A stretch of DNA of 64,000 nucleotides, taken from Prolixibacter sp. NT017 (GTDB lineage: Bacteria > Bacteroidota > Bacteroidia > Bacteroidales > Prolixibacteraceae). Numbering within the stretch: position 1 is the first letter of the stretch; every line of letters begins with the position of its first letter. Shown here one piece after another: positions 1 to 64,000 of the stretch. The notes below the pieces were generated by a model, which did not search any database, was not told where the DNA came from, and saw nothing but the letters and a program-made list of their open reading frames with translations. Location: the NCBI RefSeq assembly GCF_009617875.1, contig NZ_BLAV01000001.1, positions 1,302,001 through 1,366,000 on the forward strand. The letters run 5' to 3'. Position numbers and translations under genes: made by a program.

Positions 1-11
1 CCAGTCTGATA

Positions 12-722
12 ATGGAAAACGATGTATTGAACTACGCATTGTTCGAGAACCATCTGACAAGCGATCCGAACGATTACATGGCCGTTACCACGAACGCCAT
101 CAGCCTCGACCAGGATGCATTGATCGATTTGATGCTGACACGGGGCTCTACCCTGACTGCCACCGATATTATGGCGGTACTGAAAATGGAACGGGAAGTG
201 ATTTGTGAACAGGCCGCCCTGGGCAACAGTATCACGACCCCTGTATTTAACCTGAGCATGAGCATTAAGGGTGTATTTAACGGTCTGGACGATTCGTATG
301 ACCCTTCGCGTCACAGTATTAAGTTTAACCTGAGCCCGGGAACGGAACTCCGCGAAGTGGTCGGCTCTGTGAAGACGCAAAAGGTTCGTGGCGAAAAGGT
401 GGGTCCGGTTATCGACCAACTGGTGGATGCAGCTACGGGCAGTGTGAACGACCAGCTCACTTCGGGCGGATTGGCCACGTTGCGGGGCAGCTACCTCAAG
501 TACGATGCAGCTGACCCTACGCAGGGCATCTTCTTTATTGCCGGAGATGGCACGGAGAGCCGTGTGGAGGTGATATCACTGAATAAACCCGGCGAGCTGC
601 ACTTTCTGGCCCCGGCCCTGGCAGCAGGCGATTATCATGTGGAAGTACGGTCGATAATGAAAGGCCATAAGGAGCTGTCATCCGGCCGGCTGGATGCTGA
701 TATCGCCGTGGTAGGAGGTTAA
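12..722 (+). CDS. HU-like DNA-binding protein with C-terminal DUF4469 domain
   Basis: A 236-residue cytoplasmic protein with no signal peptide. The N-terminus (about residues 5-125, beginning NDVLNYALFENHLT and continuing NDYMAVTTNAISLDQDALIDLM) resembles the HU/IHF-like domain of Bacteroidetes Bvu_2165-type proteins. The second half (about 130-236) resembles the Ig-like DUF4469 domain, with a phrase SVNDQLTSGGLATLRGSYLK typical of that part. The family is thought to bind DNA; the role of the C-terminal domain is unknown. The ATG at 12 agrees with family N-termini, although the frame is open to the window edge. A perfect inverted repeat (713-720 with 724-731) covers the stop codon, and a field of short inverted repeats follows. 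The family assignment is fairly secure; the function is not established. Confidence 0.75.
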   Translation: MENDVLNYALFENHLTSDPNDYMAVTTNAISLDQDALIDLMLTRGSTLTATDIMAVLKMEREVICEQAALGNSITTPVFNLSMSIKGVFNGLDDSYDPSRHSIKFNLSPGTELREVVGSVKTQKVRGEKVGPVIDQLVDAATGSVNDQLTSGGLATLRGSYLKYDAADPTQGIFFIAGDGTESRVEVISLNKPGELHFLAPALAAGDYHVEVRSIMKGHKELSSGRLDADIAVVGG

Positions 723-731
723 CAACCTCCT
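713..731. repeat. Perfect inverted repeat over the stop codon
   Basis: AGGAGGTT at 713-720 pairs with AACCTCCT at 724-731 across a 3-base loop, and the TAA stop lies inside. There is no T-run afterwards, so it is not a classical intrinsic terminator; it could protect the 3' end of the mRNA. Confidence 0.5.
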
Positions 732-759
732 GCCGGCGTTACATCCCGTTATCCGGTAT

Positions 760-985
760 CCGGAACGGGAAGTTACAACTACCCGTGTCTGGTACTTATA
801 ACTACCGGTCGAGGGATAAGGTAACTACCCGTGGCTGGTAGTTAGTACTACCGGAAGCAGGTACTGGTAACTACCTACGGATGGTAGTTAGTACTACCCG
901 CCGCCGATCCTTATAAGGATCTTCGTCTGGTAGTTATAAGGGGTTGGAGGCGGGGAGTTGTATGAAGCCTCCGGTAGTACAAAAG
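760..985. repeat. Gene-free stretch with clustered GGTAGT/ACTACC inverted repeats
   Basis: The gap between the HU-like gene and the RHS gene has no credible gene. It carries about eight variants of the words GGTAGTTA, GGTAACTACC and ACTACC in both orientations. GGTAGTTAGTACTACC occurs at 837-852 and again at 883-898, each able to fold on itself, and a perfect 16-base palindrome GATCCTTATAAGGATC lies at 906-921. Spacing is irregular, so this is not a tandem array and not CRISPR. The words do not continue into either gene. Confidence 0.65.
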
Positions 986-1079
986 CTTCTTATGATAATG
1001 TTTTTTGAAACGGCTCTTCCTTTTCCGGAAAGTCTGAATGACATTAATCTTATTATTTAATAAAACTGAACAGAAACTC

Positions 1080-4000
1080 ATGAAATTTAAATTAACTGTA
1101 TTGTTTTTAGTGGTATTGTTTAGTTGTCGTTTTGGTTACGCTCAAAGCCTGTTGACCAATCCGGTAATCATACCACCCTCACCTTCTGTTGCTTCTTTTC
1201 AGCAACTTGATTTCAGCCAGGTTAATCTGTACAACGGCTTACCATCGGTTGATATCCCCGTTTATGAAATCAATCAGGGTGATTTTAAATTCCCGATCAA
1301 TCTTTCGTACCATTACAGTGGTTTTAAAGTTGAAGAAGTTGCCGGCTGGCTTGGACTGGGATGGAGTATCAATGCCGGAGGTATGATTTCTCATATTGTT
1401 CGGGGGAAGCCAGATGATGACCCTGATTATGGCTATAATTGGGTCCGGGACTATCTGGGAATACCCGATCCTATAGGAAATCCGTCAGCATACAGCAGTT
1501 TTACTTCGGGCATATCAAGTGATAAGAACACATTAAGAATGTTTGCCGACGGATTATATGACGGCCTTCCGGATGACTATATTATTAGTGCCAATAACCT
1601 TACAGGCTCAATAATTGACCTTGATAATGGGAATTATGTGTCTAATCCCTACAGACATTACCTTATCTATAAGTCGTCAAACCGATGGGATATAACGGAT
1701 GAAGCAGGGAATAAATATATCTTCGGGCATATCACCGGAGACTCTGATGTGAATTATGGTATGGAAAGGACTTCCTATGAATATTCTAATAGTACCAGTA
1801 ATATCGCGGAGTCCGAGACTTACACCTCCGGTTGGTTTCTCCGCGAGATAATTACCAATACCGGTGATGTTATACAATTCAATTATACCTCGGAAACGAT
1901 TGCCAAATTACCTGGAATATCAGAAACCCGTTTCAAACTGTTAGATTTTGCCGGTAGTTGTCCGGAGATGTTTTATTCGGTATCGGAAACAACTTTTATG
2001 CCTGTAACTACCTGGAAGTTAAGTTCGATTGATAGCCGGAGTTGTCATATTTCATTCTACAGTAATACAGCGAGAAGTGACAGAATCACAGGATCGAACT
2101 CCTGTTCATTAGATTCAATTGTCATAAAAGATTCTCAGAATAAGCGGGTTAAGAAATTTAGTTTCGATTATGATTATCTGGGTAATACCGGTAACAATGA
2201 AACCTGTCGGCTTGTATTAAAAAGAGTAACTGAATCGGGAAGTGACGGACAGGTATTAAAACCACCTTATATATTCGGGTACGATGAGAGTGTAACGGTT
2301 CCTTCTTATTCTTCCAAATCACAGGATTTCTGGGGTTTTTATAATGGCAAGACCAACACCACCTTTACGCCGTCCAATATTCCCAACAGTTCTTATAATG
2401 CATATTTCCAGGGATACGCAAACCGGAATCCCGATGCTAATTACAGTAAACTTGGACTTTTGACCAGTGTTACACTCCCGACGAAAGGAGAGATATCTTA
2501 TACGTATGAGCCCAACGATTATGGGTATGTAAAGGGAGAAGCCAATCCGTCTGTACCGGTTGCTTCCGGAACAATTACTTCGACCGCAGCCGTACCGGAA
2601 GGCTCGACAACCCTTGCCGTGAATAAAATGATAACCCTTGCCGATGACCAGACGGTTGTTGTGAATTTTGCCATAAGCAACAATGGTTATCCCCTGGAAG
2701 AGGAAGGAGAAGTGAGGATTAGCCCTGTAAAATCAGTGTTTCCTCCAATATTTAGTGTCAAACAGAATAATACGAGTGGAGTGACCGAGCTAGCCTTGTC
2801 TGCAGGGGTTTACTGGCTCACTGCTCAGGTTTATACTGTGGGACACTCTGCTTCCATTAGTGTTAACTACAAAACTTACGAAAAGGATGCAAACGGAAAT
2901 ATTATTTACAATAAGAATCTGACAGCAGGAGGGAACAGGCTGAAACGATCCGTTCAATACGACGGAATCAGTCACGGGAACGATAAAGTACTGACGTATG
3001 ATTATCGTATGGCCGATGAATCCGATCGGTCCAGTGGAATGATTTACGGCCCTATCAATTATGACTTTAGTACAATGCAGGCCGAAGTATCGGTATTGTA
3101 TCCTACCGGAACTTTGTTTAATGAGCAGTTTTGTACGTTTGCCGGGAGGACCAGTTCAAATCGTGCCCCGTTATTCGGTAGCGACGGCTATATCGGCTAC
3201 CAAAATGTAATGGTACAGGAGGGCGAAAACGGGGGAAACGGTAGTACACAGTACTACTTCACAACTTATCCTGACCAGGTTGTATCGGGCTTGTCACAAT
3301 CCATCAGTAAAGCATACAAACGGGGTAAACTACTGAAAGTTGTCAAAAAAGATAATGCGGGAAATGTGAAGTATGCCATGGAAAACCACTATACCTCCGA
3401 TAATGCCAACGAACATGGAGTTGCCGGGCTATTTTTGGTGGAATACAGTGAAAACAATGTCCAGGATTATCTGGATGTATTTAAGGCACCTTACTGGGGC
3501 ATCATCCGAAGTGAATGGTTTTACCTGTCTGAAAGTGTGGAGACCTATTATCATGATAACGGGAATGTTATTGACACCACTTTTTATGTTTACGGCAATC
3601 CGGTACACGCACAGTTGACTGAGGTAAAAAAACGAAGAAGTGATGGTAAACTGTTGCAAACCCACTATTATTATCCTTCCGATCACCCATCCGGTATTAC
3701 GACCAGTTCTGCTGTGGTAAATTCTTTAATATCGGAAAACAGGCAGGTGAAGCTGAAAGTAGAAAAAAAGGTTGAATCCGGAATAGTCGACGGGCAGGTG
3801 GAGAATTACGGAAGCAATCTTCTGCCTTCTGATTTGTCGATGCTGGTAGATGGTACTTACCAGCCGGGAATGCATTTCGATGACTACGACAGCTATGGCA
3901 ACCTGCTACAGGTGACCGATAAGAATGGGATAACCACTTCGTACTTGTGGGGATACAACAGTATGTATCCGGTAGCCAGGATTGTAAACATTGCCCAGGC

Positions 4001-4829
4001 AGATATTCCTTCATCGGTAAAAACAGCCGTGCAGAGTCACATATTTACCAATAGTACCGTTTTCAGTAATATCCAGACGGACCTTAATTACCTGAAGAGT
4101 CAACTGTCCTCGCTGATGAATGATTCGAGGTACATGGTCACCATCTATACCTACAAGCCCCTGGTTGGCATGACTTCTCAAACCGACCCGGGCGGTACTG
4201 CCACTTATTTTGCATATGATTCCTTTGGTCGGTTAAGGACGATCAAGGATGATGACAGTGCTATTAAGGAAAGATATACCTATCACTATGGTGAAACCGG
4301 AGCAGATTTAACCATTTCTTCAACGAGCCTGACTTTTAATAGCAGCGGAGGCACACAGTCAGGTTCAGTAACTTCCACTGTTTCCTGGACCGCTACTGAT
4401 GACCAGACATGGATATCGGTGAACCCTGCCTCGGGGGTTAACAATGGAACAGTTTCAATCACCTGCTCTGCCAATACCAGCACCTCCTCCCGTAGCGGAG
4501 TAGTTACTCTGACTGGCGGAGGGATTACAAAAACGGTAACAATTACACAGGAGGGGGCGTCTTTGCAATTGAGTGTGTCCCCCACTTCGCTGGTTTTTAA
4601 TGCAAGTGGAGAAACGTTATCGTGTACTGTGACTTCCAATGGCGGATGGATTGTTAGCTCAAGCATGAGCTGGATTGTATCCAGTATCCATCGTGGCAGT
4701 GGTAATGCGACCATACAGATCACTTGTCCTGCCAATACGTCAACCACCCGGGAAGGGGCAATAACCATTACTGTGCCGGGAATCAGCAAAACAGTAAATA
4801 TTACTCAGTCTGGTGGAATAAATCAATAA
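1080..4829 (+). CDS. Exported YD/RHS-repeat protein with two C-terminal BACON domains
   Basis: About 1,249 residues. I place the start at the ATG at 1080, because it directly opens a Sec signal peptide (MKFKLTVLFLVVLFSC, cleavage near GYAQ); the in-frame ATG at 1038 would add 14 unrelated residues. The early region has the SpvB/RHS-like phrase AGWLGLGWSINAGG. YD-type beta repeats follow, such as DSYGNLLQVTDKNG and YDSFGRLRTIKDDD. The last about 175 residues are two tandem BACON domains (about 1073-1158 and 1160-1249), each with the ITCSANTST or ITCPANTST phrase and ending in TVTITQ or TVNITQ. There is no RHS core motif and no toxin tip. It lies 27 bp upstream of the DUF6443/RHS effector, so the two probably form one surface system. 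BACON domains usually occur in carbohydrate- or mucin-binding proteins, so adhesion is a reasonable inference. Confidence 0.8.
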   Translation: MKFKLTVLFLVVLFSCRFGYAQSLLTNPVIIPPSPSVASFQQLDFSQVNLYNGLPSVDIPVYEINQGDFKFPINLSYHYSGFKVEEVAGWLGLGWSINAGGMISHIVRGKPDDDPDYGYNWVRDYLGIPDPIGNPSAYSSFTSGISSDKNTLRMFADGLYDGLPDDYIISANNLTGSIIDLDNGNYVSNPYRHYLIYKSSNRWDITDEAGNKYIFGHITGDSDVNYGMERTSYEYSNSTSNIAESETYTSGWFLREIITNTGDVIQFNYTSETIAKLPGISETRFKLLDFAGSCPEMFYSVSETTFMPVTTWKLSSIDSRSCHISFYSNTARSDRITGSNSCSLDSIVIKDSQNKRVKKFSFDYDYLGNTGNNETCRLVLKRVTESGSDGQVLKPPYIFGYDESVTVPSYSSKSQDFWGFYNGKTNTTFTPSNIPNSSYNAYFQGYANRNPDANYSKLGLLTSVTLPTKGEISYTYEPNDYGYVKGEANPSVPVASGTITSTAAVPEGSTTLAVNKMITLADDQTVVVNFAISNNGYPLEEEGEVRISPVKSVFPPIFSVKQNNTSGVTELALSAGVYWLTAQVYTVGHSASISVNYKTYEKDANGNIIYNKNLTAGGNRLKRSVQYDGISHGNDKVLTYDYRMADESDRSSGMIYGPINYDFSTMQAEVSVLYPTGTLFNEQFCTFAGRTSSNRAPLFGSDGYIGYQNVMVQEGENGGNGSTQYYFTTYPDQVVSGLSQSISKAYKRGKLLKVVKKDNAGNVKYAMENHYTSDNANEHGVAGLFLVEYSENNVQDYLDVFKAPYWGIIRSEWFYLSESVETYYHDNGNVIDTTFYVYGNPVHAQLTEVKKRRSDGKLLQTHYYYPSDHPSGITTSSAVVNSLISENRQVKLKVEKKVESGIVDGQVENYGSNLLPSDLSMLVDGTYQPGMHFDDYDSYGNLLQVTDKNGITTSYLWGYNSMYPVARIVNIAQADIPSSVKTAVQSHIFTNSTVFSNIQTDLNYLKSQLSSLMNDSRYMVTIYTYKPLVGMTSQTDPGGTATYFAYDSFGRLRTIKDDDSAIKERYTYHYGETGADLTISSTSLTFNSSGGTQSGSVTSTVSWTATDDQTWISVNPASGVNNGTVSITCSANTSTSSRSGVVTLTGGGITKTVTITQEGASLQLSVSPTSLVFNASGETLSCTVTSNGGWIVSSSMSWIVSSIHRGSGNATIQITCPANTSTTREGAITITVPGISKTVNITQSGGINQ

Positions 4830-4856
4830 AATGGCAATTTTTTAAGTAAAAATATA

Positions 4857-7800
4857 ATGGGAACAAGATATAAATTAATGCTATTACTGATTGGTATTTT
4901 CTGGATAGAAAATACGTATGGTCAGAGTTCAACGCAGAACTATATCGCAACGGAGACGGTGCTTGTATCAGGAAAAACCACTGAATCATCTGTAGATCCG
5001 CTTAGCTATACTCAAAAACGCACCCACCTGGAGTATTTTGATGGTCTTGGACGGTTATCACAAACTAACGACTACAAAGCTTCAGGCGACGGGAGTAAAG
5101 ATTTGATCACTCCTGTCCGCTACGACACTTATGGCCGTCAGGCAAAGGATTTTTTGCCTTTTGGCAAGGCCCGGAATATGGCTTTTTTGTCGGCTCCCTC
5201 CGATACAGTGGCCGCTGATTGGACCGGTTATTATGGTACAACGGATGATGACTATGCATATTCGCAGAAACGTTTCGAATCGTCTCCGCTTAACAGGGTC
5301 CTGGAAGTGTCGGCCCCGGGAAATATCTACCGGACAGGAGGGGGGCATACGGTGAATTATGAATATGATACCAATAGCGCAAATGAAGTGAGGTGCTACA
5401 CGGTAAATATTTCAGATGTGCTGAACCTGTCTGCGGGTTATTATGCGGCAGGGACATTGTTTAAGACCACTACCTGGGACGAGAACAATGCGCAATCGGA
5501 TAACACAAGCAGAACGGTAGAGTATAAAGACAAGCAGGGACGTGTTGTGTTGAAACGTAGCTACATAGGTACTACCGCCTTTTCGACGTACTATGTTTAC
5601 AACGACCGAAACCTGTTATGTTGCGTCATTCCTCCGAAAGCAACTGCCGATGACGGAAGTGTTAGCTCCACGGAACTGGATCAGTTGTGCTACCAGTATA
5701 AATATGATGGCTGGAAACGGATGAAAGAGAAAAAACTTCCCGGTGCGGGATGGGAATACTTAATCTATGATAAGCGTGACCGGTTGGTATTGAGCCAGGA
5801 TGCCAAATTGCGGGCGGTGAGTTCTACCCGGTATCATTACACGTTGTACGATAATTTAAACCGCCCGGTGGAGGCAGGGCTTTGTACCGAATCGACTGCC
5901 TACGCCACCCTGAGAACGAATGTGAGCAACAGCAGCAATTACACCCCGGCGTCACGTACCTCGGAAGTTTATACGTATTACGACAATTATACTGTACCAT
6001 CAACGTGGGGGTATCCCTACGCTTCGATTTACACAGATCAAACCCAGACGAACAATGTCAGAGGGCTGGTAACGGGAGTGAAAACCAAGGTGCTGAATAC
6101 CGGTGCCTGGCTTTATACGGTGAACTACTACGACAAGTACGGTAGGCTACTGCAACAGTTCCAGCGCAACCCGGAAGGAGGTTACAACCGGGTATCGACG
6201 GCTTACAATTTTACCGGCGACCCGGTTAAGCGGCAAACTTACCACCGGAAAACTTCGTCATCGACCGCTATTACGATTAACGAGGAGTATGGTTACGACC
6301 ACATGAGGCGGCCTACCTATGTGAAATACGGTTATAACACGACTTCACTGACGACCGTTGCACAGTTTACCTACGACGAGTTGGGACGGATGTCGAAGAA
6401 AGAGCTTCACAACGGCTACCAGGACATCGACTATGCCTATAACATCCGCGGATGGTTGACCCAAATTAATAACCCCACAGCCACGGTAAGCAACAGCAAG
6501 CTGTTTGCCATGAAGTTGTATTACAACACGGATATGACCGGCACCCTGGGAGGAGGAGCGCAGTACAACGGCAACATCAGCGGAACCATGTGGCGGTTGT
6601 CGGGCAACAGCAAAAAAGGGTACGGTTTTACTTACGATGGACTGAACCGGCTGACCGTAGCCGATTACGGCACCTATTCGGGAAGCTGGGCGAATACCAG
6701 CGCCTACGATTTGAACCCGGTCGTATATGACAAGAACGGGAACATTACCAACCTCACCCGGAAGAATTCCGGAGGTAACAACCGGGAAAGTTTAGGCTAT
6801 ACCTATGCAGGTAACCGACTTAGCAGCATCTCCGGTACCTACAACGGGATCAGTGACAACGGCAACTTTGGATATGATGCAAATGGGAACATGACCAGTG
6901 ACGGGCTGCGCGGATTGACGGTTACTTACTTCGATGAATTGAATCTTCCGAAACAGTACTACCAGAATTCCACGAATAAGGTCGACTACACATATGATGC
7001 CGGGGGTAACAAGTGGAGCAAAACAGCTACTGTTTCGGGTACTGCCTCTACTACGCTTTATGATGGTACCTTTATTTACGAGAACGGCAGCCTGAAAAAG
7101 GTGTTGACTTCCGAGGGGTATTACGACCCGTCGGCCGGGCTGTACTACTATTACCTGAAAGACCACCTGGGGAATACCCGCCTAACCTTCCATTACAGCG
7201 GTTCCACGGCGGTAGTCGACCAGGAGGTTGAATATTACCCGTTTGGCAGTCTGTTTACAGAGAACAATCTGGATAAAAATAAGTACCTTTATAACGGTAA
7301 AGAGTTAAACGACGAGTTCTTTGAAAATTATGATTACGGGGCTCGGTTCTATGATGCGGAGTTGGGACGGTTTCATACGCAAGATGCCTTTGCTGAGAAG
7401 TATTATGATTTTTCTCCATATCAATATGGTGCTAATAATCCAGTACTTTTTATTGATATCAATGGCGATAGCATTCAGGCAACACCAGATGCGATATTGG
7501 CTATTTACCATTCATTAGACCAAAATGCAAATGTTAAATTCGACGTTAAAAACGGGACTATTGATCCGGAGTCCTTTCGAGATCAAGCTGAATATTCAGA
7601 TGATATCGTGCTCAAAGACTTATATGAAATTGCAAGCAATGAACATATGGTGGAAGTGAATATATCTGATAAAGAAACTTATAAGGATAGTGAAGGAAAC
7701 ATTCAAAGCAATGAATTTCAAACGCCGACTGATTTTGATATTAGAGATCTTGGGCCAGAAACTGCGCAACAATTGAGAAATCTAGGTGAACGAGATGGAA

Positions 7801-8063
7801 AAACAATAGAAGGAAATCTTGGTGTCACTTTATTACCCGGTAATGAATCATTATCAGGTAAAAGATCTCAGGATGGAAACATTCAAGTAATAATTAATGG
7901 AAAAGGCACTTTAAATCATAGGGCTGTTGGTGTAGCTCATGAGTTTGTACATGTTGTTCTCTATTTAAGAGGATTGCCTCACGGACATGGAAAACCAGGT
8001 GTGGATGAAGCAATCAAAAAACGTACTAATGTTGTAATGAAACGACTTGGATATGACTATTAA
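4857..8063 (+). CDS. RHS polymorphic effector, DUF6443 type, with zincin-like C-terminal tip
   Basis: A 1,068-residue exported protein with a signal peptide ending near ENTYGQ. Residues about 25-170 match DUF6443 (for example HLEYFDGLGRLSQTNDY). YD repeats run to about 750. The RHS-associated core follows at about 760-870, with YYLKDHLGNTRLTF, YYPFG, YLYNGKELNDE and GARFYDAELGRFHT, and ends at NPVLFIDINGD. The tip (about 871-1068) is AT-richer than the core and holds HEFVH at 1028-1032 with Asp-Glu at about 1050, the pattern of a zinc metallopeptidase. The core probably forms a shell around the toxin tip, as in known RHS proteins. The next gene overlaps by 11 bp and is a likely immunity gene. 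No type IX sorting domain is seen. Core identification is strong; the peptidase call rests on one motif. Confidence 0.88.
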   Translation: MGTRYKLMLLLIGIFWIENTYGQSSTQNYIATETVLVSGKTTESSVDPLSYTQKRTHLEYFDGLGRLSQTNDYKASGDGSKDLITPVRYDTYGRQAKDFLPFGKARNMAFLSAPSDTVAADWTGYYGTTDDDYAYSQKRFESSPLNRVLEVSAPGNIYRTGGGHTVNYEYDTNSANEVRCYTVNISDVLNLSAGYYAAGTLFKTTTWDENNAQSDNTSRTVEYKDKQGRVVLKRSYIGTTAFSTYYVYNDRNLLCCVIPPKATADDGSVSSTELDQLCYQYKYDGWKRMKEKKLPGAGWEYLIYDKRDRLVLSQDAKLRAVSSTRYHYTLYDNLNRPVEAGLCTESTAYATLRTNVSNSSNYTPASRTSEVYTYYDNYTVPSTWGYPYASIYTDQTQTNNVRGLVTGVKTKVLNTGAWLYTVNYYDKYGRLLQQFQRNPEGGYNRVSTAYNFTGDPVKRQTYHRKTSSSTAITINEEYGYDHMRRPTYVKYGYNTTSLTTVAQFTYDELGRMSKKELHNGYQDIDYAYNIRGWLTQINNPTATVSNSKLFAMKLYYNTDMTGTLGGGAQYNGNISGTMWRLSGNSKKGYGFTYDGLNRLTVADYGTYSGSWANTSAYDLNPVVYDKNGNITNLTRKNSGGNNRESLGYTYAGNRLSSISGTYNGISDNGNFGYDANGNMTSDGLRGLTVTYFDELNLPKQYYQNSTNKVDYTYDAGGNKWSKTATVSGTASTTLYDGTFIYENGSLKKVLTSEGYYDPSAGLYYYYLKDHLGNTRLTFHYSGSTAVVDQEVEYYPFGSLFTENNLDKNKYLYNGKELNDEFFENYDYGARFYDAELGRFHTQDAFAEKYYDFSPYQYGANNPVLFIDINGDSIQATPDAILAIYHSLDQNANVKFDVKNGTIDPESFRDQAEYSDDIVLKDLYEIASNEHMVEVNISDKETYKDSEGNIQSNEFQTPTDFDIRDLGPETAQQLRNLGERDGKTIEGNLGVTLLPGNESLSGKRSQDGNIQVIINGKGTLNHRAVGVAHEFVHVVLYLRGLPHGHGKPGVDEAIKKRTNVVMKRLGYDY

Positions 8064-8535
8064 AAGCATTGTTCTTTGTGTCCTATTCTCAATTTTAATG
8101 AAGTTGAGCTTTGGACAAATTGCAGAAAAAAAAGATAGCATACTCTTCTTTGATGCAGATTCTACTTGTTTAGGAGTATTCTATGAAACAAATAATGAGA
8201 TTGATTCTACTGTATATTGGGACTTGAATAAGGATAAGATTGACGTTTCCTTCAAAGTTCCTGAATATAAATTTGGTATTGATTCTTTGAATGAATTACT
8301 TTTAAGTAAATTTAGAGAGCAATTAAACTTTGTCGAAGTCAATGGAGCCGCATTGGTATATATATTACTTGAGAATGGCGAGATAAAGGAAATACGAATA
8401 GGAAAAAGAATTGGATACCATCGTAAATATGATGAATTGATAGAAAAGACCCTTATGATGACTCAAGGTGATTGGATTATACCTAAAAAAACAAATAAAC
8501 CATTATTATTTGTCTATTTGTTTAAAATGAAATAA
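8053..8535 (+). CDS. Putative periplasmic immunity protein for the zincin tip
   Basis: A 160-residue protein starting at the ATG at 8053, which overlaps the end of the effector gene by 11 bp; an upstream in-frame TTG at 8047 is less likely. The N-terminus (MTIKSIVLCVLFSILMKLSFGQ) is a Sec signal peptide. The C-terminal half (ALVYILLENGEIKEIRIGKRIG, then a late GDWIIPKKTNKPLLFVYLF) resembles the fold of TonB C-terminal domains, but with no proline-rich linker or membrane anchor. Position directly after the toxin tip, export signal and AT-rich composition matching the tip support an immunity role in the periplasm. That role is inference from context. Confidence 0.6.
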   Translation: MTIKSIVLCVLFSILMKLSFGQIAEKKDSILFFDADSTCLGVFYETNNEIDSTVYWDLNKDKIDVSFKVPEYKFGIDSLNELLLSKFREQLNFVEVNGAALVYILLENGEIKEIRIGKRIGYHRKYDELIEKTLMMTQGDWIIPKKTNKPLLFVYLFKMK

Positions 8536-8550
8536 ACATTCAGAGTTACA

Positions 8551-8580
8551 AACCCGGCCACTGTGCCGGGTTTTGTTTTA
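8551..8580 (+). terminator. Intrinsic terminator after the first effector/immunity pair
   Basis: AACCCGGC (8551-8558) pairs with GCCGGGTT (8565-8572) and is followed by a T-rich tail. It closes the unit starting with the RHS genes. The about 240 bases that follow, up to the orphan tip at 8820, contain no gene or other element that I can recognise. Confidence 0.8.
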
Positions 8581-8819
8581 TGTGTACCATTTGTATCCTA
8601 AGAATACTTGAGAAAATCATCTCTGTGGAGGTAGAGGTAGTTCTTGTTTTCATTATGAAGATGCTGAAACTCCCATATATTATTTTATGACACTTTGTGC
8701 AACAGAAAATTAGCACTCCCTAAAGGACAATCCAAAGAAATGTAGAAAACATTCATCAGTTTTTTATCCATCTTAATACGGTCGTACTAGCTGGCATTAG
8801 TTTGAACTGACTAATCTGA

Positions 8820-10277
8820 GCCGACTACGGTACCTATTCGGGAAGCTGGGCCAATACCGATGCCTACGATTTGAGCCCGGTAGTCTACGATAAAAACGGG
8901 AACATCAGAAACTTAACCCGGAAGAATTCCAGTGGCGGTAACCGGGAAAGTTTAGGCTATACCTATGCAGGTAACCGGCTTAGCCACATTTCCGGTACGT
9001 ATAATGGAATCTATAAAAGTGGCACTTTCATCTATGACGGCAACGGAAACGCTACCAGCGACGGGCTGCGCGGTTTGACGGTCACTTACTTCGATGAGCT
9101 GAATCTGCCGAAACAGTACTACCAGAATTCCACGAATAAGGTCGACTACACGTATGATGCCGGGGGTAATAAGTGGAGCAAAACAGCTACTGTTTCGGGT
9201 ACTGCTTCTACCACGCTCTACGATGGTACCTTTATTTACGAAAACGGCACCCTGAAGAAGGTGCTGACTTCCGAAGGATACTACGACCCGTCGGCTGGGC
9301 TGTACTATTATTACCTGAAAGACCACCTGGGTAATACCCGCCTAACGTTCCACTACAGTGGCACTACGGCGGTAGTCGACCAGGAGGTTGAGTACTACCC
9401 GTTTGGCAGTCTGTTTACGGAGAACAATCTGGACAAAAATAAGTACCTTTATAACGGTAAGGAATTAAACGACGAGTTCTTTGAAAATTATGATTACGGC
9501 GCCAGGTTCTATGATGCGGAGTTGGGGAGGTTTCATACGATTGATCCACTTGCGGAGAAGTACAGTTTTCAGTCGTCATATCTTTATGGTTGCGACAATC
9601 CAATCCGATTTATCGATTATATGGGGATGAATGGTCAAGAACCAGATGATGACAAAGAACCTTCAGTTTTTTCTATTTCTGACTGGATTAATTCTATGGC
9701 AAATGCATTAGGATTCAATATGAAGAATATGAGTCGAGCCAATACATCTGAAGAGATGGATCAGATTGCCCAGCACAATGAACAGCAAAGTGCAAATTTG
9801 GAAAAAACAGATAGCGGCGTAAAATTAGCAACTGTAGTAGCAACGACAATAGTATCTGCTCCTTTAGTGGTAGCAGCCTCACCGGAATTAGCTCCAGCCA
9901 CAATTTTTAGTACAGAAGGGGCATTTCTTAAAGGAGCTATTAGTACAGGAGTTCAGGTGATTGCAAATGATGGTAAGATTGACCCTCTCACGGTTGCCAC
10001 AGATGCTTTCTTAACACCTGGTGTAGGAAGTGTAATAGATGCTGCTATCGATGTAAAAGTGCAACCAGGAACAGGGGTTTCTATTGATGTTGTTGGTTTA
10101 AATAAAACACCGGAACGAGCCGCATTAGATTTTGTTGCTGGTTATGGTTTTGGGATAGCTAAAAATAAGGCAACAGGAGTAATGTTAAGAAATTCTGAAA
10201 CAGAAGCCCAAAAATACTTTTATGAGATAATGACTGGAACGACCATAGGTGTCGCTGGAACTAAAATAAAAGAATGA
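8820..10277 (+). pseudogene. Orphan RHS tip cassette (core fragment plus alternative toxin)
   Basis: From 8821 to about 9540 this copies 6661-7380 of the full effector with no gap (constant offset 2,160 bp) and near identity. It is a 5'-truncated RHS gene: reading back in frame, a TGA at 8817-8819 immediately precedes the homology, and the only start nearby is a TTG at 8871. It has no signal peptide, so it is probably silent or a donor. The core ends with GRFHTIDPLAEKY and NPIRFIDYMG, closer to the usual family wording than copy 1. The tip (about 9620-10277) is unrelated to the first one: it has a DDDKEPSV segment, a hydrophobic stretch (LATVVATTIVSAPLVVAAS) and a short tail ending KYFYEIMTGTTIG. 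No catalytic motif was recognised. An immunity-like gene overlaps its stop. Confidence 0.75.
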
Positions 10278-10648
10278 TAATGACTAATAAACAAAAGAAA
10301 GTTGCGTTTATCGTAGTGTTAGTACTTGCCTATGCAGTATATATGTTATATTGCGAAGTGACAAGTAGTCGAATAGAGAAACATGGTAGATTTACTGTTG
10401 GCATTGTAACTGATTTTGGAATGAATTTTAGAAATGGCTATACTGTTAATTATGAGTATACAGTTTCTGGAATCCACTACAAAGAGAGTCTACTCGTTTC
10501 AGAGGACTACGATAACATTGTGAAGCATCGATTCTTTATTAAATTTGATCCTGAACAGCCAAAACACAGCAAAATCCTTCTAGATAAGCCAGCTTCATCT
10601 AAATTTTGGAATGTACCATCTGATGGATGGATAAAAATGCCAGAGTAG
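10274..10648 (+). CDS. Small membrane protein, putative immunity for orphan tip (DUF3592-like)
   Basis: A 124-residue protein overlapping the orphan tip stop by ATGA (10274-10277). One N-terminal membrane segment (about residues 9-27, VAFIVVLVLAYAVYMLY) is followed by a soluble domain with YTVNYEYTVSGIHYKES, VSEDYDN and FDPEQPKHSKILL. This order resembles DUF3592-type domains. Coupling to the tip and AT-rich composition suggest it protects against that toxin. The homology is weak and the role is inferred from position. Confidence 0.55.
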   Translation: MIMTNKQKKVAFIVVLVLAYAVYMLYCEVTSSRIEKHGRFTVGIVTDFGMNFRNGYTVNYEYTVSGIHYKESLLVSEDYDNIVKHRFFIKFDPEQPKHSKILLDKPASSKFWNVPSDGWIKMPE

Positions 10649-10677
10649 AGGCATATTTTAATTTATAATTTAAATAG

Positions 10678-10703
10678 AAAGCTCGGTAATGCCGGGCTTT
10701 TTT
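10678..10703 (+). terminator. Intrinsic terminator after second cassette
   Basis: AAAGCTCGG (10678-10686) and CCGGGCTTT (10692-10700) form a stem with one mismatch and a 5-base loop, followed by T residues. Like the first cassette, the second toxin/immunity pair ends in its own terminator. The stretch from here to 10832 is AT-rich and shows nothing else. Confidence 0.75.
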
Positions 10704-10832
10704 GTTTGTTCTTTGTTTGAAATCAGTCAAGTTCTGTAAGCCATACTTGCTCTTAATATCTCATGTTGGCAAATCAATGAAAGCAATAGATTTTTTCTTA
10801 TTATCCTAAAAAAGCTTCAGTAGTTTCAATGC

Positions 10833-11149
10833 GATTACGGCACCTATTCGGGAAGCGGGGCCAATACCAGTGCCTACGATTTGAATCCGGTGGGGTACGA
10901 CAAAAACGGAAATATCACCAGCCTGACCCGGAAGAATTCCGGAGGCAGCAACCGGGAAAGTTTAGGCTATACCTATGCAGGTAACCGGCTTAGCCGCATT
11001 CCGGTACCTACAACAGAATCAGTGACAACGGCAGCTTTGGTTACGACGCTAACGGCAATATGACCAGCGACGGGCTGCGCGGATTGACGGTTACTTACTT
11101 CGATGAGTTGAATCTGCCGAAGCAGTACTACCAGAATTCCACGAATAAG
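10833..11149 (+). pseudogene. Decayed third RHS core fragment
   Basis: A 317-bp remnant of the RHS core that begins at the same core position as the orphan cassette at 8823 (offset 2,010 bp). It carries a one-base deletion near 11000: a TT where copy 2 has TTT, before CCGGTAC. This shifts the frame, and the reading frame stops at 11063. Homology ends abruptly at the sequence AATTCCACGAATAAG, after which unrelated DNA follows with no toxin tip and no immunity gene. It is non-functional as protein but could still act as recombination substrate. Confidence 0.8.
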
Positions 11150-11317
11150 TTTGTTAATACGTAGGACTGCAGAGATAACAACGTGACCATAACCGGGTAA
11201 GACCGGAACAGGAACATAATGAGGCTAAAGGAAACCCGATAGATTGAGAACATAGCTAATCCTGTTACCAAATGCTTAAATCGGATCTTTGGGTTTTCAA
11301 TCTTTTTAGGGAAGAAG

Positions 11318-11353
11318 TACCTTTGTCCCATCATTTTGATGCGTTTCACGCAT
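11318..11353 (+). promoter_or_regulatory. Candidate promoter and palindromic operator for the MFS gene
   Basis: TACCTTTG at 11318-11325 fits the Bacteroidetes -7 consensus TAnnTTTG, with a weak TTTTC about 20 bases upstream. Between it and the ATG at 11372 lies ATGCGT-TTC-ACGCAT (11339-11353), a perfect 6-base inverted repeat that could bind a regulator. Confidence 0.4.
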
Positions 11354-11371
11354 ATCTGAAAAAGACCTGCC

Positions 11372-12511
11372 ATGAGCAAAACCTCCCGTTATCTCACTTC
11401 TGTTCTTTCCATTACGTTAGGAATGCGCCTTTTCTCGATGTCCATTATCATTCCGTTTCTGTCGGTTTATGCATTGAACCTGAAAGGAGGAGCTCCTTGG
11501 CTGACCGGTTATGCATTGGGAATTTTCGGGTTGACACAGGCGGTGTTGCAGATTCCGTTCGGTGCCCTGAGTGATCGCATCGGATACAAAAAGGTGATGG
11601 TAGCGGGTCTGCTAATGCTGATTGCCGGATTGCTCACGGCTGCTTATGCACCCTCGGTTTACTGGCTCATTTTTGCAAGGGCGTTGCAGGGGAGTGGTGC
11701 CATTGTCACGGTAGGGTATTCCTGGATATCGTCGGTGGCAAGTGACGAAACCCGTGACAAGCAGCTGACCCGGCTGGGAGCCGTTCTGGGAACCTTTACC
11801 ATGTTGTCCTATACCATCGGGCCGTTGATTCACATTTTCCTGAAGGTCGACCGGATGTTTGTCTTTTCCGCTGGTTTGATGGTGATTTGCCTTATCTGGG
11901 TACTATTCGGGACGAAGCAGGTTGATCCGAATGTGCGTCGAAGACACCACCAAAAGAAAAAAGGCCAAACGGTGTTCAACCGGAAAACGTTTATGCGGGG
12001 ATTGTTGCTCACAGTCAATAACCTCTTGATGATGGCTTTCTTTTTTATGCTGCCCATTTTGCTGGAAGGGAAGCTCGAAACCAGTCAGATGTGGATGATC
12101 CTGACGCCGGCCATTTTGGTGGCCATGGCTTTTCTGACCTTCTTTTCACGATTGGCATCGAAAGGGAAAGCCAAGCCGGTGATGCTCTTTCTTTATCTGT
12201 TGGAGGGAATTGGATTCCTGTTGCTTTACGGGCAATCGTTTCCCGGAATCATCGCCGGAACGGTCCTTCTCATGACGGGTTCCTTTTCTGTGTCGACCAT
12301 CGTTCCCATGTTGCTAAACCGCGATATTGATAACGAACAGCGGGGAACCGGAAATGGTATCGTAGTTAGCCTGCAGTATTTCGGTTCTTTCCTGGGCGCA
12401 GCCGTAACCGGTTCACTTTGGAGTTTATCTCCAGATATCGCCTTCCTGTTTGCTGGTGTTTTCTCTGTTTTTGGGGTGGTGTTGGTCTTAACCTTTCCGA
12501 AAAGTCGCTAA
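11372..12511 (+). CDS. MFS transporter (drug-efflux-like)
   Basis: A 379-residue integral membrane protein with about twelve hydrophobic segments. It has the MFS loop 2-3 signature as FGALSDRIGYKKVMVAG (about residues 63-79) and an arginine in the next helix (IFARALQGSGAIVTVG). The short N-terminus, short tail and GxLSDRxGxK motif fit the small drug-efflux-like MFS proteins (YajR/MdtG-like). The substrate cannot be told. It stands alone: upstream is the RHS remnant, downstream a convergent gene. A cytosolic His/Lys-rich stretch (VRRRHHQKKKG) lies in the central loop. Confidence 0.85.
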   Translation: MSKTSRYLTSVLSITLGMRLFSMSIIIPFLSVYALNLKGGAPWLTGYALGIFGLTQAVLQIPFGALSDRIGYKKVMVAGLLMLIAGLLTAAYAPSVYWLIFARALQGSGAIVTVGYSWISSVASDETRDKQLTRLGAVLGTFTMLSYTIGPLIHIFLKVDRMFVFSAGLMVICLIWVLFGTKQVDPNVRRRHHQKKKGQTVFNRKTFMRGLLLTVNNLLMMAFFFMLPILLEGKLETSQMWMILTPAILVAMAFLTFFSRLASKGKAKPVMLFLYLLEGIGFLLLYGQSFPGIIAGTVLLMTGSFSVSTIVPMLLNRDIDNEQRGTGNGIVVSLQYFGSFLGAAVTGSLWSLSPDIAFLFAGVFSVFGVVLVLTFPKSR

Positions 12512-12782
12512 AAAACGAACGCTACAATTTTTGTCTTTGGTTCTTGGTGGAAAACTTTGTGCCCCTAGTGGTAAGAAAAACTAACCACAAAGCCCACAAA
12601 GGAGAAACAACGTTCACAAAGTCGTTCGGAAGTTCTTCCAGCCGGTCCTGATCTTATTACCAAAAGCGTGAATCGAAAAGATTGGTTTTTATTCTGGTAC
12701 CGGACAAAGATTCTTCCATTAATGCAAAAAAAGTCACCCGGGCTGAGTGACTTTTCTAATTGGATTTATTTTTTGGGAACGA
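12512..12782. other. Convergent intergenic region with terminator for the YncE-like gene
   Basis: AAAAGTCAC (12729-12737) pairs with GTGACTTTT (12747-12755), with a T-run on the minus strand, so it serves the minus gene ending at 12783 and may work both ways. The rest (12512-12720) has no gene-like content; AACCACAAAGCCCACAAAGG around 12580-12600 is a short direct-repeat-like stretch. Confidence 0.65.
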
Positions 12783-13793
12783 TTAACGCGGTGATACCTC
12801 TAAAATTGTAAATGTTCCCGGTTTCATTTTCGGCCATCGCTCTCCTTTAGCCAATGGATAAAATTCGGCTGTCGGTAAGAAAATATGGTGGTTTTTCTGA
12901 TTAACACACATGGTTCGTGCTCCCCGTTGGGTGGGAACCGTTTCCAATACCTTGAAATGATTTCCGTCTTCGGCAACCACTGTAAGTGTTCCATCTCCGT
13001 TCGAACTGTATGCTCTGTGCAATCCTTCATCGAATGCGGCGCCGTCTGGTCCACTGCCAATCGGTAATGTCTCCGCCACTTTTTGGGTTTTCAGGTCAAA
13101 CACGGTCATCAGATGATTATGGCAAACACTGAACAATTTTCCGGTAGCAAAATCGGCTGCCAGACCGCTGGGCTCTTTTCCGGGGGCAATCGACCAGCTT
13201 TTCTCCAGCTTTAAATCCTTCGCATCGATGCATGCTATCATCGATTTATCTTCGATGTTGACATAAACTTTTCCTTTTTTGTCGGTGACCGAAAACTCGG
13301 GTTTTCCGGGAAGTGGAATGGTTGCAACCACTTTATCAGTAGCAGCATCGATTACCGTGGAACTGGAACTGCCTCCATTGAAGGTAAATACCTTGTTGCT
13401 GAATGGGTCATACAAAATGGCATCGGGATTGGCGCCGGTGACTTTCACTTTTTTGATCACCTTTAAGGTCTTTAAATCAAAGATTGCGACGATCGAATCC
13501 CTTCCGCTGGAGATAAATCCTTTGTTTAGATTCTCTGCCAGGGCAATGCCATGAACACCATCCAGATTTTCGATGGTACCCAAAACGCTACTGTTTTTGG
13601 GGTCAATGACTTGAACAACGTTACCGTGAGAAACGTAGAGATGTCCCTGTGAGTCGACAGTCAGGTAGTCCCAGAAGTTATTTCCGGGCACATGAATCTT
13701 ATTCACGATGCGATACTGACTGGCAGGTTGCGCAAACGTTGAAATTCCTGCAAAGAGGAACATGATTAGAAATAGATGTTTCATCAGTTTCAT
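12783..13793 (-). CDS. Exported YncE/YVTN-family beta-propeller protein
   Basis: A 336-residue protein with a signal peptide (MKLMKHLFLIMFLFAGISTFAQ). The rest consists of repeated blades of the type VVQVIDPKNSSVLGTIENL, IVAIFDLKTLKVIKKVKV, STVIDAATDKVVATIPL and MTVFDLKTQKVAETLPIG, which is the YVTN/YncE seven-bladed pattern. No catalytic motif is visible; proteins of this kind are periplasmic and often of unknown role. It has its own terminator and no operon partner. The 297 bp upstream hold no clear promoter box. Confidence 0.8.
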   Translation of the reverse strand: MKLMKHLFLIMFLFAGISTFAQPASQYRIVNKIHVPGNNFWDYLTVDSQGHLYVSHGNVVQVIDPKNSSVLGTIENLDGVHGIALAENLNKGFISSGRDSIVAIFDLKTLKVIKKVKVTGANPDAILYDPFSNKVFTFNGGSSSSTVIDAATDKVVATIPLPGKPEFSVTDKKGKVYVNIEDKSMIACIDAKDLKLEKSWSIAPGKEPSGLAADFATGKLFSVCHNHLMTVFDLKTQKVAETLPIGSGPDGAAFDEGLHRAYSSNGDGTLTVVAEDGNHFKVLETVPTQRGARTMCVNQKNHHIFLPTAEFYPLAKGERWPKMKPGTFTILEVSPR

Positions 13794-14013
13794 TTTTGAT
13801 TTATTGTTGACTATTTAGATAGGTGTCTGTTAATCTCCTGTTTGATGACCAATGTGCTTTTCTTACTGATTTGTGAGAATGCATCTATTCTTATTCGTCG
13901 GTTTTTGCACTTTTGTTCTTATCAAACTTCGTTAAATTACCAGTCCGGATTTCTTAAATAGTATAAATAAATCTTAATTTTTAATCTGAGAGGTGTAGAA
14001 AGGGAAAAGAAAA

Positions 14014-14050
14014 ATCCCGGGGCAGAACTACTACAAACTGCCGCCGGGAT
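14014..14050 (-). terminator. Intrinsic terminator after the kelch/DUF4907 operon
   Basis: ATCCCGG-GGCAG (14014-14025) pairs with CTGCC-GCCGGGAT (14038-14050), and the minus strand continues into TTTTTCTTTTCCC. It lies 41 bp beyond the DUF4907 stop. The remaining part of 13794-14013 shows no gene. Confidence 0.75.
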
Positions 14051-14090
14051 CGATATGAAATATATGAGCTAATAAAAGGGTCTCGATTGA

Positions 14091-14459
14091 TTATTGCGCC
14101 TTAAAACCGGGGGGAGGTTGGTGAAAACCCTTTGGTAAAACATGAAGTGAATCCAGTTCATTCATGTGTACTGAAGGTAATTTGCCTTTCTCCAATTTAT
14201 CTTTTACCAATTGTCCAACCTTTTGTGCTGCTTCTTTGCTTTGGAACGCTATCTTTCCCGGAAGACCGGGGTAGTAGGTTTGCTCGATGACAGGTTGCCC
14301 GTTGTGCTTAACGAGGTAACCCCACTCGTTATGGTAACGGACAACCTGTACAGCGAATCCTCTTTTCGCTCCATGCTTCTGCACTCCAATAAGAAACAGA
14401 ATTCCTATAGACAGTCCAATCAGTATTTCAGAAATGATGACCGTTTTGCGTTTAGTCAT
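14091..14459 (-). CDS. DUF4907 family membrane-anchored protein
   Basis: I take the ATG at 14459, giving 122 residues (MTKRKTVIISEILIGLSIG), because it overlaps the upstream kelch gene stop by eight bases (ATGACTAA); the more upstream ATG at 14501 would overlap by 50 bases. One N-terminal membrane helix is followed by a small domain with VQVVRYHNEWGYLVKHNGQ and YYPGLPGKIAFQSKEAAQKVG, wording typical of DUF4907. It ends in a His/Pro-rich tail (PKGFHQPPPGF). The function is unknown. Translational coupling suggests it works with the kelch lipoprotein. Confidence 0.75.
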   Translation of the reverse strand: MTKRKTVIISEILIGLSIGILFLIGVQKHGAKRGFAVQVVRYHNEWGYLVKHNGQPVIEQTYYPGLPGKIAFQSKEAAQKVGQLVKDKLEKGKLPSVHMNELDSLHVLPKGFHQPPPGFKAQ

Positions 14460-15471
14460 ATTCGTTATATGTATCATCGGGATGAATACCCCACAAATCA
14501 TCGAAATAGTAACTACTGCTGCGACCAGTAGTGATGTAGCCTACATTACCGATTGCAAAGCCTACCGCTTCGGTGCGGCCACTTCCTTCAAAATCGTGTA
14601 TCTGTTCCCAAAGGTCGGTAGAGGAATTGTATTCCCAGATATCGGTTCCGGCTACTCCCTGACCGCCTGTGGCAACGAAACCACGGTCGCCAATGGCAAA
14701 TGCTACACGGTTCGAACCGGTCATGGCGTAATCGTCGTCGAAGCTCTGGGCTGTTGCATCTGACAACCTGTTTTTTTCCGTCCAGGTATCGGTTGCCGGG
14801 TCATATTCCCAGAAGTCATCTTCGTAAATGCCGTTGTCGACACCGGTACCTACGTATGCTTTTCCGTTAATCACGAAAGCCACAGCATCCCGGCGTTTAC
14901 TTCCACCCACACTGGTCACGTGTTTCCATGTATCGGTTGTCGGGTTGTAGGCATACATATCTTTTAGGTAATTGCCATCATAACCGGTTCCGAGATATCC
15001 TAATGAATCAATACCAAAACCAATGGCTCCATAACGGGCTGTTCCCGGAAAATCGGCTTTTTGGGTCCAGGTGTTGGTTGACGGATCATATTGGTAAAAG
15101 TCTTTCAGTTTTTCAATTCCATCGTAACCTGTTCCAACATATCCTTTATCACCTACAGCAAATCCAACGGCTCCGTTTCGGCCTTCACCAGGAAAATCGG
15201 CACATTGGATCCATGTATTTTTAGCTGGGTCATATGCCCAAAAATCGGTCAGACGGTCGGTACCATCGTAACCTGTTCCAACGTAACCCCGGTCGCCAAT
15301 CGTAAAGCCAACCGCATCACTTCTTGAAACACCCTCGAAATCGGATAACTTCACTGAATTACCTATTAATTCACTATCACTGCTGTTTCCGCAGGAAACC
15401 AGTGTGCCTGAAGCAATCACTAAGAAGGCAAAATACCATACGAATTTTTTCTTACGCATCGGGGAAATCAT
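14452..15471 (-). CDS. Kelch-repeat lipoprotein
   Basis: Up to 339 residues; an alternative start at 15459 (MRKKKFVWYFAF) gives a tighter signal peptide. A lipobox LVSC precedes GNSSDSE, so it is probably an outer-membrane lipoprotein. Six kelch blades follow, each with an AVGFxIGDKGYVGTGYDG phrase and then FWAYDPAxNTWxQxADFPG, predicting a six-bladed propeller. Kelch propellers bind proteins or glycans; the ligand is unknown. It is the first gene of a two-gene unit with DUF4907, transcribed away from the DUF4270 gene. The start of the unit is marked by a -7 box at 15495-15502. Confidence 0.85.
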   Translation of the reverse strand: MISPMRKKKFVWYFAFLVIASGTLVSCGNSSDSELIGNSVKLSDFEGVSRSDAVGFTIGDRGYVGTGYDGTDRLTDFWAYDPAKNTWIQCADFPGEGRNGAVGFAVGDKGYVGTGYDGIEKLKDFYQYDPSTNTWTQKADFPGTARYGAIGFGIDSLGYLGTGYDGNYLKDMYAYNPTTDTWKHVTSVGGSKRRDAVAFVINGKAYVGTGVDNGIYEDDFWEYDPATDTWTEKNRLSDATAQSFDDDYAMTGSNRVAFAIGDRGFVATGGQGVAGTDIWEYNSSTDLWEQIHDFEGSGRTEAVGFAIGNVGYITTGRSSSYYFDDLWGIHPDDTYNEYD

Positions 15472-15494
15472 TTTATCAGTTAATCATTCGAAGG

Positions 15495-15502
15495 CAAACA
15501 TA
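15495..15502 (-). promoter_or_regulatory. Candidate -7 promoter element for kelch gene
   Basis: On the minus strand this reads TATGTTTG, an exact TAnnTTTG match, 24 bases upstream of the first start codon at 15471 (36 from the one at 15459). No convincing -33 element is seen at the expected spacing. Confidence 0.4.
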
Positions 15503-15731
15503 GCCTTGTTGTGGCAGGGCTAAAAACAAAGTAGATGTACAGCCGGCCTTGCTCGACAAAAAGAGGAATTTGGTCGACAAAACGTCAAACACTGGTTTTG
15601 CGGGGATGAAGGAGGCTGTAATAGTAGAAAAATGGCCGTTTGTCTTCTGATTTTGTGTGTTCGTATATTATCGTTTTTCGAACGGTATTTATTCGGTTGC
15701 TTTGTTCGCGAGATTATCCTGAAGATTTGAT

Positions 15732-17126
15732 ATGCGAATGACTGAAAAAGGTAGGAAGAGAACCGGGATCCCCCGAAAATTTGAACATCTGATTTTTCGA
15801 TGGCTGCTCCGTGCTGTGGTAGTTTCCGGCGTAAGCTGGATGATGACAGCCTGCAATGTGGGTTCGAACGAATTTACGATGGGAAGCGAATTTATCGATG
15901 GGGGTTCCACACTTACGATGATTGACACTTTTCAAATTAAGATGTCAACTGTATTAATTGATTCACTGAATACTTCCAATACCGGAACGGCACTGGTTGG
16001 TCATTACGTGGATCCGAATCTGGGCACCGTAACGGCTACTTCCTATTTTGAGTTGGGAATTCCCACTTCATTCTCGGAAAGCAGCGACAATGTTTACGAT
16101 TCGACCGTCGTGATTCTGCGGTACAACGGCTACTATTACGGCGACACAACCCGGTGGCAAACCATTACGGTTCATTCCATCGCAGAGCGTTTGAAAGGTA
16201 ACGAGTGGGACAACGGAATTTATAACAACCGAAACACTCCTTATTCTTCGGAAGTGCTTGGGAGTGTTCACTTTTTAAAAAGAACAGCAGCCAGTGATTC
16301 ATTGGTCATTCCAATAGATGATGCGCTGGGTAGGGATTTCTTTACCAGAATGAACGAAGGTGACGACGATTATATGACTTCCAGTTCCAGTTTAGTCAAT
16401 TACTTTCACGGCCTTGCCATTGTTCCTGATACTACGGAAAGCAATGTGGTTTATGGCTTTAAGGCCGATGCGACCAATCTGGCGATGCGGGTTTATTATC
16501 ACCGGCCCAATGCCAATGGAGACGGGCAGGACGATTATTACGCTGACTTTCCCTATACGTCAGTCGATCCGGCCTATAACCGGATACAGGCCGATCGGAG
16601 CCAAACTTTGCTGAAATCGTTGGTTACCCAGAGGGAAGACATATCATCCACCTCGACGGATGGCGAAACGTTTGTGCAGTGTGGAACCGGGTTAATGACT
16701 AAAATGAGGTTTCCTAGCCTGAATGATATTCAGCTGATTAATCAGCAGGGAATTATCATGAAAGCGGAGTTGGAATTTAGCCCGGTTGTCAATACATATG
16801 ACCCGCAGGCTCTTCCGGATTCTCTTATTCTAATCCAGACCAATAAAGTCAACGCAGCGATCAGCACCCTTACGTCAAGCGATGGAACAACGTTACACCT
16901 TTCCCCTTCCTCGGATGAACTCTATAACGAAAATACCAAATTCACCATCGATATTACCGACTTTATTCAGAATGCATTCAGCGACGGTTTATATAACACC
17001 GAAAACGGATTGTTGATTAGCTGGGGTTCGACTCAGTACCTGAGCCGACTCGACGGGTTGGTTATTCAGGCCGACCAGAAGGTGGAAAACGGACCCAAAC
17101 TGAAGATATATTACATGACTTTCTAA
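15732..17126 (+). CDS. DUF4270 family lipoprotein
   Basis: A 464-residue protein with a basic N-terminus, a hydrophobic segment and the lipobox MTAC (about residue 41), then NVGSNEFTMGSEFIDGG, the typical DUF4270 opening. Further family phrases include LVGHYVDPNLGTVTATSYFEL and VILRYNGYYYGDT. DUF4270 proteins are Bacteroidetes surface or periplasmic lipoproteins of unknown function. The next gene, an outer-membrane barrel, starts 13 bp downstream, so the pair probably forms one unit. The start could also be the second ATG at 15738. Confidence 0.85.
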   Translation: MRMTEKGRKRTGIPRKFEHLIFRWLLRAVVVSGVSWMMTACNVGSNEFTMGSEFIDGGSTLTMIDTFQIKMSTVLIDSLNTSNTGTALVGHYVDPNLGTVTATSYFELGIPTSFSESSDNVYDSTVVILRYNGYYYGDTTRWQTITVHSIAERLKGNEWDNGIYNNRNTPYSSEVLGSVHFLKRTAASDSLVIPIDDALGRDFFTRMNEGDDDYMTSSSSLVNYFHGLAIVPDTTESNVVYGFKADATNLAMRVYYHRPNANGDGQDDYYADFPYTSVDPAYNRIQADRSQTLLKSLVTQREDISSTSTDGETFVQCGTGLMTKMRFPSLNDIQLINQQGIIMKAELEFSPVVNTYDPQALPDSLILIQTNKVNAAISTLTSSDGTTLHLSPSSDELYNENTKFTIDITDFIQNAFSDGLYNTENGLLISWGSTQYLSRLDGLVIQADQKVENGPKLKIYYMTF

Positions 17127-17139
17127 CGACGATAGCAGG

Positions 17140-18378
17140 ATGAAGCTGAAGAATCATATATTAATTTCTCTTATACTTACACTCTTTACCTTTAGTGCAA
17201 ACGGGCAAATCACCTCTTCGCCCTATTCCATGTTCGGGACCGGTACCATTGAGGCTCCCGGATTTGGGACAAATCAGGCTATGGGCGGAGCGGGGATTGC
17301 CCTTCCTTCCGGTACTTTTTTGAACAGTCTAAACCCTGCTTCTTATTCCGGAATTGATAGTTTGTCGTTTTTGTACGAGTTTGGAGCGTTTATGAAGTAT
17401 ACCGATTATAAATCCTCCGGCTCAAACCAAGACAGAATAGATGGAAACTTCAATTATATCGCGTTTGGGTTTCGTGTGAATTCATGGTGGGCTTCCTCGT
17501 TGGGGATTATACCCTACAGCAGTGTTGGTTACACTATAGATACCCAGGGAATAATTGAGGGGACGAGAACTACCTATAACCGGAATTTCACAGGCAGTGG
17601 AGGAATCAACAAGTTTTATATTGCCAATGCTTTTCATCTGACGAAGAATCTTTCCATTGGTGTAAATACTTCAGTTTTGTTTGGCTCCATTAACCAGGTG
17701 GAAACCGGAAGTGATAACTCGTCGCTTTCGGATTATACGGTTACCACAAAAAAGTATATCCGGAATCTCTACGCCGATTTTGGTTTGCAATACGCCATCG
17801 AAAAAGGAAAAAACCGGTATAGCCTGGGATTGACCTACGGTCCGGAGGTCAATTTGGTTTCTTCTTATGATTTGACCCTGGTGTATAATAGCACAACCTA
17901 TCCTTTGACATACAGTTCGGACCAGAAATATTTGATGCCCGGGCAGTACGGAGTAGGTTTGGCCTTTCAACAGGGCAATCGTTTTTCGGCAGCGTTGGAT
18001 TATACCCTGAGTAAATGGTCTTCGGCTTCGTTCAACAATTCGGATATTCGTACTCAGGACAATTCCAGGTATTCACTTGGACTCGATTATACGCCTCGAA
18101 CCAGTTTGATTGATCGGGGGTTCAAAAGGATGCATTACCGGTTGGGAGGATTCTATACCGGCTCTTATATGATTATCGATAATCAGCCCATCAATTCGAT
18201 GGGAATGACGTTCGGAATCGGTATCCCGTTAAGGAACAACCGAAGTATGCTCAATATTTCGCTGGAAGGCGGACAAACGGGAACAACCAATAACAATCTC
18301 ATCAGGGAGCGCTACATGAAAATTCACTTCAACTTTACCCTGAACGATGTTTGGTTCCAAAAACGGAAATACAACTAA
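17140..18378 (+). CDS. Outer-membrane beta-barrel protein partnered with DUF4270
   Basis: A 412-residue protein with a signal peptide ending SANGQ. It opens with SSPYSMFGTGTIEAPGFG and AMGGAGIALPSGTFLNSLNPAS, resembling FadL/PorV-type barrel proteins with an NPAS turn. The body alternates hydrophobic and polar residues, as in beta strands, and ends with aromatic-rich strands (KIHFNFTLNDVWFQ). Its stop abuts the stop of the convergent LytTR gene with no base between. Its coupling to the DUF4270 lipoprotein suggests a joint outer-membrane function that cannot be named. Confidence 0.75.
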   Translation: MKLKNHILISLILTLFTFSANGQITSSPYSMFGTGTIEAPGFGTNQAMGGAGIALPSGTFLNSLNPASYSGIDSLSFLYEFGAFMKYTDYKSSGSNQDRIDGNFNYIAFGFRVNSWWASSLGIIPYSSVGYTIDTQGIIEGTRTTYNRNFTGSGGINKFYIANAFHLTKNLSIGVNTSVLFGSINQVETGSDNSSLSDYTVTTKKYIRNLYADFGLQYAIEKGKNRYSLGLTYGPEVNLVSSYDLTLVYNSTTYPLTYSSDQKYLMPGQYGVGLAFQQGNRFSAALDYTLSKWSSASFNNSDIRTQDNSRYSLGLDYTPRTSLIDRGFKRMHYRLGGFYTGSYMIIDNQPINSMGMTFGIGIPLRNNRSMLNISLEGGQTGTTNNNLIRERYMKIHFNFTLNDVWFQKRKYN

Positions 18379-19107
18379 TCACAACCGGAACCGGTCGACT
18401 AGTTCGAAGAAAGAGTTTTTGTACTGGCTTCCTATCGGGATACGTCTTCCGTTGATGAGAATGCGGTTATTTTCGATAGACTCGATTTGCGACAAATTGA
18501 CAACAAACGATTTGTGAACACGGGTAAACATATTCGAAGGTAACTTTTCTTCGAGGTTTTTCATCGTGCTTTTGGTCAGCAGCGGTTTGTTGCCGTTATG
18601 AATTTTCACATAGTCCTTCAATCCTTCGATATAGAAAATCGAGTTGAATTCCACTTTCACAGTAGCATATTCCACTTTGATCAGTAAGTAATCGGGTGTC
18701 CCGGTATTTTCTCTGTGAGGAGCCGGGGCTACACTAACAGCATCTTCCCGTTGCAGGTTATATAATCCGTAAACCTTGTTGACCGCTTTCAAAAAACGAT
18801 TGAATTCGATGGGCTTCAACAGGTAATCGGCTGCATTGAGTTCAAATCCCTGAACGGCGTAATCGGGGTAGGCTGTGGTGAAAATTATGTATGGTCGCCT
18901 TTCAATACTTTGCAGGAAATCGATGCCATTCAGGTGCGGCATTTCAATGTCCAGAAAAATCAAGTCGATTTTTTGCTGCTGCATAATGTTCAGCGCATCG
19001 AAAGCATTGGTGCATTTGTCGATGAGGTTCAGGTACGGAACCTTATTGGCATAGTCTTCAATAATATTCAGGGCCAGCGGTTCGTCGTCGATTGCCAAAC
19101 AATTCAT
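18379..19107 (-). CDS. LytTR-family response regulator
   Basis: A 242-residue regulator. The receiver domain covers about residues 1-120, with acidic pair DDE at 7-9, phosphoacceptor Asp53 in FLDIEMP, and Lys in the LLKPIEF motif. The LytTR DNA-binding domain is at about 140-240, with IEGLKDYVKIH and FTRVHKSFVVNLSQIE, standard for the family. It is transcribed with the LytS-type kinase upstream (90-bp gap). Targets are unknown; the adjacent DUF4270/barrel and kelch genes are candidates. Confidence 0.93.
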   Translation of the reverse strand: MNCLAIDDEPLALNIIEDYANKVPYLNLIDKCTNAFDALNIMQQQKIDLIFLDIEMPHLNGIDFLQSIERRPYIIFTTAYPDYAVQGFELNAADYLLKPIEFNRFLKAVNKVYGLYNLQREDAVSVAPAPHRENTGTPDYLLIKVEYATVKVEFNSIFYIEGLKDYVKIHNGNKPLLTKSTMKNLEEKLPSNMFTRVHKSFVVNLSQIESIENNRILINGRRIPIGSQYKNSFFELVDRFRL

Positions 19108-19197
19108 ATGCTAATGTTTTACTTTAACTTTCAGCTTAATTTTCCGGTTGCCCGGAATATTTTGCGGTCGGCGGTGTTTCGTTTTTGTCGCAACGAC

Positions 19198-20289
19198 TTA
19201 ACTTTTGTTCAGGTTGAGTATTAGCTGTACTTCGAAAAATCCGTTCTTTTTCTCCGTTTTCAGCAGGTGTGCTTCAGGATACAAAATCTCAAGACGTCTT
19301 CGTGTGTTATATAGTCCAATGCCTGAAGTTCCTTTATATCTTTCGTTGGGATGTTCGTTCACCACTTTATTTATGATGCGGAATTCGATGGAATCGTTGT
19401 GTATGTCGAAGAAAATATGAATAAATGATTTGTGAATACCGTCGGCACCAAACTTAAACGCATTTTCCACAAATGGTATAAACAGCAGTGGTTCAATTTG
19501 TTTGTTATTGACGACGCCTTGGATATTCATCTGAACATCGGTCAAACCAGTCAGCCTTAGTTTTTGCAGTTCGATGTAATTCCGGATATGCTCCAGTTCA
19601 TTTTTCAGCGAAATATGATGTTTTTCTGCGTCATACAACATGTAGCGCAACGTATCCGAAAGCTTTAGAATCGATTCTGCCGTCAGTTCCGATTTCCGGT
19701 AGGCCAGCGAATAAATACTGTTCAGAGAGTTAAACAGAAAATGCGGATTTACCTGTTGTTTCAGCAATGATAATTCTGTTTTAGCTTGTGCCCGTTCCTG
19801 CTCCGCTTTGTGCTTTTCCTCGGTCGACCAAAATTCAAAAAAACGAATACCGATAGCTGCCATGATGAACATCAGCATGTTGTACAGATCCAGATAGATG
19901 CCACGCATTCGCGGCCCGCCCGGTGGTGCGTTGTGTTCTCCAAAGGTGATATCGGGTGAATGAAATGGCATTTGATGTAATCGATCTCCGAAATTTGGTG
20001 GAGGCATCATGTCCATCTTGATAGTGTAGGTTAGCGCCAGTATAGTTCCCGTAACAATTACCAGGAAAGTCAAATAGAGAACGTATCGCTTTTTAAAAAG
20101 GAAATAAGGAATGAGAAACAGATAGTTCACATAAAAGATAACGAATACTGCACCCCACATCACCAGTTGAAGTGGTAGATTGAAACGAATAAAGTAGGTA
20201 TTGAACAACATGTAGTTGAGCCCGAAGTAAAGGACCCATCCTAAAATGTGGTAGTAATACCTGAATCCGGATTGTTGTTTTGTTGCCAT
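19198..20289 (-). CDS. LytS/YehU-type sensor histidine kinase with Met/His-rich loop
   Basis: A 363-residue kinase. Four membrane helices are visible (about 12-30, 38-60, 70-90, 130-150), then a coiled-coil linker and the His_kinase motif QVNPHFLFNSLNSIYS with phosphoacceptor His183. The ATPase part has a VENAFKFG N-box and GIGLYNTRRRLEILYP G-box. The loop between helices 3 and 4 (about 91-130) is unusually rich in methionine and histidine (MDMMPPP, LHQMPFH, GEH, PRMRG), which suggests a metal or redox ligand. It forms a unit with the LytTR regulator. A -7 box lies at 20394-20401. Confidence 0.92.
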   Translation of the reverse strand: MATKQQSGFRYYYHILGWVLYFGLNYMLFNTYFIRFNLPLQLVMWGAVFVIFYVNYLFLIPYFLFKKRYVLYLTFLVIVTGTILALTYTIKMDMMPPPNFGDRLHQMPFHSPDITFGEHNAPPGGPRMRGIYLDLYNMLMFIMAAIGIRFFEFWSTEEKHKAEQERAQAKTELSLLKQQVNPHFLFNSLNSIYSLAYRKSELTAESILKLSDTLRYMLYDAEKHHISLKNELEHIRNYIELQKLRLTGLTDVQMNIQGVVNNKQIEPLLFIPFVENAFKFGADGIHKSFIHIFFDIHNDSIEFRIINKVVNEHPNERYKGTSGIGLYNTRRRLEILYPEAHLLKTEKKNGFFEVQLILNLNKS

Positions 20290-20393
20290 GGACAGGAATT
20301 TAAGTATGCATTTTTATTTACCGGAAAAATTGTCATTCCCGTTCCCTTTTATTCGCTTTTTATGTTTTCGTTTTAAGTTTGATGTAGTTACTG

Positions 20394-20401
20394 CAAAGAT
20401 A
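20394..20401 (-). promoter_or_regulatory. Candidate -7 promoter element for LytS/LytTR unit
   Basis: The minus strand reads TATCTTTG, an exact match to TAnnTTTG, about 105 bases upstream of the kinase start. It predicts a leader of about 100 nucleotides. Confidence 0.4.
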
Positions 20402-20556
20402 ATTCCTTCAACAGAATTCCCGCATTTATTCCGCTTAAATAGGCAGTTAGTCATTCTCTTCGAAACGAATATATACCTAAAGTAAACTTCTTATAAAGCT
20501 TTCGTTAATGCTGGGCCTGTCGATGGAAAAAAATGCACGTAAGAAATCCAATTCCA

Positions 20557-20564
20557 TACCTTTG
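20557..20564 (+). promoter_or_regulatory. Candidate -7 promoter element that decides the MFS start
   Basis: TACCTTTG matches TAnnTTTG exactly. It lies downstream of the first possible start codons at 20508 and 20523 but 19 bases before the ATG at 20583, so if it is used, translation must start at 20583. Confidence 0.45.
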
Positions 20565-20582
20565 CATCCTAATCTATTTTCT

Positions 20583-21893
20583 ATGCCGAACTACGCAAGA
20601 ATTCCGTTTCAGGCCAATCGCTGGCCCTTTTTTTATGGTTGGTTTATTGTTCTAATGGGAACATTGGGAATGCTGTTCAGCGTTCCGGGACAAACCATGG
20701 GCGTTTCCGTGTTCACCGACCATTTGATTGGTGAGCTCAACGTATCCCGTGATCAACTCAGTTTGGCGTACATGTTTGGTACCATCGGCAGTTCGCTGTT
20801 CCTTACCCTTGCGGGAAAATGGTATGACCGCTACGGAGTTCGGTTGGTGATGAGCGGAGCGACCATTATGCTGGCTTTTGCTTTGATAGTGGCATCGTTT
20901 TCTCCGGCTATCGTTTTAATGGGGAAAGGACTTACGTTTATGCCATTGTCCTATTTTGCCGTAGTGGTTATGAGCCTTCTATTTTTTCTGATTCGTTTTT
21001 CCGGACAGGGGGTCATGACGTTGGCTTCCCGTAATATGATCATGAAATGGTTTGACCACAAGCGGGGGATGGCCAATGCTTTGAGCAGTGCTTTCGTTAG
21101 CTTCAGTTTCTCGCTGGCACCGCTTTTTCTGGCTTGGGGAATTAACCGGTTCGAATGGGACGGAATGTGGCGTTGGCTGGCCGTTTTGCTATTGCTTTTT
21201 ACAGTCCTTGTATTGGTTTTCTTTCGGGACAACCCGGAAATATGTGGACTGGAGCCTGATGGTAAGATAACAGAACCTTTAGCTGAGAACGAGAAGCCTA
21301 AGCCGGACCGGAAACAGTTTACGTTGCAGGAGGCTCGAAAAACAATAGCGTTTTGGGGCGTTTCCATTGCCAACATGTATAATGGATTTTTTATTACAGG
21401 GTTAACCTTCCACATCATTTCCATTTTTAAGACGGTTGGAATGGACGAATCCAAAGCCCTGGGAATTTTTCTTCCGGCAACCGTTATTTCGGTTGTTGTT
21501 TCCATTGTTGGTAACTACATCAGTGACTTTATCAAGCTGAAATATCTTCTTTTAATCATGGCAACTGGAGGAATATTGGCATCGGTTGGCCTGATTTTGC
21601 TTGGTAACGGATGGGCCTACTATGTGTTGATTGCAGGGAACGGAGTGGTCAGTGGTATATACAGCGTCCTTACGGCTGTAGCGTTTCCCCGTTTTTTCGG
21701 ACGAAAACATCTGGGGGCTATCTCCGGTCTTAATATGTCGATGATTGTTTTTGGCAGCGCTGTTGCTCCCCTGATTTTTAGTCTGAGCAAAACACAAACC
21801 GGAAGTTATTATCATGCCGGAATGTTTTCTTTGACCGTTGCTGTATTGATCTTCTTGCTGGCAACACGGGTTCGTAATCCCCAAACTCATTAA
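20583..21893 (+). CDS. MFS transporter, OFA (oxalate/formate antiporter-like) family
   Basis: About 436 residues from the ATG at 20583; upstream in-frame ATGs at 20508 and 20523 would add a polar, unlikely extension and lie before a probable promoter. The start FYGWFIVLMGTLGMLFSVPGQTMGVSVFTDHLI is characteristic of OFA/monocarboxylate-type MFS proteins. Twelve membrane segments are predicted, with the loop motif LAGKWYDRYGVRLVMSGA and a central charged loop of about 45 residues. It may move an organic acid. It precedes the leucine/mevalonate unit by 169 bp on the same strand; a functional link is possible but not shown. Confidence 0.82.
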   Translation: MPNYARIPFQANRWPFFYGWFIVLMGTLGMLFSVPGQTMGVSVFTDHLIGELNVSRDQLSLAYMFGTIGSSLFLTLAGKWYDRYGVRLVMSGATIMLAFALIVASFSPAIVLMGKGLTFMPLSYFAVVVMSLLFFLIRFSGQGVMTLASRNMIMKWFDHKRGMANALSSAFVSFSFSLAPLFLAWGINRFEWDGMWRWLAVLLLLFTVLVLVFFRDNPEICGLEPDGKITEPLAENEKPKPDRKQFTLQEARKTIAFWGVSIANMYNGFFITGLTFHIISIFKTVGMDESKALGIFLPATVISVVVSIVGNYISDFIKLKYLLLIMATGGILASVGLILLGNGWAYYVLIAGNGVVSGIYSVLTAVAFPRFFGRKHLGAISGLNMSMIVFGSAVAPLIFSLSKTQTGSYYHAGMFSLTVAVLIFLLATRVRNPQTH

Positions 21894-22062
21894 TCTGTTC
21901 TACTTCATTTGAGGTGGTCTGAGTCAATTTGTTACTCATGTCTCGATTTATGAGGGTGATTTTCAATATCTGTTTATAAAAAACTGTCCTTTTGTTCCAT
22001 TTTTGTACAAATTTTATTGAACAAAAAACTTTTATATTTATTTAAGACATGAAACTCTTATA

Positions 22063-23646
22063 TTGCGGCAAATTTTGAAACAGATCAGATCCGAAATAGA
22101 TGAGCAGTCACCCGACTTTAAAGAAAAGGTTGGGGAGTATGAGAATGTGCTGAGTTCCTATCGGGAAGCACTTCGTCAGACCGTTGAACGTGAGCACGAA
22201 CCCGCGGTGAAAAAGCATCTGGACAGAGGCAAATTGCCGGCGCGTAAACGCATCAGTTTGCTGATCGATCCACAAACTCCGTTTTTGGAGCTTTCGACGT
22301 TGGCGGCATACGATCAGTATAACAACCAGTTTCCGTCAGCGGGAATTGTTACTGGCATTGGTCGTATTCATGGTCGTGAAGTGGTGATTATTGCCAACGA
22401 TGCAACGGTGAAAGGTGGCACTTATGTGCACGAAACACTGAAGAAGCACATCAGGGCACAGGAGATTGCCATGCAAAACAATTTGCCGTGTGTGTACCTG
22501 GTCGATTCGGGAGGAATATTTCTGCCGGAACAGGCGAGATTATTTCCCGATAGGTTCGATTTTGGCCGGATTTTCAACAACCAGGCCCGTATGTCAGCCG
22601 AAGGAATTCCGCAGATATCAGTCGTGATGGGCTCTTGTACAGCTGGCGGTGCCTATGTCCCGGCCATGAGTGATGAAACTATCATGGTGAAGAACCAGGG
22701 AACCATTTTCATTGGAGGTCCGCCTTTGGTGAAAGCGGCTACCGGCGAAGATGTGGATGCGGAAGAACTGGGTGGTGCCTTAGTGCACACGGGAATTTCG
22801 GGAGTGGCCGATCACCTGGCGGAGAATGATATTGATGCATTGAAAAAGTGCCGCAGTATCATCGAAACCTTGCCATTGCCCGATAAGCAGGTATTGGATG
22901 TAACACCTCCGGAAGCACCGTTATACAATGCTTCAGATCTGTATGGTCTGGCTCCTGTCGATTTGAAAAAGCCGGTCAGGATGCGCGAAATCATTGCCCG
23001 ATTGGTCGATGGCAGCAAGTTCCAGGAATTTAAGGAGCGTTACGGAACCACTATTATTACTGGTTTTGCCAAAATAATGGGTTTCCCGGTAGGCATTATT
23101 GCCAATAACGGTTTTCTAACATCGGAGGCGTCTTTAAAAGCGGCTCATTTTATCGAATTATGCAACTTCCGGAAGATTCCGTTGTTGTTTTTGCAGAACA
23201 TTACCGGCTTTATCGTCGGAAAAAAATATGAACAGGAGGGCATTGCCCGCAATGGTGCGAAACTGATTCATGCGGTGGCTACGGCCAATGTCCCTCGTTT
23301 TACAGTGATTATTGGTGGTTCATATGGTGCCGGCAATTATGCAATGGCGGGCCGGGCGTATGATCCGAATTTCCTGTTTATGTGGCCCAACGCCCGTATT
23401 GGAGTGATGGGAGGAGAGCAGGCATCCCAGGTGCTACAGTCTATCGGCAAGAAAGGCGGAAAGAGCGGCGCACCTGATTTGGTCAGTCAGTTCGAAGAAG
23501 AGAGTCGTGCTTTGTACAGCACTTCCCGGTTGTGGGATGATGGCATTATTGAGCCGACCGAAACACGCAGTGTGCTGGGATTGGCTATTTCCGTTTCACT
23601 AAACCGGAAGTTCGGTGAACCCAAAACAGGTATTTACCGTATGTAG
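22063..23646 (+). CDS. mccB: Methylcrotonyl-CoA carboxylase, carboxyltransferase (beta) subunit
   Basis: About 527 residues, the usual length for MCC beta. N-terminal phrase HLDRGKLPARKRISLLIDPQTPFLELS, then ANDATVKGGTYV, YLVDSGGIFLPEQARLFPD, MGSCTAGGAYVPAMSDE (acyl-CoA oxyanion region), and in the second half NITGFIVGKKYEQEGIARNGAKL and GGSYGAGNYAMAGRAY are all typical of MCC rather than propionyl-CoA carboxylase. The reading frame has no ATG: the best start is TTG at 22063, or TTG at 22075; an ATG at 22049 is out of frame and stops within ten codons. With the alpha subunit it carboxylates 3-methylcrotonyl-CoA to 3-methylglutaconyl-CoA. First gene of the nine-gene unit. Confidence 0.92.
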   Translation: MRQILKQIRSEIDEQSPDFKEKVGEYENVLSSYREALRQTVEREHEPAVKKHLDRGKLPARKRISLLIDPQTPFLELSTLAAYDQYNNQFPSAGIVTGIGRIHGREVVIIANDATVKGGTYVHETLKKHIRAQEIAMQNNLPCVYLVDSGGIFLPEQARLFPDRFDFGRIFNNQARMSAEGIPQISVVMGSCTAGGAYVPAMSDETIMVKNQGTIFIGGPPLVKAATGEDVDAEELGGALVHTGISGVADHLAENDIDALKKCRSIIETLPLPDKQVLDVTPPEAPLYNASDLYGLAPVDLKKPVRMREIIARLVDGSKFQEFKERYGTTIITGFAKIMGFPVGIIANNGFLTSEASLKAAHFIELCNFRKIPLLFLQNITGFIVGKKYEQEGIARNGAKLIHAVATANVPRFTVIIGGSYGAGNYAMAGRAYDPNFLFMWPNARIGVMGGEQASQVLQSIGKKGGKSGAPDLVSQFEEESRALYSTSRLWDDGIIEPTETRSVLGLAISVSLNRKFGEPKTGIYRM

Positions 23647-23732
23647 GCTTAGTGTTGAAAGGATTGACAAAAAGAGATGAACAGAGAAATCTGTATTTGC
23701 ATAACCTGATTGATTTGCGTAAGCATTGATCT

Positions 23733-24521
23733 ATGGAAAATTACCAAACCCTGGTGGTGAGACCGGAAGGAAAAACGTTGAACCTCTGGTTAAACCGAAG
23801 TGAAGTACATAATGCGCTCAACCGAGAGCTGATTGTCGAGTTGCACCGTTTTTTTCAATGGGCAGAGGAACAGCCTTCTTACCGTTTTGTGGTAATTCGC
23901 GGTGAGGGAAAATCGTTCTGTGCCGGTGCCGATCTGAACTGGATGAAAGAATCAGCTACTCTAAGTGAAGCTGAAAATCTGGAGGACAGCCGCTTGCTCA
24001 CTCACATGTTAATGGCTATCTATCGAAGTTCGAAAGTAGTCGTTGGAGCAGCATACGGTAATATATTCGGTGGTGGAACCGGATTGTTGGCCGCCTGTGA
24101 TATAGCTTATACAGTGTCCAATGCCCGCTTTTCGTTGAGTGAAACCCGACTTGGACTGGTAGCCGCCAGTATTACGCCTTTGCTGATGAAACGTATGAAA
24201 GCTTCGCGGCTGAAGGAATTGATTTTCTCAGGAAGACATTTCAATGGGAACGAGGCATATGAAAATGGTTTAGCCGATCGGGTTTTCGAGTCGGTAGAAG
24301 ATATGGATAGGTTCATCCTTCAGTTGCTTGAGCAGATGTTGAAAGGTGGACCTCGCGCTGTGGTCCGTTCCAAACAGTTGATCAATGAACTATCGGACGG
24401 AACGTCGATGGACGAACATATGAAAAAAATGCCCGAACTGTTGGCGGAAGTGAGAGTAACTCCCGAAGCACAGGAAGGCATTACCGCATTTTTAGAAAAA
24501 CGAACTCCCGACTGGCCTTGA
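23733..24521 (+). CDS. liuC: Enoyl-CoA hydratase family, LiuC-like 3-methylglutaconyl-CoA hydratase
   Basis: A 262-residue crotonase-fold protein. GKSFCAGADLNWM (about 59-71) and GNIFGGGTGLLAACDIAY (about 109-126) build the oxyanion hole. The glutamate of a normal two-Glu hydratase in GGGxE is absent, whereas Glu137 in SLSETRLGLVAASITP is present; this single-Glu arrangement and wording match LiuC-type methylglutaconyl-CoA hydratases. It would convert 3-methylglutaconyl-CoA to HMG-CoA. It lies between the two MCC subunit genes, which supports the assignment. The 86-bp gap to mccB is the widest gap in the unit. Confidence 0.85.
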   Translation: MENYQTLVVRPEGKTLNLWLNRSEVHNALNRELIVELHRFFQWAEEQPSYRFVVIRGEGKSFCAGADLNWMKESATLSEAENLEDSRLLTHMLMAIYRSSKVVVGAAYGNIFGGGTGLLAACDIAYTVSNARFSLSETRLGLVAASITPLLMKRMKASRLKELIFSGRHFNGNEAYENGLADRVFESVEDMDRFILQLLEQMLKGGPRAVVRSKQLINELSDGTSMDEHMKKMPELLAEVRVTPEAQEGITAFLEKRTPDWP

Positions 24522-26515
24522 TGATGGAGAGACTGGAGAAAATATTAATCGCCAATCGCGGCGAAATTGCGCTTCGGATTATCCGGGCAGCGCGTTCCAT
24601 GCACATATCCACGGTCGCTGTTTACTCCGAGGAGGAGGCCGGCGCGTTGCATGTTCGCCAGGCCGATGAGTCGGTGTCGCTCGGAGAAGGTTCGCTTAAT
24701 GATACCTACCTGAATATCGAAAAGATGATTCAGGCGGCGCTTCAATCCGGGGCACAGGCTATTCATCCGGGATATGGTTTCCTTTCTGAAGATTACCGTT
24801 TTGCGGAAGCTTGCGCCGAAGCGGGTATTATTTTTATCGGTCCCGATGCCGAAGTGTTGAGGTTGATGGGAAATAAGATGGAAGCGAAGCAGTTTGCTCA
24901 CCAACTGGGAATTCCGGTTTTGCTCGGTCAAACCCTGGAAGCCGGACAGTTAAATGGTGAAGCCAAAGCATTGGAGTATCCATTGCTGGTTAAAGCTTCC
25001 CACGGAGGTGGCGGAAAGGGTATGCAGATTGTTGGTTCGGCTGATGAGCTAAATGGGAAACTTACGCAGGCATCGCGTGCTGCTGCCAATTACTTCGGTA
25101 ACGGCGAGGTATACGTTGAGCCCTATGTAGAAAAGGCCCGTCACATCGAAGTGCAGATTCTAGGTGATCGTCACGGCAACCTGGTTCACCTGTTCGAGCG
25201 TGATTGCACATTGCAGCGCAATCACCAAAAGATTGTGGAAGAAGCGCCGGCTGCCAATCTTCCAGGAGCTGTGCAGGAGCAACTCCTGAATGCGGCTTTA
25301 TCGCTGGGGAAGGAAACCAACTATTCGGGTGCCGGAACTGTCGAGTTTTTGGTCGAACCCGACGGTCGTTTCTGGTTTATGGAAATGAACCCACGTATCC
25401 AGGTGGAACATCCGGTAACCGAAGAAGTGACAGGGATTGATATTGTCCGGGAACAATTGCGAATTGCTTCCGGTGAATCGCTGTCTTTCCGGCAAAGCGA
25501 CGTTTCGCTGAAAGGACATGCCATCGAGGTGCGTATCTATCGCGAAGATCCGGAGAAAGCGTTTGCGCCGTCGTCTGCACCGGTTAATTTTTACCGGTTG
25601 CCCGGAAATGGTGTCCGGCTGGAGACTGATTTGGATGGGGATAACGAAGCCGGCAGCCAGTTCGATCCGCTGATTGCCAAGATTATCACTTATGGCGAAA
25701 GCCGAAGTGATGCATTGGCGAAGATGGAATATGCCCTGAAAGAACTGTCGGTTCATGGCCCGAAGACCAATCTTTTGTATCTGAAACATTTGTTGAAAGA
25801 AACTTCGGTTGTCAACAACGATATACATACCGCCTTTATTGGCGAACAGCTGCAGGAACATCTGGATGGCTTACAGCAGAATCGCGAGAATGTATCACGG
25901 GAAGTTTTGTTGGCAGCCTATCTGTATCTTGGTTTTCTGCGAAAGCAAAACAATGCGGCTGATACCTGGGAACAGGTAGGATTCCATCGCATAAAAAATC
26001 AGGTCGAAATAGCTATTGACGACCAACTTTTTTCGGTTACTTTTCATTCCCGGAATGGAAACCATTTTCAGCTGCAGGCTGGGGACAAAACATTTTCGGT
26101 TTCGGTGAAAGAAACGGATACGCAGCGCTTAACTGTTTCGCTGGAGGGAAAGAACCACGAAATTTTCTGGTCAAATCATCCGGTAGCCGGAAAATGGCTG
26201 GACTCAGATGGCTTTCATTTTCATCTGACCAGTCCCGATTTGCTGGATGATTATCATGGTGAAGCTGCCGGAGAAGAGCCGGGAACGGCAGAAAATGAAG
26301 CGGTAGTTCGCTCGCCGCTACACGGAAAGATTATCGATATTCAAGTCAAACATAATCAAATCATCAAAAAAGGGGAGATATTGCTGGTGATCGAATCGAT
26401 GAAATCGGAGAACCACGTTACATCGCCCCGAGCAGCAAAAATTAAATCCATTGCTGTAGAGGTTGGCAGCCAGGTAACTGACGAAATGCCTTTAATTATT
26501 CTGGAGGATATTTAA
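24521..26515 (+). CDS. mccA: Methylcrotonyl-CoA carboxylase, biotin carboxylase/carrier (alpha) subunit
   Basis: About 664 residues. The stop of liuC and this start share one base (TGATG, ATG at 24521; ATG 24524 is also possible). The biotin carboxylase domain (about 1-445) has KILIANRGEIALRIIRAAR, HPGYGFLSE, the ATP-grasp loop HGGGGKGM, HIEVQILGDRHGN, RDCTLQRNHQKIVEEAPA and EMNPRIQVEHPVTE. A linker domain follows. The biotin carrier domain at the C-terminus (about 590-664) carries ESMKSEN with the biotin lysine near 628. Carboxylates biotin with ATP and bicarbonate and hands it to MccB. Confidence 0.93.
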   Translation: MMERLEKILIANRGEIALRIIRAARSMHISTVAVYSEEEAGALHVRQADESVSLGEGSLNDTYLNIEKMIQAALQSGAQAIHPGYGFLSEDYRFAEACAEAGIIFIGPDAEVLRLMGNKMEAKQFAHQLGIPVLLGQTLEAGQLNGEAKALEYPLLVKASHGGGGKGMQIVGSADELNGKLTQASRAAANYFGNGEVYVEPYVEKARHIEVQILGDRHGNLVHLFERDCTLQRNHQKIVEEAPAANLPGAVQEQLLNAALSLGKETNYSGAGTVEFLVEPDGRFWFMEMNPRIQVEHPVTEEVTGIDIVREQLRIASGESLSFRQSDVSLKGHAIEVRIYREDPEKAFAPSSAPVNFYRLPGNGVRLETDLDGDNEAGSQFDPLIAKIITYGESRSDALAKMEYALKELSVHGPKTNLLYLKHLLKETSVVNNDIHTAFIGEQLQEHLDGLQQNRENVSREVLLAAYLYLGFLRKQNNAADTWEQVGFHRIKNQVEIAIDDQLFSVTFHSRNGNHFQLQAGDKTFSVSVKETDTQRLTVSLEGKNHEIFWSNHPVAGKWLDSDGFHFHLTSPDLLDDYHGEAAGEEPGTAENEAVVRSPLHGKIIDIQVKHNQIIKKGEILLVIESMKSENHVTSPRAAKIKSIAVEVGSQVTDEMPLIILEDI

Positions 26516-26517
26516 CT

Positions 26518-27666
26518 ATGGACGAATTATTGCCCAAACACTACGCAGACTATCGTAAGCGAATCAGAGATTTTGCAGAGAAGGAGGTTCATCCTGTTGC
26601 AATTGAGCATGACGAAAACGAGCATTTTCCTGTTGATTTAGCCCGCAAAATGGGCGAAGCCGGACTCTTTGGAATTGCCATTCCCAAAGAATACGGAGGA
26701 CAGGGGCTCGATACGTTGTCGTACATTATTGCAGTGGAAGAGTTGGCCCGTGTGGACAGCTCGCCGGCAGCGACCATTGCTGCCCACAATTCACTGGGAA
26801 TTGCACCCATCTATTCGTACGGAACAGAGGAACAAAAGCAGAAATATATCCCGGGTTTGTGTACGGGGGAGAAACTTTGGGCGTTTGGATTAACGGAAGT
26901 TACTGCCGGTTCGGATGCTAAAGGTGTGGCATCGCGTGCCGAACTGGTCGACGGCGAGTGGGTTGTCAACGGCTCCAAGATGTTTATCACGAATAGCGCA
27001 TCGGAAATTGCTTCCGGTATTACCTTGCAGGCCATCACCGGTGAAAAGGACGGGAAAAAAGAGCTGACTGCTATTTTAGTCCCTCGCGAAACGCCCGGAT
27101 ACGAAACCTGGCCAGTGAAAGGAAAGCTGATGTGGCGCTCGGTGGACAACGGCAAAATGAAATTTACCGATTGCCGTGTGCCGGAAGAAAATATGCTGGG
27201 TAAACGTGGCGAAGGAATCAAGATTATGCTTGCCACACTCGATGGCGGACGTTTGTCGATTGCTGCCATGGGACTCGGTCTGGCGCAGGGTGCTTTCGAA
27301 ATGGCGGTGAAACATGCCAAAAAGCGTGAGCAGTTTGGTAAACCGATTGCTGAATTTCAGGCGGTTTCTTTCAAGTTGGCCGAGATGGCTATGCGCATCG
27401 AGTTGGCCCGGAATACGCTGTACCGTGCTTGCCAGCTGAAAGATGCCGGAAAACCTTTCGGTAAAGAAGCAGCCATGTCGAAACTGTACTGCTCGGAAGT
27501 AGCCAAATTTGTAGCCGACGAGTCCGTTCAGGTTCATGGAGCATACGGTCTGCTTCGCGAAAATCATATTGAACGTTTCTATCGTGACCAGCGTTTGCTT
27601 CAGATTGGTGAAGGAACTTCCGAAATTCTGAGGATGGTCATTGGTCGTTATGTCTTAAAATCGTAA
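26518..27666 (+). CDS. Acyl-CoA dehydrogenase, short/branched-chain type
   Basis: A 382-residue flavoprotein beginning two bases after mccA. Family motifs are AIPKEYGGQG, FGLTEVTAGSDAKG (flavin-binding), GSKMFITNSASE, REQFGKPIAEFQAVSFKLAEMAM and the C-terminal RFYRDQRLLQIGEGTSEILR. The catalytic base is Glu365 in EGTSE, the position used by short- and medium-chain and 2-methyl-branched enzymes. Isovaleryl-CoA dehydrogenases usually have a non-acidic residue there and use an internal glutamate around 254, where this protein has GGR. Context says leucine (isovaleryl-CoA to 3-methylcrotonyl-CoA); residues rather say straight-chain or 2-methyl substrates. Substrate therefore open. Confidence 0.88.
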   Translation: MDELLPKHYADYRKRIRDFAEKEVHPVAIEHDENEHFPVDLARKMGEAGLFGIAIPKEYGGQGLDTLSYIIAVEELARVDSSPAATIAAHNSLGIAPIYSYGTEEQKQKYIPGLCTGEKLWAFGLTEVTAGSDAKGVASRAELVDGEWVVNGSKMFITNSASEIASGITLQAITGEKDGKKELTAILVPRETPGYETWPVKGKLMWRSVDNGKMKFTDCRVPEENMLGKRGEGIKIMLATLDGGRLSIAAMGLGLAQGAFEMAVKHAKKREQFGKPIAEFQAVSFKLAEMAMRIELARNTLYRACQLKDAGKPFGKEAAMSKLYCSEVAKFVADESVQVHGAYGLLRENHIERFYRDQRLLQIGEGTSEILRMVIGRYVLKS

Positions 27667-27693
27667 ACTGTTTTCCAAAGAAATCAGATAAAC

Positions 27694-28704
27694 ATGGGCA
27701 CCGATCGCAAACTGGATCACATTAAGCTGGCTTTTCAATCGCAGATGAACGGAATAGCTGCCGATGAGCGGTTCTTCTACGAACCGATGTTGTCAGGACA
27801 TCCGGTGGACGAACCGGACGAAATTTCGTTTGCCGGGAAGAAGCTAAAAGCTCCGGTTTGGGTTTCGAGTATGACCGGCGGTACCAAACTGGCCAATACC
27901 ATCAACCATAACCTGGCGCGTGCCTGTGGCGAATTTGGCCTTGGAATGGGATTGGGCTCATGCCGCAAACTGTTGGATGACGATACCTATTTCTCCGATT
28001 TTGATGTCCGTATCGATATTGGTGATGAACAACCACTTTATACCAACCTGGGGATTGCTCAGGTGGAAGAGTTGCTGGATAAGGGGCAGACAGACAAAAT
28101 CGAGCGGCTCGTCGAACGCCTTCGTGCCGATGGATTGATTGTCCATATCAACCCGATGCAGGAGTGGCTTCAGCCGGAAGGAAACCTCATTCAGCATCCC
28201 CCGATTGAAACGGTGGAACGCTTGTTAGAGCAGGTTCAGTTCCCGGTTATCGTGAAGGAAGTGGGGCAGGGATTTGGCCCGGAAAGTCTACTCCGGCTTT
28301 TGAAGCTTCCGCTGGCTGCGGTTGATTTTGGTGCTTTTGGCGGAACCAACTTTGCCCGCATCGAACTGGAACGCAACAGCGACCTGAACAAAGAGCAGTA
28401 TGAGCCGTTTGTGCGTGTCGGCATGTCCGCGGAGCAGATGCTCGATGCGGTGAATCAAATGGTAGATGGAGGTGAAGAAATCAAGTGTCGGCAACTGATC
28501 ATTTCAGGCGGTATACAAAATTTCCTCGATGGTTACTACCTAACGGAAAAATCGAAATTGCCGGCTATCTATGCGCAGGCTTCTGCTTTTCTGAAATACA
28601 GCCAGGGGGAATATGAGGTGCTGAGAAATTATGTGGAAGCCCAGTTGAAAGGTTTGCGTATTGCCAAAGCATTTCTTCGGATTAACGAAAATCATTCTGA
28701 ATGA
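27694..28704 (+). CDS. fni: Type 2 isopentenyl-diphosphate delta-isomerase (FMN)
   Basis: A 336-residue protein. The N-terminal RKLDHIKLAFQSQMN, the SSMTGGT motif, ACGEFGLGMGLGSCRKLL, the phrase LIVHINPMQEWLQPEG with the conserved Gln/Glu pair, VIVKEVGQGFGP and the FMN-binding FGAFGGTNFARIE are those of flavin-dependent type 2 IPP isomerase. It interconverts IPP and DMAPP. It starts 27 bp after the dehydrogenase gene and overlaps the HMG-CoA reductase gene by ATGA. This is the junction between the leucine-type and the mevalonate-type genes. Confidence 0.93.
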   Translation: MGTDRKLDHIKLAFQSQMNGIAADERFFYEPMLSGHPVDEPDEISFAGKKLKAPVWVSSMTGGTKLANTINHNLARACGEFGLGMGLGSCRKLLDDDTYFSDFDVRIDIGDEQPLYTNLGIAQVEELLDKGQTDKIERLVERLRADGLIVHINPMQEWLQPEGNLIQHPPIETVERLLEQVQFPVIVKEVGQGFGPESLLRLLKLPLAAVDFGAFGGTNFARIELERNSDLNKEQYEPFVRVGMSAEQMLDAVNQMVDGGEEIKCRQLIISGGIQNFLDGYYLTEKSKLPAIYAQASAFLKYSQGEYEVLRNYVEAQLKGLRIAKAFLRINENHSE

Positions 28705-30023
28705 CGAAAAACGAACGGATTATCAGTGGCTTTTCCAAACTGAACCGGTCGCAACGAATCGATTTAATATGGGACCGGCTGGGACTTGATGAGGCTTCCC
28801 GGTCGGTGCTTGATAATTTCTTGCATCAAAATCCGTCAACTCAAGCACTTTTCGAAGAGTTTAGCGAAAATTTCCTGACGAACTTCTTTATGCCCATGGG
28901 CGTCGTTCCCAACGTAGTGGTGAACGGTCAATCATACATCGTTCCGATGGTGATTGAAGAGAGTTCGGTGATTGCTGCTGCGTCCAGGGCTGCCAAGTTC
29001 TGGGCTTCGCGAGGTGGTTTTCAGGCCCGCGTATCCGGAATGGTCAAAAAAGGGCAAGTGCATTTTTCCTGGTCCGGAGAATCGAAAGATTTGAAGGCTG
29101 CTTTCCCGTTTCTGAAAGAGAAAATGCTGGCTGCTACACATGATTTAACGGCTCGCATGCGGAAGCGGGGCGGTGGAATCATCGCAGTCGAATTGGTCGA
29201 CAAAACCAGTGAACTGGCAGACTATTACCAGGTAGATGTTTCCTTTGAAACAGCCGACGCGATGGGCGCAAATTTCATCAATTCGTGTCTGGAAACCATG
29301 GCGGGAGTTTTGGTCGATGAGTTGAATAACTCGGAAACAAACGGCGAGGCGAGTGTCATCATGTCGATTTTATCGAACTACACGCCCGATAGTCTGGTGG
29401 AATGTTGGGTGGAATGTAATATCGACGAACTGGCTCCGTTTAGCGGAAAATTGAAGCCGGAAGAGTTTGCCCGGAAATTTGAAAAGGCCAGCCAAATTGC
29501 ACAATTGGATGTATCGCGGGCAGTAACGCATAACAAAGGCATTTACAATGGCGTCGATGCTGTTGTGTTAGCTACCGGAAATGACTGGCGGGCGGTTGAG
29601 GCTTGTGGTCATGCATTTGCGGCTTCTAATGGAAAATACCGCAGCCTGACGTTTGCCGAAATCGACGGTGACCGGTTTCGTTACACACTGCGGCTTCCTT
29701 TGGCACTTGGAACCGTGGGCGGCCTGACCAAAGCACATCCGGTTTCCAAGCTGGCGCTGGAACTGTTGGAGAATCCCGATGCAAAAACATTGATGATGAT
29801 TGCAGCGGCAGCTGGTTTGGCTAATAATTTTGCGGCTGTTGCATCGCTCACAACGGTCGGCATTCAGCAAGGGCACATGAAAATGCACCTAACCAACATT
29901 CTGAATCAGTTGGGAGCAACGGCAGAAGAAAAAAGCAAATGCACCCAATATTTCAGTGTTAAAAATATCGCTTACGCAGAAGTAGAAAAATACCTGAACC
30001 ACATCAGGAATACCAATGGCTGA
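28701..30023 (+). CDS. mvaA: Hydroxymethylglutaryl-CoA reductase, class II
   Basis: A 440-residue protein of the bacterial class II type, without the membrane anchor of eukaryotic enzymes. Visible motifs are ENFLTNFFMPMGVVPN near the N-terminus, EESSVIAAASRAAKFW with the catalytic glutamate, DAMGANFIN, the lysine in THNKGIYNG, TLRLPLALGTVGGLT, and GIQQGHMKMH near the C-terminus with the catalytic histidine. Reduces HMG-CoA to mevalonate (cofactor not predictable). Overlaps fni by four bases and the following kinase by eight. No gene for HMG-CoA synthase lies in the window. Confidence 0.95.
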   Translation: MTKNERIISGFSKLNRSQRIDLIWDRLGLDEASRSVLDNFLHQNPSTQALFEEFSENFLTNFFMPMGVVPNVVVNGQSYIVPMVIEESSVIAAASRAAKFWASRGGFQARVSGMVKKGQVHFSWSGESKDLKAAFPFLKEKMLAATHDLTARMRKRGGGIIAVELVDKTSELADYYQVDVSFETADAMGANFINSCLETMAGVLVDELNNSETNGEASVIMSILSNYTPDSLVECWVECNIDELAPFSGKLKPEEFARKFEKASQIAQLDVSRAVTHNKGIYNGVDAVVLATGNDWRAVEACGHAFAASNGKYRSLTFAEIDGDRFRYTLRLPLALGTVGGLTKAHPVSKLALELLENPDAKTLMMIAAAAGLANNFAAVASLTTVGIQQGHMKMHLTNILNQLGATAEEKSKCTQYFSVKNIAYAEVEKYLNHIRNTNG

Positions 30024-30951
30024 AACAACCAACACAAGAGTATTTTATTCCCGCGGCAAATTGTTGCTGACGGGTGAGTATGCTGTGCTTCGTGGTGCGG
30101 AGGCATTGGCTCTTCCATCCAGATTGGGGCAATACCTGGAAGTGTTAGAAGGAAATGAACCCGGCGTTTTATCATGGGAAAGTATTTCGCCTTCCGGGAA
30201 GTGGTTCGAAGCGCGTTTTAGTTTACCCGCATTGGATGTTATTTCAGCTACAGATAGCCAGAAAGCCGGTGTTTTGAAGGAACTTTTCCTGACCGCCCGA
30301 AAACTGCATGCTGGTTTCCTGGAAAGGGAAGAAGCTTTGCAAGCCAGGTCGACCCTTGAATTTCTTCCCGAGTGGGGATTGGGTTCCAGTAGTTCATTGG
30401 TTTCCAATATTGCCGATTGGGCCAAATGCGACCCGTTTCGGTTAAATGGACTAGTCTTTCACAGTTCCGGCTACGATGTCGCGTGTGCCCGTTCGAAAGG
30501 GCCGATTTTGTATCGAAGGGTGAATAATTTGCCGGAAGTAATTTCCGCGAAATTCAGGCCTTCGTTTGGAGCTAATTTGTGGTTGGTGTACCTGAATGAA
30601 AAGAAAAATTCGAAGCAGGCAGTAAACGCGTTTGCCGGGTTAACTGTTGATGAAATGATACTGGAGAGGATTTCGTCGATTGCAGGCGAAACTGCTGCGG
30701 CTGATGATTTGGATAGCTTTTGTGCCTTGATGGATGAGCATGAAAAGCTGGTCGGCGGAATGACAGGGCAAATTCCTGTGAAGGAAAGACTCTTTTCCGA
30801 TTTTGAGGGGTGTATCAAGTCGTTGGGAGCATGGGGAGGCGATTTCATTCTGGCAGCGACTAAGTGGCCGGAAGAGGAAGTGAGAAAATGGTTTGGAGAG
30901 CGGGGATATGAAACCGTTCTTCCGTTTAACGAAATGATTTCATATGGCTGA
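30016..30951 (+). CDS. GHMP kinase, GYDIA family; probable phosphomevalonate kinase
   Basis: A 311-residue GHMP kinase. The N-terminal strand SRGKLLLTGEYAVLRGAEALALP, the ATP-loop WGLGSSSSLVSNIA, the SSGYDVACARSKGPILYRR segment, and a C-terminal GAWGGDFILAA are present. The GYDVA wording corresponds to the GYDIA family found in flavobacterial mevalonate clusters. By elimination (mevalonate kinase and decarboxylase are both encoded next to it) it should phosphorylate 5-phosphomevalonate. It overlaps both neighbours by eight bases. The ATP-loop is typical; substrate is inferred from context. Confidence 0.85.
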   Translation: MAETTNTRVFYSRGKLLLTGEYAVLRGAEALALPSRLGQYLEVLEGNEPGVLSWESISPSGKWFEARFSLPALDVISATDSQKAGVLKELFLTARKLHAGFLEREEALQARSTLEFLPEWGLGSSSSLVSNIADWAKCDPFRLNGLVFHSSGYDVACARSKGPILYRRVNNLPEVISAKFRPSFGANLWLVYLNEKKNSKQAVNAFAGLTVDEMILERISSIAGETAAADDLDSFCALMDEHEKLVGGMTGQIPVKERLFSDFEGCIKSLGAWGGDFILAATKWPEEEVRKWFGERGYETVLPFNEMISYG

Positions 30952-32020
30952 TAAAAAGAGTGACTGGAAAGAGACTACGTGGGTTAGTCCTTCAAATATT
31001 GCCTTGATTAAATATTGGGGAAAGCATGGCGAGCAATTGCCCAATAACCCGTCGTTGAGTTTGACGTTGAAGAATTCGGTCACTAAAACAAAGCTTCGTT
31101 ACCGGAGGCTTGATGAACCCGTGCCGGATTCCGAGGATTTGAAAGTTGCTTATTGGTTCGATGGAGAGCGGAATGAGGCTTTCGAAAGGAAAGTGGCTAA
31201 TTATTTACGGCGATTACTCCCGGAGATGCCCTATTTAACAAGCCTTGAGCTGGAATTTCAAAGTACGAACACCTTTCCGCACTCAACCGGAATTGCTTCT
31301 TCGGCGTCCTCGATGAGTGCGATTACGCTCTGTTTAGTCGATATGGAAAAAAAGATGGGACTGCGAAAACCTCCCACTCAGGATTTGTCTCGTCGTGCGT
31401 CGCATCTGGCCCGGTTAGGGTCGGGGAGTGCCTGTCGCTCGGTGTATGGCGGTTGGGTCACCTGGGGGGAAGACGGTTTGTTGCCCGATTCTTCCGACCG
31501 ATATGCGTCGCCTTTGGAGCAGGACATTCCCGAACAATGGCAAAATTTGCGGGATGCCATTTTGATTGTTAATTCCGACCGGAAGAAAGTTTCAAGTTCT
31601 GCTGGTCATGGATTGATGAGCAATCATCCTTTTGCGGAAGGTCGTTACCGTCAGGCCCGGAAACACCTGAACTGTATGATGCTGGCGCTCCAGAACGGAG
31701 ATGAGAAGACCTTTGTTGAAGTGGTGGAGAGTGAAGCATTGTCGTTGCATGGTTTACTGATGACCTCCTCGCAGGACGGTTTGTTGTTGCAACCCGAATC
31801 GCTTCAGATTATCAATGCGGTTCGCGCTTTTCGCGAAAAAACAGGCTTGATGGTTTGTTTTACGTTGGATGCGGGCCCCAATGTGCATTTGCTTTATCGC
31901 GACGAAGACAAAGAGATGGTGCAACAATTTATTCAGGAGGAGTTGCTTCCGTTCTGTGAAAACAGGCAATGGATTGATGATGAAATTGGCGAAGGCCCCT
32001 ATAAAGAGGAAATTAAATGA
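30944..32020 (+). CDS. mvaD: Diphosphomevalonate decarboxylase
   Basis: A 358-residue GHMP-fold decarboxylase. Signature pieces are SPSNIALIKYWGKHGEQLPNNPS, TFPHSTGIASSASSMSAI (ATP-binding serine-rich loop), RLGSGSACRSVYGGWVTW, SDRKKVSSSAGH and FTLDAGPNVHLLY with the catalytic Asp. It converts mevalonate diphosphate to IPP with ATP. Start ATG 30944 overlaps the kinase by eight bases; the stop overlaps the mevalonate kinase start by ATGA. Confidence 0.94.
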   Translation: MADKKSDWKETTWVSPSNIALIKYWGKHGEQLPNNPSLSLTLKNSVTKTKLRYRRLDEPVPDSEDLKVAYWFDGERNEAFERKVANYLRRLLPEMPYLTSLELEFQSTNTFPHSTGIASSASSMSAITLCLVDMEKKMGLRKPPTQDLSRRASHLARLGSGSACRSVYGGWVTWGEDGLLPDSSDRYASPLEQDIPEQWQNLRDAILIVNSDRKKVSSSAGHGLMSNHPFAEGRYRQARKHLNCMMLALQNGDEKTFVEVVESEALSLHGLLMTSSQDGLLLQPESLQIINAVRAFREKTGLMVCFTLDAGPNVHLLYRDEDKEMVQQFIQEELLPFCENRQWIDDEIGEGPYKEEIK

Positions 32021-32973
32021 AGCGTTTCCCGGCAAAAATATTACTATTCGGCGAGTACAGCATTATTACGGGCTCGAAAGGACTGGCGCTTCCGTTTAAT
32101 CTATACGGTGGTCAGTTAGCCTTTCCTGTCGGGAAAATGAGTCCGGCCGAGAAAGAGGCGGCTCATATTTCCAACCAACATTTGGCGGAATTGCTTGGTT
32201 TCCTGGAGAAAAATGCAGCAGCACCGGTCTTCTTAAATTTGACTTCCTTCCGGGATGATTTGGCTACCGGACTTTATTTTCAATCAAATATTCCCAATCA
32301 ATACGGAGTGGGCAGTTCCGGCGCTTTAACAGCTGCTTTGTATCATCGGTATGGTCAGGATACGGAAGAAGAGACGTTGCCGGAGATACGGAAGCAAATG
32401 GCGGTCATCGAGTCGTTTTATCACGGAACCAGCTCTGGACTGGATCCGTTGGTGTCGTACGTACAAAAGCCTGTTTGGATCGAAAGCCGCGATAAAATCA
32501 GCGTAGAAGCCGGTTGGCCGGAAAAATTTTTCGATGAATATGCTGTTTTCCTAATTGACAGCGGACAGCAGGGCGGAACCGGCGATTTGGTTAACTGGTT
32601 TATGGAACAGCATCAGCGGCCCGGTTTTCGGGAAGTTTTCGAGGAAGAATTAGTAAGCGGTATTGATGAACTGGTAGACGCTCTATTGCATGCTCAAACC
32701 GATCCGGTTCAGGCGGTTCTGCAACGCATTTCCCGTTTTCAGCTCGACTATTTTCGTCCCATGATTCCGGTGGAGTTCCGGAAGCATTTCCGGTATGGCC
32801 TGGAAACTGATGATTTTACGTTAAAGCTGTGTGGCTCGGGAGGCGGTGGTTATCTGCTTGGTTTTACCAAAAATCGCATTGCAACCGAGAAATATTTCCG
32901 GGAAAGGGAAATCAGTTGTCTTTTTGTCGAAATGATTCCCGAAAGTGTGGACGGAAACGGGTTCCCTTCTTAA
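32017..32973 (+). CDS. mvk: Mevalonate kinase
   Basis: A 318-residue GHMP kinase, last gene of the nine-gene unit. AKILLFGEYSIITGSKGLALP at the N-terminus, NQYGVGSSGALTAALYHRYG (ATP loop), the ESFYHGTSSGLDPLVSY motif with the catalytic Asp, and LCGSGGGGYLLGF at the C-terminus are typical of mevalonate kinase. Together with the preceding kinase and decarboxylase it takes mevalonate to IPP. A strong hairpin terminator follows 8 bp after the stop. Confidence 0.88.
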   Translation: MKRFPAKILLFGEYSIITGSKGLALPFNLYGGQLAFPVGKMSPAEKEAAHISNQHLAELLGFLEKNAAAPVFLNLTSFRDDLATGLYFQSNIPNQYGVGSSGALTAALYHRYGQDTEEETLPEIRKQMAVIESFYHGTSSGLDPLVSYVQKPVWIESRDKISVEAGWPEKFFDEYAVFLIDSGQQGGTGDLVNWFMEQHQRPGFREVFEEELVSGIDELVDALLHAQTDPVQAVLQRISRFQLDYFRPMIPVEFRKHFRYGLETDDFTLKLCGSGGGGYLLGFTKNRIATEKYFREREISCLFVEMIPESVDGNGFPS

Positions 32974-32980
32974 AAAGAAA

Positions 32981-33030
32981 ATGTACCATCGGTGCTTCTT
33001 CGGCTACCAACGGTACATCGCTAATTTTTT
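32981..33030 (+). terminator. Terminator of the leucine/mevalonate unit
   Basis: ATGTACC-ATCGGT (32981-32993) pairs with ACCAAC-GGTACAT (33006-33018), and TTTTTT follows at 33025-33030. It is the only clear terminator seen between 22063 and 33030, which supports one transcript for all nine genes. Confidence 0.75.
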
Positions 33031-33043
33031 GTTGCTTATTTGT

Positions 33044-34252
33044 TTACTGAATTGTCACTTCCAGTGGATGCAGAATGCGTTCAGCCTGTTTTTGTAGCAT
33101 AGCGTCCCAGCCTTCAACCGACTTTACCTGTCCGCTTTTCACCCATGCAAACCCGGCATAGTAAGTAAGTACCGAATCGTTAGGCTGCGTAACGACCATA
33201 ATCTGACTTTGGTCCGGGGTTGGTGAGATGTGGGTAAAGGCGCTGTCCACGCGAGCCGGATTAACCACGACACCTTCGCCGACAAAGGAGTCGGCTCCTT
33301 TTTCCCACTGACGGAACCAGCCTTCTTTCGGCTCCAGTTTGACATCTCCTTTGCGCTCGTGCATCGAGATACCGATGGTGATATTGGGAACTGGTTTTTC
33401 GGGTTTCAGCGATACAACAAATTTGGAGAAGTTCGAGCCCAAATCGAGTGAAATTCGTTTTGTTTCGTGAATCCTGTATTCACTCCACGGTGCATAGGTC
33501 AACTCAAAAACGGTACGAATTGGTCCCCGGGCAATGGTCTTGTAGCTGACAAAATTTTTCGAAACATGCAGGCTATCATCTTGCCAAACGCCAATACCCC
33601 CATCGCCGCGACTCGAGCCAACATGGTAGGCATCGCATCCTTCTCCACGATCAACGTTATAGTAATCGACACTATCGACGGCGCCTGCGTACCATTCATC
33701 AATAATCGGGTATTTAACTCGCTTGAACCAAAGGTCGATGCCACTGGTCAGTGTGCCGCCGGGCTTGTGTTCTTCGGTAAGTTGCTGTGCTTTTGGGCCA
33801 AATGTCCGGAAAGCTACTTTATCGTTCTCCCAGGCGTAGTCATCAATTCGTTCGGGAACGAACCTGGAGAAGGTCGTGTATTTGCTGTGTGGTTGTTCTT
33901 CGGCACCGTTTTCTCTGCCAATAATCTGGTACGTTTTTTCTTCGTTGGCTTTGATGCTCACCTGGAAAAGCAGTTCGTCGGGTTGACCATCCTGGTTTTC
34001 GTCAATCAGCTGCCGAACCAGGTAATTTCCGCTCGACGGATCCAGCACCAAAAGATCTTTCGGCGAATACTTAGCCGTTAAATCTTTTAGTTTCGTCATG
34101 GGAATGGATACCGTTTCCGAAATGCGGTTGAAATCCAGCGTATTCTTCACGTGAACTTCTTTTTTGAGGACCGTGTTTGAGTTGCAACCTGCTAACAGGA
34201 ACAGAGAGAGTAGCGGCCAGTAAATCAGTTTTTTTTGTCGATTGATTTTCAT
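33044..34252 (-). CDS. DUF4861 family lipoprotein
   Basis: A 402-residue protein with a lipoprotein signal (LFLLAGCNSN). The body reads as DUF4861: VHVKNTLDFNRISETVSIPM, LIDENQDGQPDELLFQVSIKANEEKTYQI, and YYNVDRGEGCDAYHVGSSRGDGGIGVW. DUF4861 proteins occur in polysaccharide-utilisation loci, often near pectin or rhamnogalacturonan genes, but no activity is established. It is convergent with the mevalonate unit and stands alone; the carbohydrate genes of the next 14 kb are the plausible functional context. Confidence 0.82.
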   Translation of the reverse strand: MKINRQKKLIYWPLLSLFLLAGCNSNTVLKKEVHVKNTLDFNRISETVSIPMTKLKDLTAKYSPKDLLVLDPSSGNYLVRQLIDENQDGQPDELLFQVSIKANEEKTYQIIGRENGAEEQPHSKYTTFSRFVPERIDDYAWENDKVAFRTFGPKAQQLTEEHKPGGTLTSGIDLWFKRVKYPIIDEWYAGAVDSVDYYNVDRGEGCDAYHVGSSRGDGGIGVWQDDSLHVSKNFVSYKTIARGPIRTVFELTYAPWSEYRIHETKRISLDLGSNFSKFVVSLKPEKPVPNITIGISMHERKGDVKLEPKEGWFRQWEKGADSFVGEGVVVNPARVDSAFTHISPTPDQSQIMVVTQPNDSVLTYYAGFAWVKSGQVKSVEGWDAMLQKQAERILHPLEVTIQ

Positions 34253-34832
34253 CTGTTTGAATTGTATTATCGGTTCCGTTTATCTTTTTTAGTGTTGACT
34301 ATGTCACAAAGCGTGATCGGCTTTCAGGGGCATGATAAAAAATTCCGGAGTCATAAAGGTAGAATTTTCGGGCCATTGTGGGGGGAGAAAGTGTATAAAT
34401 TACATCTTCGTCTCATTCATTTCACGAAAAGTGGTACACCTTCCGGTGAATTCTCCTACCGGGAAATCGCTATCCGGGTACGGTATCATTCCGGTTAACA
34501 AACCGTGATATAATACCTATCCGGTAGCCCGAAAGAGTCGAATATTGACCGGCGATACGTAGCATTGCGGTATTTTTCGCGGTAGCCGGATACCATATGG
34601 GCCCTGCATGTCCTCTATTTTAATTGATTCTTAACGATATAATACTTAAGTTGATTGTTGAAATTTTGAAGAGCCGGCAAACCCGCCGGCATGGGACAGA
34701 CAACTTAGCATGTAGTTTTTCGTGGTAACAAGAGAGAACGATCGGCGCATAACCCGGCTTTGAAAAAGCTATAGATAAAACGATAGCCAAAATCAACCGG
34801 ATATACCGGCATCTTGTGTTTTTGACTCGCCG
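34253..34832. other. Intergenic region without a convincing gene
   Basis: This stretch holds many CCGG-containing words, such as CTATCCGGTAGCC near 34518 and CGGTAGCCGGATACC near 34581, which are rough inverted copies of each other, and GCCGGC-AAACCC-GCCGGC at about 34673-34690. Open frames crossing it on either strand have no start context or family wording and look accidental. Confidence 0.5.
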
Positions 34833-35090
34833 GAGGGTCGGATAAGCTGCCGATTTCTGTCGGCGACATTCCTGAGGGTAGGATGAGTTGCCGATTTTTG
34901 TCGGCAACGTTCCTGAGGGTCGGATGAGTTGCCGGTTTTTGTCGGCAACGTTCCTGAGGGTCGGGTGAGCTGCCGGTTTTTGTCGGCAACGTTCCTGAGG
35001 GTCGGGTGAGCTGCCGGTTTTTTCCGGCAACGTTCCTGAGGGTCGGATGAACTGCCGATTTTTTCCGGCAACGTTCCGGAGGGGAGGTTG
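34833..35090. repeat. Six tandem copies of a 41-bp hairpin unit
   Basis: The unit starts GAGGGTCGGATGAG, contains GTTGCCGA-TTTTTG-TCGGCAAC (8-bp perfect stem) and ends GTTCCT. Copies start at 34833, 34874, 34915, 34956, 34997 and 35038, each exactly 41 bp apart, and a partial seventh starts at 35079. Copies differ by a few substitutions, some of them paired (TCGGC in earlier copies, CCGGC in the last two). All three minus frames are open through the array; since 41 is not a multiple of 3 this only shows that the unit lacks stop codons. There are no spacers, so it is not CRISPR. The array ends 73 bp before the DUF6261-like gene. Confidence 0.92.
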
Positions 35091-35162
35091 CACTGAAAAC
35101 AGTGGTCGGGAATAACATCCCGATTAGTATATAACCAAACTTCAATAAAAACAATTAGAATT

Positions 35163-35819
35163 ATGATTGAAATTGCATTATCCGGTTTGAAGAACAATGT
35201 CCTGTTTACCTTGTGTAAACGGATTTATGAATTGATTTTATCGGTGAAAACCGAAGAAATGGGTATCGACTTTTACTTTGGCCGCTTTGAGGAAGCTTAT
35301 GCCGAATACAAAGCCGCAATGGAAAAGTCGGTGCTAAGTGCTGCCGAGATTGCGGAAAAAGACAGTTTCCGCGACCGGATGTGGTCGGCCCTGCGTATTC
35401 ATGTGAAGAACTACCTGCGGCACCCGTTACTGGGGGCAAAGGCAACACCCATTTTGAACGAGATTGATAAGTACGGGAAGCAGGTCGTTAAGCAGAGCTA
35501 TGAAGCGGAGTCGGCTATTATCCATAATTTAACCGAGACGCTCGAATCGGGGTTTACCGACGATTTAGCTGCCATGCACGCCGATGAATGGCTGTCGTTG
35601 CTGAAGGATGCCAACACCGATTTCGAAACCACGCTGCGGGCTTATAACGCACAAAAATCGAATGCCGATGAGGTGGATGCTGCCACATCGGTCCGTCCCG
35701 GGCTGGAGGAAGCCCTGCGCAAACTGCTCACCTTTCTGCCGATGCAGGCCGAAGTAACCGGGAACAGCGGTTTGAACGAACTGGTGAAACAACTGGAAGT
35801 GGAAGTTAGCCGGTTTTAA
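35163..35819 (+). CDS. DUF6261-like protein of unknown function
   Basis: A 218-residue, mostly helical cytoplasmic protein without signal peptide or membrane segment. Phrases LKNNVLFTLCKRIYELI near the start and FEEAYAEYKAAMEKSVLSAAEIAEKDSFRDRMWSALRIHV resemble DUF6261, a Bacteroidetes family with no known role, but the RNEEH-type opening of many members is not seen. It is flanked by the 41-bp hairpin array upstream and by a long perfect palindrome downstream. It is not in an operon. Gene reality is strong (long frame, family-like helices, neighbour spacing); the family name is tentative. Confidence 0.6.
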   Translation: MIEIALSGLKNNVLFTLCKRIYELILSVKTEEMGIDFYFGRFEEAYAEYKAAMEKSVLSAAEIAEKDSFRDRMWSALRIHVKNYLRHPLLGAKATPILNEIDKYGKQVVKQSYEAESAIIHNLTETLESGFTDDLAAMHADEWLSLLKDANTDFETTLRAYNAQKSNADEVDAATSVRPGLEEALRKLLTFLPMQAEVTGNSGLNELVKQLEVEVSRF

Positions 35820-35826
35820 TGAAAAG

Positions 35827-35859
35827 AGACCTTCAGGGTTTTAAAAACCCTGAAGGTCT
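35827..35859. repeat. Long perfect palindrome between convergent genes
   Basis: AGACCTTCAGGGTTTT (35827-35842) and its exact reverse complement (35844-35859) are separated by one A. It lies between two convergent stops and could terminate both genes. The ACCTTCAGGGTTTT wording is that of a palindromic intergenic repeat I recall from other Bacteroidetes genomes; copy number here cannot be seen from one window. Confidence 0.75.
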
Positions 35860-35868
35860 GAAAAGATG

Positions 35869-37266
35869 TTATTTTACTTTCCAATTATCGGTGCGGAAAG
35901 GTTCCAGCGGAAGGCCGTTGGTGTCGAACAGATTGGGCATGCCGCCATTGGTGTAGCAGTAACGTACCGCTACGGGGTGTTTTACTTGCTTCGAAAACAC
36001 TTCAATCGTTCCGTCTTTCTTCAGTTTGGCCTGGGCCGGATAGAAGTGCTGGTCGCTTCCGGCAACCTGAAAGCTCTCGATGGTTCTCCCCTTCACGGTC
36101 AGTTTTCCAATCGATTTAACCGTAATGAAAGCCTTGTTTCCTTTGATGTTCATCGAGGCGAACTGCGGCTGATACGGTTGCAGTTTATCAAACCCGTACA
36201 CTTCTTTCAAGGCCAGGTTCGCCAGTCGGTCGCCAACCGGTTTTTTGGATTTGGGATGAATGTTGGTCACATCGTCCACCAAATCGCCAACCGTTACCAT
36301 ACCGGTTTTGGGCAAGCTCAGTGCCGAGGCTTGCTGCTCGCGGACAATGGCTCCGCTCAAACCGCCGTAACCGCTCCACGGAGCAATCTGTACGAAATAG
36401 AACGGGAAATCGTTGCGGAATTCTTTCCGCCAGCTGGTAATCATCGCTTTGAACAGGTCGCCGTAGTACTGCGGCCTGTCGGTATTCTGCTCGCCCTGGT
36501 ACCAGATGGTTCCGGCAATTTTGTAGTTGAGAATCGGGTGAATCATGGCATTGTAAATAACGGTCGGCGCTACGGGCGACCAACTGACTGCCGGAAGGTC
36601 TTCTGCTTCGCGCAGGAGCTGGCTGTTGCCTTTATACGCCTCTTCCGGGGTCCACGCCTGCACGCAGGAGCCGCCCCAGTACGAACCAATCAGCCCGACA
36701 GGCTTGTGCAATTGGGCATTCAGCTTTCGCCCGAAGAAATACCCGACGAGGCTGAAGTTGGGCATCGACGCGGCATCGCATACTTTCCATTCGCCATCTG
36801 TATTTCCTTGCGGGTAATCGGCATAGGAGTGAGAAGGCTGGAAAAAGCGAATTTCGCGGTTGGCTGTCTTCTTTACATCCACGGAGTCGATAGAGCCCCA
36901 ACTGTAGTTGAACTCCATGTTCGACTGGCCTGAACAGAGCCAAACTTCGCCGGTCAGAATATCGTGGATGGTAATTTGCTTTTTGCCACTGGTGAAGGAA
37001 ATCGTGTACGGGCCGCCAGCCTTGGGTGTTTTCACGGTTGTTTCCCAGGTCCAGTCTTTCTTCGGCATGGTGGTAATGGTATCGGACGGATTCCAGCTGC
37101 AAACAATCTTCACCGGAACGGTGCTATGTCCCCAACCCCACAGTTTTACATTGGATGAAGCCTGCAGTACCGCATGGTCACTCAAAATATTCGGGAGCTT
37201 TAATGTGGGTTGAGCGAACGTGAATGCAGGAATAATTACGAAGAGGAGAAAAAGAATGCGTTTCAT
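35869..37266 (-). CDS. Sialate O-acetylesterase family protein
   Basis: About 465 residues from the ATG at 37266, which opens the signal peptide MKRILFLLFVIIPAFTFAQ; a longer frame reaches 37356 but without sense. The N-terminal LPNILSDHAVLQ and LTGEVWLCSGQSNMEF (catalytic Ser in GQSNM), IGSYWGGSCVQAWTPEEAY, IAGTIWYQGEQNT, and DLVDDVTNIHPKSKKPVGDRLA with the Asp-His pair identify the SASA/SGNH-type acetylesterase family. Removes acetyl groups from sialic acids or plant glycans in the periplasm. Likely part of the adjacent glycan-use region. A terminator-like hairpin lies in its leader (see 37325-37362). Confidence 0.87.
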   Translation of the reverse strand: MKRILFLLFVIIPAFTFAQPTLKLPNILSDHAVLQASSNVKLWGWGHSTVPVKIVCSWNPSDTITTMPKKDWTWETTVKTPKAGGPYTISFTSGKKQITIHDILTGEVWLCSGQSNMEFNYSWGSIDSVDVKKTANREIRFFQPSHSYADYPQGNTDGEWKVCDAASMPNFSLVGYFFGRKLNAQLHKPVGLIGSYWGGSCVQAWTPEEAYKGNSQLLREAEDLPAVSWSPVAPTVIYNAMIHPILNYKIAGTIWYQGEQNTDRPQYYGDLFKAMITSWRKEFRNDFPFYFVQIAPWSGYGGLSGAIVREQQASALSLPKTGMVTVGDLVDDVTNIHPKSKKPVGDRLANLALKEVYGFDKLQPYQPQFASMNIKGNKAFITVKSIGKLTVKGRTIESFQVAGSDQHFYPAQAKLKKDGTIEVFSKQVKHPVAVRYCYTNGGMPNLFDTNGLPLEPFRTDNWKVK

Positions 37267-37324
37267 GTGCTGTTGCTTTATCATTTTGTACAATTTATTT
37301 TTTTGGATTGATGAATTTACAAAT

Positions 37325-37362
37325 AAAAAAATCGCCGGTGCAAACGAGTTTTCCACCGGCGA
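37325..37362 (-). terminator. Terminator-like hairpin in the leader of the acetylesterase gene
   Basis: Minus strand: TCGCCGGTG (37362-37354) pairs perfectly with CACCGGCGA (37340-37332), followed by TTTTTTTATTTG. It stands 66 bases before the acetylesterase start and is separate from the susD terminator at 37609-37634. It either ends a small RNA or acts as an attenuator. The 37363-37600 stretch has no gene but several CCCGG/CCGGG words. Confidence 0.6.
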
Positions 37363-37608
37363 GTAGAATTCATCTCTTATGTATGTTTTCTTCCTTACCG
37401 GGAAAAACGCCCGGGATTAATTGGCCGGGAAAGTGTAACCTTTCCGCTTGAAGATAAGAAATCGGTCAGCCCGGTGGTTGAGAACAGGTTATGGTATACT
37501 CGATATCATTCCGTTGTTATTGTGGAGATAATGGCACGAATATAAAAAGGAGCATCAATATCAGAAGTAAGCCGCTCTTGAGATAAGTATGCAAGACTTA
37601 ATAAAAAA

Positions 37609-37634
37609 GAGGTTGCCCCCGAAGAGACAACCTC
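37609..37634 (-). terminator. Terminator of the susC-susD unit
   Basis: GAGGTTG (37609-37615) pairs with CAACCTC (37628-37634), followed on the minus strand by TTTTTT. It is 42 bp past the susD stop. Confidence 0.75.
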
Positions 37635-37675
37635 AATTTAAGCTCCTAAATGTTTTACTAACCTATTTCTATTTG

Positions 37676-39418
37676 CTAATTACTCCAGCCGGAGTACAGT
37701 CCTTCGCCATTCTGATAACCTTCAACTTGCTGTAATTTGCCTTCCGAAATATCTACCTGCGATTGCGGTATCGGGAAGAAGCCTTTTGTTTCGTCATAGC
37801 GTTGGCTATAGCCTTTGGGGCTAAGCGCTTTTTGGGTAGCCGGTTCACCAAAGTTATAGATTGGAACGCCAACCTGGCTCTCGAGCGCAGCTTTTGCATA
37901 AGCGGGTCCCCATCTTCTCATATCATTCCATCTTAGTCCTTCAAATGCAAACTCGTGACGGCGTTCTTTCTGAATGTTCTGAAGTGAGTAAGAAACTGGT
38001 GGCAGATCGGCACGTGCCCTGACCTCATTCATGTACTGAGCATCTTCCGTTAGCTCCGACATCATTAGAAGAACGTCGGCATAGCGGATGAAGATCAAGT
38101 CATCGGTATGAGAGAGCTGGTTATTGTCGTTATTGCCATACATTACGACGCTGTAGTCGTTTTTGATACTTCCGTCAGAAGCTTTGGCAGCAATGCCGTT
38201 GTACTTCTTCCCCCAGTAGTTACTTTCCATTACAAAATCCCATTGACCTCTTTTGTAACCTAACGGAACCACTTCTTTTTCAATATTCATAACGGAGGCC
38301 CACAATCTGGGGTCATTGGGTTCATCAGCTTCCCACTCGTCAACCAGTGATTTCGGAACAGAATTTCCCTGTCCCCAACCACCGGCGAAAGGGAAGGTAT
38401 TTTGCAGAGGTTGCAGACCTCTTAAAGCAAAATATAACTCGTACTGGTTGGAGTATCCTCTTTTGACTCCCCAATCGGAAAAGTTGGAAAATTTCTCGGC
38501 AAACATGGTCTCCGGATTCCTGGCACCATTGTCGCTGGCATAGGTCAGGCTTTTTCCTGTTGAGTCCATGTAGTCCTGAATATATTTATAGTCTCCGATG
38601 GTGGCAGAATTTGTATAGGGCCATAATTCATGGAAGTCAGCTACCAGATGGTGCCCACTGTTGTTAATACAATCACCCAACCAGTCAATCACATTCTGCT
38701 TGGTAACACTTCCTCCATCAGCAAGAGGCAGCGCATCTTTCTGATAAAAGCCGGTATAGAATAAATAAACCCGGGCCATTAGTGCCTCAGCAGCCCATCT
38801 CGTAACTCTGCCGTCTTCTATCTGGTCATAAGGAACGTTAGGCATTATTTCGATGGCGGTCTTCAGGTCCGAAGCCATTTGCCCGTAAAGTTGTTCGCTT
38901 GTGGCAGCAGGCAGGTTTTCAGGCTCTGTATTTGTTGTAAGCGGTACGTCCCCAAAGAGCGTAGCCAGTTGATAGTAAAACCAGGCTCTCAAAAACAGAG
39001 CTTCACCTTTATACTGATTGTTCAGGCTTTCGCTGATGACGTCGGTACCAAGGTTGCCAAGATTCTCGATTGCATAATTGGCGCGGTAAATTCCGGTATA
39101 TCCCTCTGTCCATGCATGGTTCAGCATTTCAGGGTCAGAATACTGGAAATTTTCATAGGCCTGAGCTTTAACATCATTCATACCTCCGCCACCTAATGCA
39201 TCGTCGCTGGCTATCTGGCAAACGAGGAAATAGCTTTGGTCTGCAAATCTTTGAGCATTATTCATGGTGGTGTAAATACCAGCCATCATTTGTTTGGCAT
39301 CATCTGCCGTTTGTGGAAAATTTGCTGAGGTTTTTAAGGTAAGAGGCTTTTGGTCCAGGAAGTTATTACACCCCGTGAACATCACCACAGCAACGATAAA
39401 ATATATTATTTTTTTCAT
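37676..39418 (-). CDS. SusD/RagB-family outer-membrane lipoprotein
   Basis: A 580-residue protein with a lipoprotein signal (VVMFTGCNNFLDQKP), the SusD hallmark start. Further wording includes YTGIYRANYAIENL, GEALFLRAWFYYQLATLFGDVPL (TPR-like region), and at the end ERRHEFAFEGLRWNDMRRWG, standard for SusD/RagB. Binds oligosaccharides at the surface and lids the SusC channel. It follows susC by 24 bp in one unit. Confidence 0.96.
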   Translation of the reverse strand: MKKIIYFIVAVVMFTGCNNFLDQKPLTLKTSANFPQTADDAKQMMAGIYTTMNNAQRFADQSYFLVCQIASDDALGGGGMNDVKAQAYENFQYSDPEMLNHAWTEGYTGIYRANYAIENLGNLGTDVISESLNNQYKGEALFLRAWFYYQLATLFGDVPLTTNTEPENLPAATSEQLYGQMASDLKTAIEIMPNVPYDQIEDGRVTRWAAEALMARVYLFYTGFYQKDALPLADGGSVTKQNVIDWLGDCINNSGHHLVADFHELWPYTNSATIGDYKYIQDYMDSTGKSLTYASDNGARNPETMFAEKFSNFSDWGVKRGYSNQYELYFALRGLQPLQNTFPFAGGWGQGNSVPKSLVDEWEADEPNDPRLWASVMNIEKEVVPLGYKRGQWDFVMESNYWGKKYNGIAAKASDGSIKNDYSVVMYGNNDNNQLSHTDDLIFIRYADVLLMMSELTEDAQYMNEVRARADLPPVSYSLQNIQKERRHEFAFEGLRWNDMRRWGPAYAKAALESQVGVPIYNFGEPATQKALSPKGYSQRYDETKGFFPIPQSQVDISEGKLQQVEGYQNGEGLYSGWSN

Positions 39419-39442
39419 AATAATTCTCAGATTAAGGTTTTT

Positions 39443-42400
39443 TTAAAATGACAAATTAACACCGGCCAGGAAAGTTCGCGGAGTAGGATAGAAACCGAGG
39501 TCAATTCCTGAAACCCAGCCTTGGTCGTCGCCATAACCTACTTCCGGATCCATTCCCGAATAATTGGTTATTGTGAATAAATTGCGGGCCCCCACGTAGA
39601 AGCGAGCCTGACCGAAGGGCATAGCCGGCATTATCCGTTTAAAATCATAGCCGAGTGTAACATTTTGTATTTTTACATAGTCCCCATTTTCAACATAAAT
39701 CGAAGAAATATTGATCCGGTTGGTACTGTTACCTGCGGTCAGACGCGGGAATGAATTGGAAGTGCCTTCACCCGTCCAGCGTTTGCTCAGAATGTCAGTC
39801 GTATAATTCTGGAACTCATTATCGGCAAATGAACGATATGATTTCATGATTTGCTGTCCAAAAGCGCCTTTACCGCTGAGGGAGAAATCAAAACCTTTGT
39901 ACGATAAATTGAATCCGAATCCGATACTTACATCGGGGTGAGGATTACCAATCATGGTTTTATCGTCGGGAGTAACTTTGTTGTCACCGTTTGTATCGGC
40001 AAATATTACGTCACCCGGTTGTGGGTTTTCCTGTAGGAAACCATGTGTCCAATTGTCGATTTCCTGCTGATTCTGGAAGATTCCATGTATTTTATATCCA
40101 TAGAAATATCCGATTGGGTAACCCACTTCAGCGCGGTACATTGGGTCAGTACCCTGGGAGATAATACCGGCAGGACCACGGATAATTCCTTCAGCATTGG
40201 CAAGACGGGTAACCTTGTTGTCATTTTTTGAGGCATTAAAGTAAGCTCCGTAGTGGAAATCGCCTAGATTATCATTCCAGCGAAGAGACAACTCATAACC
40301 CTTGTTCTCTACGTCACCACCATTAATATATGGTGCACCGGCGCCGTATATTTCAGGGATGGGAGCTTGTACCAGCCAGTCGACGGTTTTCTTGTTGTAG
40401 TAGTCGAATGCAACCTGAAGCCGGGAATCGAGGAAATAAGCGTCAACACCGATATCCAACTGCTCTGAAGTTTCCCAGGTAATATCTTTGTTGGGCAGAA
40501 TGGATGGATATCCTCCTAATTGTTGTTTATTTCTGTCGTTTCCGAAAGAGTAGTTGTTCTCGGAATCAAAAGCGATGATACTCAGATACTGGTAGGGATC
40601 GATATTCGAATTACCGTTTTGTCCCCAACTGGCTCTCAGTTTCAGGAAATTGACAATGTTGTTGTCTTCTAGGAATCCCTCATCAGTGAGCACCCAGCCG
40701 GCAGAAACAGACGGGAAATATCCCCAACGATTACCTTCCGGGAAGTTGGATGAGCCATCAGCCCTCATTACTAAAGTTAACAGATAGGTTTCGTTGTAAT
40801 CGTATTGAATCCTTCCAAAGAATGAAGCCAGTGAACCTCTGTCATCCGGGCTGCCGGATAAGCTTGTAACACCTGATGTTAATCCATCGGTGTTGTCAAT
40901 ATAGGCATAATCAAATCCTACATAAGTGGGGTTTGCATTCGTTGTTTGCATGTTCGAGCCAAGTCCCCATTTTTCGAGAGATTGCCCAACGAGTACATCA
41001 AACGAATTACGATTTAATTTAAACTTATAATTTAACGTATTTTCAAAAGTCCAGCTGCTACCATTTCCTGACGACTGGGTTATACGCCCCGGACTCAGCG
41101 AAACATCACCGGCAAGGTCATAAGCAGGCTGATAGCTGCGATAACTGTTCGCATTCATTCGGTATCCAAAGCTACTTTTGAATAACAGATCCTTTATTGG
41201 TTGAATTTCAATATAGGCGTTACTGTTTATGTTGTAGTTTTTGGTTTCGTTCATTCCCCTGTTCAGTACCATCTGAGCCACGGGGTTGTATAGTCTGGAA
41301 GAAAGAGCTGCCAGACCAGAAGCCTGTAAATCTGGATTGGCATAGTACTCACCTTTGTCATTGTAAACCGGAACCAGTGGATTGCCATCGAGCATGTTAC
41401 GAATATCGTTGTAATACATTCCTCCAACGGCAATACCAGAGCGTTTGCGGAAACTATAATTCAGTGTTTGTCCAAATTTGATGATATCAAGTCCGTTGTT
41501 TTTGTAAATTACATGGTCACTATTGAGTCGGACAGTATATTTATCATTTTGAGGCTGAACCGGTTTACCCAGTACTCCTTCCTGAGAAGAATAGGAAAAA
41601 CCGAGAGAAAAAACTGACTGGTCAGTACCACCGGCGAGGTTAAATGCGTGGTTTTGAATAGGGGCATATTTGTTGTAAATCTCATCCAGCCAGTTTGTCC
41701 CGTTCCATTGTCCACTCTGAATTTTCTGATATAAATCCGGGATTACACTGGCAAAGTCGATTGCGGTTTTACCCGAGGTGGTTCTTTCTTCATTGTAAAT
41801 GGTCATGAATTGCTTGGCATTAAGCGGTTTGGCCAGGTTTGGGACGTCCTGCACACCGTAATAGCCATCGTAGGTAACTTTTATTTTGCCTTTTTTTCCT
41901 TGCTTGGTAGTAACCAGTATAACACCATTGGCAGCACGGGCACCATAAATGGCAGCAGAAGCAGCATCCTTTAATACATCGATTGATTCAATGTCTGATG
42001 GATTAAGATTATTGATGTCACCTCCGGCAACACCGTCAATAACATACAATGGAGAGGAGTTTCCAATCGTACCCAATCCCCTAATATTCACTTTAAAACC
42101 TTCCCCCGGCATACCAGAACTCTGTGTGATATTAACACCCGGAGATTGACTTTGAATGGCTACGAGTGGTTCACTGGTGTTCTGCTGCTTAAGTTCGTCA
42201 GCGGTTAGATTCAGGTTGGCTCCTGTGGTTAGTTTTTTCTTCTGAACACCATATCCTACAGCTATCACTTCGTCGAGGCCGATAGCCGAGCTTTGCATTT
42301 CCACATTGAGGGTTGTTTTTCCGGCAACGGATAATTCCTGTTTCTTCATTCCCACGAATGAGAAATCGAGATAGCCGTCAACTGGTACATTGTCGACGGA

Positions 42401-42913
42401 GTAATTACCATTTGCATCGGTAATAGCACCCTGGGTGGTTCCTTTAATGATCACTGTCACCCCGGGCAGAGGATCTCCATTGGAATCTGTCACTTTACCT
42501 GCAACGGTTTTTCCTTTCTGCTGAGGTGCAGTTTCGCCCATCGCTTTCTTCGATGAAAGCACAATCTGGCGGTCCAGAACGGTGTAGGTTACGTCGGTGC
42601 CGGCAAAAATAGCGTTAAGAATTTGGTTGATCTTTTCATTCTCAGCGTCGACGTTTACCCTACGTTTTACGTCAATTAGTTTGTTGTTGTATGCAAAATA
42701 GAATTCCGATTTTTTTTCTATCTGCTTGAGTACTTCGCGAATGGTTGCATTTTCCTGGTTTAAGGATATTCGGGTACTTTGCGAATAGGAGTTGTTAGCG
42801 TAAATACTGAATATCGTCCCAAATATCAGCATGAGCGTAAGTTTCATAATACGTTTCGTTTGTTCGGGAAGAGGTATATGCAGTCTCCTCCTGAAATTCA
42901 AGATTTTTTTCAT
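39443..42913 (-). CDS. SusC/RagA TonB-dependent transporter with STN signalling domain
   Basis: An 1,156-residue outer-membrane transporter. After the signal peptide (to about SYSQ) comes an STN domain (about 48-115, ENATIREVLKQIEKKSEFYFAYNNKLIDV), which signals to the FecR anti-sigma factor next door. Then a carboxypeptidase-like domain (GKVTDSNGDPLPGVTVIIKG), the SusC box GLDEVIAVGYGVQKKK, the plug (LGTIGNSSPLYVIDG), and a long beta-barrel ending in ARTFLAGVNLSF-type aromatic strand. Substrate is a glycan, unspecified. Sits directly upstream of susD; fecR and sigma genes lie upstream on the same strand. Confidence 0.96.
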   Translation of the reverse strand: MKKILNFRRRLHIPLPEQTKRIMKLTLMLIFGTIFSIYANNSYSQSTRISLNQENATIREVLKQIEKKSEFYFAYNNKLIDVKRRVNVDAENEKINQILNAIFAGTDVTYTVLDRQIVLSSKKAMGETAPQQKGKTVAGKVTDSNGDPLPGVTVIIKGTTQGAITDANGNYSVDNVPVDGYLDFSFVGMKKQELSVAGKTTLNVEMQSSAIGLDEVIAVGYGVQKKKLTTGANLNLTADELKQQNTSEPLVAIQSQSPGVNITQSSGMPGEGFKVNIRGLGTIGNSSPLYVIDGVAGGDINNLNPSDIESIDVLKDAASAAIYGARAANGVILVTTKQGKKGKIKVTYDGYYGVQDVPNLAKPLNAKQFMTIYNEERTTSGKTAIDFASVIPDLYQKIQSGQWNGTNWLDEIYNKYAPIQNHAFNLAGGTDQSVFSLGFSYSSQEGVLGKPVQPQNDKYTVRLNSDHVIYKNNGLDIIKFGQTLNYSFRKRSGIAVGGMYYNDIRNMLDGNPLVPVYNDKGEYYANPDLQASGLAALSSRLYNPVAQMVLNRGMNETKNYNINSNAYIEIQPIKDLLFKSSFGYRMNANSYRSYQPAYDLAGDVSLSPGRITQSSGNGSSWTFENTLNYKFKLNRNSFDVLVGQSLEKWGLGSNMQTTNANPTYVGFDYAYIDNTDGLTSGVTSLSGSPDDRGSLASFFGRIQYDYNETYLLTLVMRADGSSNFPEGNRWGYFPSVSAGWVLTDEGFLEDNNIVNFLKLRASWGQNGNSNIDPYQYLSIIAFDSENNYSFGNDRNKQQLGGYPSILPNKDITWETSEQLDIGVDAYFLDSRLQVAFDYYNKKTVDWLVQAPIPEIYGAGAPYINGGDVENKGYELSLRWNDNLGDFHYGAYFNASKNDNKVTRLANAEGIIRGPAGIISQGTDPMYRAEVGYPIGYFYGYKIHGIFQNQQEIDNWTHGFLQENPQPGDVIFADTNGDNKVTPDDKTMIGNPHPDVSIGFGFNLSYKGFDFSLSGKGAFGQQIMKSYRSFADNEFQNYTTDILSKRWTGEGTSNSFPRLTAGNSTNRINISSIYVENGDYVKIQNVTLGYDFKRIMPAMPFGQARFYVGARNLFTITNYSGMDPEVGYGDDQGWVSGIDLGFYPTPRTFLAGVNLSF

Positions 42914-43005
42914 AGATTTAAACGATTTAATAGTTAATACTTACTACCTGTTAGTCGCAGATAGTTATCGAAAGGAGGGTGTCCCATCACTCTCCTTTTT
43001 TTTAC
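42850..43005 (+). ncRNA. Candidate antisense RNA to the susC leader
   Basis: A strong plus-strand intrinsic terminator, GGAGGGTG (42974-42981) with CACTCTCC (42988-42995) followed by nine T, sits in the gap between fecR and susC although all genes here are on the minus strand. A near-consensus -7 box (TACGTTTC, one mismatch) at 42850-42857 could start an RNA of about 140 nucleotides overlapping the 5' end of susC. This matches the position and orientation of DonS-type antisense RNAs known from Bacteroides polysaccharide loci. The RNA is a prediction. Confidence 0.35.
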
Positions 43006-43174
43006 ATAGATATCAGGTTGTTTTTGTAAATGAGAGCATCTGTCGGCATCAAGATGGTGCATCTCAATAGTATGTACCGCAGACTTAGTTCATTTGACAA
43101 GTTTTTCCGGATTTAGGTTGATTTTTTTTTCATGAGGAATCAGATTTTTTAATGGTTACAGATTTATTTATAGT

Positions 43175-44227
43175 TTAGTTTATTGCGTTGTTTGCTTTAC
43201 TTAGGATGATGGTTCGTTTTCCAAACGCCCCATTGCTGTCTTTTTTTGCCTCAATTATTTTGTAACGAATCGGTGAGGAGATGCTTAATATTTTTAGTGC
43301 CCGTTCAAGTGTTTCATTTACAAATGTGGCGGTGAAGCGGTATTGGAGCAAGTCGTTACTTTCGATTTTTACTTTTACGTTGAACAGTTTCTCAAACTTG
43401 TCCGCCACAATTTCAATCGGGTCGTTGTCGAACACCGTTCGCCCTTCCCTCCAGGCTGTATATTTGTCCAAATCTGATTTGGTTTCGATCTTCAGCTGGT
43501 TGTCCCTTTTATCGAGGAAAGCCACTTCATAAGGTCTGAGGCTTTCGTATTTCGTGAATTCTTTCCCTTTGTTTGCTTCGCTTCCCAATTCGACGGAACC
43601 TTCTACCAGGGCAACTGTTGCATAGGCTTCGTCGTCATAGGCCCGGGCGTTAAAAACCGTTCCGGTTACTTTCACATCCATATCGGCCATGTCGACAATA
43701 AATGGTGAGGTTTTGTCCTTGGCTACTTTGAAATAGCCTTCACCGTGCAGTTCAACGAGGCGTGTGTGGTGTTTGCGAAACGAAAGCGGATAGGTGAGTG
43801 TACTACCAGAATTGAGCCAGACATGGGTTCCATCGGGAAGTTGCAGTTGGCTGGTAGCTCCCAATGGTACGCTGACGGTTGTTTGGGCGAGGTATTTTTT
43901 CGTATTGGTGGTACGTATAATGAATGTGCCTGCTACAATCAGTAAAGGAATAATGAGTACGGCAGCTACTTTTGAAAAGCCTAGGTAGATTTTTTTTAGC
44001 TTGGATGGTTGCTCTTCCATCAGGTTGATCCGGTGGTGAACCCGATGCAGGATTTCATCTGATTTTTTTGAGTCAACGTCTTCGCTGTCTTCACACTCTG
44101 TCCAACGAGAGTAGAACACTTCCCTGACTTCAGGCTTGACAAAAGGCTCTTTCAATATCTCTACTGCCTCTTTCAATTCCCGTTCAGAGCAGTCGCCTTC
44201 AATGTATTTTTCGAGCAGTTTTTTCAT
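43175..44227 (-). CDS. FecR-family anti-sigma factor
   Basis: A 350-residue protein. A cytoplasmic sigma-binding region (about 1-85) is followed by one membrane helix (about 86-106, VAAVLIIPLLIVAGTFII) and a periplasmic FecR domain with VSVPLGATSQLQLPDGTHVWLNSGSTLTYP and VELHGEGYFKVAKDK, then the C-terminal DUF4974 segment (FDNDPIEIVADKFEKLFNVKVKIE) that resembles an STN domain. It relays substrate binding from SusC to the sigma factor. The susC gene begins 261 bp downstream. Confidence 0.95.
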   Translation of the reverse strand: MKKLLEKYIEGDCSERELKEAVEILKEPFVKPEVREVFYSRWTECEDSEDVDSKKSDEILHRVHHRINLMEEQPSKLKKIYLGFSKVAAVLIIPLLIVAGTFIIRTTNTKKYLAQTTVSVPLGATSQLQLPDGTHVWLNSGSTLTYPLSFRKHHTRLVELHGEGYFKVAKDKTSPFIVDMADMDVKVTGTVFNARAYDDEAYATVALVEGSVELGSEANKGKEFTKYESLRPYEVAFLDKRDNQLKIETKSDLDKYTAWREGRTVFDNDPIEIVADKFEKLFNVKVKIESNDLLQYRFTATFVNETLERALKILSISSPIRYKIIEAKKDSNGAFGKRTIILSKANNAIN

Positions 44228-44370
44228 CTTTGTTACAAGTACAACGCAAACGTGATATTTTTCCCCTGCTCCTTGTGGCGGTTTTTTTTAGTAGGATGTG
44301 GATTTTGGGGAGAATAGTTTGCCGGATTTAGTTGTAATAGGTATATAATGAGATGTTTATCTGTTTTTGT

Positions 44371-44949
44371 CTATTCAATAAAAAGAGCATAAAAAAGTGC
44401 CGCCCAAATACCAAATTGTGAAATGTGCTTTTTCAGAAAGGCCAGCGATTTAGTAATGTGATCTTCGACGGTTTTCTCCGAAATCCCTTTGAGTTTAGCA
44501 ATCTCCTTGTTTGTAAGCCCTTTCTCGCGACTTAACATGAAAATCTCTTTTCGTTTGGGGGGCAATTGGGGGATAACGGACTCGTATTGCGCTTTTAGAA
44601 ACGAATAATCAACTTGCTCGGATGTGGCATCCGTGTTGATTTGCATGTGATGGCCCAGAAATTCGATGTATTTCTGTTCGCTTGCTCTTTTTCGGAAAAC
44701 CGAGAGAATGGTGTTTTTAGCCATCGTAAACATGAGAGCATCGATGTTGGTGTCTTTTCTGAATGACGAACGCTTCTCCCAAAGCTTTACAAAAACTTCC
44801 TGAACAATGTCGTATGAATCTTCTTCGTTTTTCAGAAAACTCAAAGCAAAGTGGAAAATGCGAGCATGGTACATTTCATATAAACGATCAATCACCTTTT
44901 TGTCGCCCTTAATAAGTCGATCGCAATATGTCTTAGAGTTGTCCTGCAT
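44371..44949 (-). CDS. ECF sigma factor
   Basis: About 192 residues from the ATG at 44949 (MQDNSKTYCDRLIKGD); the upstream ATG at 45015 would add an odd hydrophobic extension. Region 2 has FHFALSFLKNEEDSYDIVQEVFVKLWEKR and region 4 has LPPKRKEIFMLSREKGLTNKEIAKLKGISEKTVEDHI, the Bacteroidetes polysaccharide-locus sigma type. It directs transcription of the susCD genes under FecR control. The C-terminus ends in a hydrophobic stretch (GIWAALFYALFIE). Confidence 0.94.
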   Translation of the reverse strand: MQDNSKTYCDRLIKGDKKVIDRLYEMYHARIFHFALSFLKNEEDSYDIVQEVFVKLWEKRSSFRKDTNIDALMFTMAKNTILSVFRKRASEQKYIEFLGHHMQINTDATSEQVDYSFLKAQYESVIPQLPPKRKEIFMLSREKGLTNKEIAKLKGISEKTVEDHITKSLAFLKKHISQFGIWAALFYALFIE

Positions 44950-45376
44950 TAGAAAAGAATAAGTAGAAACAATGATAGAAAGGTTTTGTGAGATATCAAA
45001 ATACGTAAAAAACACGTAAAGTACGATAAGGTTTGTGGAAATATTTTTGGGGATTGTATGTATTGATATATCAATCGTCGGTTGATAAGGAGTGTGGTAG
45101 CGATTGTGTTTGCTCGAAACCTATGTAACAAATAGGCGTTGAAATTTTAACAGAGTTTACTTGCAGATAGTAGTAAACAAGAGAGCTGATGAATTTTATT
45201 AACGGATGCTCTACTGACGCTTTCTCTTTTCATTTCTTGATGAAACTGATAGCCAAGTTTTCTTCCGCGGTAGATGCGGAAGCGATGTTTTCATCGATTG
45301 TTCTCTTATCTTTGGTTGAAATCTGATGCGACTTTTGAATTTTTTACCGATAAAACAATGAACCAACATTAATGGC
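44950..45376. promoter_or_regulatory. Divergent control region between sigma gene and GH5 gene
   Basis: A 427-bp gene-free region. TATCTTTG at 45307-45314 is an exact -7 box (TAnnTTTG) for the plus GH5 gene and gives a leader of about 60 bases. Upstream of it, CTTCCGC (45262-45268) and GCGGAAG (45276-45282) form a perfect 7-bp inverted repeat with a 7-base gap, a possible operator. I see no clear -7 box for the sigma gene. Confidence 0.45.
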
Positions 45377-47041
45377 ATGAAAAAATTACTCGTCTTAAGT
45401 ACAGTAGTGTTGTTTGTTACAACATTGCTATTTAATTCATGTGCGGAGAAAAAAGAAACGACTCCGGCAAAAAAATCACTTGCCTGGCTTCACACCGATG
45501 AACACAACTTTGTGGACGATGCCGGTAACAAAGTATTTCTTCGCGGAGTCGGCCTTGGAAACTGGATGCTTCCGGAAGGCTATATGTGGAAATTTGGCAA
45601 GAATGGTGACCGGCCCCGGAAAATTGAGCAGCTGGTTAGCGACATGATAGGACCGGATCAGGCAGCCAAATTCTGGAAAAGCTTCCATCAAAATTACATC
45701 GCGGAAGCGGATATCAAACGAATTGCAGCGTTAGGATTTAATTCGGTTCGGCCGGCACTTAATTCCAGGCTTTTTCTTACCGGAGGCGATAACCCGGAAT
45801 TCGTAGACGAAGGTTTTCAGTTGCTGGACTCGCTGGTAAGCTGGTGCGGAAAATACGGATTGTATGTCATTATCGATATGCATGGTGCACCGGGTGGACA
45901 AACCGGGGCAAACATCGATGACAGTGCCAATAATGAGCCGGAGCTTTTCATGGATAAAAAGAATCAGGATTGGCTGGTTAAACTGTGGGTGAAGATAGCT
46001 GAACGATACAAGAATAATCCAACGGTTGCCGCTTACGATTTACTGAATGAGCCATTGCCGGAAAATACCGGCGCAGCCGATAAGTATAAAGACCAGTTGG
46101 TGCCTTTGTACAAGCGGGTGACGAAAGCTATCCGGGAAGTCGATCCGAAACATATGATTGTTGTCGAAGGATATAACTGGGCCAATAACTGGTCGGAGTT
46201 CACCGAAAAGTTTGATAGCAACATGTTTTTCCAGTTTCATTATTACTGTTGGAGTCGTCCTGACCATTTGAATAGTATTCAGCAATTTCTCGATAAACGT
46301 AAAGAGCTGAATGCTCCTGTTTGGGTAGGAGAGACCGGCGAACAGGGTAAAGCGATTTACTGGGCCACCACACAGTATTTTGAAGCGAACAACATTGGCT
46401 GGTCCTTCTGGCCCTGGAAAAAGATGGATACTGAAAATACGCCTTATTCCATCAATAAGCCCGAAAACTGGGACCTGATTTCTGCTTTTTCAAAAGGAGA
46501 AGAGAAACCATCGAAAGAAGTTGCACAAAAAGCGCTTGACGAACTGCTACAAAATATCAAACTGGCGAACTGCGTCTATTTCCCCGATGTGGTGAATTCA
46601 CTTTTCCGCAGGATTCCTGTTAAGATAGAGGCTGAAAATTACGGCCCGGATGGATATAATGTTTCCTATTTCGTGAAGGACACCACCCAAAAATCGAAAT
46701 ATTACCGCACCAATGAACCGGTTCCGGTTGAGGTGATGAATTTTGACAAGAAGCAACGCGTTTCACAACAGTATATTAGCCTGACAGAAGGGGAGTGGAC
46801 AGCTTATACTGTAAAAAGTGCCACAGAAGGTAATCATCTGGTCAGCGTCCGTGTGGAAGCAGAGCAATTGCCTGCATCATTTGCCATCACATTGAACGGT
46901 GTGAAGAAGGAGGTCGATGTGAAGCAAGCCGACTGGAATGAGATTGATTTGGGGGGATTATTCTTCCAAAAAGGAGAAAACCAGATACGGTTAAAAGTAA
47001 TGAAAGGGACAATAGGTTTTGATTGGGTGGATGTGAAATAA
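45377..47041 (+). CDS. Glycoside hydrolase family 5 lipoprotein with C-terminal CBM-like domain
   Basis: A 554-residue surface or periplasmic enzyme. A lipoprotein signal (LLFNSC) is followed by the GH5 barrel (about 35-375): GNKVFLRGVGLGNWM, GFNSVRPALNSRL, IIDMHGAPGGQTG, AAYDLLNEPLPE with the acid/base Glu, FQFHYYCWSRP, and WVGETGEQG with the nucleophile Glu. The C-terminal region (about 405-554) has VKIEAENYGPDGYNVSY and ends in GFDWVDVK, a CBM6/35-like beta-sandwich. The target is a beta-glucan or similar; it is divergent from and probably works with the SusCD locus. Confidence 0.88.
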   Translation: MKKLLVLSTVVLFVTTLLFNSCAEKKETTPAKKSLAWLHTDEHNFVDDAGNKVFLRGVGLGNWMLPEGYMWKFGKNGDRPRKIEQLVSDMIGPDQAAKFWKSFHQNYIAEADIKRIAALGFNSVRPALNSRLFLTGGDNPEFVDEGFQLLDSLVSWCGKYGLYVIIDMHGAPGGQTGANIDDSANNEPELFMDKKNQDWLVKLWVKIAERYKNNPTVAAYDLLNEPLPENTGAADKYKDQLVPLYKRVTKAIREVDPKHMIVVEGYNWANNWSEFTEKFDSNMFFQFHYYCWSRPDHLNSIQQFLDKRKELNAPVWVGETGEQGKAIYWATTQYFEANNIGWSFWPWKKMDTENTPYSINKPENWDLISAFSKGEEKPSKEVAQKALDELLQNIKLANCVYFPDVVNSLFRRIPVKIEAENYGPDGYNVSYFVKDTTQKSKYYRTNEPVPVEVMNFDKKQRVSQQYISLTEGEWTAYTVKSATEGNHLVSVRVEAEQLPASFAITLNGVKKEVDVKQADWNEIDLGGLFFQKGENQIRLKVMKGTIGFDWVDVK

Positions 47042-47394
47042 GATTTGTACTTGCAATTTGTAAGGAAAGGGATTTGCTTGTTCGGGCAAGTCTCTTTTTT
47101 GTGGTTTGGGTTTCAGGTATTTTCAATATTTATTTCGCTTGGTATGATACTATCCTGTATTGTTTGTGTTTTGTAAATGAAATCATGCACAATGGATAAA
47201 GAGTCAGTGTGTGTTTATTTTCAATTTTTAATTTAATAATCATATGTTTTTTCTGGATAGTAATGTTTTATGTGTTTGGCATGTGTCTGTTTAAAAGGGA
47301 TTTGTGTGCGGTTTAATTTTTTGGGTAATATCATTTCTATAAGTTCATCATAAGTAGGTATAGTTTCGCCTGTCAAAATCATCATATCTTGGGA
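47042..47394. other. Intergenic region with terminator after GH5 gene
   Basis: A hairpin with several G-T pairs (about 47067-47095) followed by TTTTTT ends the GH5 transcript. The remaining roughly 300 bases are AT-rich and carry no gene or repeat that I can see. Confidence 0.5.
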
Positions 47395-47425
47395 TTGTTG
47401 CAGCTAGTTTGATGGGATAGCTTTG
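47395..47425 (+). promoter_or_regulatory. Candidate promoter of the siderophore-uptake unit
   Basis: TTG at 47395-47397 and TAGCTTTG at 47418-47425, spaced by 20 bases, match the Bacteroidetes -33/-7 arrangement. The gene starts 39 bases downstream. I do not see a convincing Fur-box palindrome. Confidence 0.5.
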
Positions 47426-47463
47426 TGTCGTATAATCTAATCTAAAAAATCAAATATAATACG

Positions 47464-49812
47464 ATGAAAAAATTGCTATCTATATTGCTCTTTGTAACTG
47501 TGTTTCATATTGCAGGTGCTCAGACCGGTACCATTACCGGAAGTATTGTTGTTCCTGATGAGAATAATGGGGCAATTGTGAATATTGGATTGAAAGGAAC
47601 TGTCAAAGGAGCTGTTACTGATTTAAGTGGACATTATATCATTCGCAATATTGCTCCGGGAACCTATACATTGCAAGCGACACATATTGGATTGAAAAAG
47701 AAGGAAGTGAATGTGAAGGTTGCCTCCGGACAAGTAACCCGTGTTCCTGAAATAAGGCTGCAGAAAAGCAACAAGGAAATAGGAGAAGTGGTAGTAACCG
47801 GAAATTATTATTCTGATTATGTTACCGATGTGCCCTCTGCTGCGCTACGGATTGAAACTCCGTTACTGGAAGCTTCTCAAAATATTCAGGTGATAACCCG
47901 GGATGTGCTTGAAGATCAGCAGTCGATTGATATGTTGGAGAGTGTTACCAGAAATACCAGTGGAGCGCAAATGATTGAGCACTGGGGAAACTTTGCCCGT
48001 ATTAATATGCGAGGTTTTAAATTGCCGGCATTTCGAAACGGTATGAATGTTGACTTGCCTTGGGGACCGTTGACAGAAGATATGTCAATTGTCGATAGGA
48101 TTGAGTTCGTGAAGGGACCGGCAGGTTTTATGCTCTCATCCGGTGAACCTGGTGGATTCTATAATGTGGTGACCAAGAAGCCGAGAAAAAACAAAAAAAA
48201 TGAAGTCTCGATGATGGTCGGCTCATTCAATACGCTTCGGGCAACAGCCGATCTAGGGGGAGAATTAAGTAAAGATGGACGTCTGCTTTACCGATTGAAT
48301 TTGATGGGAATGGAGAAAAATTCGCATCGAGATTATGACTACAATAATCGTTTTACCGTGGCTCCATCGTTAAGCTATCAGTTCGATGCTCGAACAAAGC
48401 TAACAGCTGAATACATTCTCCAGTATTCTCAGATGATCGTTGGCGGAGCTTATGTGTTTTCGCCGGATGGCATGGGAACCTTACCGCGAAATTTCACTTT
48501 GGCCGAACCCAATCTTGATCCGACGAATATTTGGGAGCAAAACCTCTTTCTTAATTTTCAGCGAAAGCTGAATCAAAACTGGAAACTTACTGCTCAACTG
48601 GGCTATTTGCATTACAAGCAAATTGGTAGCTCGCTATGGCCCGATTCGGTAACAGAGGCTGGATTAATTTACCGGGGACTCAGTAGTTGGGATGCGTTGA
48701 GTACAGCCAAGCTTGGTCAGGTCTATTTGAATGGAGACCTGAAAACGGGCAAAATCGCTCATCACATTCTTGTTGGCCTTGATATGGGAAACAAAGAGTA
48801 TTTTGCCGACTGGTTTCAACATGGTGCACTTGGGAATACACCGCTGGATATTCACAACCCTGTTCATTATGTACCTACTTCTCAAATTCCGGTCTTCGAT
48901 AGAAGTCAGAGCATACGGAAGCGTGCTTACAATGGAAGTTATCCCGGCTCCCAATTGGTTCGCTATTCTGCTTTGTACGGTCAGGATGAAGTTCGATTCT
49001 TTAGCGATAAATTGCGCTTGACACTTGCAGGGCGTTTTACAACGTACCATACGTCAGTTTACGGCGCAGGCACCGATGACCGGGTGTTTACTCCCCGCGC
49101 CGGAGTTAGCTATTCGATCGATAAAAACACGTCGGTGTATGGCCTGTTTGATCAGGCTTTTATACCGGAAGCCGGAACCGATAAAAACGGTAAGGCATTC
49201 AAACCGGTCAGAGGAAATGATTGGGAAGCGGGAGTAAAACGGGAGTGGGGTGCCGGACGCTGGAAGTCTTCTTTGACATTCTATAAGATAACGAAAGAAA
49301 ACGTGTTGACTACCGATCCTTCTGATATCAATTACCAGATTCAATTGGGAGAGGCCCAATCAAAAGGAGTTGAGTTTGATTTGCAAGGAGAAATTCTGAC
49401 AGGACTGAACGTCATTCTGAACTACGCTAATACCGACCTAAAAGTGACGAAGGATAGCGATCCTTCGGTGGTGGGTACTCGGCTGGCAGGCCATGCGAAG
49501 CATATGACCAACGGTTGGTTGAAATATCAGTTTAAAAACTCAGGACTGAAAGGATTGGGCCTATCGCTGGGGTACCAGTATCAGATCGATCGTTCATCCT
49601 GGAATTGGGGCGCTGATAACGAGTCGATTTTACCTGATTATTTCCGACTTGATGGAGCGGTATCATGGAAGAATGATGCCTTCACAGTCGCATTGAACGT
49701 TAATAATCTGCTCGATAAGTATCTCTATTCCGGAAGTGGCTATGCAAATTTCTATTATTGGCAAACCGAGCCTGGAATTAATTACCGCTTAAGTGTGAGG
49801 TACCGCTTTTAA
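47464..49812 (+). CDS. TonB-dependent siderophore receptor
   Basis: A 782-residue outer-membrane receptor. After the signal peptide (to IAGAQ) comes a carboxypeptidase-like domain (about 22-100), then a plug with TPLLEASQNIQVITRDVLEDQQSIDM and FVKGPAGFMLSSGEPGGFYNVVTKKP, the pattern of FhuA/FoxA-type siderophore receptors. The barrel ends with a terminal aromatic strand (EPGINYRLSVRYRF). Takes up ferric siderophores, substrate unknown. The PepSY and diflavin genes downstream suggest reductive iron release. Confidence 0.93.
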   Translation: MKKLLSILLFVTVFHIAGAQTGTITGSIVVPDENNGAIVNIGLKGTVKGAVTDLSGHYIIRNIAPGTYTLQATHIGLKKKEVNVKVASGQVTRVPEIRLQKSNKEIGEVVVTGNYYSDYVTDVPSAALRIETPLLEASQNIQVITRDVLEDQQSIDMLESVTRNTSGAQMIEHWGNFARINMRGFKLPAFRNGMNVDLPWGPLTEDMSIVDRIEFVKGPAGFMLSSGEPGGFYNVVTKKPRKNKKNEVSMMVGSFNTLRATADLGGELSKDGRLLYRLNLMGMEKNSHRDYDYNNRFTVAPSLSYQFDARTKLTAEYILQYSQMIVGGAYVFSPDGMGTLPRNFTLAEPNLDPTNIWEQNLFLNFQRKLNQNWKLTAQLGYLHYKQIGSSLWPDSVTEAGLIYRGLSSWDALSTAKLGQVYLNGDLKTGKIAHHILVGLDMGNKEYFADWFQHGALGNTPLDIHNPVHYVPTSQIPVFDRSQSIRKRAYNGSYPGSQLVRYSALYGQDEVRFFSDKLRLTLAGRFTTYHTSVYGAGTDDRVFTPRAGVSYSIDKNTSVYGLFDQAFIPEAGTDKNGKAFKPVRGNDWEAGVKREWGAGRWKSSLTFYKITKENVLTTDPSDINYQIQLGEAQSKGVEFDLQGEILTGLNVILNYANTDLKVTKDSDPSVVGTRLAGHAKHMTNGWLKYQFKNSGLKGLGLSLGYQYQIDRSSWNWGADNESILPDYFRLDGAVSWKNDAFTVALNVNNLLDKYLYSGSGYANFYYWQTEPGINYRLSVRYRF

Positions 49813-49841
49813 TTGCTCGGATTGTTTTAAGTAAATACCAA

Positions 49842-49879
49842 CTCTTCCCTGTTTCGACAGGGGAGAGCTTTGATTTTTT
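49842..49879 (+). terminator. Hairpin terminator with TTCG loop inside the iron-uptake unit
   Basis: CTCTTCCCTGT (49842-49852) and ACAGGGGAGAG (49857-49867) enclose a TTCG tetraloop and are followed by CTTTGATTTTTT. It separates the receptor from the PepSY gene and may let only part of the transcripts through. Confidence 0.75.
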
Positions 49880-49916
49880 CAGCTAAGTCGGATATGAGTT
49901 TTTAAGAAGTGGAAAA

Positions 49917-51065
49917 ATGATGTTTAGGAATATCTTGTCAAAAATACATCTGTGGTTAGGTCTGGCTTCCGGGCTTGTTGTATTTGTTATTTCTGTTACC
50001 GGTGCAATCTACGTATTTCGCACCGAGATAACAGAATGGCAGAGGCATAACGCTATTTATGCGGAACATAAAGCAGGGAATGTGCTTCCGATTAGCGAGC
50101 TGTTGGAGAAAGCTCAGAAAGATTTTGGACCGGAAAGAAAGATCAGCTGGGTGAATGTTTATAACAATCCTGATAAGAGCTGGGTTTTTTTCAGTTATCA
50201 AAGCAATCCTGAGGCTCTCACTTATTTTGGGATTTTGAAGCATTACGATGCAATGTATGTAGATCCTTATAGTGGTGAAGAAAAGGCTGTTTACAATGAA
50301 AAATACGATTTCTTCAATATTGTGAAATGGCTGCATTGGAGCTTGTTGCTCCGGACACCTGTTGGACAGCCGATTGTGGGGTGGAGTACTCTTATCTTCG
50401 TTATTTTGCTCATCAGTGGCCTTATTCTCTGGTGGCCCAAAAATTGGCGTCGGACCAAGAATATTTTTCGTATAAAATGGATAAAAACGACAAGTGCTTA
50501 TAAAAGACTTTATGACTTGCATAACGTTTTAGGGTTTTACAGCCTGATTTTAGCCTTGATTATTGCGTTAACCGGGATGATTTGGTCCTTCAAATGGTTT
50601 CAGGCTTTGGTGTATATGCTCGTTGCCGGCACGACTGCAACCCCGGACTTGAGTGTGATGAAATCAACGCCAGACAGTCGGGCGAAGGTTCATGCCATTG
50701 ATACCGCTCTTGCTAAAACAAGAGAAAAGTATCCGGATGCTGCTGTTTTTCGAATGGTTCCTGCAGCTGATAGTCTGGGAGTAATTCAGGTATTTGTTCA
50801 GGAAGAAAAAGGAAAATATTATAAAACCGATGAATTGCAGTTTGATCAGTATTCTGGGAAGGTTCTGAAGGAAAGAAAACACGCCGATAAAAATGCTGGT
50901 GAAAAACTAATTACCGCTAATTACGATATTCATGTGGGAGCTATTGGTGGAATCGCGGGTAAGATTATCGCGTTTATTATCAGTCTGATTTCGGCATCTC
51001 TTCCGGTTACGGGATTTTTTATGTGGTTAAAGCGGAATAGAAACCGCCGGAAATCACTTTTCTAA
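49917..51065 (+). CDS. PepSY-associated transmembrane protein
   Basis: A 382-residue inner-membrane protein with four predicted helices (about 13-36, 140-163, 200-225, 350-370). Typical PepSY_TM wording includes KIHLWLGLASGLVVFVISVTGAIYVF, the HWSLLLRTPVGQPIVGWSTLIFVILLISGLILWWPK block, LHNVLGFYSLILALIIALTGMIWSF and HVGAIGGIAGKIIAFI. Such proteins accompany siderophore receptors and are proposed to pass electrons for ferric-siderophore reduction in the periplasm. It precedes the diflavin reductase by 13 bp. Confidence 0.88.
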   Translation: MMFRNILSKIHLWLGLASGLVVFVISVTGAIYVFRTEITEWQRHNAIYAEHKAGNVLPISELLEKAQKDFGPERKISWVNVYNNPDKSWVFFSYQSNPEALTYFGILKHYDAMYVDPYSGEEKAVYNEKYDFFNIVKWLHWSLLLRTPVGQPIVGWSTLIFVILLISGLILWWPKNWRRTKNIFRIKWIKTTSAYKRLYDLHNVLGFYSLILALIIALTGMIWSFKWFQALVYMLVAGTTATPDLSVMKSTPDSRAKVHAIDTALAKTREKYPDAAVFRMVPAADSLGVIQVFVQEEKGKYYKTDELQFDQYSGKVLKERKHADKNAGEKLITANYDIHVGAIGGIAGKIIAFIISLISASLPVTGFFMWLKRNRNRRKSLF

Positions 51066-51078
51066 TTCGGATATTGAC

Positions 51079-52674
51079 ATGTTGAAGAAGTTATATAAAA
51101 GTTTGCTTAGAACGAAAGAGGAGCGAAGAGCAGCAGGTGTAGTTGTTCTTTATGGCGGAAAATCAGGAAATTCAGTCTTTGTTGCAAAAGAGTTAGGAAA
51201 ACAATTGAAAAAGAATGGTATCGATGCTTCTGTTAAGAATTTACTTAACTATAGGGCAGTGAATCTGGCAAAAGAGACCCTGGTTCTAATCGTTATCAGT
51301 ACATACGGCGAAGGAGAGCCGCCACCAGTTGCTGAACGTTTTTATAAAGAGCTTCATGCTGGTTCGTTTGCTCTGAGTCATTTGCAATATTCGGTCTGTG
51401 CTTTGGGAGATTCAAGCTATGAGTTTTTCTGCCAGGCAGGGAAGGATCTGGATAAACGATTCCGGGAATTAGGTGCTCGAGCAATTTTCAGACAAGTCGA
51501 TTGCGATATAGATTTCAGAGAAAATGCAGTTTTATGGATAACCGGCGTTTTACATCAGCTGAAAAACGATGTTAAGACCAGTGTTGTTGAAATGAAGGAA
51601 AATATGCCGGCATTTTATGAGGGAATTATTAAGAATAGATACCGCTTAAATAAAGGAGGCGAAAATGGCGTCTATCATCTTGTTTTAGAAGTTAACTCAA
51701 GTCGAACGAAATATCAACCGGGAGATACGATTGGCATTATCCCTGAGAATTCCGATGATTTGGTGAAGGAGCTTTTAAGCCATCTCGAATCTAAATGGGA
51801 TTATGTAATTCTGTGGGACGGAAAGCCCTATTTGGCCGGAGAACTTTTTCGGCGAAAGCTCGAAATTAACCGGTTAAGTGAATCGGTTATTCAAGAATAC
51901 CAGCTAGTTGTTGATGATGAGATGTTGTCAAAACTCCTGTCTTCCAGGGAAAAACTTCTTCAATACATAAATAAATCTGATTTGTTGGATCTTCTGGTCG
52001 ATTATCCGGCGAAAATTAGATTGGAGGAAATTGTGTCGCTGTTGCAACCCCTTCGTACCCGTTATTATTCCATCGCTTCGAGTTTTAAAAATACACCGGG
52101 TGAATTGCATTTGACAATAAAGCAGGTTGAATCGATACGAAATAGCAGAATCCGTCGGGGAGCTTGTTCTTCTCTTCTTACTCAATGTCTGGAAATTGGT
52201 TCTTCGTTGCGGTTTCGATTGGTGCGAAATGAAGAATTTCGACTACCCAAGCTGTCGGGGGTGCCTGTAATTATGATTGCTGCAGGTGCCGGGATCGCGC
52301 CATTTCGTGCTTTTTTACAAGAACGATCACTCCGGAATGATTATGATAACTGGTTGATTTTCGGAGAGAAAAGAGTGAGTCGGGATTTTTTATATGAGGA
52401 TGAATTGAAAAAGTGGAAGAAACAGGGTGTTTTAAATCGTCTTGATCTGGCCTTCTCACGTGATGGGAATCGCAGGGTTTATGTTCAGAATAGAATTGAA
52501 GAGTTGCAGGAAACGTTTGTCGATTGGCTAAGAAGAGGAGCCTGTATATATGTTTGTGGTTCGTTACAAATGGGGATGGAAGTCCGGCGTACCATTCGAA
52601 GTATCTGCGAAAAAAATACTAAGAAACTTGGGTTTGAATTGACACCAGATCGATATATGGAAGATTTGTATTGA
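51079..52674 (+). CDS. Diflavin reductase (flavodoxin plus FAD/NADPH domains)
   Basis: A 531-residue protein with an N-terminal basic stretch, then a flavodoxin domain (about 18-160; YGGKSGNS FMN loop, STYGEGEPPP, ALGDSSYEFF) and a sulfite-reductase/P450-reductase-like FAD domain (RYYSIASSFK and GACSSLL) with NADPH-binding GAGAGIAPFRAFLQER, ending in an aromatic residue (YMEDLY). It should move electrons from NADPH through FAD and FMN. Together with the PepSY membrane protein and TonB receptor it suggests a reductive route for siderophore iron. No haem or siroheme domain is present. Confidence 0.9.
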   Translation: MLKKLYKSLLRTKEERRAAGVVVLYGGKSGNSVFVAKELGKQLKKNGIDASVKNLLNYRAVNLAKETLVLIVISTYGEGEPPPVAERFYKELHAGSFALSHLQYSVCALGDSSYEFFCQAGKDLDKRFRELGARAIFRQVDCDIDFRENAVLWITGVLHQLKNDVKTSVVEMKENMPAFYEGIIKNRYRLNKGGENGVYHLVLEVNSSRTKYQPGDTIGIIPENSDDLVKELLSHLESKWDYVILWDGKPYLAGELFRRKLEINRLSESVIQEYQLVVDDEMLSKLLSSREKLLQYINKSDLLDLLVDYPAKIRLEEIVSLLQPLRTRYYSIASSFKNTPGELHLTIKQVESIRNSRIRRGACSSLLTQCLEIGSSLRFRLVRNEEFRLPKLSGVPVIMIAAGAGIAPFRAFLQERSLRNDYDNWLIFGEKRVSRDFLYEDELKKWKKQGVLNRLDLAFSRDGNRRVYVQNRIEELQETFVDWLRRGACIYVCGSLQMGMEVRRTIRSICEKNTKKLGFELTPDRYMEDLY

Positions 52675-52696
52675 ATCTGATGTTTTGGTTAAAAAA

Positions 52697-52727
52697 AGGA
52701 ACTCTGTTAATGCGTAACAGAATTCCT
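52697..52727. terminator. Convergent terminator hairpin
   Basis: AGGAACTCTGTT (52697-52708) and AACAGAATTCCT (52716-52727) pair with one mismatch; A-rich on the left and TCT on the right. It separates the diflavin gene from the convergent YceI gene. Confidence 0.6.
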
Positions 52728-52753
52728 TCTAAACATCAAGTATGAACTAGCGT

Positions 52754-53305
52754 CTATTTAAAAAAAAGATCAAAATTCAGTTTGATATCGTCCTTGGCGG
52801 GCATTCCCAAAAGGCTCGGTGGGTCGATTTTGTAATCGGTCATCTTTACGTCAAACTTTCCGGTTACTTCTATCTCTCCGTTGCTGTCGGTTTTCTCCAC
52901 AATAGGGACGGTAATGGAATGAGAGATACCGTGAAATGTTAGCTTTCCGGTAACGGTTTCCTGTCCTTGCTGGTCTTTTTGAAAGGAAGTACTGGCGAAA
53001 GTAACATCCGGAAATTTAATAGCATCAGTTGCCTCCATCATATGAGAATCGCGGTTGGCATTGTGACTGTCGAAAGTCGAAACCTTGATGGCAATGGCCG
53101 TTTGCTTTATTTCCTTGGTTTTGTTGTCTACAACAATGACCCCCTTTACACTTTTGCTGGTCCCTTCCCAGTCGTGCAACGGGTGCGACATGGCATACCG
53201 TACATACGATTTTTGGGTTTCGGACATCATCTTTGAGGTTGACTGTGCAAAACCTACGGTTGCTGTAATGGCAACCACCATCATTGATAAAATAATTTTC
53301 TTCAT
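52754..53305 (-). CDS. YceI family lipocalin-like protein
   Basis: A 183-residue periplasmic protein with signal peptide (to VGFAQ). The body (YAMSHPLHDWEGTSKSVKG, HNANRDSHMMEATDAIKFPDVTFAST, VTGKLTFHGISHSITVPI) is the YceI beta-barrel, a family that binds polyisoprenoid-type lipids. Placed four bases after the b561-like gene, so they form a unit, as in known YceI-b561 pairs. Confidence 0.9.
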   Translation of the reverse strand: MKKIILSMMVVAITATVGFAQSTSKMMSETQKSYVRYAMSHPLHDWEGTSKSVKGVIVVDNKTKEIKQTAIAIKVSTFDSHNANRDSHMMEATDAIKFPDVTFASTSFQKDQQGQETVTGKLTFHGISHSITVPIVEKTDSNGEIEVTGKFDVKMTDYKIDPPSLLGMPAKDDIKLNFDLFFK

Positions 53306-53308
53306 GGG

Positions 53309-53971
53309 TTAAAATTTAATGACAATCATAGCAGCAGCTAAGGAACCAAAAGCGGTTAGGGCAGCAGCCCGATGGTAAGGTTTTAGGTTGGGATGGCTTT
53401 CAAGTTGTGTGGCGAGAATGTTTGTGGCAACCATACTGGTAAAGTGCACGATGGCCAGAATTTTGTGAACTTTGATACTACTGTATCCTTTTCGTTCGTC
53501 CAGCATTTTAGGAGGTGCAAAAAGTGCCAGTGCAGCCGTCGAGAAATAGGCAATATCGACTCCTGCGGCCAATCCCTCATGCAATCCCTTTATCTTGTAG
53601 TCGCCGTTGTACAATTTATACCCGACGACTCCCTGGGCAGCCATTCCCGCCAGGGAAATAAAGCCCAATGCCTGGTGCCACTTTAACATAGTCCGTCGGA
53701 TCTTCAGTTCTTTCTCACGCTCTTCCGGAGAGAGCTGAAATGCTTTGAAGTTCCTCATCAGCCCCTTTTGTCCCCAGAGAAGTTTCTGGGTAAACGGATA
53801 CTTTTTCGGCAAAAGCTGAACGTGTTCCTGCTGAGGTGTCATGATCGAATTGAGCAGATCGTTTTGAACCTTGGTCGTGTCGCTCTGCACATTTGTGGTA
53901 TCGGTCTGTGCCGACAAGTGCCCTGCGGACAGCAAAAGTGTGACGATAAAAAGAATTCTTCTGATTCTCAT
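53309..53971 (-). CDS. b561-like four-helix membrane protein
   Basis: A 220-residue protein with a signal peptide (LSAQ), a Thr/Asp-rich segment, and four hydrophobic helices. Histidines in the helices (MLKWHQALGF, GLHEGLAAG, SIKVHKILAIVHFTSM, YHRAAALTAF) are placed as haem ligands in b561-type cytochromes. It is probably a membrane electron carrier, working with YceI. The haem assignment is from pattern only. Confidence 0.65.
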   Translation of the reverse strand: MRIRRILFIVTLLLSAGHLSAQTDTTNVQSDTTKVQNDLLNSIMTPQQEHVQLLPKKYPFTQKLLWGQKGLMRNFKAFQLSPEEREKELKIRRTMLKWHQALGFISLAGMAAQGVVGYKLYNGDYKIKGLHEGLAAGVDIAYFSTAALALFAPPKMLDERKGYSSIKVHKILAIVHFTSMVATNILATQLESHPNLKPYHRAAALTAFGSLAAAMIVIKF

Positions 53972-54104
53972 ACTTCCCTTATTATTAATTGAGATTAGTC
54001 TAAATTAAAACTTATTTCATTTTGCCTGTCGGGGGAAGCGGAATCTTAAGTGAATTTTAAGAATCATATGAAGGGTTTATGTGCTGATAATTAATGCAAA
54101 AGAA

Positions 54105-54141
54105 AAGGCAGAAAACCCGCTGATGACGAATCTTCTGCCTT
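54105..54141 (-). terminator. Terminator of the copper-export unit
   Basis: AAGGCAGAA (54105-54113) and TTCTGCCTT (54133-54141) form a perfect 9-bp stem; the minus strand continues with TTTTCTTTT. It lies 28 bases past the chaperone gene. Confidence 0.75.
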
Positions 54142-54168
54142 GATTATTTTGCCAGATATGTTCGGTTT

Positions 54169-54381
54169 TTAAACCTCTTCGATGTTGTATCCGGCTTTTT
54201 GTACCAACTCTTTTACTACTTCCGGATTGTTTTCTTTCAGTTCCACTGTCAGAATTTTTTCCGGGTTACTAATGTCCACTTCCCATTTCTCGATAGCATC
54301 TGAGCCATTTAGGGAAGGAGTTACTGCTGCGATACAACCGTTGCAGTTAATGTTTGTCTTGTATTTTACGGTGAAATTCAT
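54169..54381 (-). CDS. Heavy-metal-associated domain protein, CopZ-like
   Basis: A 70-residue single HMA domain: strand MNFTVKYKTNINCNGC with CNGC metal-binding cysteines (residues 13-16), WEVDISNPEKILTVELKE and a C-terminal QKAGYNIEEV. It should carry copper in the cytoplasm to CopA, whose gene ends 34 bp upstream. The metal is inferred. Confidence 0.88.
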   Translation of the reverse strand: MNFTVKYKTNINCNGCIAAVTPSLNGSDAIEKWEVDISNPEKILTVELKENNPEVVKELVQKAGYNIEEV

Positions 54382-54414
54382 GATTACTTGAGTTTTATGT
54401 TATTGATTAAATAA

Positions 54415-56643
54415 TTAAAGTGATTTCCATTTTAATCGAAGACTGTTCGACACTACCGAAACCGAACTGAACGCCATGGCCGCTGCGGCAATCATCGGGT
54501 TCAGCAGGAATCCGTTGAAAGCATACAATACGCCGGCAGCAATTGGTATTCCAATGACATTGTAAATAAATGCCCAGAACAGGTTCTGTTTGACAGTTGC
54601 CACGGTTTGTTTCGACAGTTTCAATGCTTTGGGAATGCTGTTTAAATCGGAGGTGGTCAAGGTCATCTTGGCCACGTCAATAGCAATGTCAGAGCCTTTT
54701 CCCATGGCAATGCTAATATCAGCCTGAGCCAAAGCCTGCGAGTCGTTGATTCCGTCGCCTACCATAGCGACTGTTTTGCCTTGTTGCTGCAGTTCTTTCA
54801 CAAAATCGGCCTTGTCGCCGGGCAGAATGCCTGCCTTGAAATGTTTCAGACCAACTTGCTTTGATACGGATTCAGCGGTTTGCTCATTGTCTCCCGTCAG
54901 CATGTAAACATCGATACCTTCGTTCTGCAAATGCGCGATGGCTGCTTTCGATGTCTCTTTAATCTGGTCGGCGATAGCAATAACAGCCAGTACTTTTTCC
55001 GCGTTGGCGAAGAAAATGACTGTTTGCGCATCCTGTTGCATTTTTCCGGCTTTCGCCTGAATATCTTTCGGAATTTTTATCTCATTTTCTTCCAGCAACC
55101 GATGGTTTCCAACAAAGTAGTGTTCTTCCGAGAAAGCGGCCTTTACACCTTGTCCCGTAATACTTTCAAACTGATCCGGCTGCGTTCCTTTAACTTCTTT
55201 ACTCTTGAAATATTCTTCAACGGAACTGGCCAGTGGGTGCTCCGATTGTTTCTCCATTCCAAACAGCAGCGGAGTCAGTTGCTCTTGATTTGCATTCTCA
55301 GTCCAGATGATATCGGCAACCACCGGTTTTCCTTCCGTGATGGTCCCCGTCTTATCAAGAATCACAGCATTTACTTTATGCGCTGTTTCGAGGCTTTCTG
55401 CATCTTTTATGAGAATGTTATTTTCGGCGCCTTTGCCAATTCCTACCATAATAGCGGTTGGTGTGGCCAGTCCCAACGCACAGGGACAAGCAATAACCAG
55501 TACCGTGATGGCTGCCAGCAATGCGTGGGTAAACGCCTGGTCGCCGCCAAAAATCATCCAGACGATGAATGTTAGGACTGATATTCCCATAACGACCGGA
55601 ACGAAAATACCGGCAATTTTATCGACCAGTTTTTGAACCGGGGCTTTACTTCCCTGGGCTTCCTGCACCATTTTAATAATGTGTGCCAGCAGTGTCTCTC
55701 CGCCTACTTTCTCGGCTTTGAATCGGAAACTTCCTTTTTGGTTGATGGTTCCGGCAAATACCTCTTTATTTTCTGTTTTTTCTACCGGAATAGGTTCTCC
55801 GCTGATCATACTTTCGTCGACAAAGGAATTGCCAAAGGTTACTTTTCCGTCTACCGGGATTTTCTCGCCGGGTTTAACCAACAAAATATCACCAATGGCT
55901 ACATCTTTAATCGGTACGGTGGTTTCTGTTCCGTCCTCAGCAATCCTTACAACCGTTTTAGGCTGCAGGCCTATTAGCTTCTTAATGGCTGATGATGTAT
56001 TTGATTTGGCCCGGTCTTCCAATAGTTTGCCAAGTAGAATAAAGGCAATAATGGCTGCGGCTGCTTCGTAGTAAACATGTGCCTCGAAACCTTTGCTGGT
56101 CCAGAATTCGGGATATAACGTATTGAACAGACTGAACAGGAATGCGATGCCCGTACTTACAGCGACCAGCGTGTCCATATTGGCCACCCGGTGTTTCATC
56201 TGTTTCCAGGCGTTTATGTAGAATCGTTTCCCGAAGATGAGTACAACCGGAAGTGTCAGTGCCAGTTCAATCCATTTGGCGTACGGCAAATCAGTCAAAA
56301 ACATCGCGATAGCTACAATCGGGATGGAAAACAGAACCGCTCCCAATGTATGTTTTTTCAGCTGGTCGTATTCTTTTCGTTGTATTTCTTCTACCGTTTC
56401 TCCGGCGGTTTCCTTGTCCTCCACGATGAGGTCGTAACCTACTGCCTGAATGGCTGCCTTCATCGCGGAAGGTTGTATCACCTGTTCGTCCCATTTTACC
56501 AAGACGCTGGCATTCGCAAAATTCACTTTGGCATCTATCACACCATCTGTTGCATTCAGGATGGTTTCGACGCTCAGTGAACAGGACGCACAGCTCATCC
56601 CGGTAACGGGAAAGGTTTGCGTTATGTAATTTGAAGCTGACAT
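54415..56643 (-). CDS. copA: Copper-translocating P-type ATPase
   Basis: A 742-residue P1B-ATPase. One HMA domain with GMSCASC (about 15-21), eight helices, the translocation motif CPCALG, the phosphorylation site DKTGTITEG, the HP locus (EHPLASS), GDGINDSQAL and an SSVSVVSNSLRLK end motif, all typical of Cu(I) ATPases. Exports copper from the cytoplasm. The start codon sits at the edge of a palindrome (56643-56666) and a -7 box (56667-56674). Confidence 0.96.
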   Translation of the reverse strand: MSASNYITQTFPVTGMSCASCSLSVETILNATDGVIDAKVNFANASVLVKWDEQVIQPSAMKAAIQAVGYDLIVEDKETAGETVEEIQRKEYDQLKKHTLGAVLFSIPIVAIAMFLTDLPYAKWIELALTLPVVLIFGKRFYINAWKQMKHRVANMDTLVAVSTGIAFLFSLFNTLYPEFWTSKGFEAHVYYEAAAAIIAFILLGKLLEDRAKSNTSSAIKKLIGLQPKTVVRIAEDGTETTVPIKDVAIGDILLVKPGEKIPVDGKVTFGNSFVDESMISGEPIPVEKTENKEVFAGTINQKGSFRFKAEKVGGETLLAHIIKMVQEAQGSKAPVQKLVDKIAGIFVPVVMGISVLTFIVWMIFGGDQAFTHALLAAITVLVIACPCALGLATPTAIMVGIGKGAENNILIKDAESLETAHKVNAVILDKTGTITEGKPVVADIIWTENANQEQLTPLLFGMEKQSEHPLASSVEEYFKSKEVKGTQPDQFESITGQGVKAAFSEEHYFVGNHRLLEENEIKIPKDIQAKAGKMQQDAQTVIFFANAEKVLAVIAIADQIKETSKAAIAHLQNEGIDVYMLTGDNEQTAESVSKQVGLKHFKAGILPGDKADFVKELQQQGKTVAMVGDGINDSQALAQADISIAMGKGSDIAIDVAKMTLTTSDLNSIPKALKLSKQTVATVKQNLFWAFIYNVIGIPIAAGVLYAFNGFLLNPMIAAAAMAFSSVSVVSNSLRLKWKSL

Positions 56644-56674
56644 AGCATAAAGTTTTATTTATGCTACAAAGCTA
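56643..56674 (-). promoter_or_regulatory. Candidate promoter with palindromic operator of copA
   Basis: On the minus strand TAGCTTTG (56674-56667) is an exact -7 box. Directly after it, TAGCATAAA and TTTATGCTA (56643-56651 and 56658-56666) make a perfect 9-bp inverted repeat with a 6-base gap, ending at the ATG. A repressor or activator bound here would control the start of transcription or translation. Confidence 0.55.
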
Positions 56675-56726
56675 GTGCACGCGGGCCTTTTGGATGTTAC
56701 AGGATTTTTGAAAAGAGTTATACAAT

Positions 56727-57293
56727 TTACAGTTTGTCGAGCGGGGTACGCTGTCTGGCGTCTTTCAGTTTTTTAAAATGGCTTGGGGTTAAACCGGTGA
56801 TTTTTTTGAATTGTCCACTCAGATGGGCTACGCTACTGTATCCCATTTGGTAGGCTATCTCACTTAGTGTGAGTTCGTCATATACCAGCAGCTCTTTTAC
56901 CTTTTCGATTTTTTGCTCAATGTAGTAATGCTCAATCGTTGTTCCCTCTATGGATGAAAAGAGGTTGCTAAGGTAGTGGTAATCGTAATTGAGATGGTTG
57001 CGGATATAATCGGACAGCCTAATTTGAATAGGCTCGTCGTTCCGGTGAACCAACTCGATGATGAGCGTTTTTATTTTCTCTACTAATGTGCTGTTCTTGT
57101 CGTCGAGCAGTTCGAAACCGAGGGGTTCGATGTTGGTTTTTATCTGCTTCATTTGGTCGGCGGTGAGCTCTGTTTCACCAAAATCCACTTCGCCTAATTC
57201 TACTGAAATGGGCTCCAGTTTCAGATCGTTGAGCTGGTTTTTAATGGCCAGCTTACAACGATCGCAAACCATATTTTTGATGTATATCTTCAC
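56727..57293 (-). CDS. AraC-type regulator with N-terminal metal-binding domain
   Basis: A 188-residue regulator. The N-terminus (MKIYIKNMVCDRCKLAIKNQL) has an HMA-like MxCxxC motif (residues 8-13), so it may sense copper or a similar metal. The C-terminal half (about 100-185, HYLSNLFSSIEGTTIEHYYIEQKIEKVKELL and LSEIAYQMGYSSVAHLSGQFKKITGLTPSHFK) is an AraC DNA-binding domain. The start is GTG at 57293; the next ATG at 57272 would remove the first strand. It lies 83 bp upstream of copA on the same strand and is the likely regulator of it. Confidence 0.88.
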   Translation of the reverse strand: MKIYIKNMVCDRCKLAIKNQLNDLKLEPISVELGEVDFGETELTADQMKQIKTNIEPLGFELLDDKNSTLVEKIKTLIIELVHRNDEPIQIRLSDYIRNHLNYDYHYLSNLFSSIEGTTIEHYYIEQKIEKVKELLVYDELTLSEIAYQMGYSSVAHLSGQFKKITGLTPSHFKKLKDARQRTPLDKL

Positions 57294-57342
57294 TTTTATC
57301 GTTTTTCCACAGAGCTTCTATTTCGGCTTTCGCCGGAAATTA

Positions 57343-59235
57343 TCACTCCAGGTAAGTGTAACCATACAGTCCGGAGCGATAGTTGGACAGAAATTCTTTT
57401 CCTTCTTCCGCTGATATCTTTCCGGTTTTCACCGATGAAGTTACCCAGGTTTCTACCGTTCGAACGAGCTTCTTCGGGTTGTACTGCACGTAGTCGAGAA
57501 CCTCGGCTACCGTTTCCCCATCGATGATCTGGTCGATACTGTATTCCTTGTCATCAACCGACACGTGAACCGCGTTGGTATCGCCGAACAGGTTGTGCAG
57601 ATCGCCGAGAATTTCCTGGTAAGCACCTACGAGGAAAACTCCAATGTAGTACGACTCTTTTGCTTTGAGAGAATGAACGGGTAGATAATAAGAAAAGTTT
57701 CGGGTCGAAATGAAATTGTTAATCTTTCCGTCCGAATCACAAGTGATATCCTGTAGTGTTGCCGAACGGTCCGGTTTTTCGTCAAGGCGTTGGATCGGAA
57801 TGATTGGGAAAATCTGGTCGATAGCCCAGGAATCAGGTAACGACTGGAACAGCGAGAAATTACAGAAATATTTGTCGGACAATAATTTCGGTAGGTTTAA
57901 CAATTCTTCCGGAACATGCTTCAGTTTGCTGGCCATTTGATGCACCTCGCGGGCAACGGACCAGAACAGCCGTTCAATCTGCGCACGGGTTTTCAAATCG
58001 ACTAATCCTAGACTAAAACGGTCGAGCGCTTCTTCCCGTATTTGCTGTGCATCGTGCCAGGTTTCCAGCATTCGCGGCTGGTTTAGCATATCCCATGATT
58101 CGTATAGCTCTTTCACCAGATCGTGCGCATCTTCGGGCAAATCTTCCTCTTCATCCCAACTTGGCAATGTTGCCGATTCGAGCACTTCGAAGATAAGTAC
58201 CGAATGGTGGGCCGCTAGTGAACGTCCCGATTCGGTGATAATATTGGGATGTGGAATATCGTGTTCGTTGGCTGCGTCGACCATCGATGAAGTGGCATCA
58301 TTCACATACTCCTGTATGCTGTAGTTGACACTGCTTTCACTGTTTGCCGAGCGGGTTCCGTCGTAATCGACGCCCAGCCCGCCGCCAATGTCTACGAATT
58401 CAACCGGAAAGCCATTGAGATGAAGATGTACGTAGAATTGCGCCGCTTCCCGTAAGGCAATTTTAATGCGGCGAATTTTATTTACCTGGCTGCCAATATG
58501 GAAGTGAACCAGCTTCAGGCAATCCTGCATTTTGTGCTTTTCCAGGAAATCCATGGCTACCAGCAATTCGCTGGATGTTAGTCCGAATTTACTGACGTCG
58601 CCGCCCGAATCTTCCCACTTGCCGCTACCTGAGCTGGCCAGTTTGATGCGGATACCGATATTCGGTCGAATCTTCAGACGGTTGGCAATGCGCGCAATCA
58701 GTTTCAGCTCGTTCAGCTTTTCTACCACCAGGAAAATGCGACGGCCCATTTTTTGCGCCAGCAAAGCCAGCTCAATATAATCCTCGTCTTTGTAACCGTT
58801 GCAAATAATAAGTGAGTCGTTATCGGTGTTCACGCCAATGACAGCATGTAATTCCGGTTTGGAACCGGCTTCCAGACCTATGTTGAATTTTTTGCCGTGA
58901 CTGACAATTTCCTGAACAACGGGGCGCATCTGGTTGACCTTGATGGGATAGACCGTAAAATTCTGCGCTTTGTATTCGTACTCTTCGGCTGCGATTTTAA
59001 AGCAGCTTTCCATCTTCTCGATCCGGCTATCGAGGATATCGGGAAAACGTATCAGCATCGGAGCCGAAACATCACGCAATTGAAGTTCATCGACCAACTC
59101 CTTTAAGTCTACCTGAACACCGTCTTTTTTCGGTGTTACTACAACATGTCCCTTCTCGTTAATTGAAAAATAATTTATTCCCCAGCCTGTGATGTTGTAT
59201 AGTTCGGCAGAATCTTCAACGCGCCATTTTCTCAT
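57343..59235 (-). CDS. speA: Arginine decarboxylase (biosynthetic, SpeA type)
   Basis: A 630-residue PLP enzyme of the SpeA group. The start MRKWRVEDSAELYNITGWGINYFSINEKGHV, the PLP lysine in YPIKVNQMRPVV, GLEAGSKPELHAVIGV, HFHIGSQVNKI, EFVDIGGGLGVDYDG and ITESGRSLAAHHSVL fit well. Converts arginine to agmatine, the first step to putrescine by that route. Stands alone; length matches the family. Confidence 0.95.
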   Translation of the reverse strand: MRKWRVEDSAELYNITGWGINYFSINEKGHVVVTPKKDGVQVDLKELVDELQLRDVSAPMLIRFPDILDSRIEKMESCFKIAAEEYEYKAQNFTVYPIKVNQMRPVVQEIVSHGKKFNIGLEAGSKPELHAVIGVNTDNDSLIICNGYKDEDYIELALLAQKMGRRIFLVVEKLNELKLIARIANRLKIRPNIGIRIKLASSGSGKWEDSGGDVSKFGLTSSELLVAMDFLEKHKMQDCLKLVHFHIGSQVNKIRRIKIALREAAQFYVHLHLNGFPVEFVDIGGGLGVDYDGTRSANSESSVNYSIQEYVNDATSSMVDAANEHDIPHPNIITESGRSLAAHHSVLIFEVLESATLPSWDEEEDLPEDAHDLVKELYESWDMLNQPRMLETWHDAQQIREEALDRFSLGLVDLKTRAQIERLFWSVAREVHQMASKLKHVPEELLNLPKLLSDKYFCNFSLFQSLPDSWAIDQIFPIIPIQRLDEKPDRSATLQDITCDSDGKINNFISTRNFSYYLPVHSLKAKESYYIGVFLVGAYQEILGDLHNLFGDTNAVHVSVDDKEYSIDQIIDGETVAEVLDYVQYNPKKLVRTVETWVTSSVKTGKISAEEGKEFLSNYRSGLYGYTYLE

Positions 59236-59434
59236 TTTTTCGACTTCTTACTTTTGTTCGTTATTCGTTTTATTATTGTCAGTTTTGCCTTTTGAAAGGC
59301 GAGTTATTTTTTACGTTTTCGGGCTAAAATTAGGAAAAAATTGTTGGTTTGTTTTCAGGTATAACAAATGCAAAGCCCATATTTTTCAATAAATATGTTA
59401 AAACTTACGGTTGTTCGTTGTATTTTGTTGAAGA
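59236..59434. other. Intergenic region between speA and the FemAB-like gene
   Basis: AT-rich, with a small hairpin GCCTTT-TG-AAAGGC near 59287-59300 and no gene. Confidence 0.4.
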
Positions 59435-60568
59435 TTAACGGATATGGTATCCCTGGGCATTGCGTTCAGCCATCATGAATAACTTGTATTGTTCTTCATT
59501 TAGTGGATAATCCCAACAACCCATCCGGTGGTACAAATCGCCGCCGAATCCCGTCTTAAATCGATATAGACCATGCATGGGATGTGATGGCTCCGGAGTA
59601 GGAGCTACACCAAACATGTCATATTCTGTGCAGCCTTTCTGCCGTGCAATTTTAATGGCCTCCCATTGTAATGCATAAGTAGCCATCATGTTCCGGTGGT
59701 GAGAAGATGAAGCGCCGTACAGATAGGTGGCTCTTTTTCCGGTGATGACCAGAAACATACCTGCCAACGGAACACCGTCTGATTCGGCCAAGAGCATATG
59801 CACATCTGCGGGCGAATTGGTATTCGCTGCCTGCGTTTCGAGCACGGTACGGAAATAGCTGATATCATCGAGAACAATGCCGTTGCGGATAGCAGTTTGC
59901 CGGTACAAATCGTACCAGACCGGGAGATTGTCGAAGCTGACCTCTTTTACTTCCACACCTTTGCGTTTCGATAGGCGAATGTTGTAGCGGGTTTTGGGCT
60001 TCATTCGCTGAAGCAAAGTATCCTGATTGTGGTTCAGGTCCAGAAAAATGGTATGGGAGGGAAGCAAATCCGACGGAGCTTTGCGCAGGTTCCAGTTGTG
60101 GGTGTTGAAGTTAACGCGCATTTCCTGGTAGTGTGGTTCCGGCGGTCCCAGCCAGTCATCCCGGTCGTTGAACCGGTTTTCGTCGTCGGCCCATGGCGAT
60201 TCCCAAATCAAATCGTAGCGGATAAGAATGGTGTTCGATGGCAAAAACCGGCGGATGCTTTCGGATAGCTCTTCAAGGTACAATCCGCGAATATCTTCAT
60301 CCGGGTTCACGAGCGGACCATAAGGAATGTAAGCAACCTGGTGGTCTGCACCTACTTGTTGCATAACTACCAGCAAGTCGTCGGTTACGTGCTTTAGCTG
60401 GTTCGAAGGAGAATTATCAACGCTGAGTTCCGACTGTGGGATTTTGATATCGAAGGCGCGGGTTTCGTAGCCCAGGTTTTCTTTCACTTTGGCCCAGAAG
60501 GCCGTTTGCTGCGGTACAGCTGCAGGTTTGATTTGCTCCGTGTATTTCGGTTCAATGTCAATGTGCAT
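59435..60568 (-). CDS. FemAB/FemX-like aminoacyltransferase family protein
   Basis: A 377-residue protein of two GNAT-like halves. QQTAFWAKVKENLGYETRAF and ILIRYDLIWESPW near the start and LLQRMKPKTRYNIRLSKRKGVEVKEV, WYDLYRQTAIRNGI, GKRATYLYGASSSHHRNMMATYALQWEAIKIARQKGCTEYDMFGVAP in the second half are typical of FemA/FemB/lipid II-type transferases, where GCTxYDxxG is a hallmark. In Bacteroidota the acceptor is not known. It stands alone. Confidence 0.85.
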   Translation of the reverse strand: MHIDIEPKYTEQIKPAAVPQQTAFWAKVKENLGYETRAFDIKIPQSELSVDNSPSNQLKHVTDDLLVVMQQVGADHQVAYIPYGPLVNPDEDIRGLYLEELSESIRRFLPSNTILIRYDLIWESPWADDENRFNDRDDWLGPPEPHYQEMRVNFNTHNWNLRKAPSDLLPSHTIFLDLNHNQDTLLQRMKPKTRYNIRLSKRKGVEVKEVSFDNLPVWYDLYRQTAIRNGIVLDDISYFRTVLETQAANTNSPADVHMLLAESDGVPLAGMFLVITGKRATYLYGASSSHHRNMMATYALQWEAIKIARQKGCTEYDMFGVAPTPEPSHPMHGLYRFKTGFGGDLYHRMGCWDYPLNEEQYKLFMMAERNAQGYHIR

Positions 60569-60703
60569 TCCGCTTTTTGCCGCAAAGAAAAGGCAATTTT
60601 AAGACAATGAAAAATTATCGATAATTACCTGTTTGTTAAACGTTTTTAAACGGAATGTTGCCTGGGGTAAGTAGGCACTATAAGCTAATGTTTTGTCGTT
60701 TAA

Positions 60704-61393
60704 TTAGTCTTTCAACGCAAATTCCACAGCTGCTTTAGCATGTATTTTTAGTGTGTCGAAAAGCTCCAGACTGGTATCTTCCTGGTGGATCAGCAACGGG
60801 ATTTCGGTACAACCGAGAATCATTCCTTCGGCACCTTTTTCAGCCAGCGCGTTCATGATTTCAAGAAGGCGGTTTTTCGAGGTATCGCTGAATATTTCTT
60901 TTTCCAGTTCGTGCCAGATAACATGGTCGATGAATTCGCGTTCTTCTTTTTCAGGAATCAGTACTTCGATTCCATGTTCAGCCAGGCGCTTCTTGTAGAA
61001 ATTTTTCTCCATTGTCCGCATGGTGCCCAACAATCCAACTTTCCGAAAACCTTTCGCTTGGATGGCTTCGCCCGTTGCATCGGCAATGTGGAGCAGGGGA
61101 ACCGGAAGTTCAGCTTTCAGTTTTTCTGCGTGCATGTGCAGCGTATTAGCTCCCAGCATCACGAAGTCAGCGCCAGCGTCAATCAGCTTCAATAAGTTGT
61201 TCTTGATGTAATTATAAACTTCCTGCGGTCCTTTATCCCTGAGCTCGTTTAATTCGGCAAAATTGACTGAGTGCATAAAAATGCGTGCAGAACTCAAGCC
61301 GCCAAGTCGTTCGTTCATTCCCTGATTCAGGTAACGGTAATATTCTAATGTGGAAACCCAACCGGTTCCGCCAAAAAGTCCAATTGTTTTCAC
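60704..61393 (-). CDS. Aspartate/glutamate racemase family protein with atypical active site
   Basis: A 229-residue protein with a GTG start at 61393. The N-terminal GLFGGTGWVSTLEYYRYLN and the C-terminal LGCTEIPLLI (Cys195) are family features. The first catalytic residue position, normally Cys in CNT, reads GANTLH with Ala82. E. coli YgeA, which has Thr83/Cys197, is known to be restricted to L-Asp/L-Glu; Ala82/Cys195 goes further. It may be a racemase with restricted direction or a non-racemising homologue. No operon partner. Confidence 0.85.
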   Translation of the reverse strand: MKTIGLFGGTGWVSTLEYYRYLNQGMNERLGGLSSARIFMHSVNFAELNELRDKGPQEVYNYIKNNLLKLIDAGADFVMLGANTLHMHAEKLKAELPVPLLHIADATGEAIQAKGFRKVGLLGTMRTMEKNFYKKRLAEHGIEVLIPEKEEREFIDHVIWHELEKEIFSDTSKNRLLEIMNALAEKGAEGMILGCTEIPLLIHQEDTSLELFDTLKIHAKAAVEFALKD

Positions 61394-61698
61394 TTTCGCT
61401 GGTTTTAGATTTTAGGCGTGTTAAGTTAGTGAAGAATGATAACTCTTAATGGCTAAATTGGAATTTTTGAGAAAAAGGATTTGGGAAAGAAGGCGTATTT
61501 TTATCTCAGGAACTAGTTTTTTCAGCCGTGGGTGCTGTAATTATTTCTTGTTGGATTATACTGATGAAATGAACTAAAAACCTTAGTTTCAAAGGAATTT
61601 ACAGACCGGAAGTCTAACCTGAAACCGATGTTTCTGAGTGGAAATCAATGTTTGATTCCCAGAGTGAAATTCCGTATTTTAACGCAAAATGAAATAGA
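61394..61698. other. Divergent intergenic region
   Basis: Upstream region of the racemase homologue and of the methyltransferase. I see no gene, no clear -7 box and no repeat beyond AT-rich stretches. Confidence 0.4.
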
Positions 61699-62388
61699 AT
61701 GAAGCTAATAACCATACTACTACTGATATTTATTTTTCCATTGATGGCCTGTGCCCAGGAAGATTTTGAGGCCAAACGAATGGAAATGGTGAAGAAGCAA
61801 ATCATTGCGCGTGGTATCAATGACGGACCAACTATCCGCGCGATGCGCAAAGTTCCTCGCCAGGATTTTGTTCCCGACGCTTACCGCGATCAGGCGTATA
61901 AAGATTCTCCGCTTTCCATCGGTTACGGACAAACTATCTCGCAGCCTTACATTGTGGCTTTGATGACTGAAAAAACAAAACCTTCGAAAGGGAAGAAAGC
62001 TCTGGAAATTGGAACAGGGTCCGGTTATCAGGCGGCGGTGCTCGCCGAAATTGTCGATTCAGTTTATACGATCGAACTAATTCCCGGCTTAGCCCGGCAC
62101 GCAGCCAAAGTGCTGGCCGAGCATCACTACGACAATGTTGTCCCGAAACAGGGTGATGGCTATCGTGGCTGGCCGGAGCATGCGCCTTTTGATATTATTT
62201 TGGTTACAGCAGCCGGCGACCATGTGCCTCGTCCGCTGATTGACCAGTTGGCAGAAAATGGGCGCTTGATTATGCCGGTTGGCCAGCCTGGAAGTTTTCA
62301 GCAACTGGTGCTGCTCATTAAGCGAAACGGTCGAATCAAGAGGAAAAACCTCGCGACGGTTCAGTTTGTTCCGCTGCAGCGGGAATAA
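61699..62388 (+). CDS. pcm: Exported protein-L-isoaspartate O-methyltransferase
   Basis: A 229-residue methyltransferase. The core begins about residue 24 (RMEMVKKQIIARGINDGPTIRAMRKVPRQDFVP) with SIGYGQTISQPYIVALMTE, the SAM motif LEIGTGSGYQAAVLAE and VTAAGDHVPRPLIDQL. It is preceded by a signal peptide with a lipobox (LMAC, Cys18), so it is likely a lipoprotein or periplasmic protein. Repairs isoaspartyl residues in damaged proteins. The SAM source outside the cytoplasm is unclear, as for other exported Pcm proteins. It is convergent with acs. Confidence 0.9.
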   Translation: MKLITILLLIFIFPLMACAQEDFEAKRMEMVKKQIIARGINDGPTIRAMRKVPRQDFVPDAYRDQAYKDSPLSIGYGQTISQPYIVALMTEKTKPSKGKKALEIGTGSGYQAAVLAEIVDSVYTIELIPGLARHAAKVLAEHHYDNVVPKQGDGYRGWPEHAPFDIILVTAAGDHVPRPLIDQLAENGRLIMPVGQPGSFQQLVLLIKRNGRIKRKNLATVQFVPLQRE

Positions 62389-62408
62389 AAAATATTGTTA
62401 AAAGCAAA

Positions 62409-62437
62409 AAAGCCGGAGCTGTTTCAACTCCGGCTTT
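62409..62437. terminator. Bidirectional terminator between pcm and acs
   Basis: AAAGCCGGAG (62409-62418) and CTCCGGCTTT (62428-62437) form a perfect 10-bp stem, with A-rich sequence before and T-rich after. Confidence 0.85.
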
Positions 62438-62458
62438 CGTTTTATGAGGTGTCCTGAA

Positions 62459-64000
62459 TTATCTTTTTACATCAACCAATGCACCATCAATGATTTGGTC
62501 GACAACTTCCTCATCGAGCAGCGTGGTGATATCGCCGAGATTAGAGGCATCGCCTTCCGCAATTTTCCGTAAGATTCTCCGCATAATCTTACCGGAACGG
62601 GTTTTGGGTAAGCCCGGAACCAACTGGATAATGTCGGGTTTGGCAATGGGACCAATAATTTTGGTCACCCCTTTCATAATCGAATTGCGGATACCATCTT
62701 CTCCTCCGGTCGACAGTTCACCACAAACAACAAAGGCGTAAATTCCCTGCCCTTTAATAGCATGTGGATAACCAACTACGGCCGATTCGTTTACCAGCGG
62801 GTGCTCGTTGATGGCATTTTCAATTTCAGCGGTTCCAAGGCGGTGACCGGATACGTTGATCACATCATCGACACGACCGAGAATACGGTAATATCCATCT
62901 TCATCTCGTTTGACACCATCGCCGGTAAAATACATATTCTCGAAACGGGAGAAATAGGTTTCCTTCATTCGCTTGTGGTCGCCCCAGATGGTACGAAGCA
63001 TTCCCGGCCACGGGTATTTGATACAAAGGTTTCCTTCCACACTGTTACCAACCAGCTCATTTCCCTGGTTGTCAACAACAACAGGCTGAACTCCCGGCAT
63101 CGGCATTGTGGCGAACGAAGGCTTCGTTGGCGTTACGCCTGCAATCGGGCTAATCATGATACCACCGGTTTCGGTTTGCCACCAGGTATCAACAATGGGG
63201 CAGCGGTTTTTCCCAATGTGGTCATGGTACCAGTGCCAGGCCTCTTCGTTAATGGGTTCACCTACCGTTCCCAAAACCTTCAATGACTCGAGTCGTTTAC
63301 CCTCGATGAACTCTGGTCCTTTAGCAAGCAATGCACGAATAGCAGTAGGCGCAGTGTAAAACTGGTTCACCTTGTATTTGGCTACAATGTCCCAGAAACG
63401 GCCGGCATCGGGCCAGGAAGGAACTCCTTCGAACATGAGTGTTTGTGCACCATTCAGCAGCGGTCCGTAAACGATGTACGAGTGCCCGGTAATCCAGCCA
63501 ATATCTGCCGTACAGAAATAAACATCGCCCGGATCGTACTGGAAAACATTTTTAAAAGTATAGGCCGAATAAACCATATATCCACCGGTCGTGTGGACAA
63601 TTCCTTTGGGTTTTCCGGTTGAACCGGACGTATATAAGATGAAAAGTTCATCTTCTGCATCCATTTCTTCCGGCTCACAGTGTGCCGGTTCGCCATGAAT
63701 AACATCGTGCCACCAGATATCGCGTCCCTCTTTCATGTTAACCGATGAACCGGTTCGTTTGAAGACAACTGTGTTTTTTATCGTTGGGCAATGCTTCAGT
63801 GCGTCGTCTGCAATGTCTTTCAACGGGGTCACTTTGGAACCACGGTATCCGCCATCAGCTGTCAATAATACGGTAGCTCCGGCGTCATTAATCCGGTCAG
63901 CCAGTGATTGTGCCGAGAAACCGGCGAAAACAACTGAGTGGATTGCACCAATGCGGGCACAAGCCAGCATTCCAACTGCCAGTTCCGGAACCATGGGCAT
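62459..64000 (-). CDS. acs: Acetyl-CoA synthetase, C-terminal part (runs off the window)
   Basis: The last about 513 residues of an AMP-forming acetyl-CoA synthetase; the N-terminal part lies beyond 64000. [22 protein letters not shown] (ATP loop), [39 protein letters not shown] and the hinge/C-terminal [12 protein letters not shown] and [17 protein letters not shown] with the acetylatable lysine match the family. Makes acetyl-CoA from acetate and ATP. The visible Met at the window edge is internal, not the start. Confidence 0.95.

What the first reader, a model, noticed from the sequence alone, without database searches (positions are those of the whole stretch)
22063..32973. One operon that appears to feed leucine breakdown straight into the mevalonate pathway
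Nine genes on one strand, with gaps of 2-86 bp and overlaps of 1-8 bp, run mccB, liuC-like, mccA, acyl-CoA dehydrogenase, fni, HMG-CoA reductase, GYDIA kinase, mvaD, mvk, and end at the only strong terminator seen. Leucine degradation through MCC and methylglutaconyl-CoA hydratase gives HMG-CoA, which is the substrate of HMG-CoA reductase. There is no HMG-CoA synthase and no HMG-CoA lyase in the window. Hence leucine carbon could be used for isoprenoids without passing through acetyl-CoA. Leishmania is known to make sterols from leucine in this way; a dedicated bacterial operon would be new to my knowledge. The sequence shows gene content and order; pathway use is inference. A reverse use, as in the HMG-CoA to isovaleryl-CoA route of myxobacteria, is unlikely because MCC is present.
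Basis: partly seen in the sequence, partly recalled or inferred. Interest (0 to 1): 0.88.

Follow-up and report, generated by a model that had tools for sequence, protein, structure and literature searches.

The report
Leucine-to-isoprenoid operon in Bacteroidota
A Prolixibacter-like bacterium carries one conserved nine-gene unit that appears to turn a break-down product of the amino acid leucine directly into the building blocks of isoprenoids, without the enzyme that normally starts the mevalonate pathway.

Summary
The nine genes are real, co-directional and nearly gapless. The window lies in a one-contig 5.14 Mb genome whose closest listed named relative is Prolixibacter denitrificans. No HMG-CoA synthase and no HMG-CoA lyase was found in it. 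The operon can make HMG-CoA from 3-methylcrotonyl-CoA and holds HMG-CoA reductase. The nine-gene order recurs in 20 distinct genomes. Of 27 genomes with carboxylase and reductase genes linked, none has a lyase-like gene or a clear synthase; of 47 not seen linked, 31 have a lyase-like gene. Some relatives add a 2-oxoacid dehydrogenase E1, lipoyl synthase or a MenA-like gene. Against: the dehydrogenase is SCAD-like, and nine Flavobacteriaceae show no synthase and no MEP marker, their HMG-CoA source being unexplained. Flux is inferred. The leucine shunt itself is known from archaea and Leishmania.

The parts
20508..21893 (+). MFS transporter, 170 bp upstream; candidate importer, possibly not part of the operon
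   Evidence: PF07690; SfMCT lactate-transporter model 80 bits, cut-off 320; beside mccB in all four genus members examined (G000-G003)
21990..22074 (+). conserved leader/promoter region with a possible short upstream ORF (22049-22078) whose stop overlaps the likely mccB start
   Evidence: alignment of four genus members; sequence
22075..23646 (+). mccB, 3-methylcrotonyl-CoA carboxylase beta (ORF opens at 22063; likely start TTG 22075)
   Evidence: 634 and 618 bits to two MCC beta chains, 445 to geranyl-CoA carboxylase, 276 to the next PCC beta; but two chains labelled PCC or acetyl-/propionyl-CoA carboxylase score 643 (9tps) and 632 (AccD1); start by indel
23733..24521 (+). liuC-like, proposed 3-methylglutaconyl-CoA hydratase
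   Evidence: ECH_1; NF005675 222 bits and gamma-carboxygeranoyl-CoA hydratase NF004227 195 bits, both below cut-off
24518..26515 (+). mccA, biotin carboxylase / biotin carrier subunit
   Evidence: Biotin_carb_N, CPSase_L_D2, Biotin_carb_C, Biotin_lipoyl
26518..27666 (+). acyl-CoA dehydrogenase, assigned isovaleryl-CoA dehydrogenase by context only; SCAD-like, Glu365 in IGEGT invariant in 11 aligned sequences
27694..28704 (+). fni, type 2 isopentenyl-diphosphate isomerase (divergent)
   Evidence: TIGR02151 192 bits, cut-off 281; no Pfam match
28701..30023 (+). HMG-CoA reductase, class II by recalled motifs
   Evidence: PF00368 295 bits; TIGR00532 243 bits, cut-off 260; only PF00368 match of the genome
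30016..30951 (+). GYDIA-family GHMP kinase, proposed phosphomevalonate kinase
   Evidence: NF040656 326 bits, cut-off 225; weak profile match to mevalonate kinases; PMK role by elimination
30944..32020 (+). mvaD, diphosphomevalonate decarboxylase
   Evidence: TIGR01240 172 bits, cut-off 171; MVD-like_N, MDD_C
32017..32973 (+). mvk, mevalonate kinase
   Evidence: profile A5 matches mevalonate kinase 2x7i best, E 1e-20; TIGR00549 71 bits, cut-off 163
32981..33030 (+). probable intrinsic terminator
   Evidence: fold -14.1 kcal/mol, z -2.05, T run after it

Best explanation
The operon encodes a leucine (or isovalerate) fed mevalonate pathway. Isovaleryl-CoA is oxidised by the operon's acyl-CoA dehydrogenase to 3-methylcrotonyl-CoA, carboxylated by MccAB to 3-methylglutaconyl-CoA and hydrated by LiuC to HMG-CoA. 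With no HMG-CoA lyase found to cleave it, HMG-CoA is reduced by HMG-CoA reductase to mevalonate, phosphorylated by Mvk and the GYDIA kinase, decarboxylated by MvaD to IPP and isomerised by Fni to DMAPP. HMG-CoA synthase is not needed. In this genome, which also has MEP markers, it serves as a second isoprenoid supply. Shown: gene content, order, conservation, no detectable synthase or lyase. Inferred: substrates of the dehydrogenase and kinases, single transcript, flux and direction.
For: Nine genes with overlaps. No HMG-CoA synthase in the genome by three models, each of which rang in control or other genomes. No lyase. Full order in 20 distinct genomes: 16 of the 26 HMGR-bearing genomes among own plus 60 relatives, in 12 genera and two families, and four more named-record genomes; a further 5 of the 26 partly linked. 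Lyase-like gene in 0 of 27 linked against 31 of 47 not seen linked (Fisher 2.5e-9, not corrected for kinship; presence sets entered by hand). Identities of six of the nine genes co-vary between 18 loci (Spearman 0.68-0.91, 153 pairs), so the linkage is old. Some relatives have a fused 2-oxoacid dehydrogenase E1 next to mccB, lipoyl synthase after mvk, or a MenA-like UbiA gene. The own genome has an E1 homologue (54%) and leucine-biosynthesis genes (named by inspection).
Against: No expression or labelling data. The dehydrogenase resembles short-chain enzymes (best 389 bits) more than isovaleryl-CoA dehydrogenases (244 and 236 bits for two, 206-207 for the mitochondrial ones). IspG and DXR are present, so the route need not be essential. 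Two linked genomes give very weak synthase-profile matches (G023 23 bits, G103 22 bits), read here as other condensing enzymes without a test. An unrelated synthase could be hidden: nine Flavobacteriaceae with HMGR show neither MEP marker nor a detected synthase, and the five of them looked at show no MCC cluster, so absence by these models may not mean absence of activity. Nine of the 47 'unlinked' genomes have less than 5 kb of contig upstream of HMGR, so there linkage was not seen rather than excluded.
Confidence: 0.82

Rival explanations
1. An unrecognised HMG-CoA synthase works elsewhere; the operon merely joins leucine breakdown to a normal acetyl-CoA-fed mevalonate pathway.
For: Nine Flavobacteriaceae in the set have HMGR without detected synthase or MEP markers, and the five looked at have no MCC cluster, so an unseen HMG-CoA source may exist in the phylum.
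Against: Three models found nothing in the own genome while ringing elsewhere, also in a divergent 349-aa protein of G048. It does not explain why a lyase-like gene is missing from all 27 linked genomes, without which leucine breakdown cannot end in the usual way.
Confidence: 0.09
2. The route starts from imported isovalerate (or 2-ketoisocaproate) rather than from leucine. It shares all steps from isovaleryl-CoA on with the best explanation, so the two overlap.
For: In gut Bacteroidales G071 the liu genes are followed by a phosphate butyryltransferase-like gene (303 bits, below cut-off) and a butyrate kinase (498 bits, over cut-off), which suggests activation of an acid; G081 looks alike by inspection. 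An MFS gene lies next to mccB in the genus.
Against: The own operon holds no activating enzyme. In six relatives an E1 of a 2-oxoacid dehydrogenase adjoins mccB, pointing to the keto acid of leucine.
Confidence: 0.25
3. The pathway runs backward: mevalonate or HMG-CoA is used to make isovaleryl-CoA for branched fatty acids, as in myxobacteria.
For: Hydratases and dehydrogenases are reversible (recalled); the myxobacterial aib route starts from HMG-CoA (passage in PMC9548883).
Against: No synthase found to make HMG-CoA; MCC spends ATP in the carboxylating direction (recalled); genes from mevalonate to IPP and the isomerase follow; a MenA-like gene follows in three relatives.
Confidence: 0.03
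4. Mevalonate is a carbon source, broken down through HMG-CoA (Pseudomonas mevalonii type).
For: The best NCBIfam model of the reductase is TIGR00532 'degradative', below its cut-off.
Against: That use needs HMG-CoA lyase (recalled), not found here, and does not explain kinases, decarboxylase and isomerase.
Confidence: 0.02

Closest known systems
Leucine shunt to mevalonate in Halobacterium salinarum and Leishmania
   Same: Leucine to HMG-CoA to mevalonate (passage in review PMC8791446; Yamauchi 2010 seen only as a reference entry)
   Different: Here one bacterial operon holds both halves, and neither HMG-CoA synthase nor lyase is detected in the genome
Pseudomonas liu leucine-catabolism cluster
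   Same: MCC alpha and beta, a LiuC-like hydratase and an acyl-CoA dehydrogenase together (composition of liu recalled; citation seen)
   Different: No HMG-CoA lyase; SCAD-like instead of IVD-like dehydrogenase; followed by mevalonate genes
Bacterial mevalonate-pathway operons
   Same: HMG-CoA reductase, mevalonate kinase, decarboxylase and isomerase
   Different: No HMG-CoA synthase found; no recognised phosphomevalonate kinase, GYDIA kinase in its place
Myxococcus alternative isovaleryl-CoA route (aib)
   Same: Links leucine intermediates and the mevalonate pathway (passage in PMC9548883)
   Different: Runs from HMG-CoA to isovaleryl-CoA and involves HMG-CoA synthase (reference titles)
Leucine-derived sterols in Trypanosoma brucei
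   Same: Leucine contributes carbon to sterols (start of abstract of PMC5993337 in a listing)
   Different: Eukaryote, no operon

Membership tests
Leucine shunt (leucine to HMG-CoA to mevalonate) | Enzymes from isovaleryl-CoA to HMG-CoA encoded (dehydrogenase, MCC, hydratase) | tested here: met
   dehydrogenase and hydratase substrates assigned by context
Leucine shunt (leucine to HMG-CoA to mevalonate) | HMG-CoA reductase and a route to IPP encoded | tested here: met
   phosphomevalonate kinase step by elimination
Leucine shunt (leucine to HMG-CoA to mevalonate) | Leucine skeleton incorporated into isoprenoids | not testable with these tools
   needs isotope labelling
Leucine shunt (leucine to HMG-CoA to mevalonate) | Source of isovaleryl-CoA (branched-chain 2-oxoacid dehydrogenase) in the genome | tested here: inconclusive
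   fused E1 homologue at G000:C1:2129381-2131768, 54%; substrate unknown, E2/E3 not searched
Canonical acetyl-CoA-fed mevalonate pathway | HMG-CoA synthase | tested here: not met
Canonical liu leucine catabolism | HMG-CoA lyase | tested here: not met
Canonical liu leucine catabolism | IVD-type isovaleryl-CoA dehydrogenase in the cluster | tested here: not met
   SCAD-like by score; Glu in IGEGT
MCC (not PCC or GCC) | MccB closer to MCC than to GCC or PCC chains | tested here: met
   634/618 against 445 (GCC) and 276 (next PCC); two chains with PCC-type labels score 643 and 632
Mevalonate catabolism (P. mevalonii type) | HMG-CoA lyase beside a degradative HMGR | tested here: not met
Phosphomevalonate kinase (GYDIA) | Phosphorylation of mevalonate-5-phosphate | not testable with these tools
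   needs an assay; the structure job did not finish

The most novel reading that the evidence does not exclude
Using leucine or isovalerate instead of HMG-CoA synthase is a general mode of isoprenoid supply in Bacteroidia. In its extreme form, gut Bacteroidales in which no DXR, IspG, HMG-CoA synthase or lyase was found (G071, G075, G077, G078, G081; draft genomes) make all their isoprenoids from imported isovalerate: two of these five carry the mcc, liuC and acd genes followed by ptb- and buk-like genes. Branched-chain volatile fatty acids would then be an obligate isoprenoid precursor in the gut.
Probability: 0.4. Interest if true: 0.87.

Novelty: new variant of a known kind. Interest (0 to 1): 0.74.

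Why it matters
It would be a dedicated bacterial operon in which amino-acid breakdown replaces HMG-CoA synthase; none of the entries shown by ten library searches reports one (four of the lists were capped and most subscription journals are not held). It ties protein breakdown to quinone and lipid supply, would explain HMG-CoA reductase in genomes without a synthase, gives MCC an anabolic role, and can be tested by simple labelling. It also points to GYDIA as the phosphomevalonate kinase reported missing in Flavobacteriaceae (passage in PMC4026382).

Tried and rejected
Chance adjacency: rejected by conserved order. Geranyl-CoA carboxylase: MccB scores favour MCC. Sole isoprenoid source in this genome: rejected, IspG and DXR present. 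I first took G083 (L063) for an operon-bearing genome without MEP because DXR was not found; IspG is there, so I dropped that; no genome lacking both markers has the linked operon (0 of 33). I suspected PF08540 of being a poor marker, as it rang in only 4 of 73 genomes; a Bacteroidota-type profile gave the same four clear positives, so the suspicion was not borne out. MCC presence (72 of 76 genomes at 560 bits or more, G048 and the duplicate G061 included) as general proof: weakened, since in six Flavobacteriaceae loci, one of them (G092) from a genome with a synthase, the hit is a lone gene of 43-45% identity with no mccA near and no close liuC, though one example still scores nearest to MCC-clade chains. 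Terminator scan: no more than chance.

Rows dropped or limits: G048 (no HMGR) and G061 (same genome as G002) were removed from the 76, leaving 74. 50 of the 80 named loci were given; L038 of these was not held and not searched. One search examined 105 loci plus the window (106); L116 and L117 gave no HMGR hit, leaving 104. One search compared six of nine genes in 18 of the 21 full loci (window, L032 and the duplicate L121 left out). Lyase-like means about 155 bits or more; ten rows in nine genomes pass the model's own cut-off of 246, the other 22 genomes do not (up to 205 bits, ORFs of about 285-360 aa). Literature lists were capped (25 of 72; 15 of 82; 15 of 152; 12 of 54). Papers: passages only for PMC8791446, PMC9201399, PMC3199775, PMC9636800, PMC9548883, PMC13001223, PMC3533463, PMC4026382 and PMC6155224; the rest in listings.
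Full report
Observation. Nine + strand ORFs lie at 22063-32973 with gaps of 86, 2 and 27 bp and overlaps of 4-8 bp. An alignment of four genus members shows a one-base indel between TTG 22063 and TTG 22075, so the protein probably starts at 22075. A hairpin with a T run follows mvk; a plain consensus scan finds no excess of terminators.

Whose genome. The window is G000:C1:1302001-1366000 of a 5.14 Mb one-contig genome, 99.2% complete. The closest listed named relative of its reductase is Prolixibacter denitrificans DSM 27267, 99% (records of the own genome may be left out there).

HMG-CoA synthase. PF08540 finds none in the genome. PF01154 rings in 1 of 61 genomes (own plus 60 relatives), G048, which has no HMG-CoA reductase. 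A profile of Bacteroidota-type synthases (A1) gives nothing in the own genome; in 76 genomes it gives seven matches: four clear ones (674-860 bits: G091, G092, G107, G109), G048 (63 bits) and two very weak ones (G023 23 bits, G103 22 bits; both carry the operon). PF08540 rang in the same four of 73 genomes.

HMG-CoA lyase. PF00682 rings three times in the own genome. The ORFs are 505, 513 and 636 aa and look like isopropylmalate synthase, a second enzyme of that kind, both inside an ilv-leu gene run, and a carboxylase/decarboxylase subunit (named by inspection). The lyase model NF004283 gives at most 51 bits there, cut-off 246.

MEP pathway. IspG is found in 60 of 61 genomes including the own, DXR in 42 of 76 including the own. 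So the operon need not be the only source of isoprenoids here. G020, with the full operon, shows DXR but no IspG in two searches; its genus mate G036 has IspG, so an assembly gap or a recent loss is possible. The other MEP genes were not searched.

Conservation. HMG-CoA reductase occurs in 26 of 61 genomes. Of these 26, 16 (12 genera, two families) have all nine genes in the same order, five more have mcc genes linked to the reductase with a gene undetected, other ORFs between or the contig cut, and in five no link was seen (in G049 the contig begins just before the reductase). With the named records, 21 of 104 sequences, from 20 distinct genomes, have all nine. Among 18 such loci the lowest pairwise identities are 0.34 (MccA) to 0.55 (MccB) for six genes compared, and identities co-vary between genes (Spearman 0.68-0.91). 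The unit is old and inherited together.

Linkage and lyase. Of 74 genomes, 27 have mcc and reductase linked: none has a lyase-like gene, none a clear synthase. Of the other 47, 31 have a lyase-like gene and 4 a synthase. The Fisher value (2.5e-9) ignores kinship; the presence sets were entered by hand; nine of the 47 have less than 5 kb of contig upstream of the reductase. The pattern fits HMG-CoA being kept for mevalonate where the two halves are joined.

Extensions. A fused dehydrogenase E1 adjoins mccB in six genomes: G064 (L040), G083 (L063), G017 (L129; the stretch holds Ns), G034, G063 and G069; its domains were checked for L063. Lipoyl synthase lies downstream in L040, L045, L063, L127, L128, L129 and L131; a UbiA protein in L130, L131 and L132. 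For L063 LipA passes its cut-off; the L131 UbiA protein is MenA-like but below the MenA cut-offs. These would add the keto-acid step before and a quinone prenylation step after. The own genome has an E1 homologue elsewhere (54%; E1 found in 29 of 39 genomes, two of these only weakly).

Enzyme identity. MccB scores 634 and 618 bits to two MCC beta chains against 445 for geranyl-CoA carboxylase and 276 for the next propionyl-CoA carboxylase, but the top chain, 9tps (643), is labelled PCC and AccD1 (632) acetyl-/propionyl-CoA carboxylase. The acyl-CoA dehydrogenase is SCAD-like and keeps a Glu in IGEGT in all 11 aligned sequences; its isovaleryl-CoA role is inferred. The reductase shows EESSV, THNKG, GNDWRA, DAMGAN and GHMKMH stretches as expected of class II enzymes (motifs recalled, read). 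Mvk matches mevalonate kinase 2x7i best; GYDIA matches mevalonate kinases only weakly, so its phosphomevalonate kinase role is by elimination.

The wider picture. MCC-type genes at 560 bits or more occur in 72 of 76 genomes; the other four are G104 (none), G090 (337 bits), G089 (392, partial) and G094 (346, partial). Thirty-three of 74 genomes show neither DXR nor IspG, 29 of those no clear synthase, and nine of these no lyase-like gene either. Five gut Bacteroidales among the nine (G071, G075, G077, G078, G081) have MccB at 884-893 bits. In G071 the order is mccB-liuC-mccA-acd-ptb-buk (ptb below, buk over its cut-off). In G081 the same genes occur with three ORFs, two on the other strand, between liuC and mccA; its ptb and buk are named by inspection. 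In the other three mccB stands alone and liuC and mccA were not sought elsewhere. None of the five has a match to the E1 gene, which suggests isovalerate as the source. G104, a sixth of this kind, and G090, a Saprospiraceae MAG, have no MCC-clade hit and do not fit the reading unless incomplete. In G079 and G080 the MCC hits are 608 and 588 bits and no neighbourhood was looked at.

Unexplained. Nine Flavobacteriaceae have HMGR and a lyase-like gene but no DXR, IspG or detected synthase. PMC4026382 (passages) reports all mevalonate enzymes but phosphomevalonate kinase in the Flavobacteriaceae it compared, so either these nine differ or my search missed theirs. This is the main caution against reading synthase absence as proof.

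Literature. The review PMC8791446 (passages) describes the leucine shunt in Halobacterium and Leishmania. PMC6155224 (passages) proposes leucine input to archaeal isoprenoids. [quoted passage not shown] the present case would be an exception. A 2026 review of bacterial isoprenoid pathways (PMC13001223, passages) has no occurrence of 'leucine' in its main text. The entries shown by ten searches of the held library include no such operon.

Verdict. A real, old, conserved operon, best read as a leucine/isovalerate-fed mevalonate pathway without HMG-CoA synthase. The chemistry is known; the dedicated bacterial operon and the synthase-free arrangement are new to what I could search.

Noticed in passing
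L174:8169-15831 (G071) and L175:473-10539 (G081), gut Bacteroidales: mccB, liuC, mccA and acd followed by phosphate butyryltransferase- and butyrate-kinase-like genes, in genomes where no DXR, IspG, HMG-CoA synthase or lyase was found; contiguous in L174, interrupted in L175
   Followed up: partly
G082, G088, G093, G096, G099, G100, G102, G105, G106 (Flavobacteriaceae): HMG-CoA reductase and a lyase-like gene present but no DXR, IspG or detected HMG-CoA synthase; five of them looked at have only a lone MCC-like beta gene; HMG-CoA source unknown
   Followed up: partly
window 30016-30951; L031-L135: A GYDIA-cluster ORF occurs in 89 of 105 HMGR neighbourhoods, a good candidate for the missing phosphomevalonate kinase
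   Followed up: partly
window 22049-22078: Possible short upstream ORF (MKLLYCGKF) with two leucine codons, its stop overlapping the likely mccB start; the DNA is nearly identical in four genus members but the end of the reading frame is not conserved
   Followed up: partly
window 34833-35083: Tandem array of about six 41-bp units downstream of the operon
   Followed up: no
G020: Full nine-gene operon and DXR, but IspG not found in two searches of a 99% complete genome
   Followed up: partly
L185 (Bdellovibrionota, G098): Mevalonate genes convergent with mccB, liuC, mccA and an HMG-CoA lyase over its cut-off: another arrangement of the same modules
   Followed up: no
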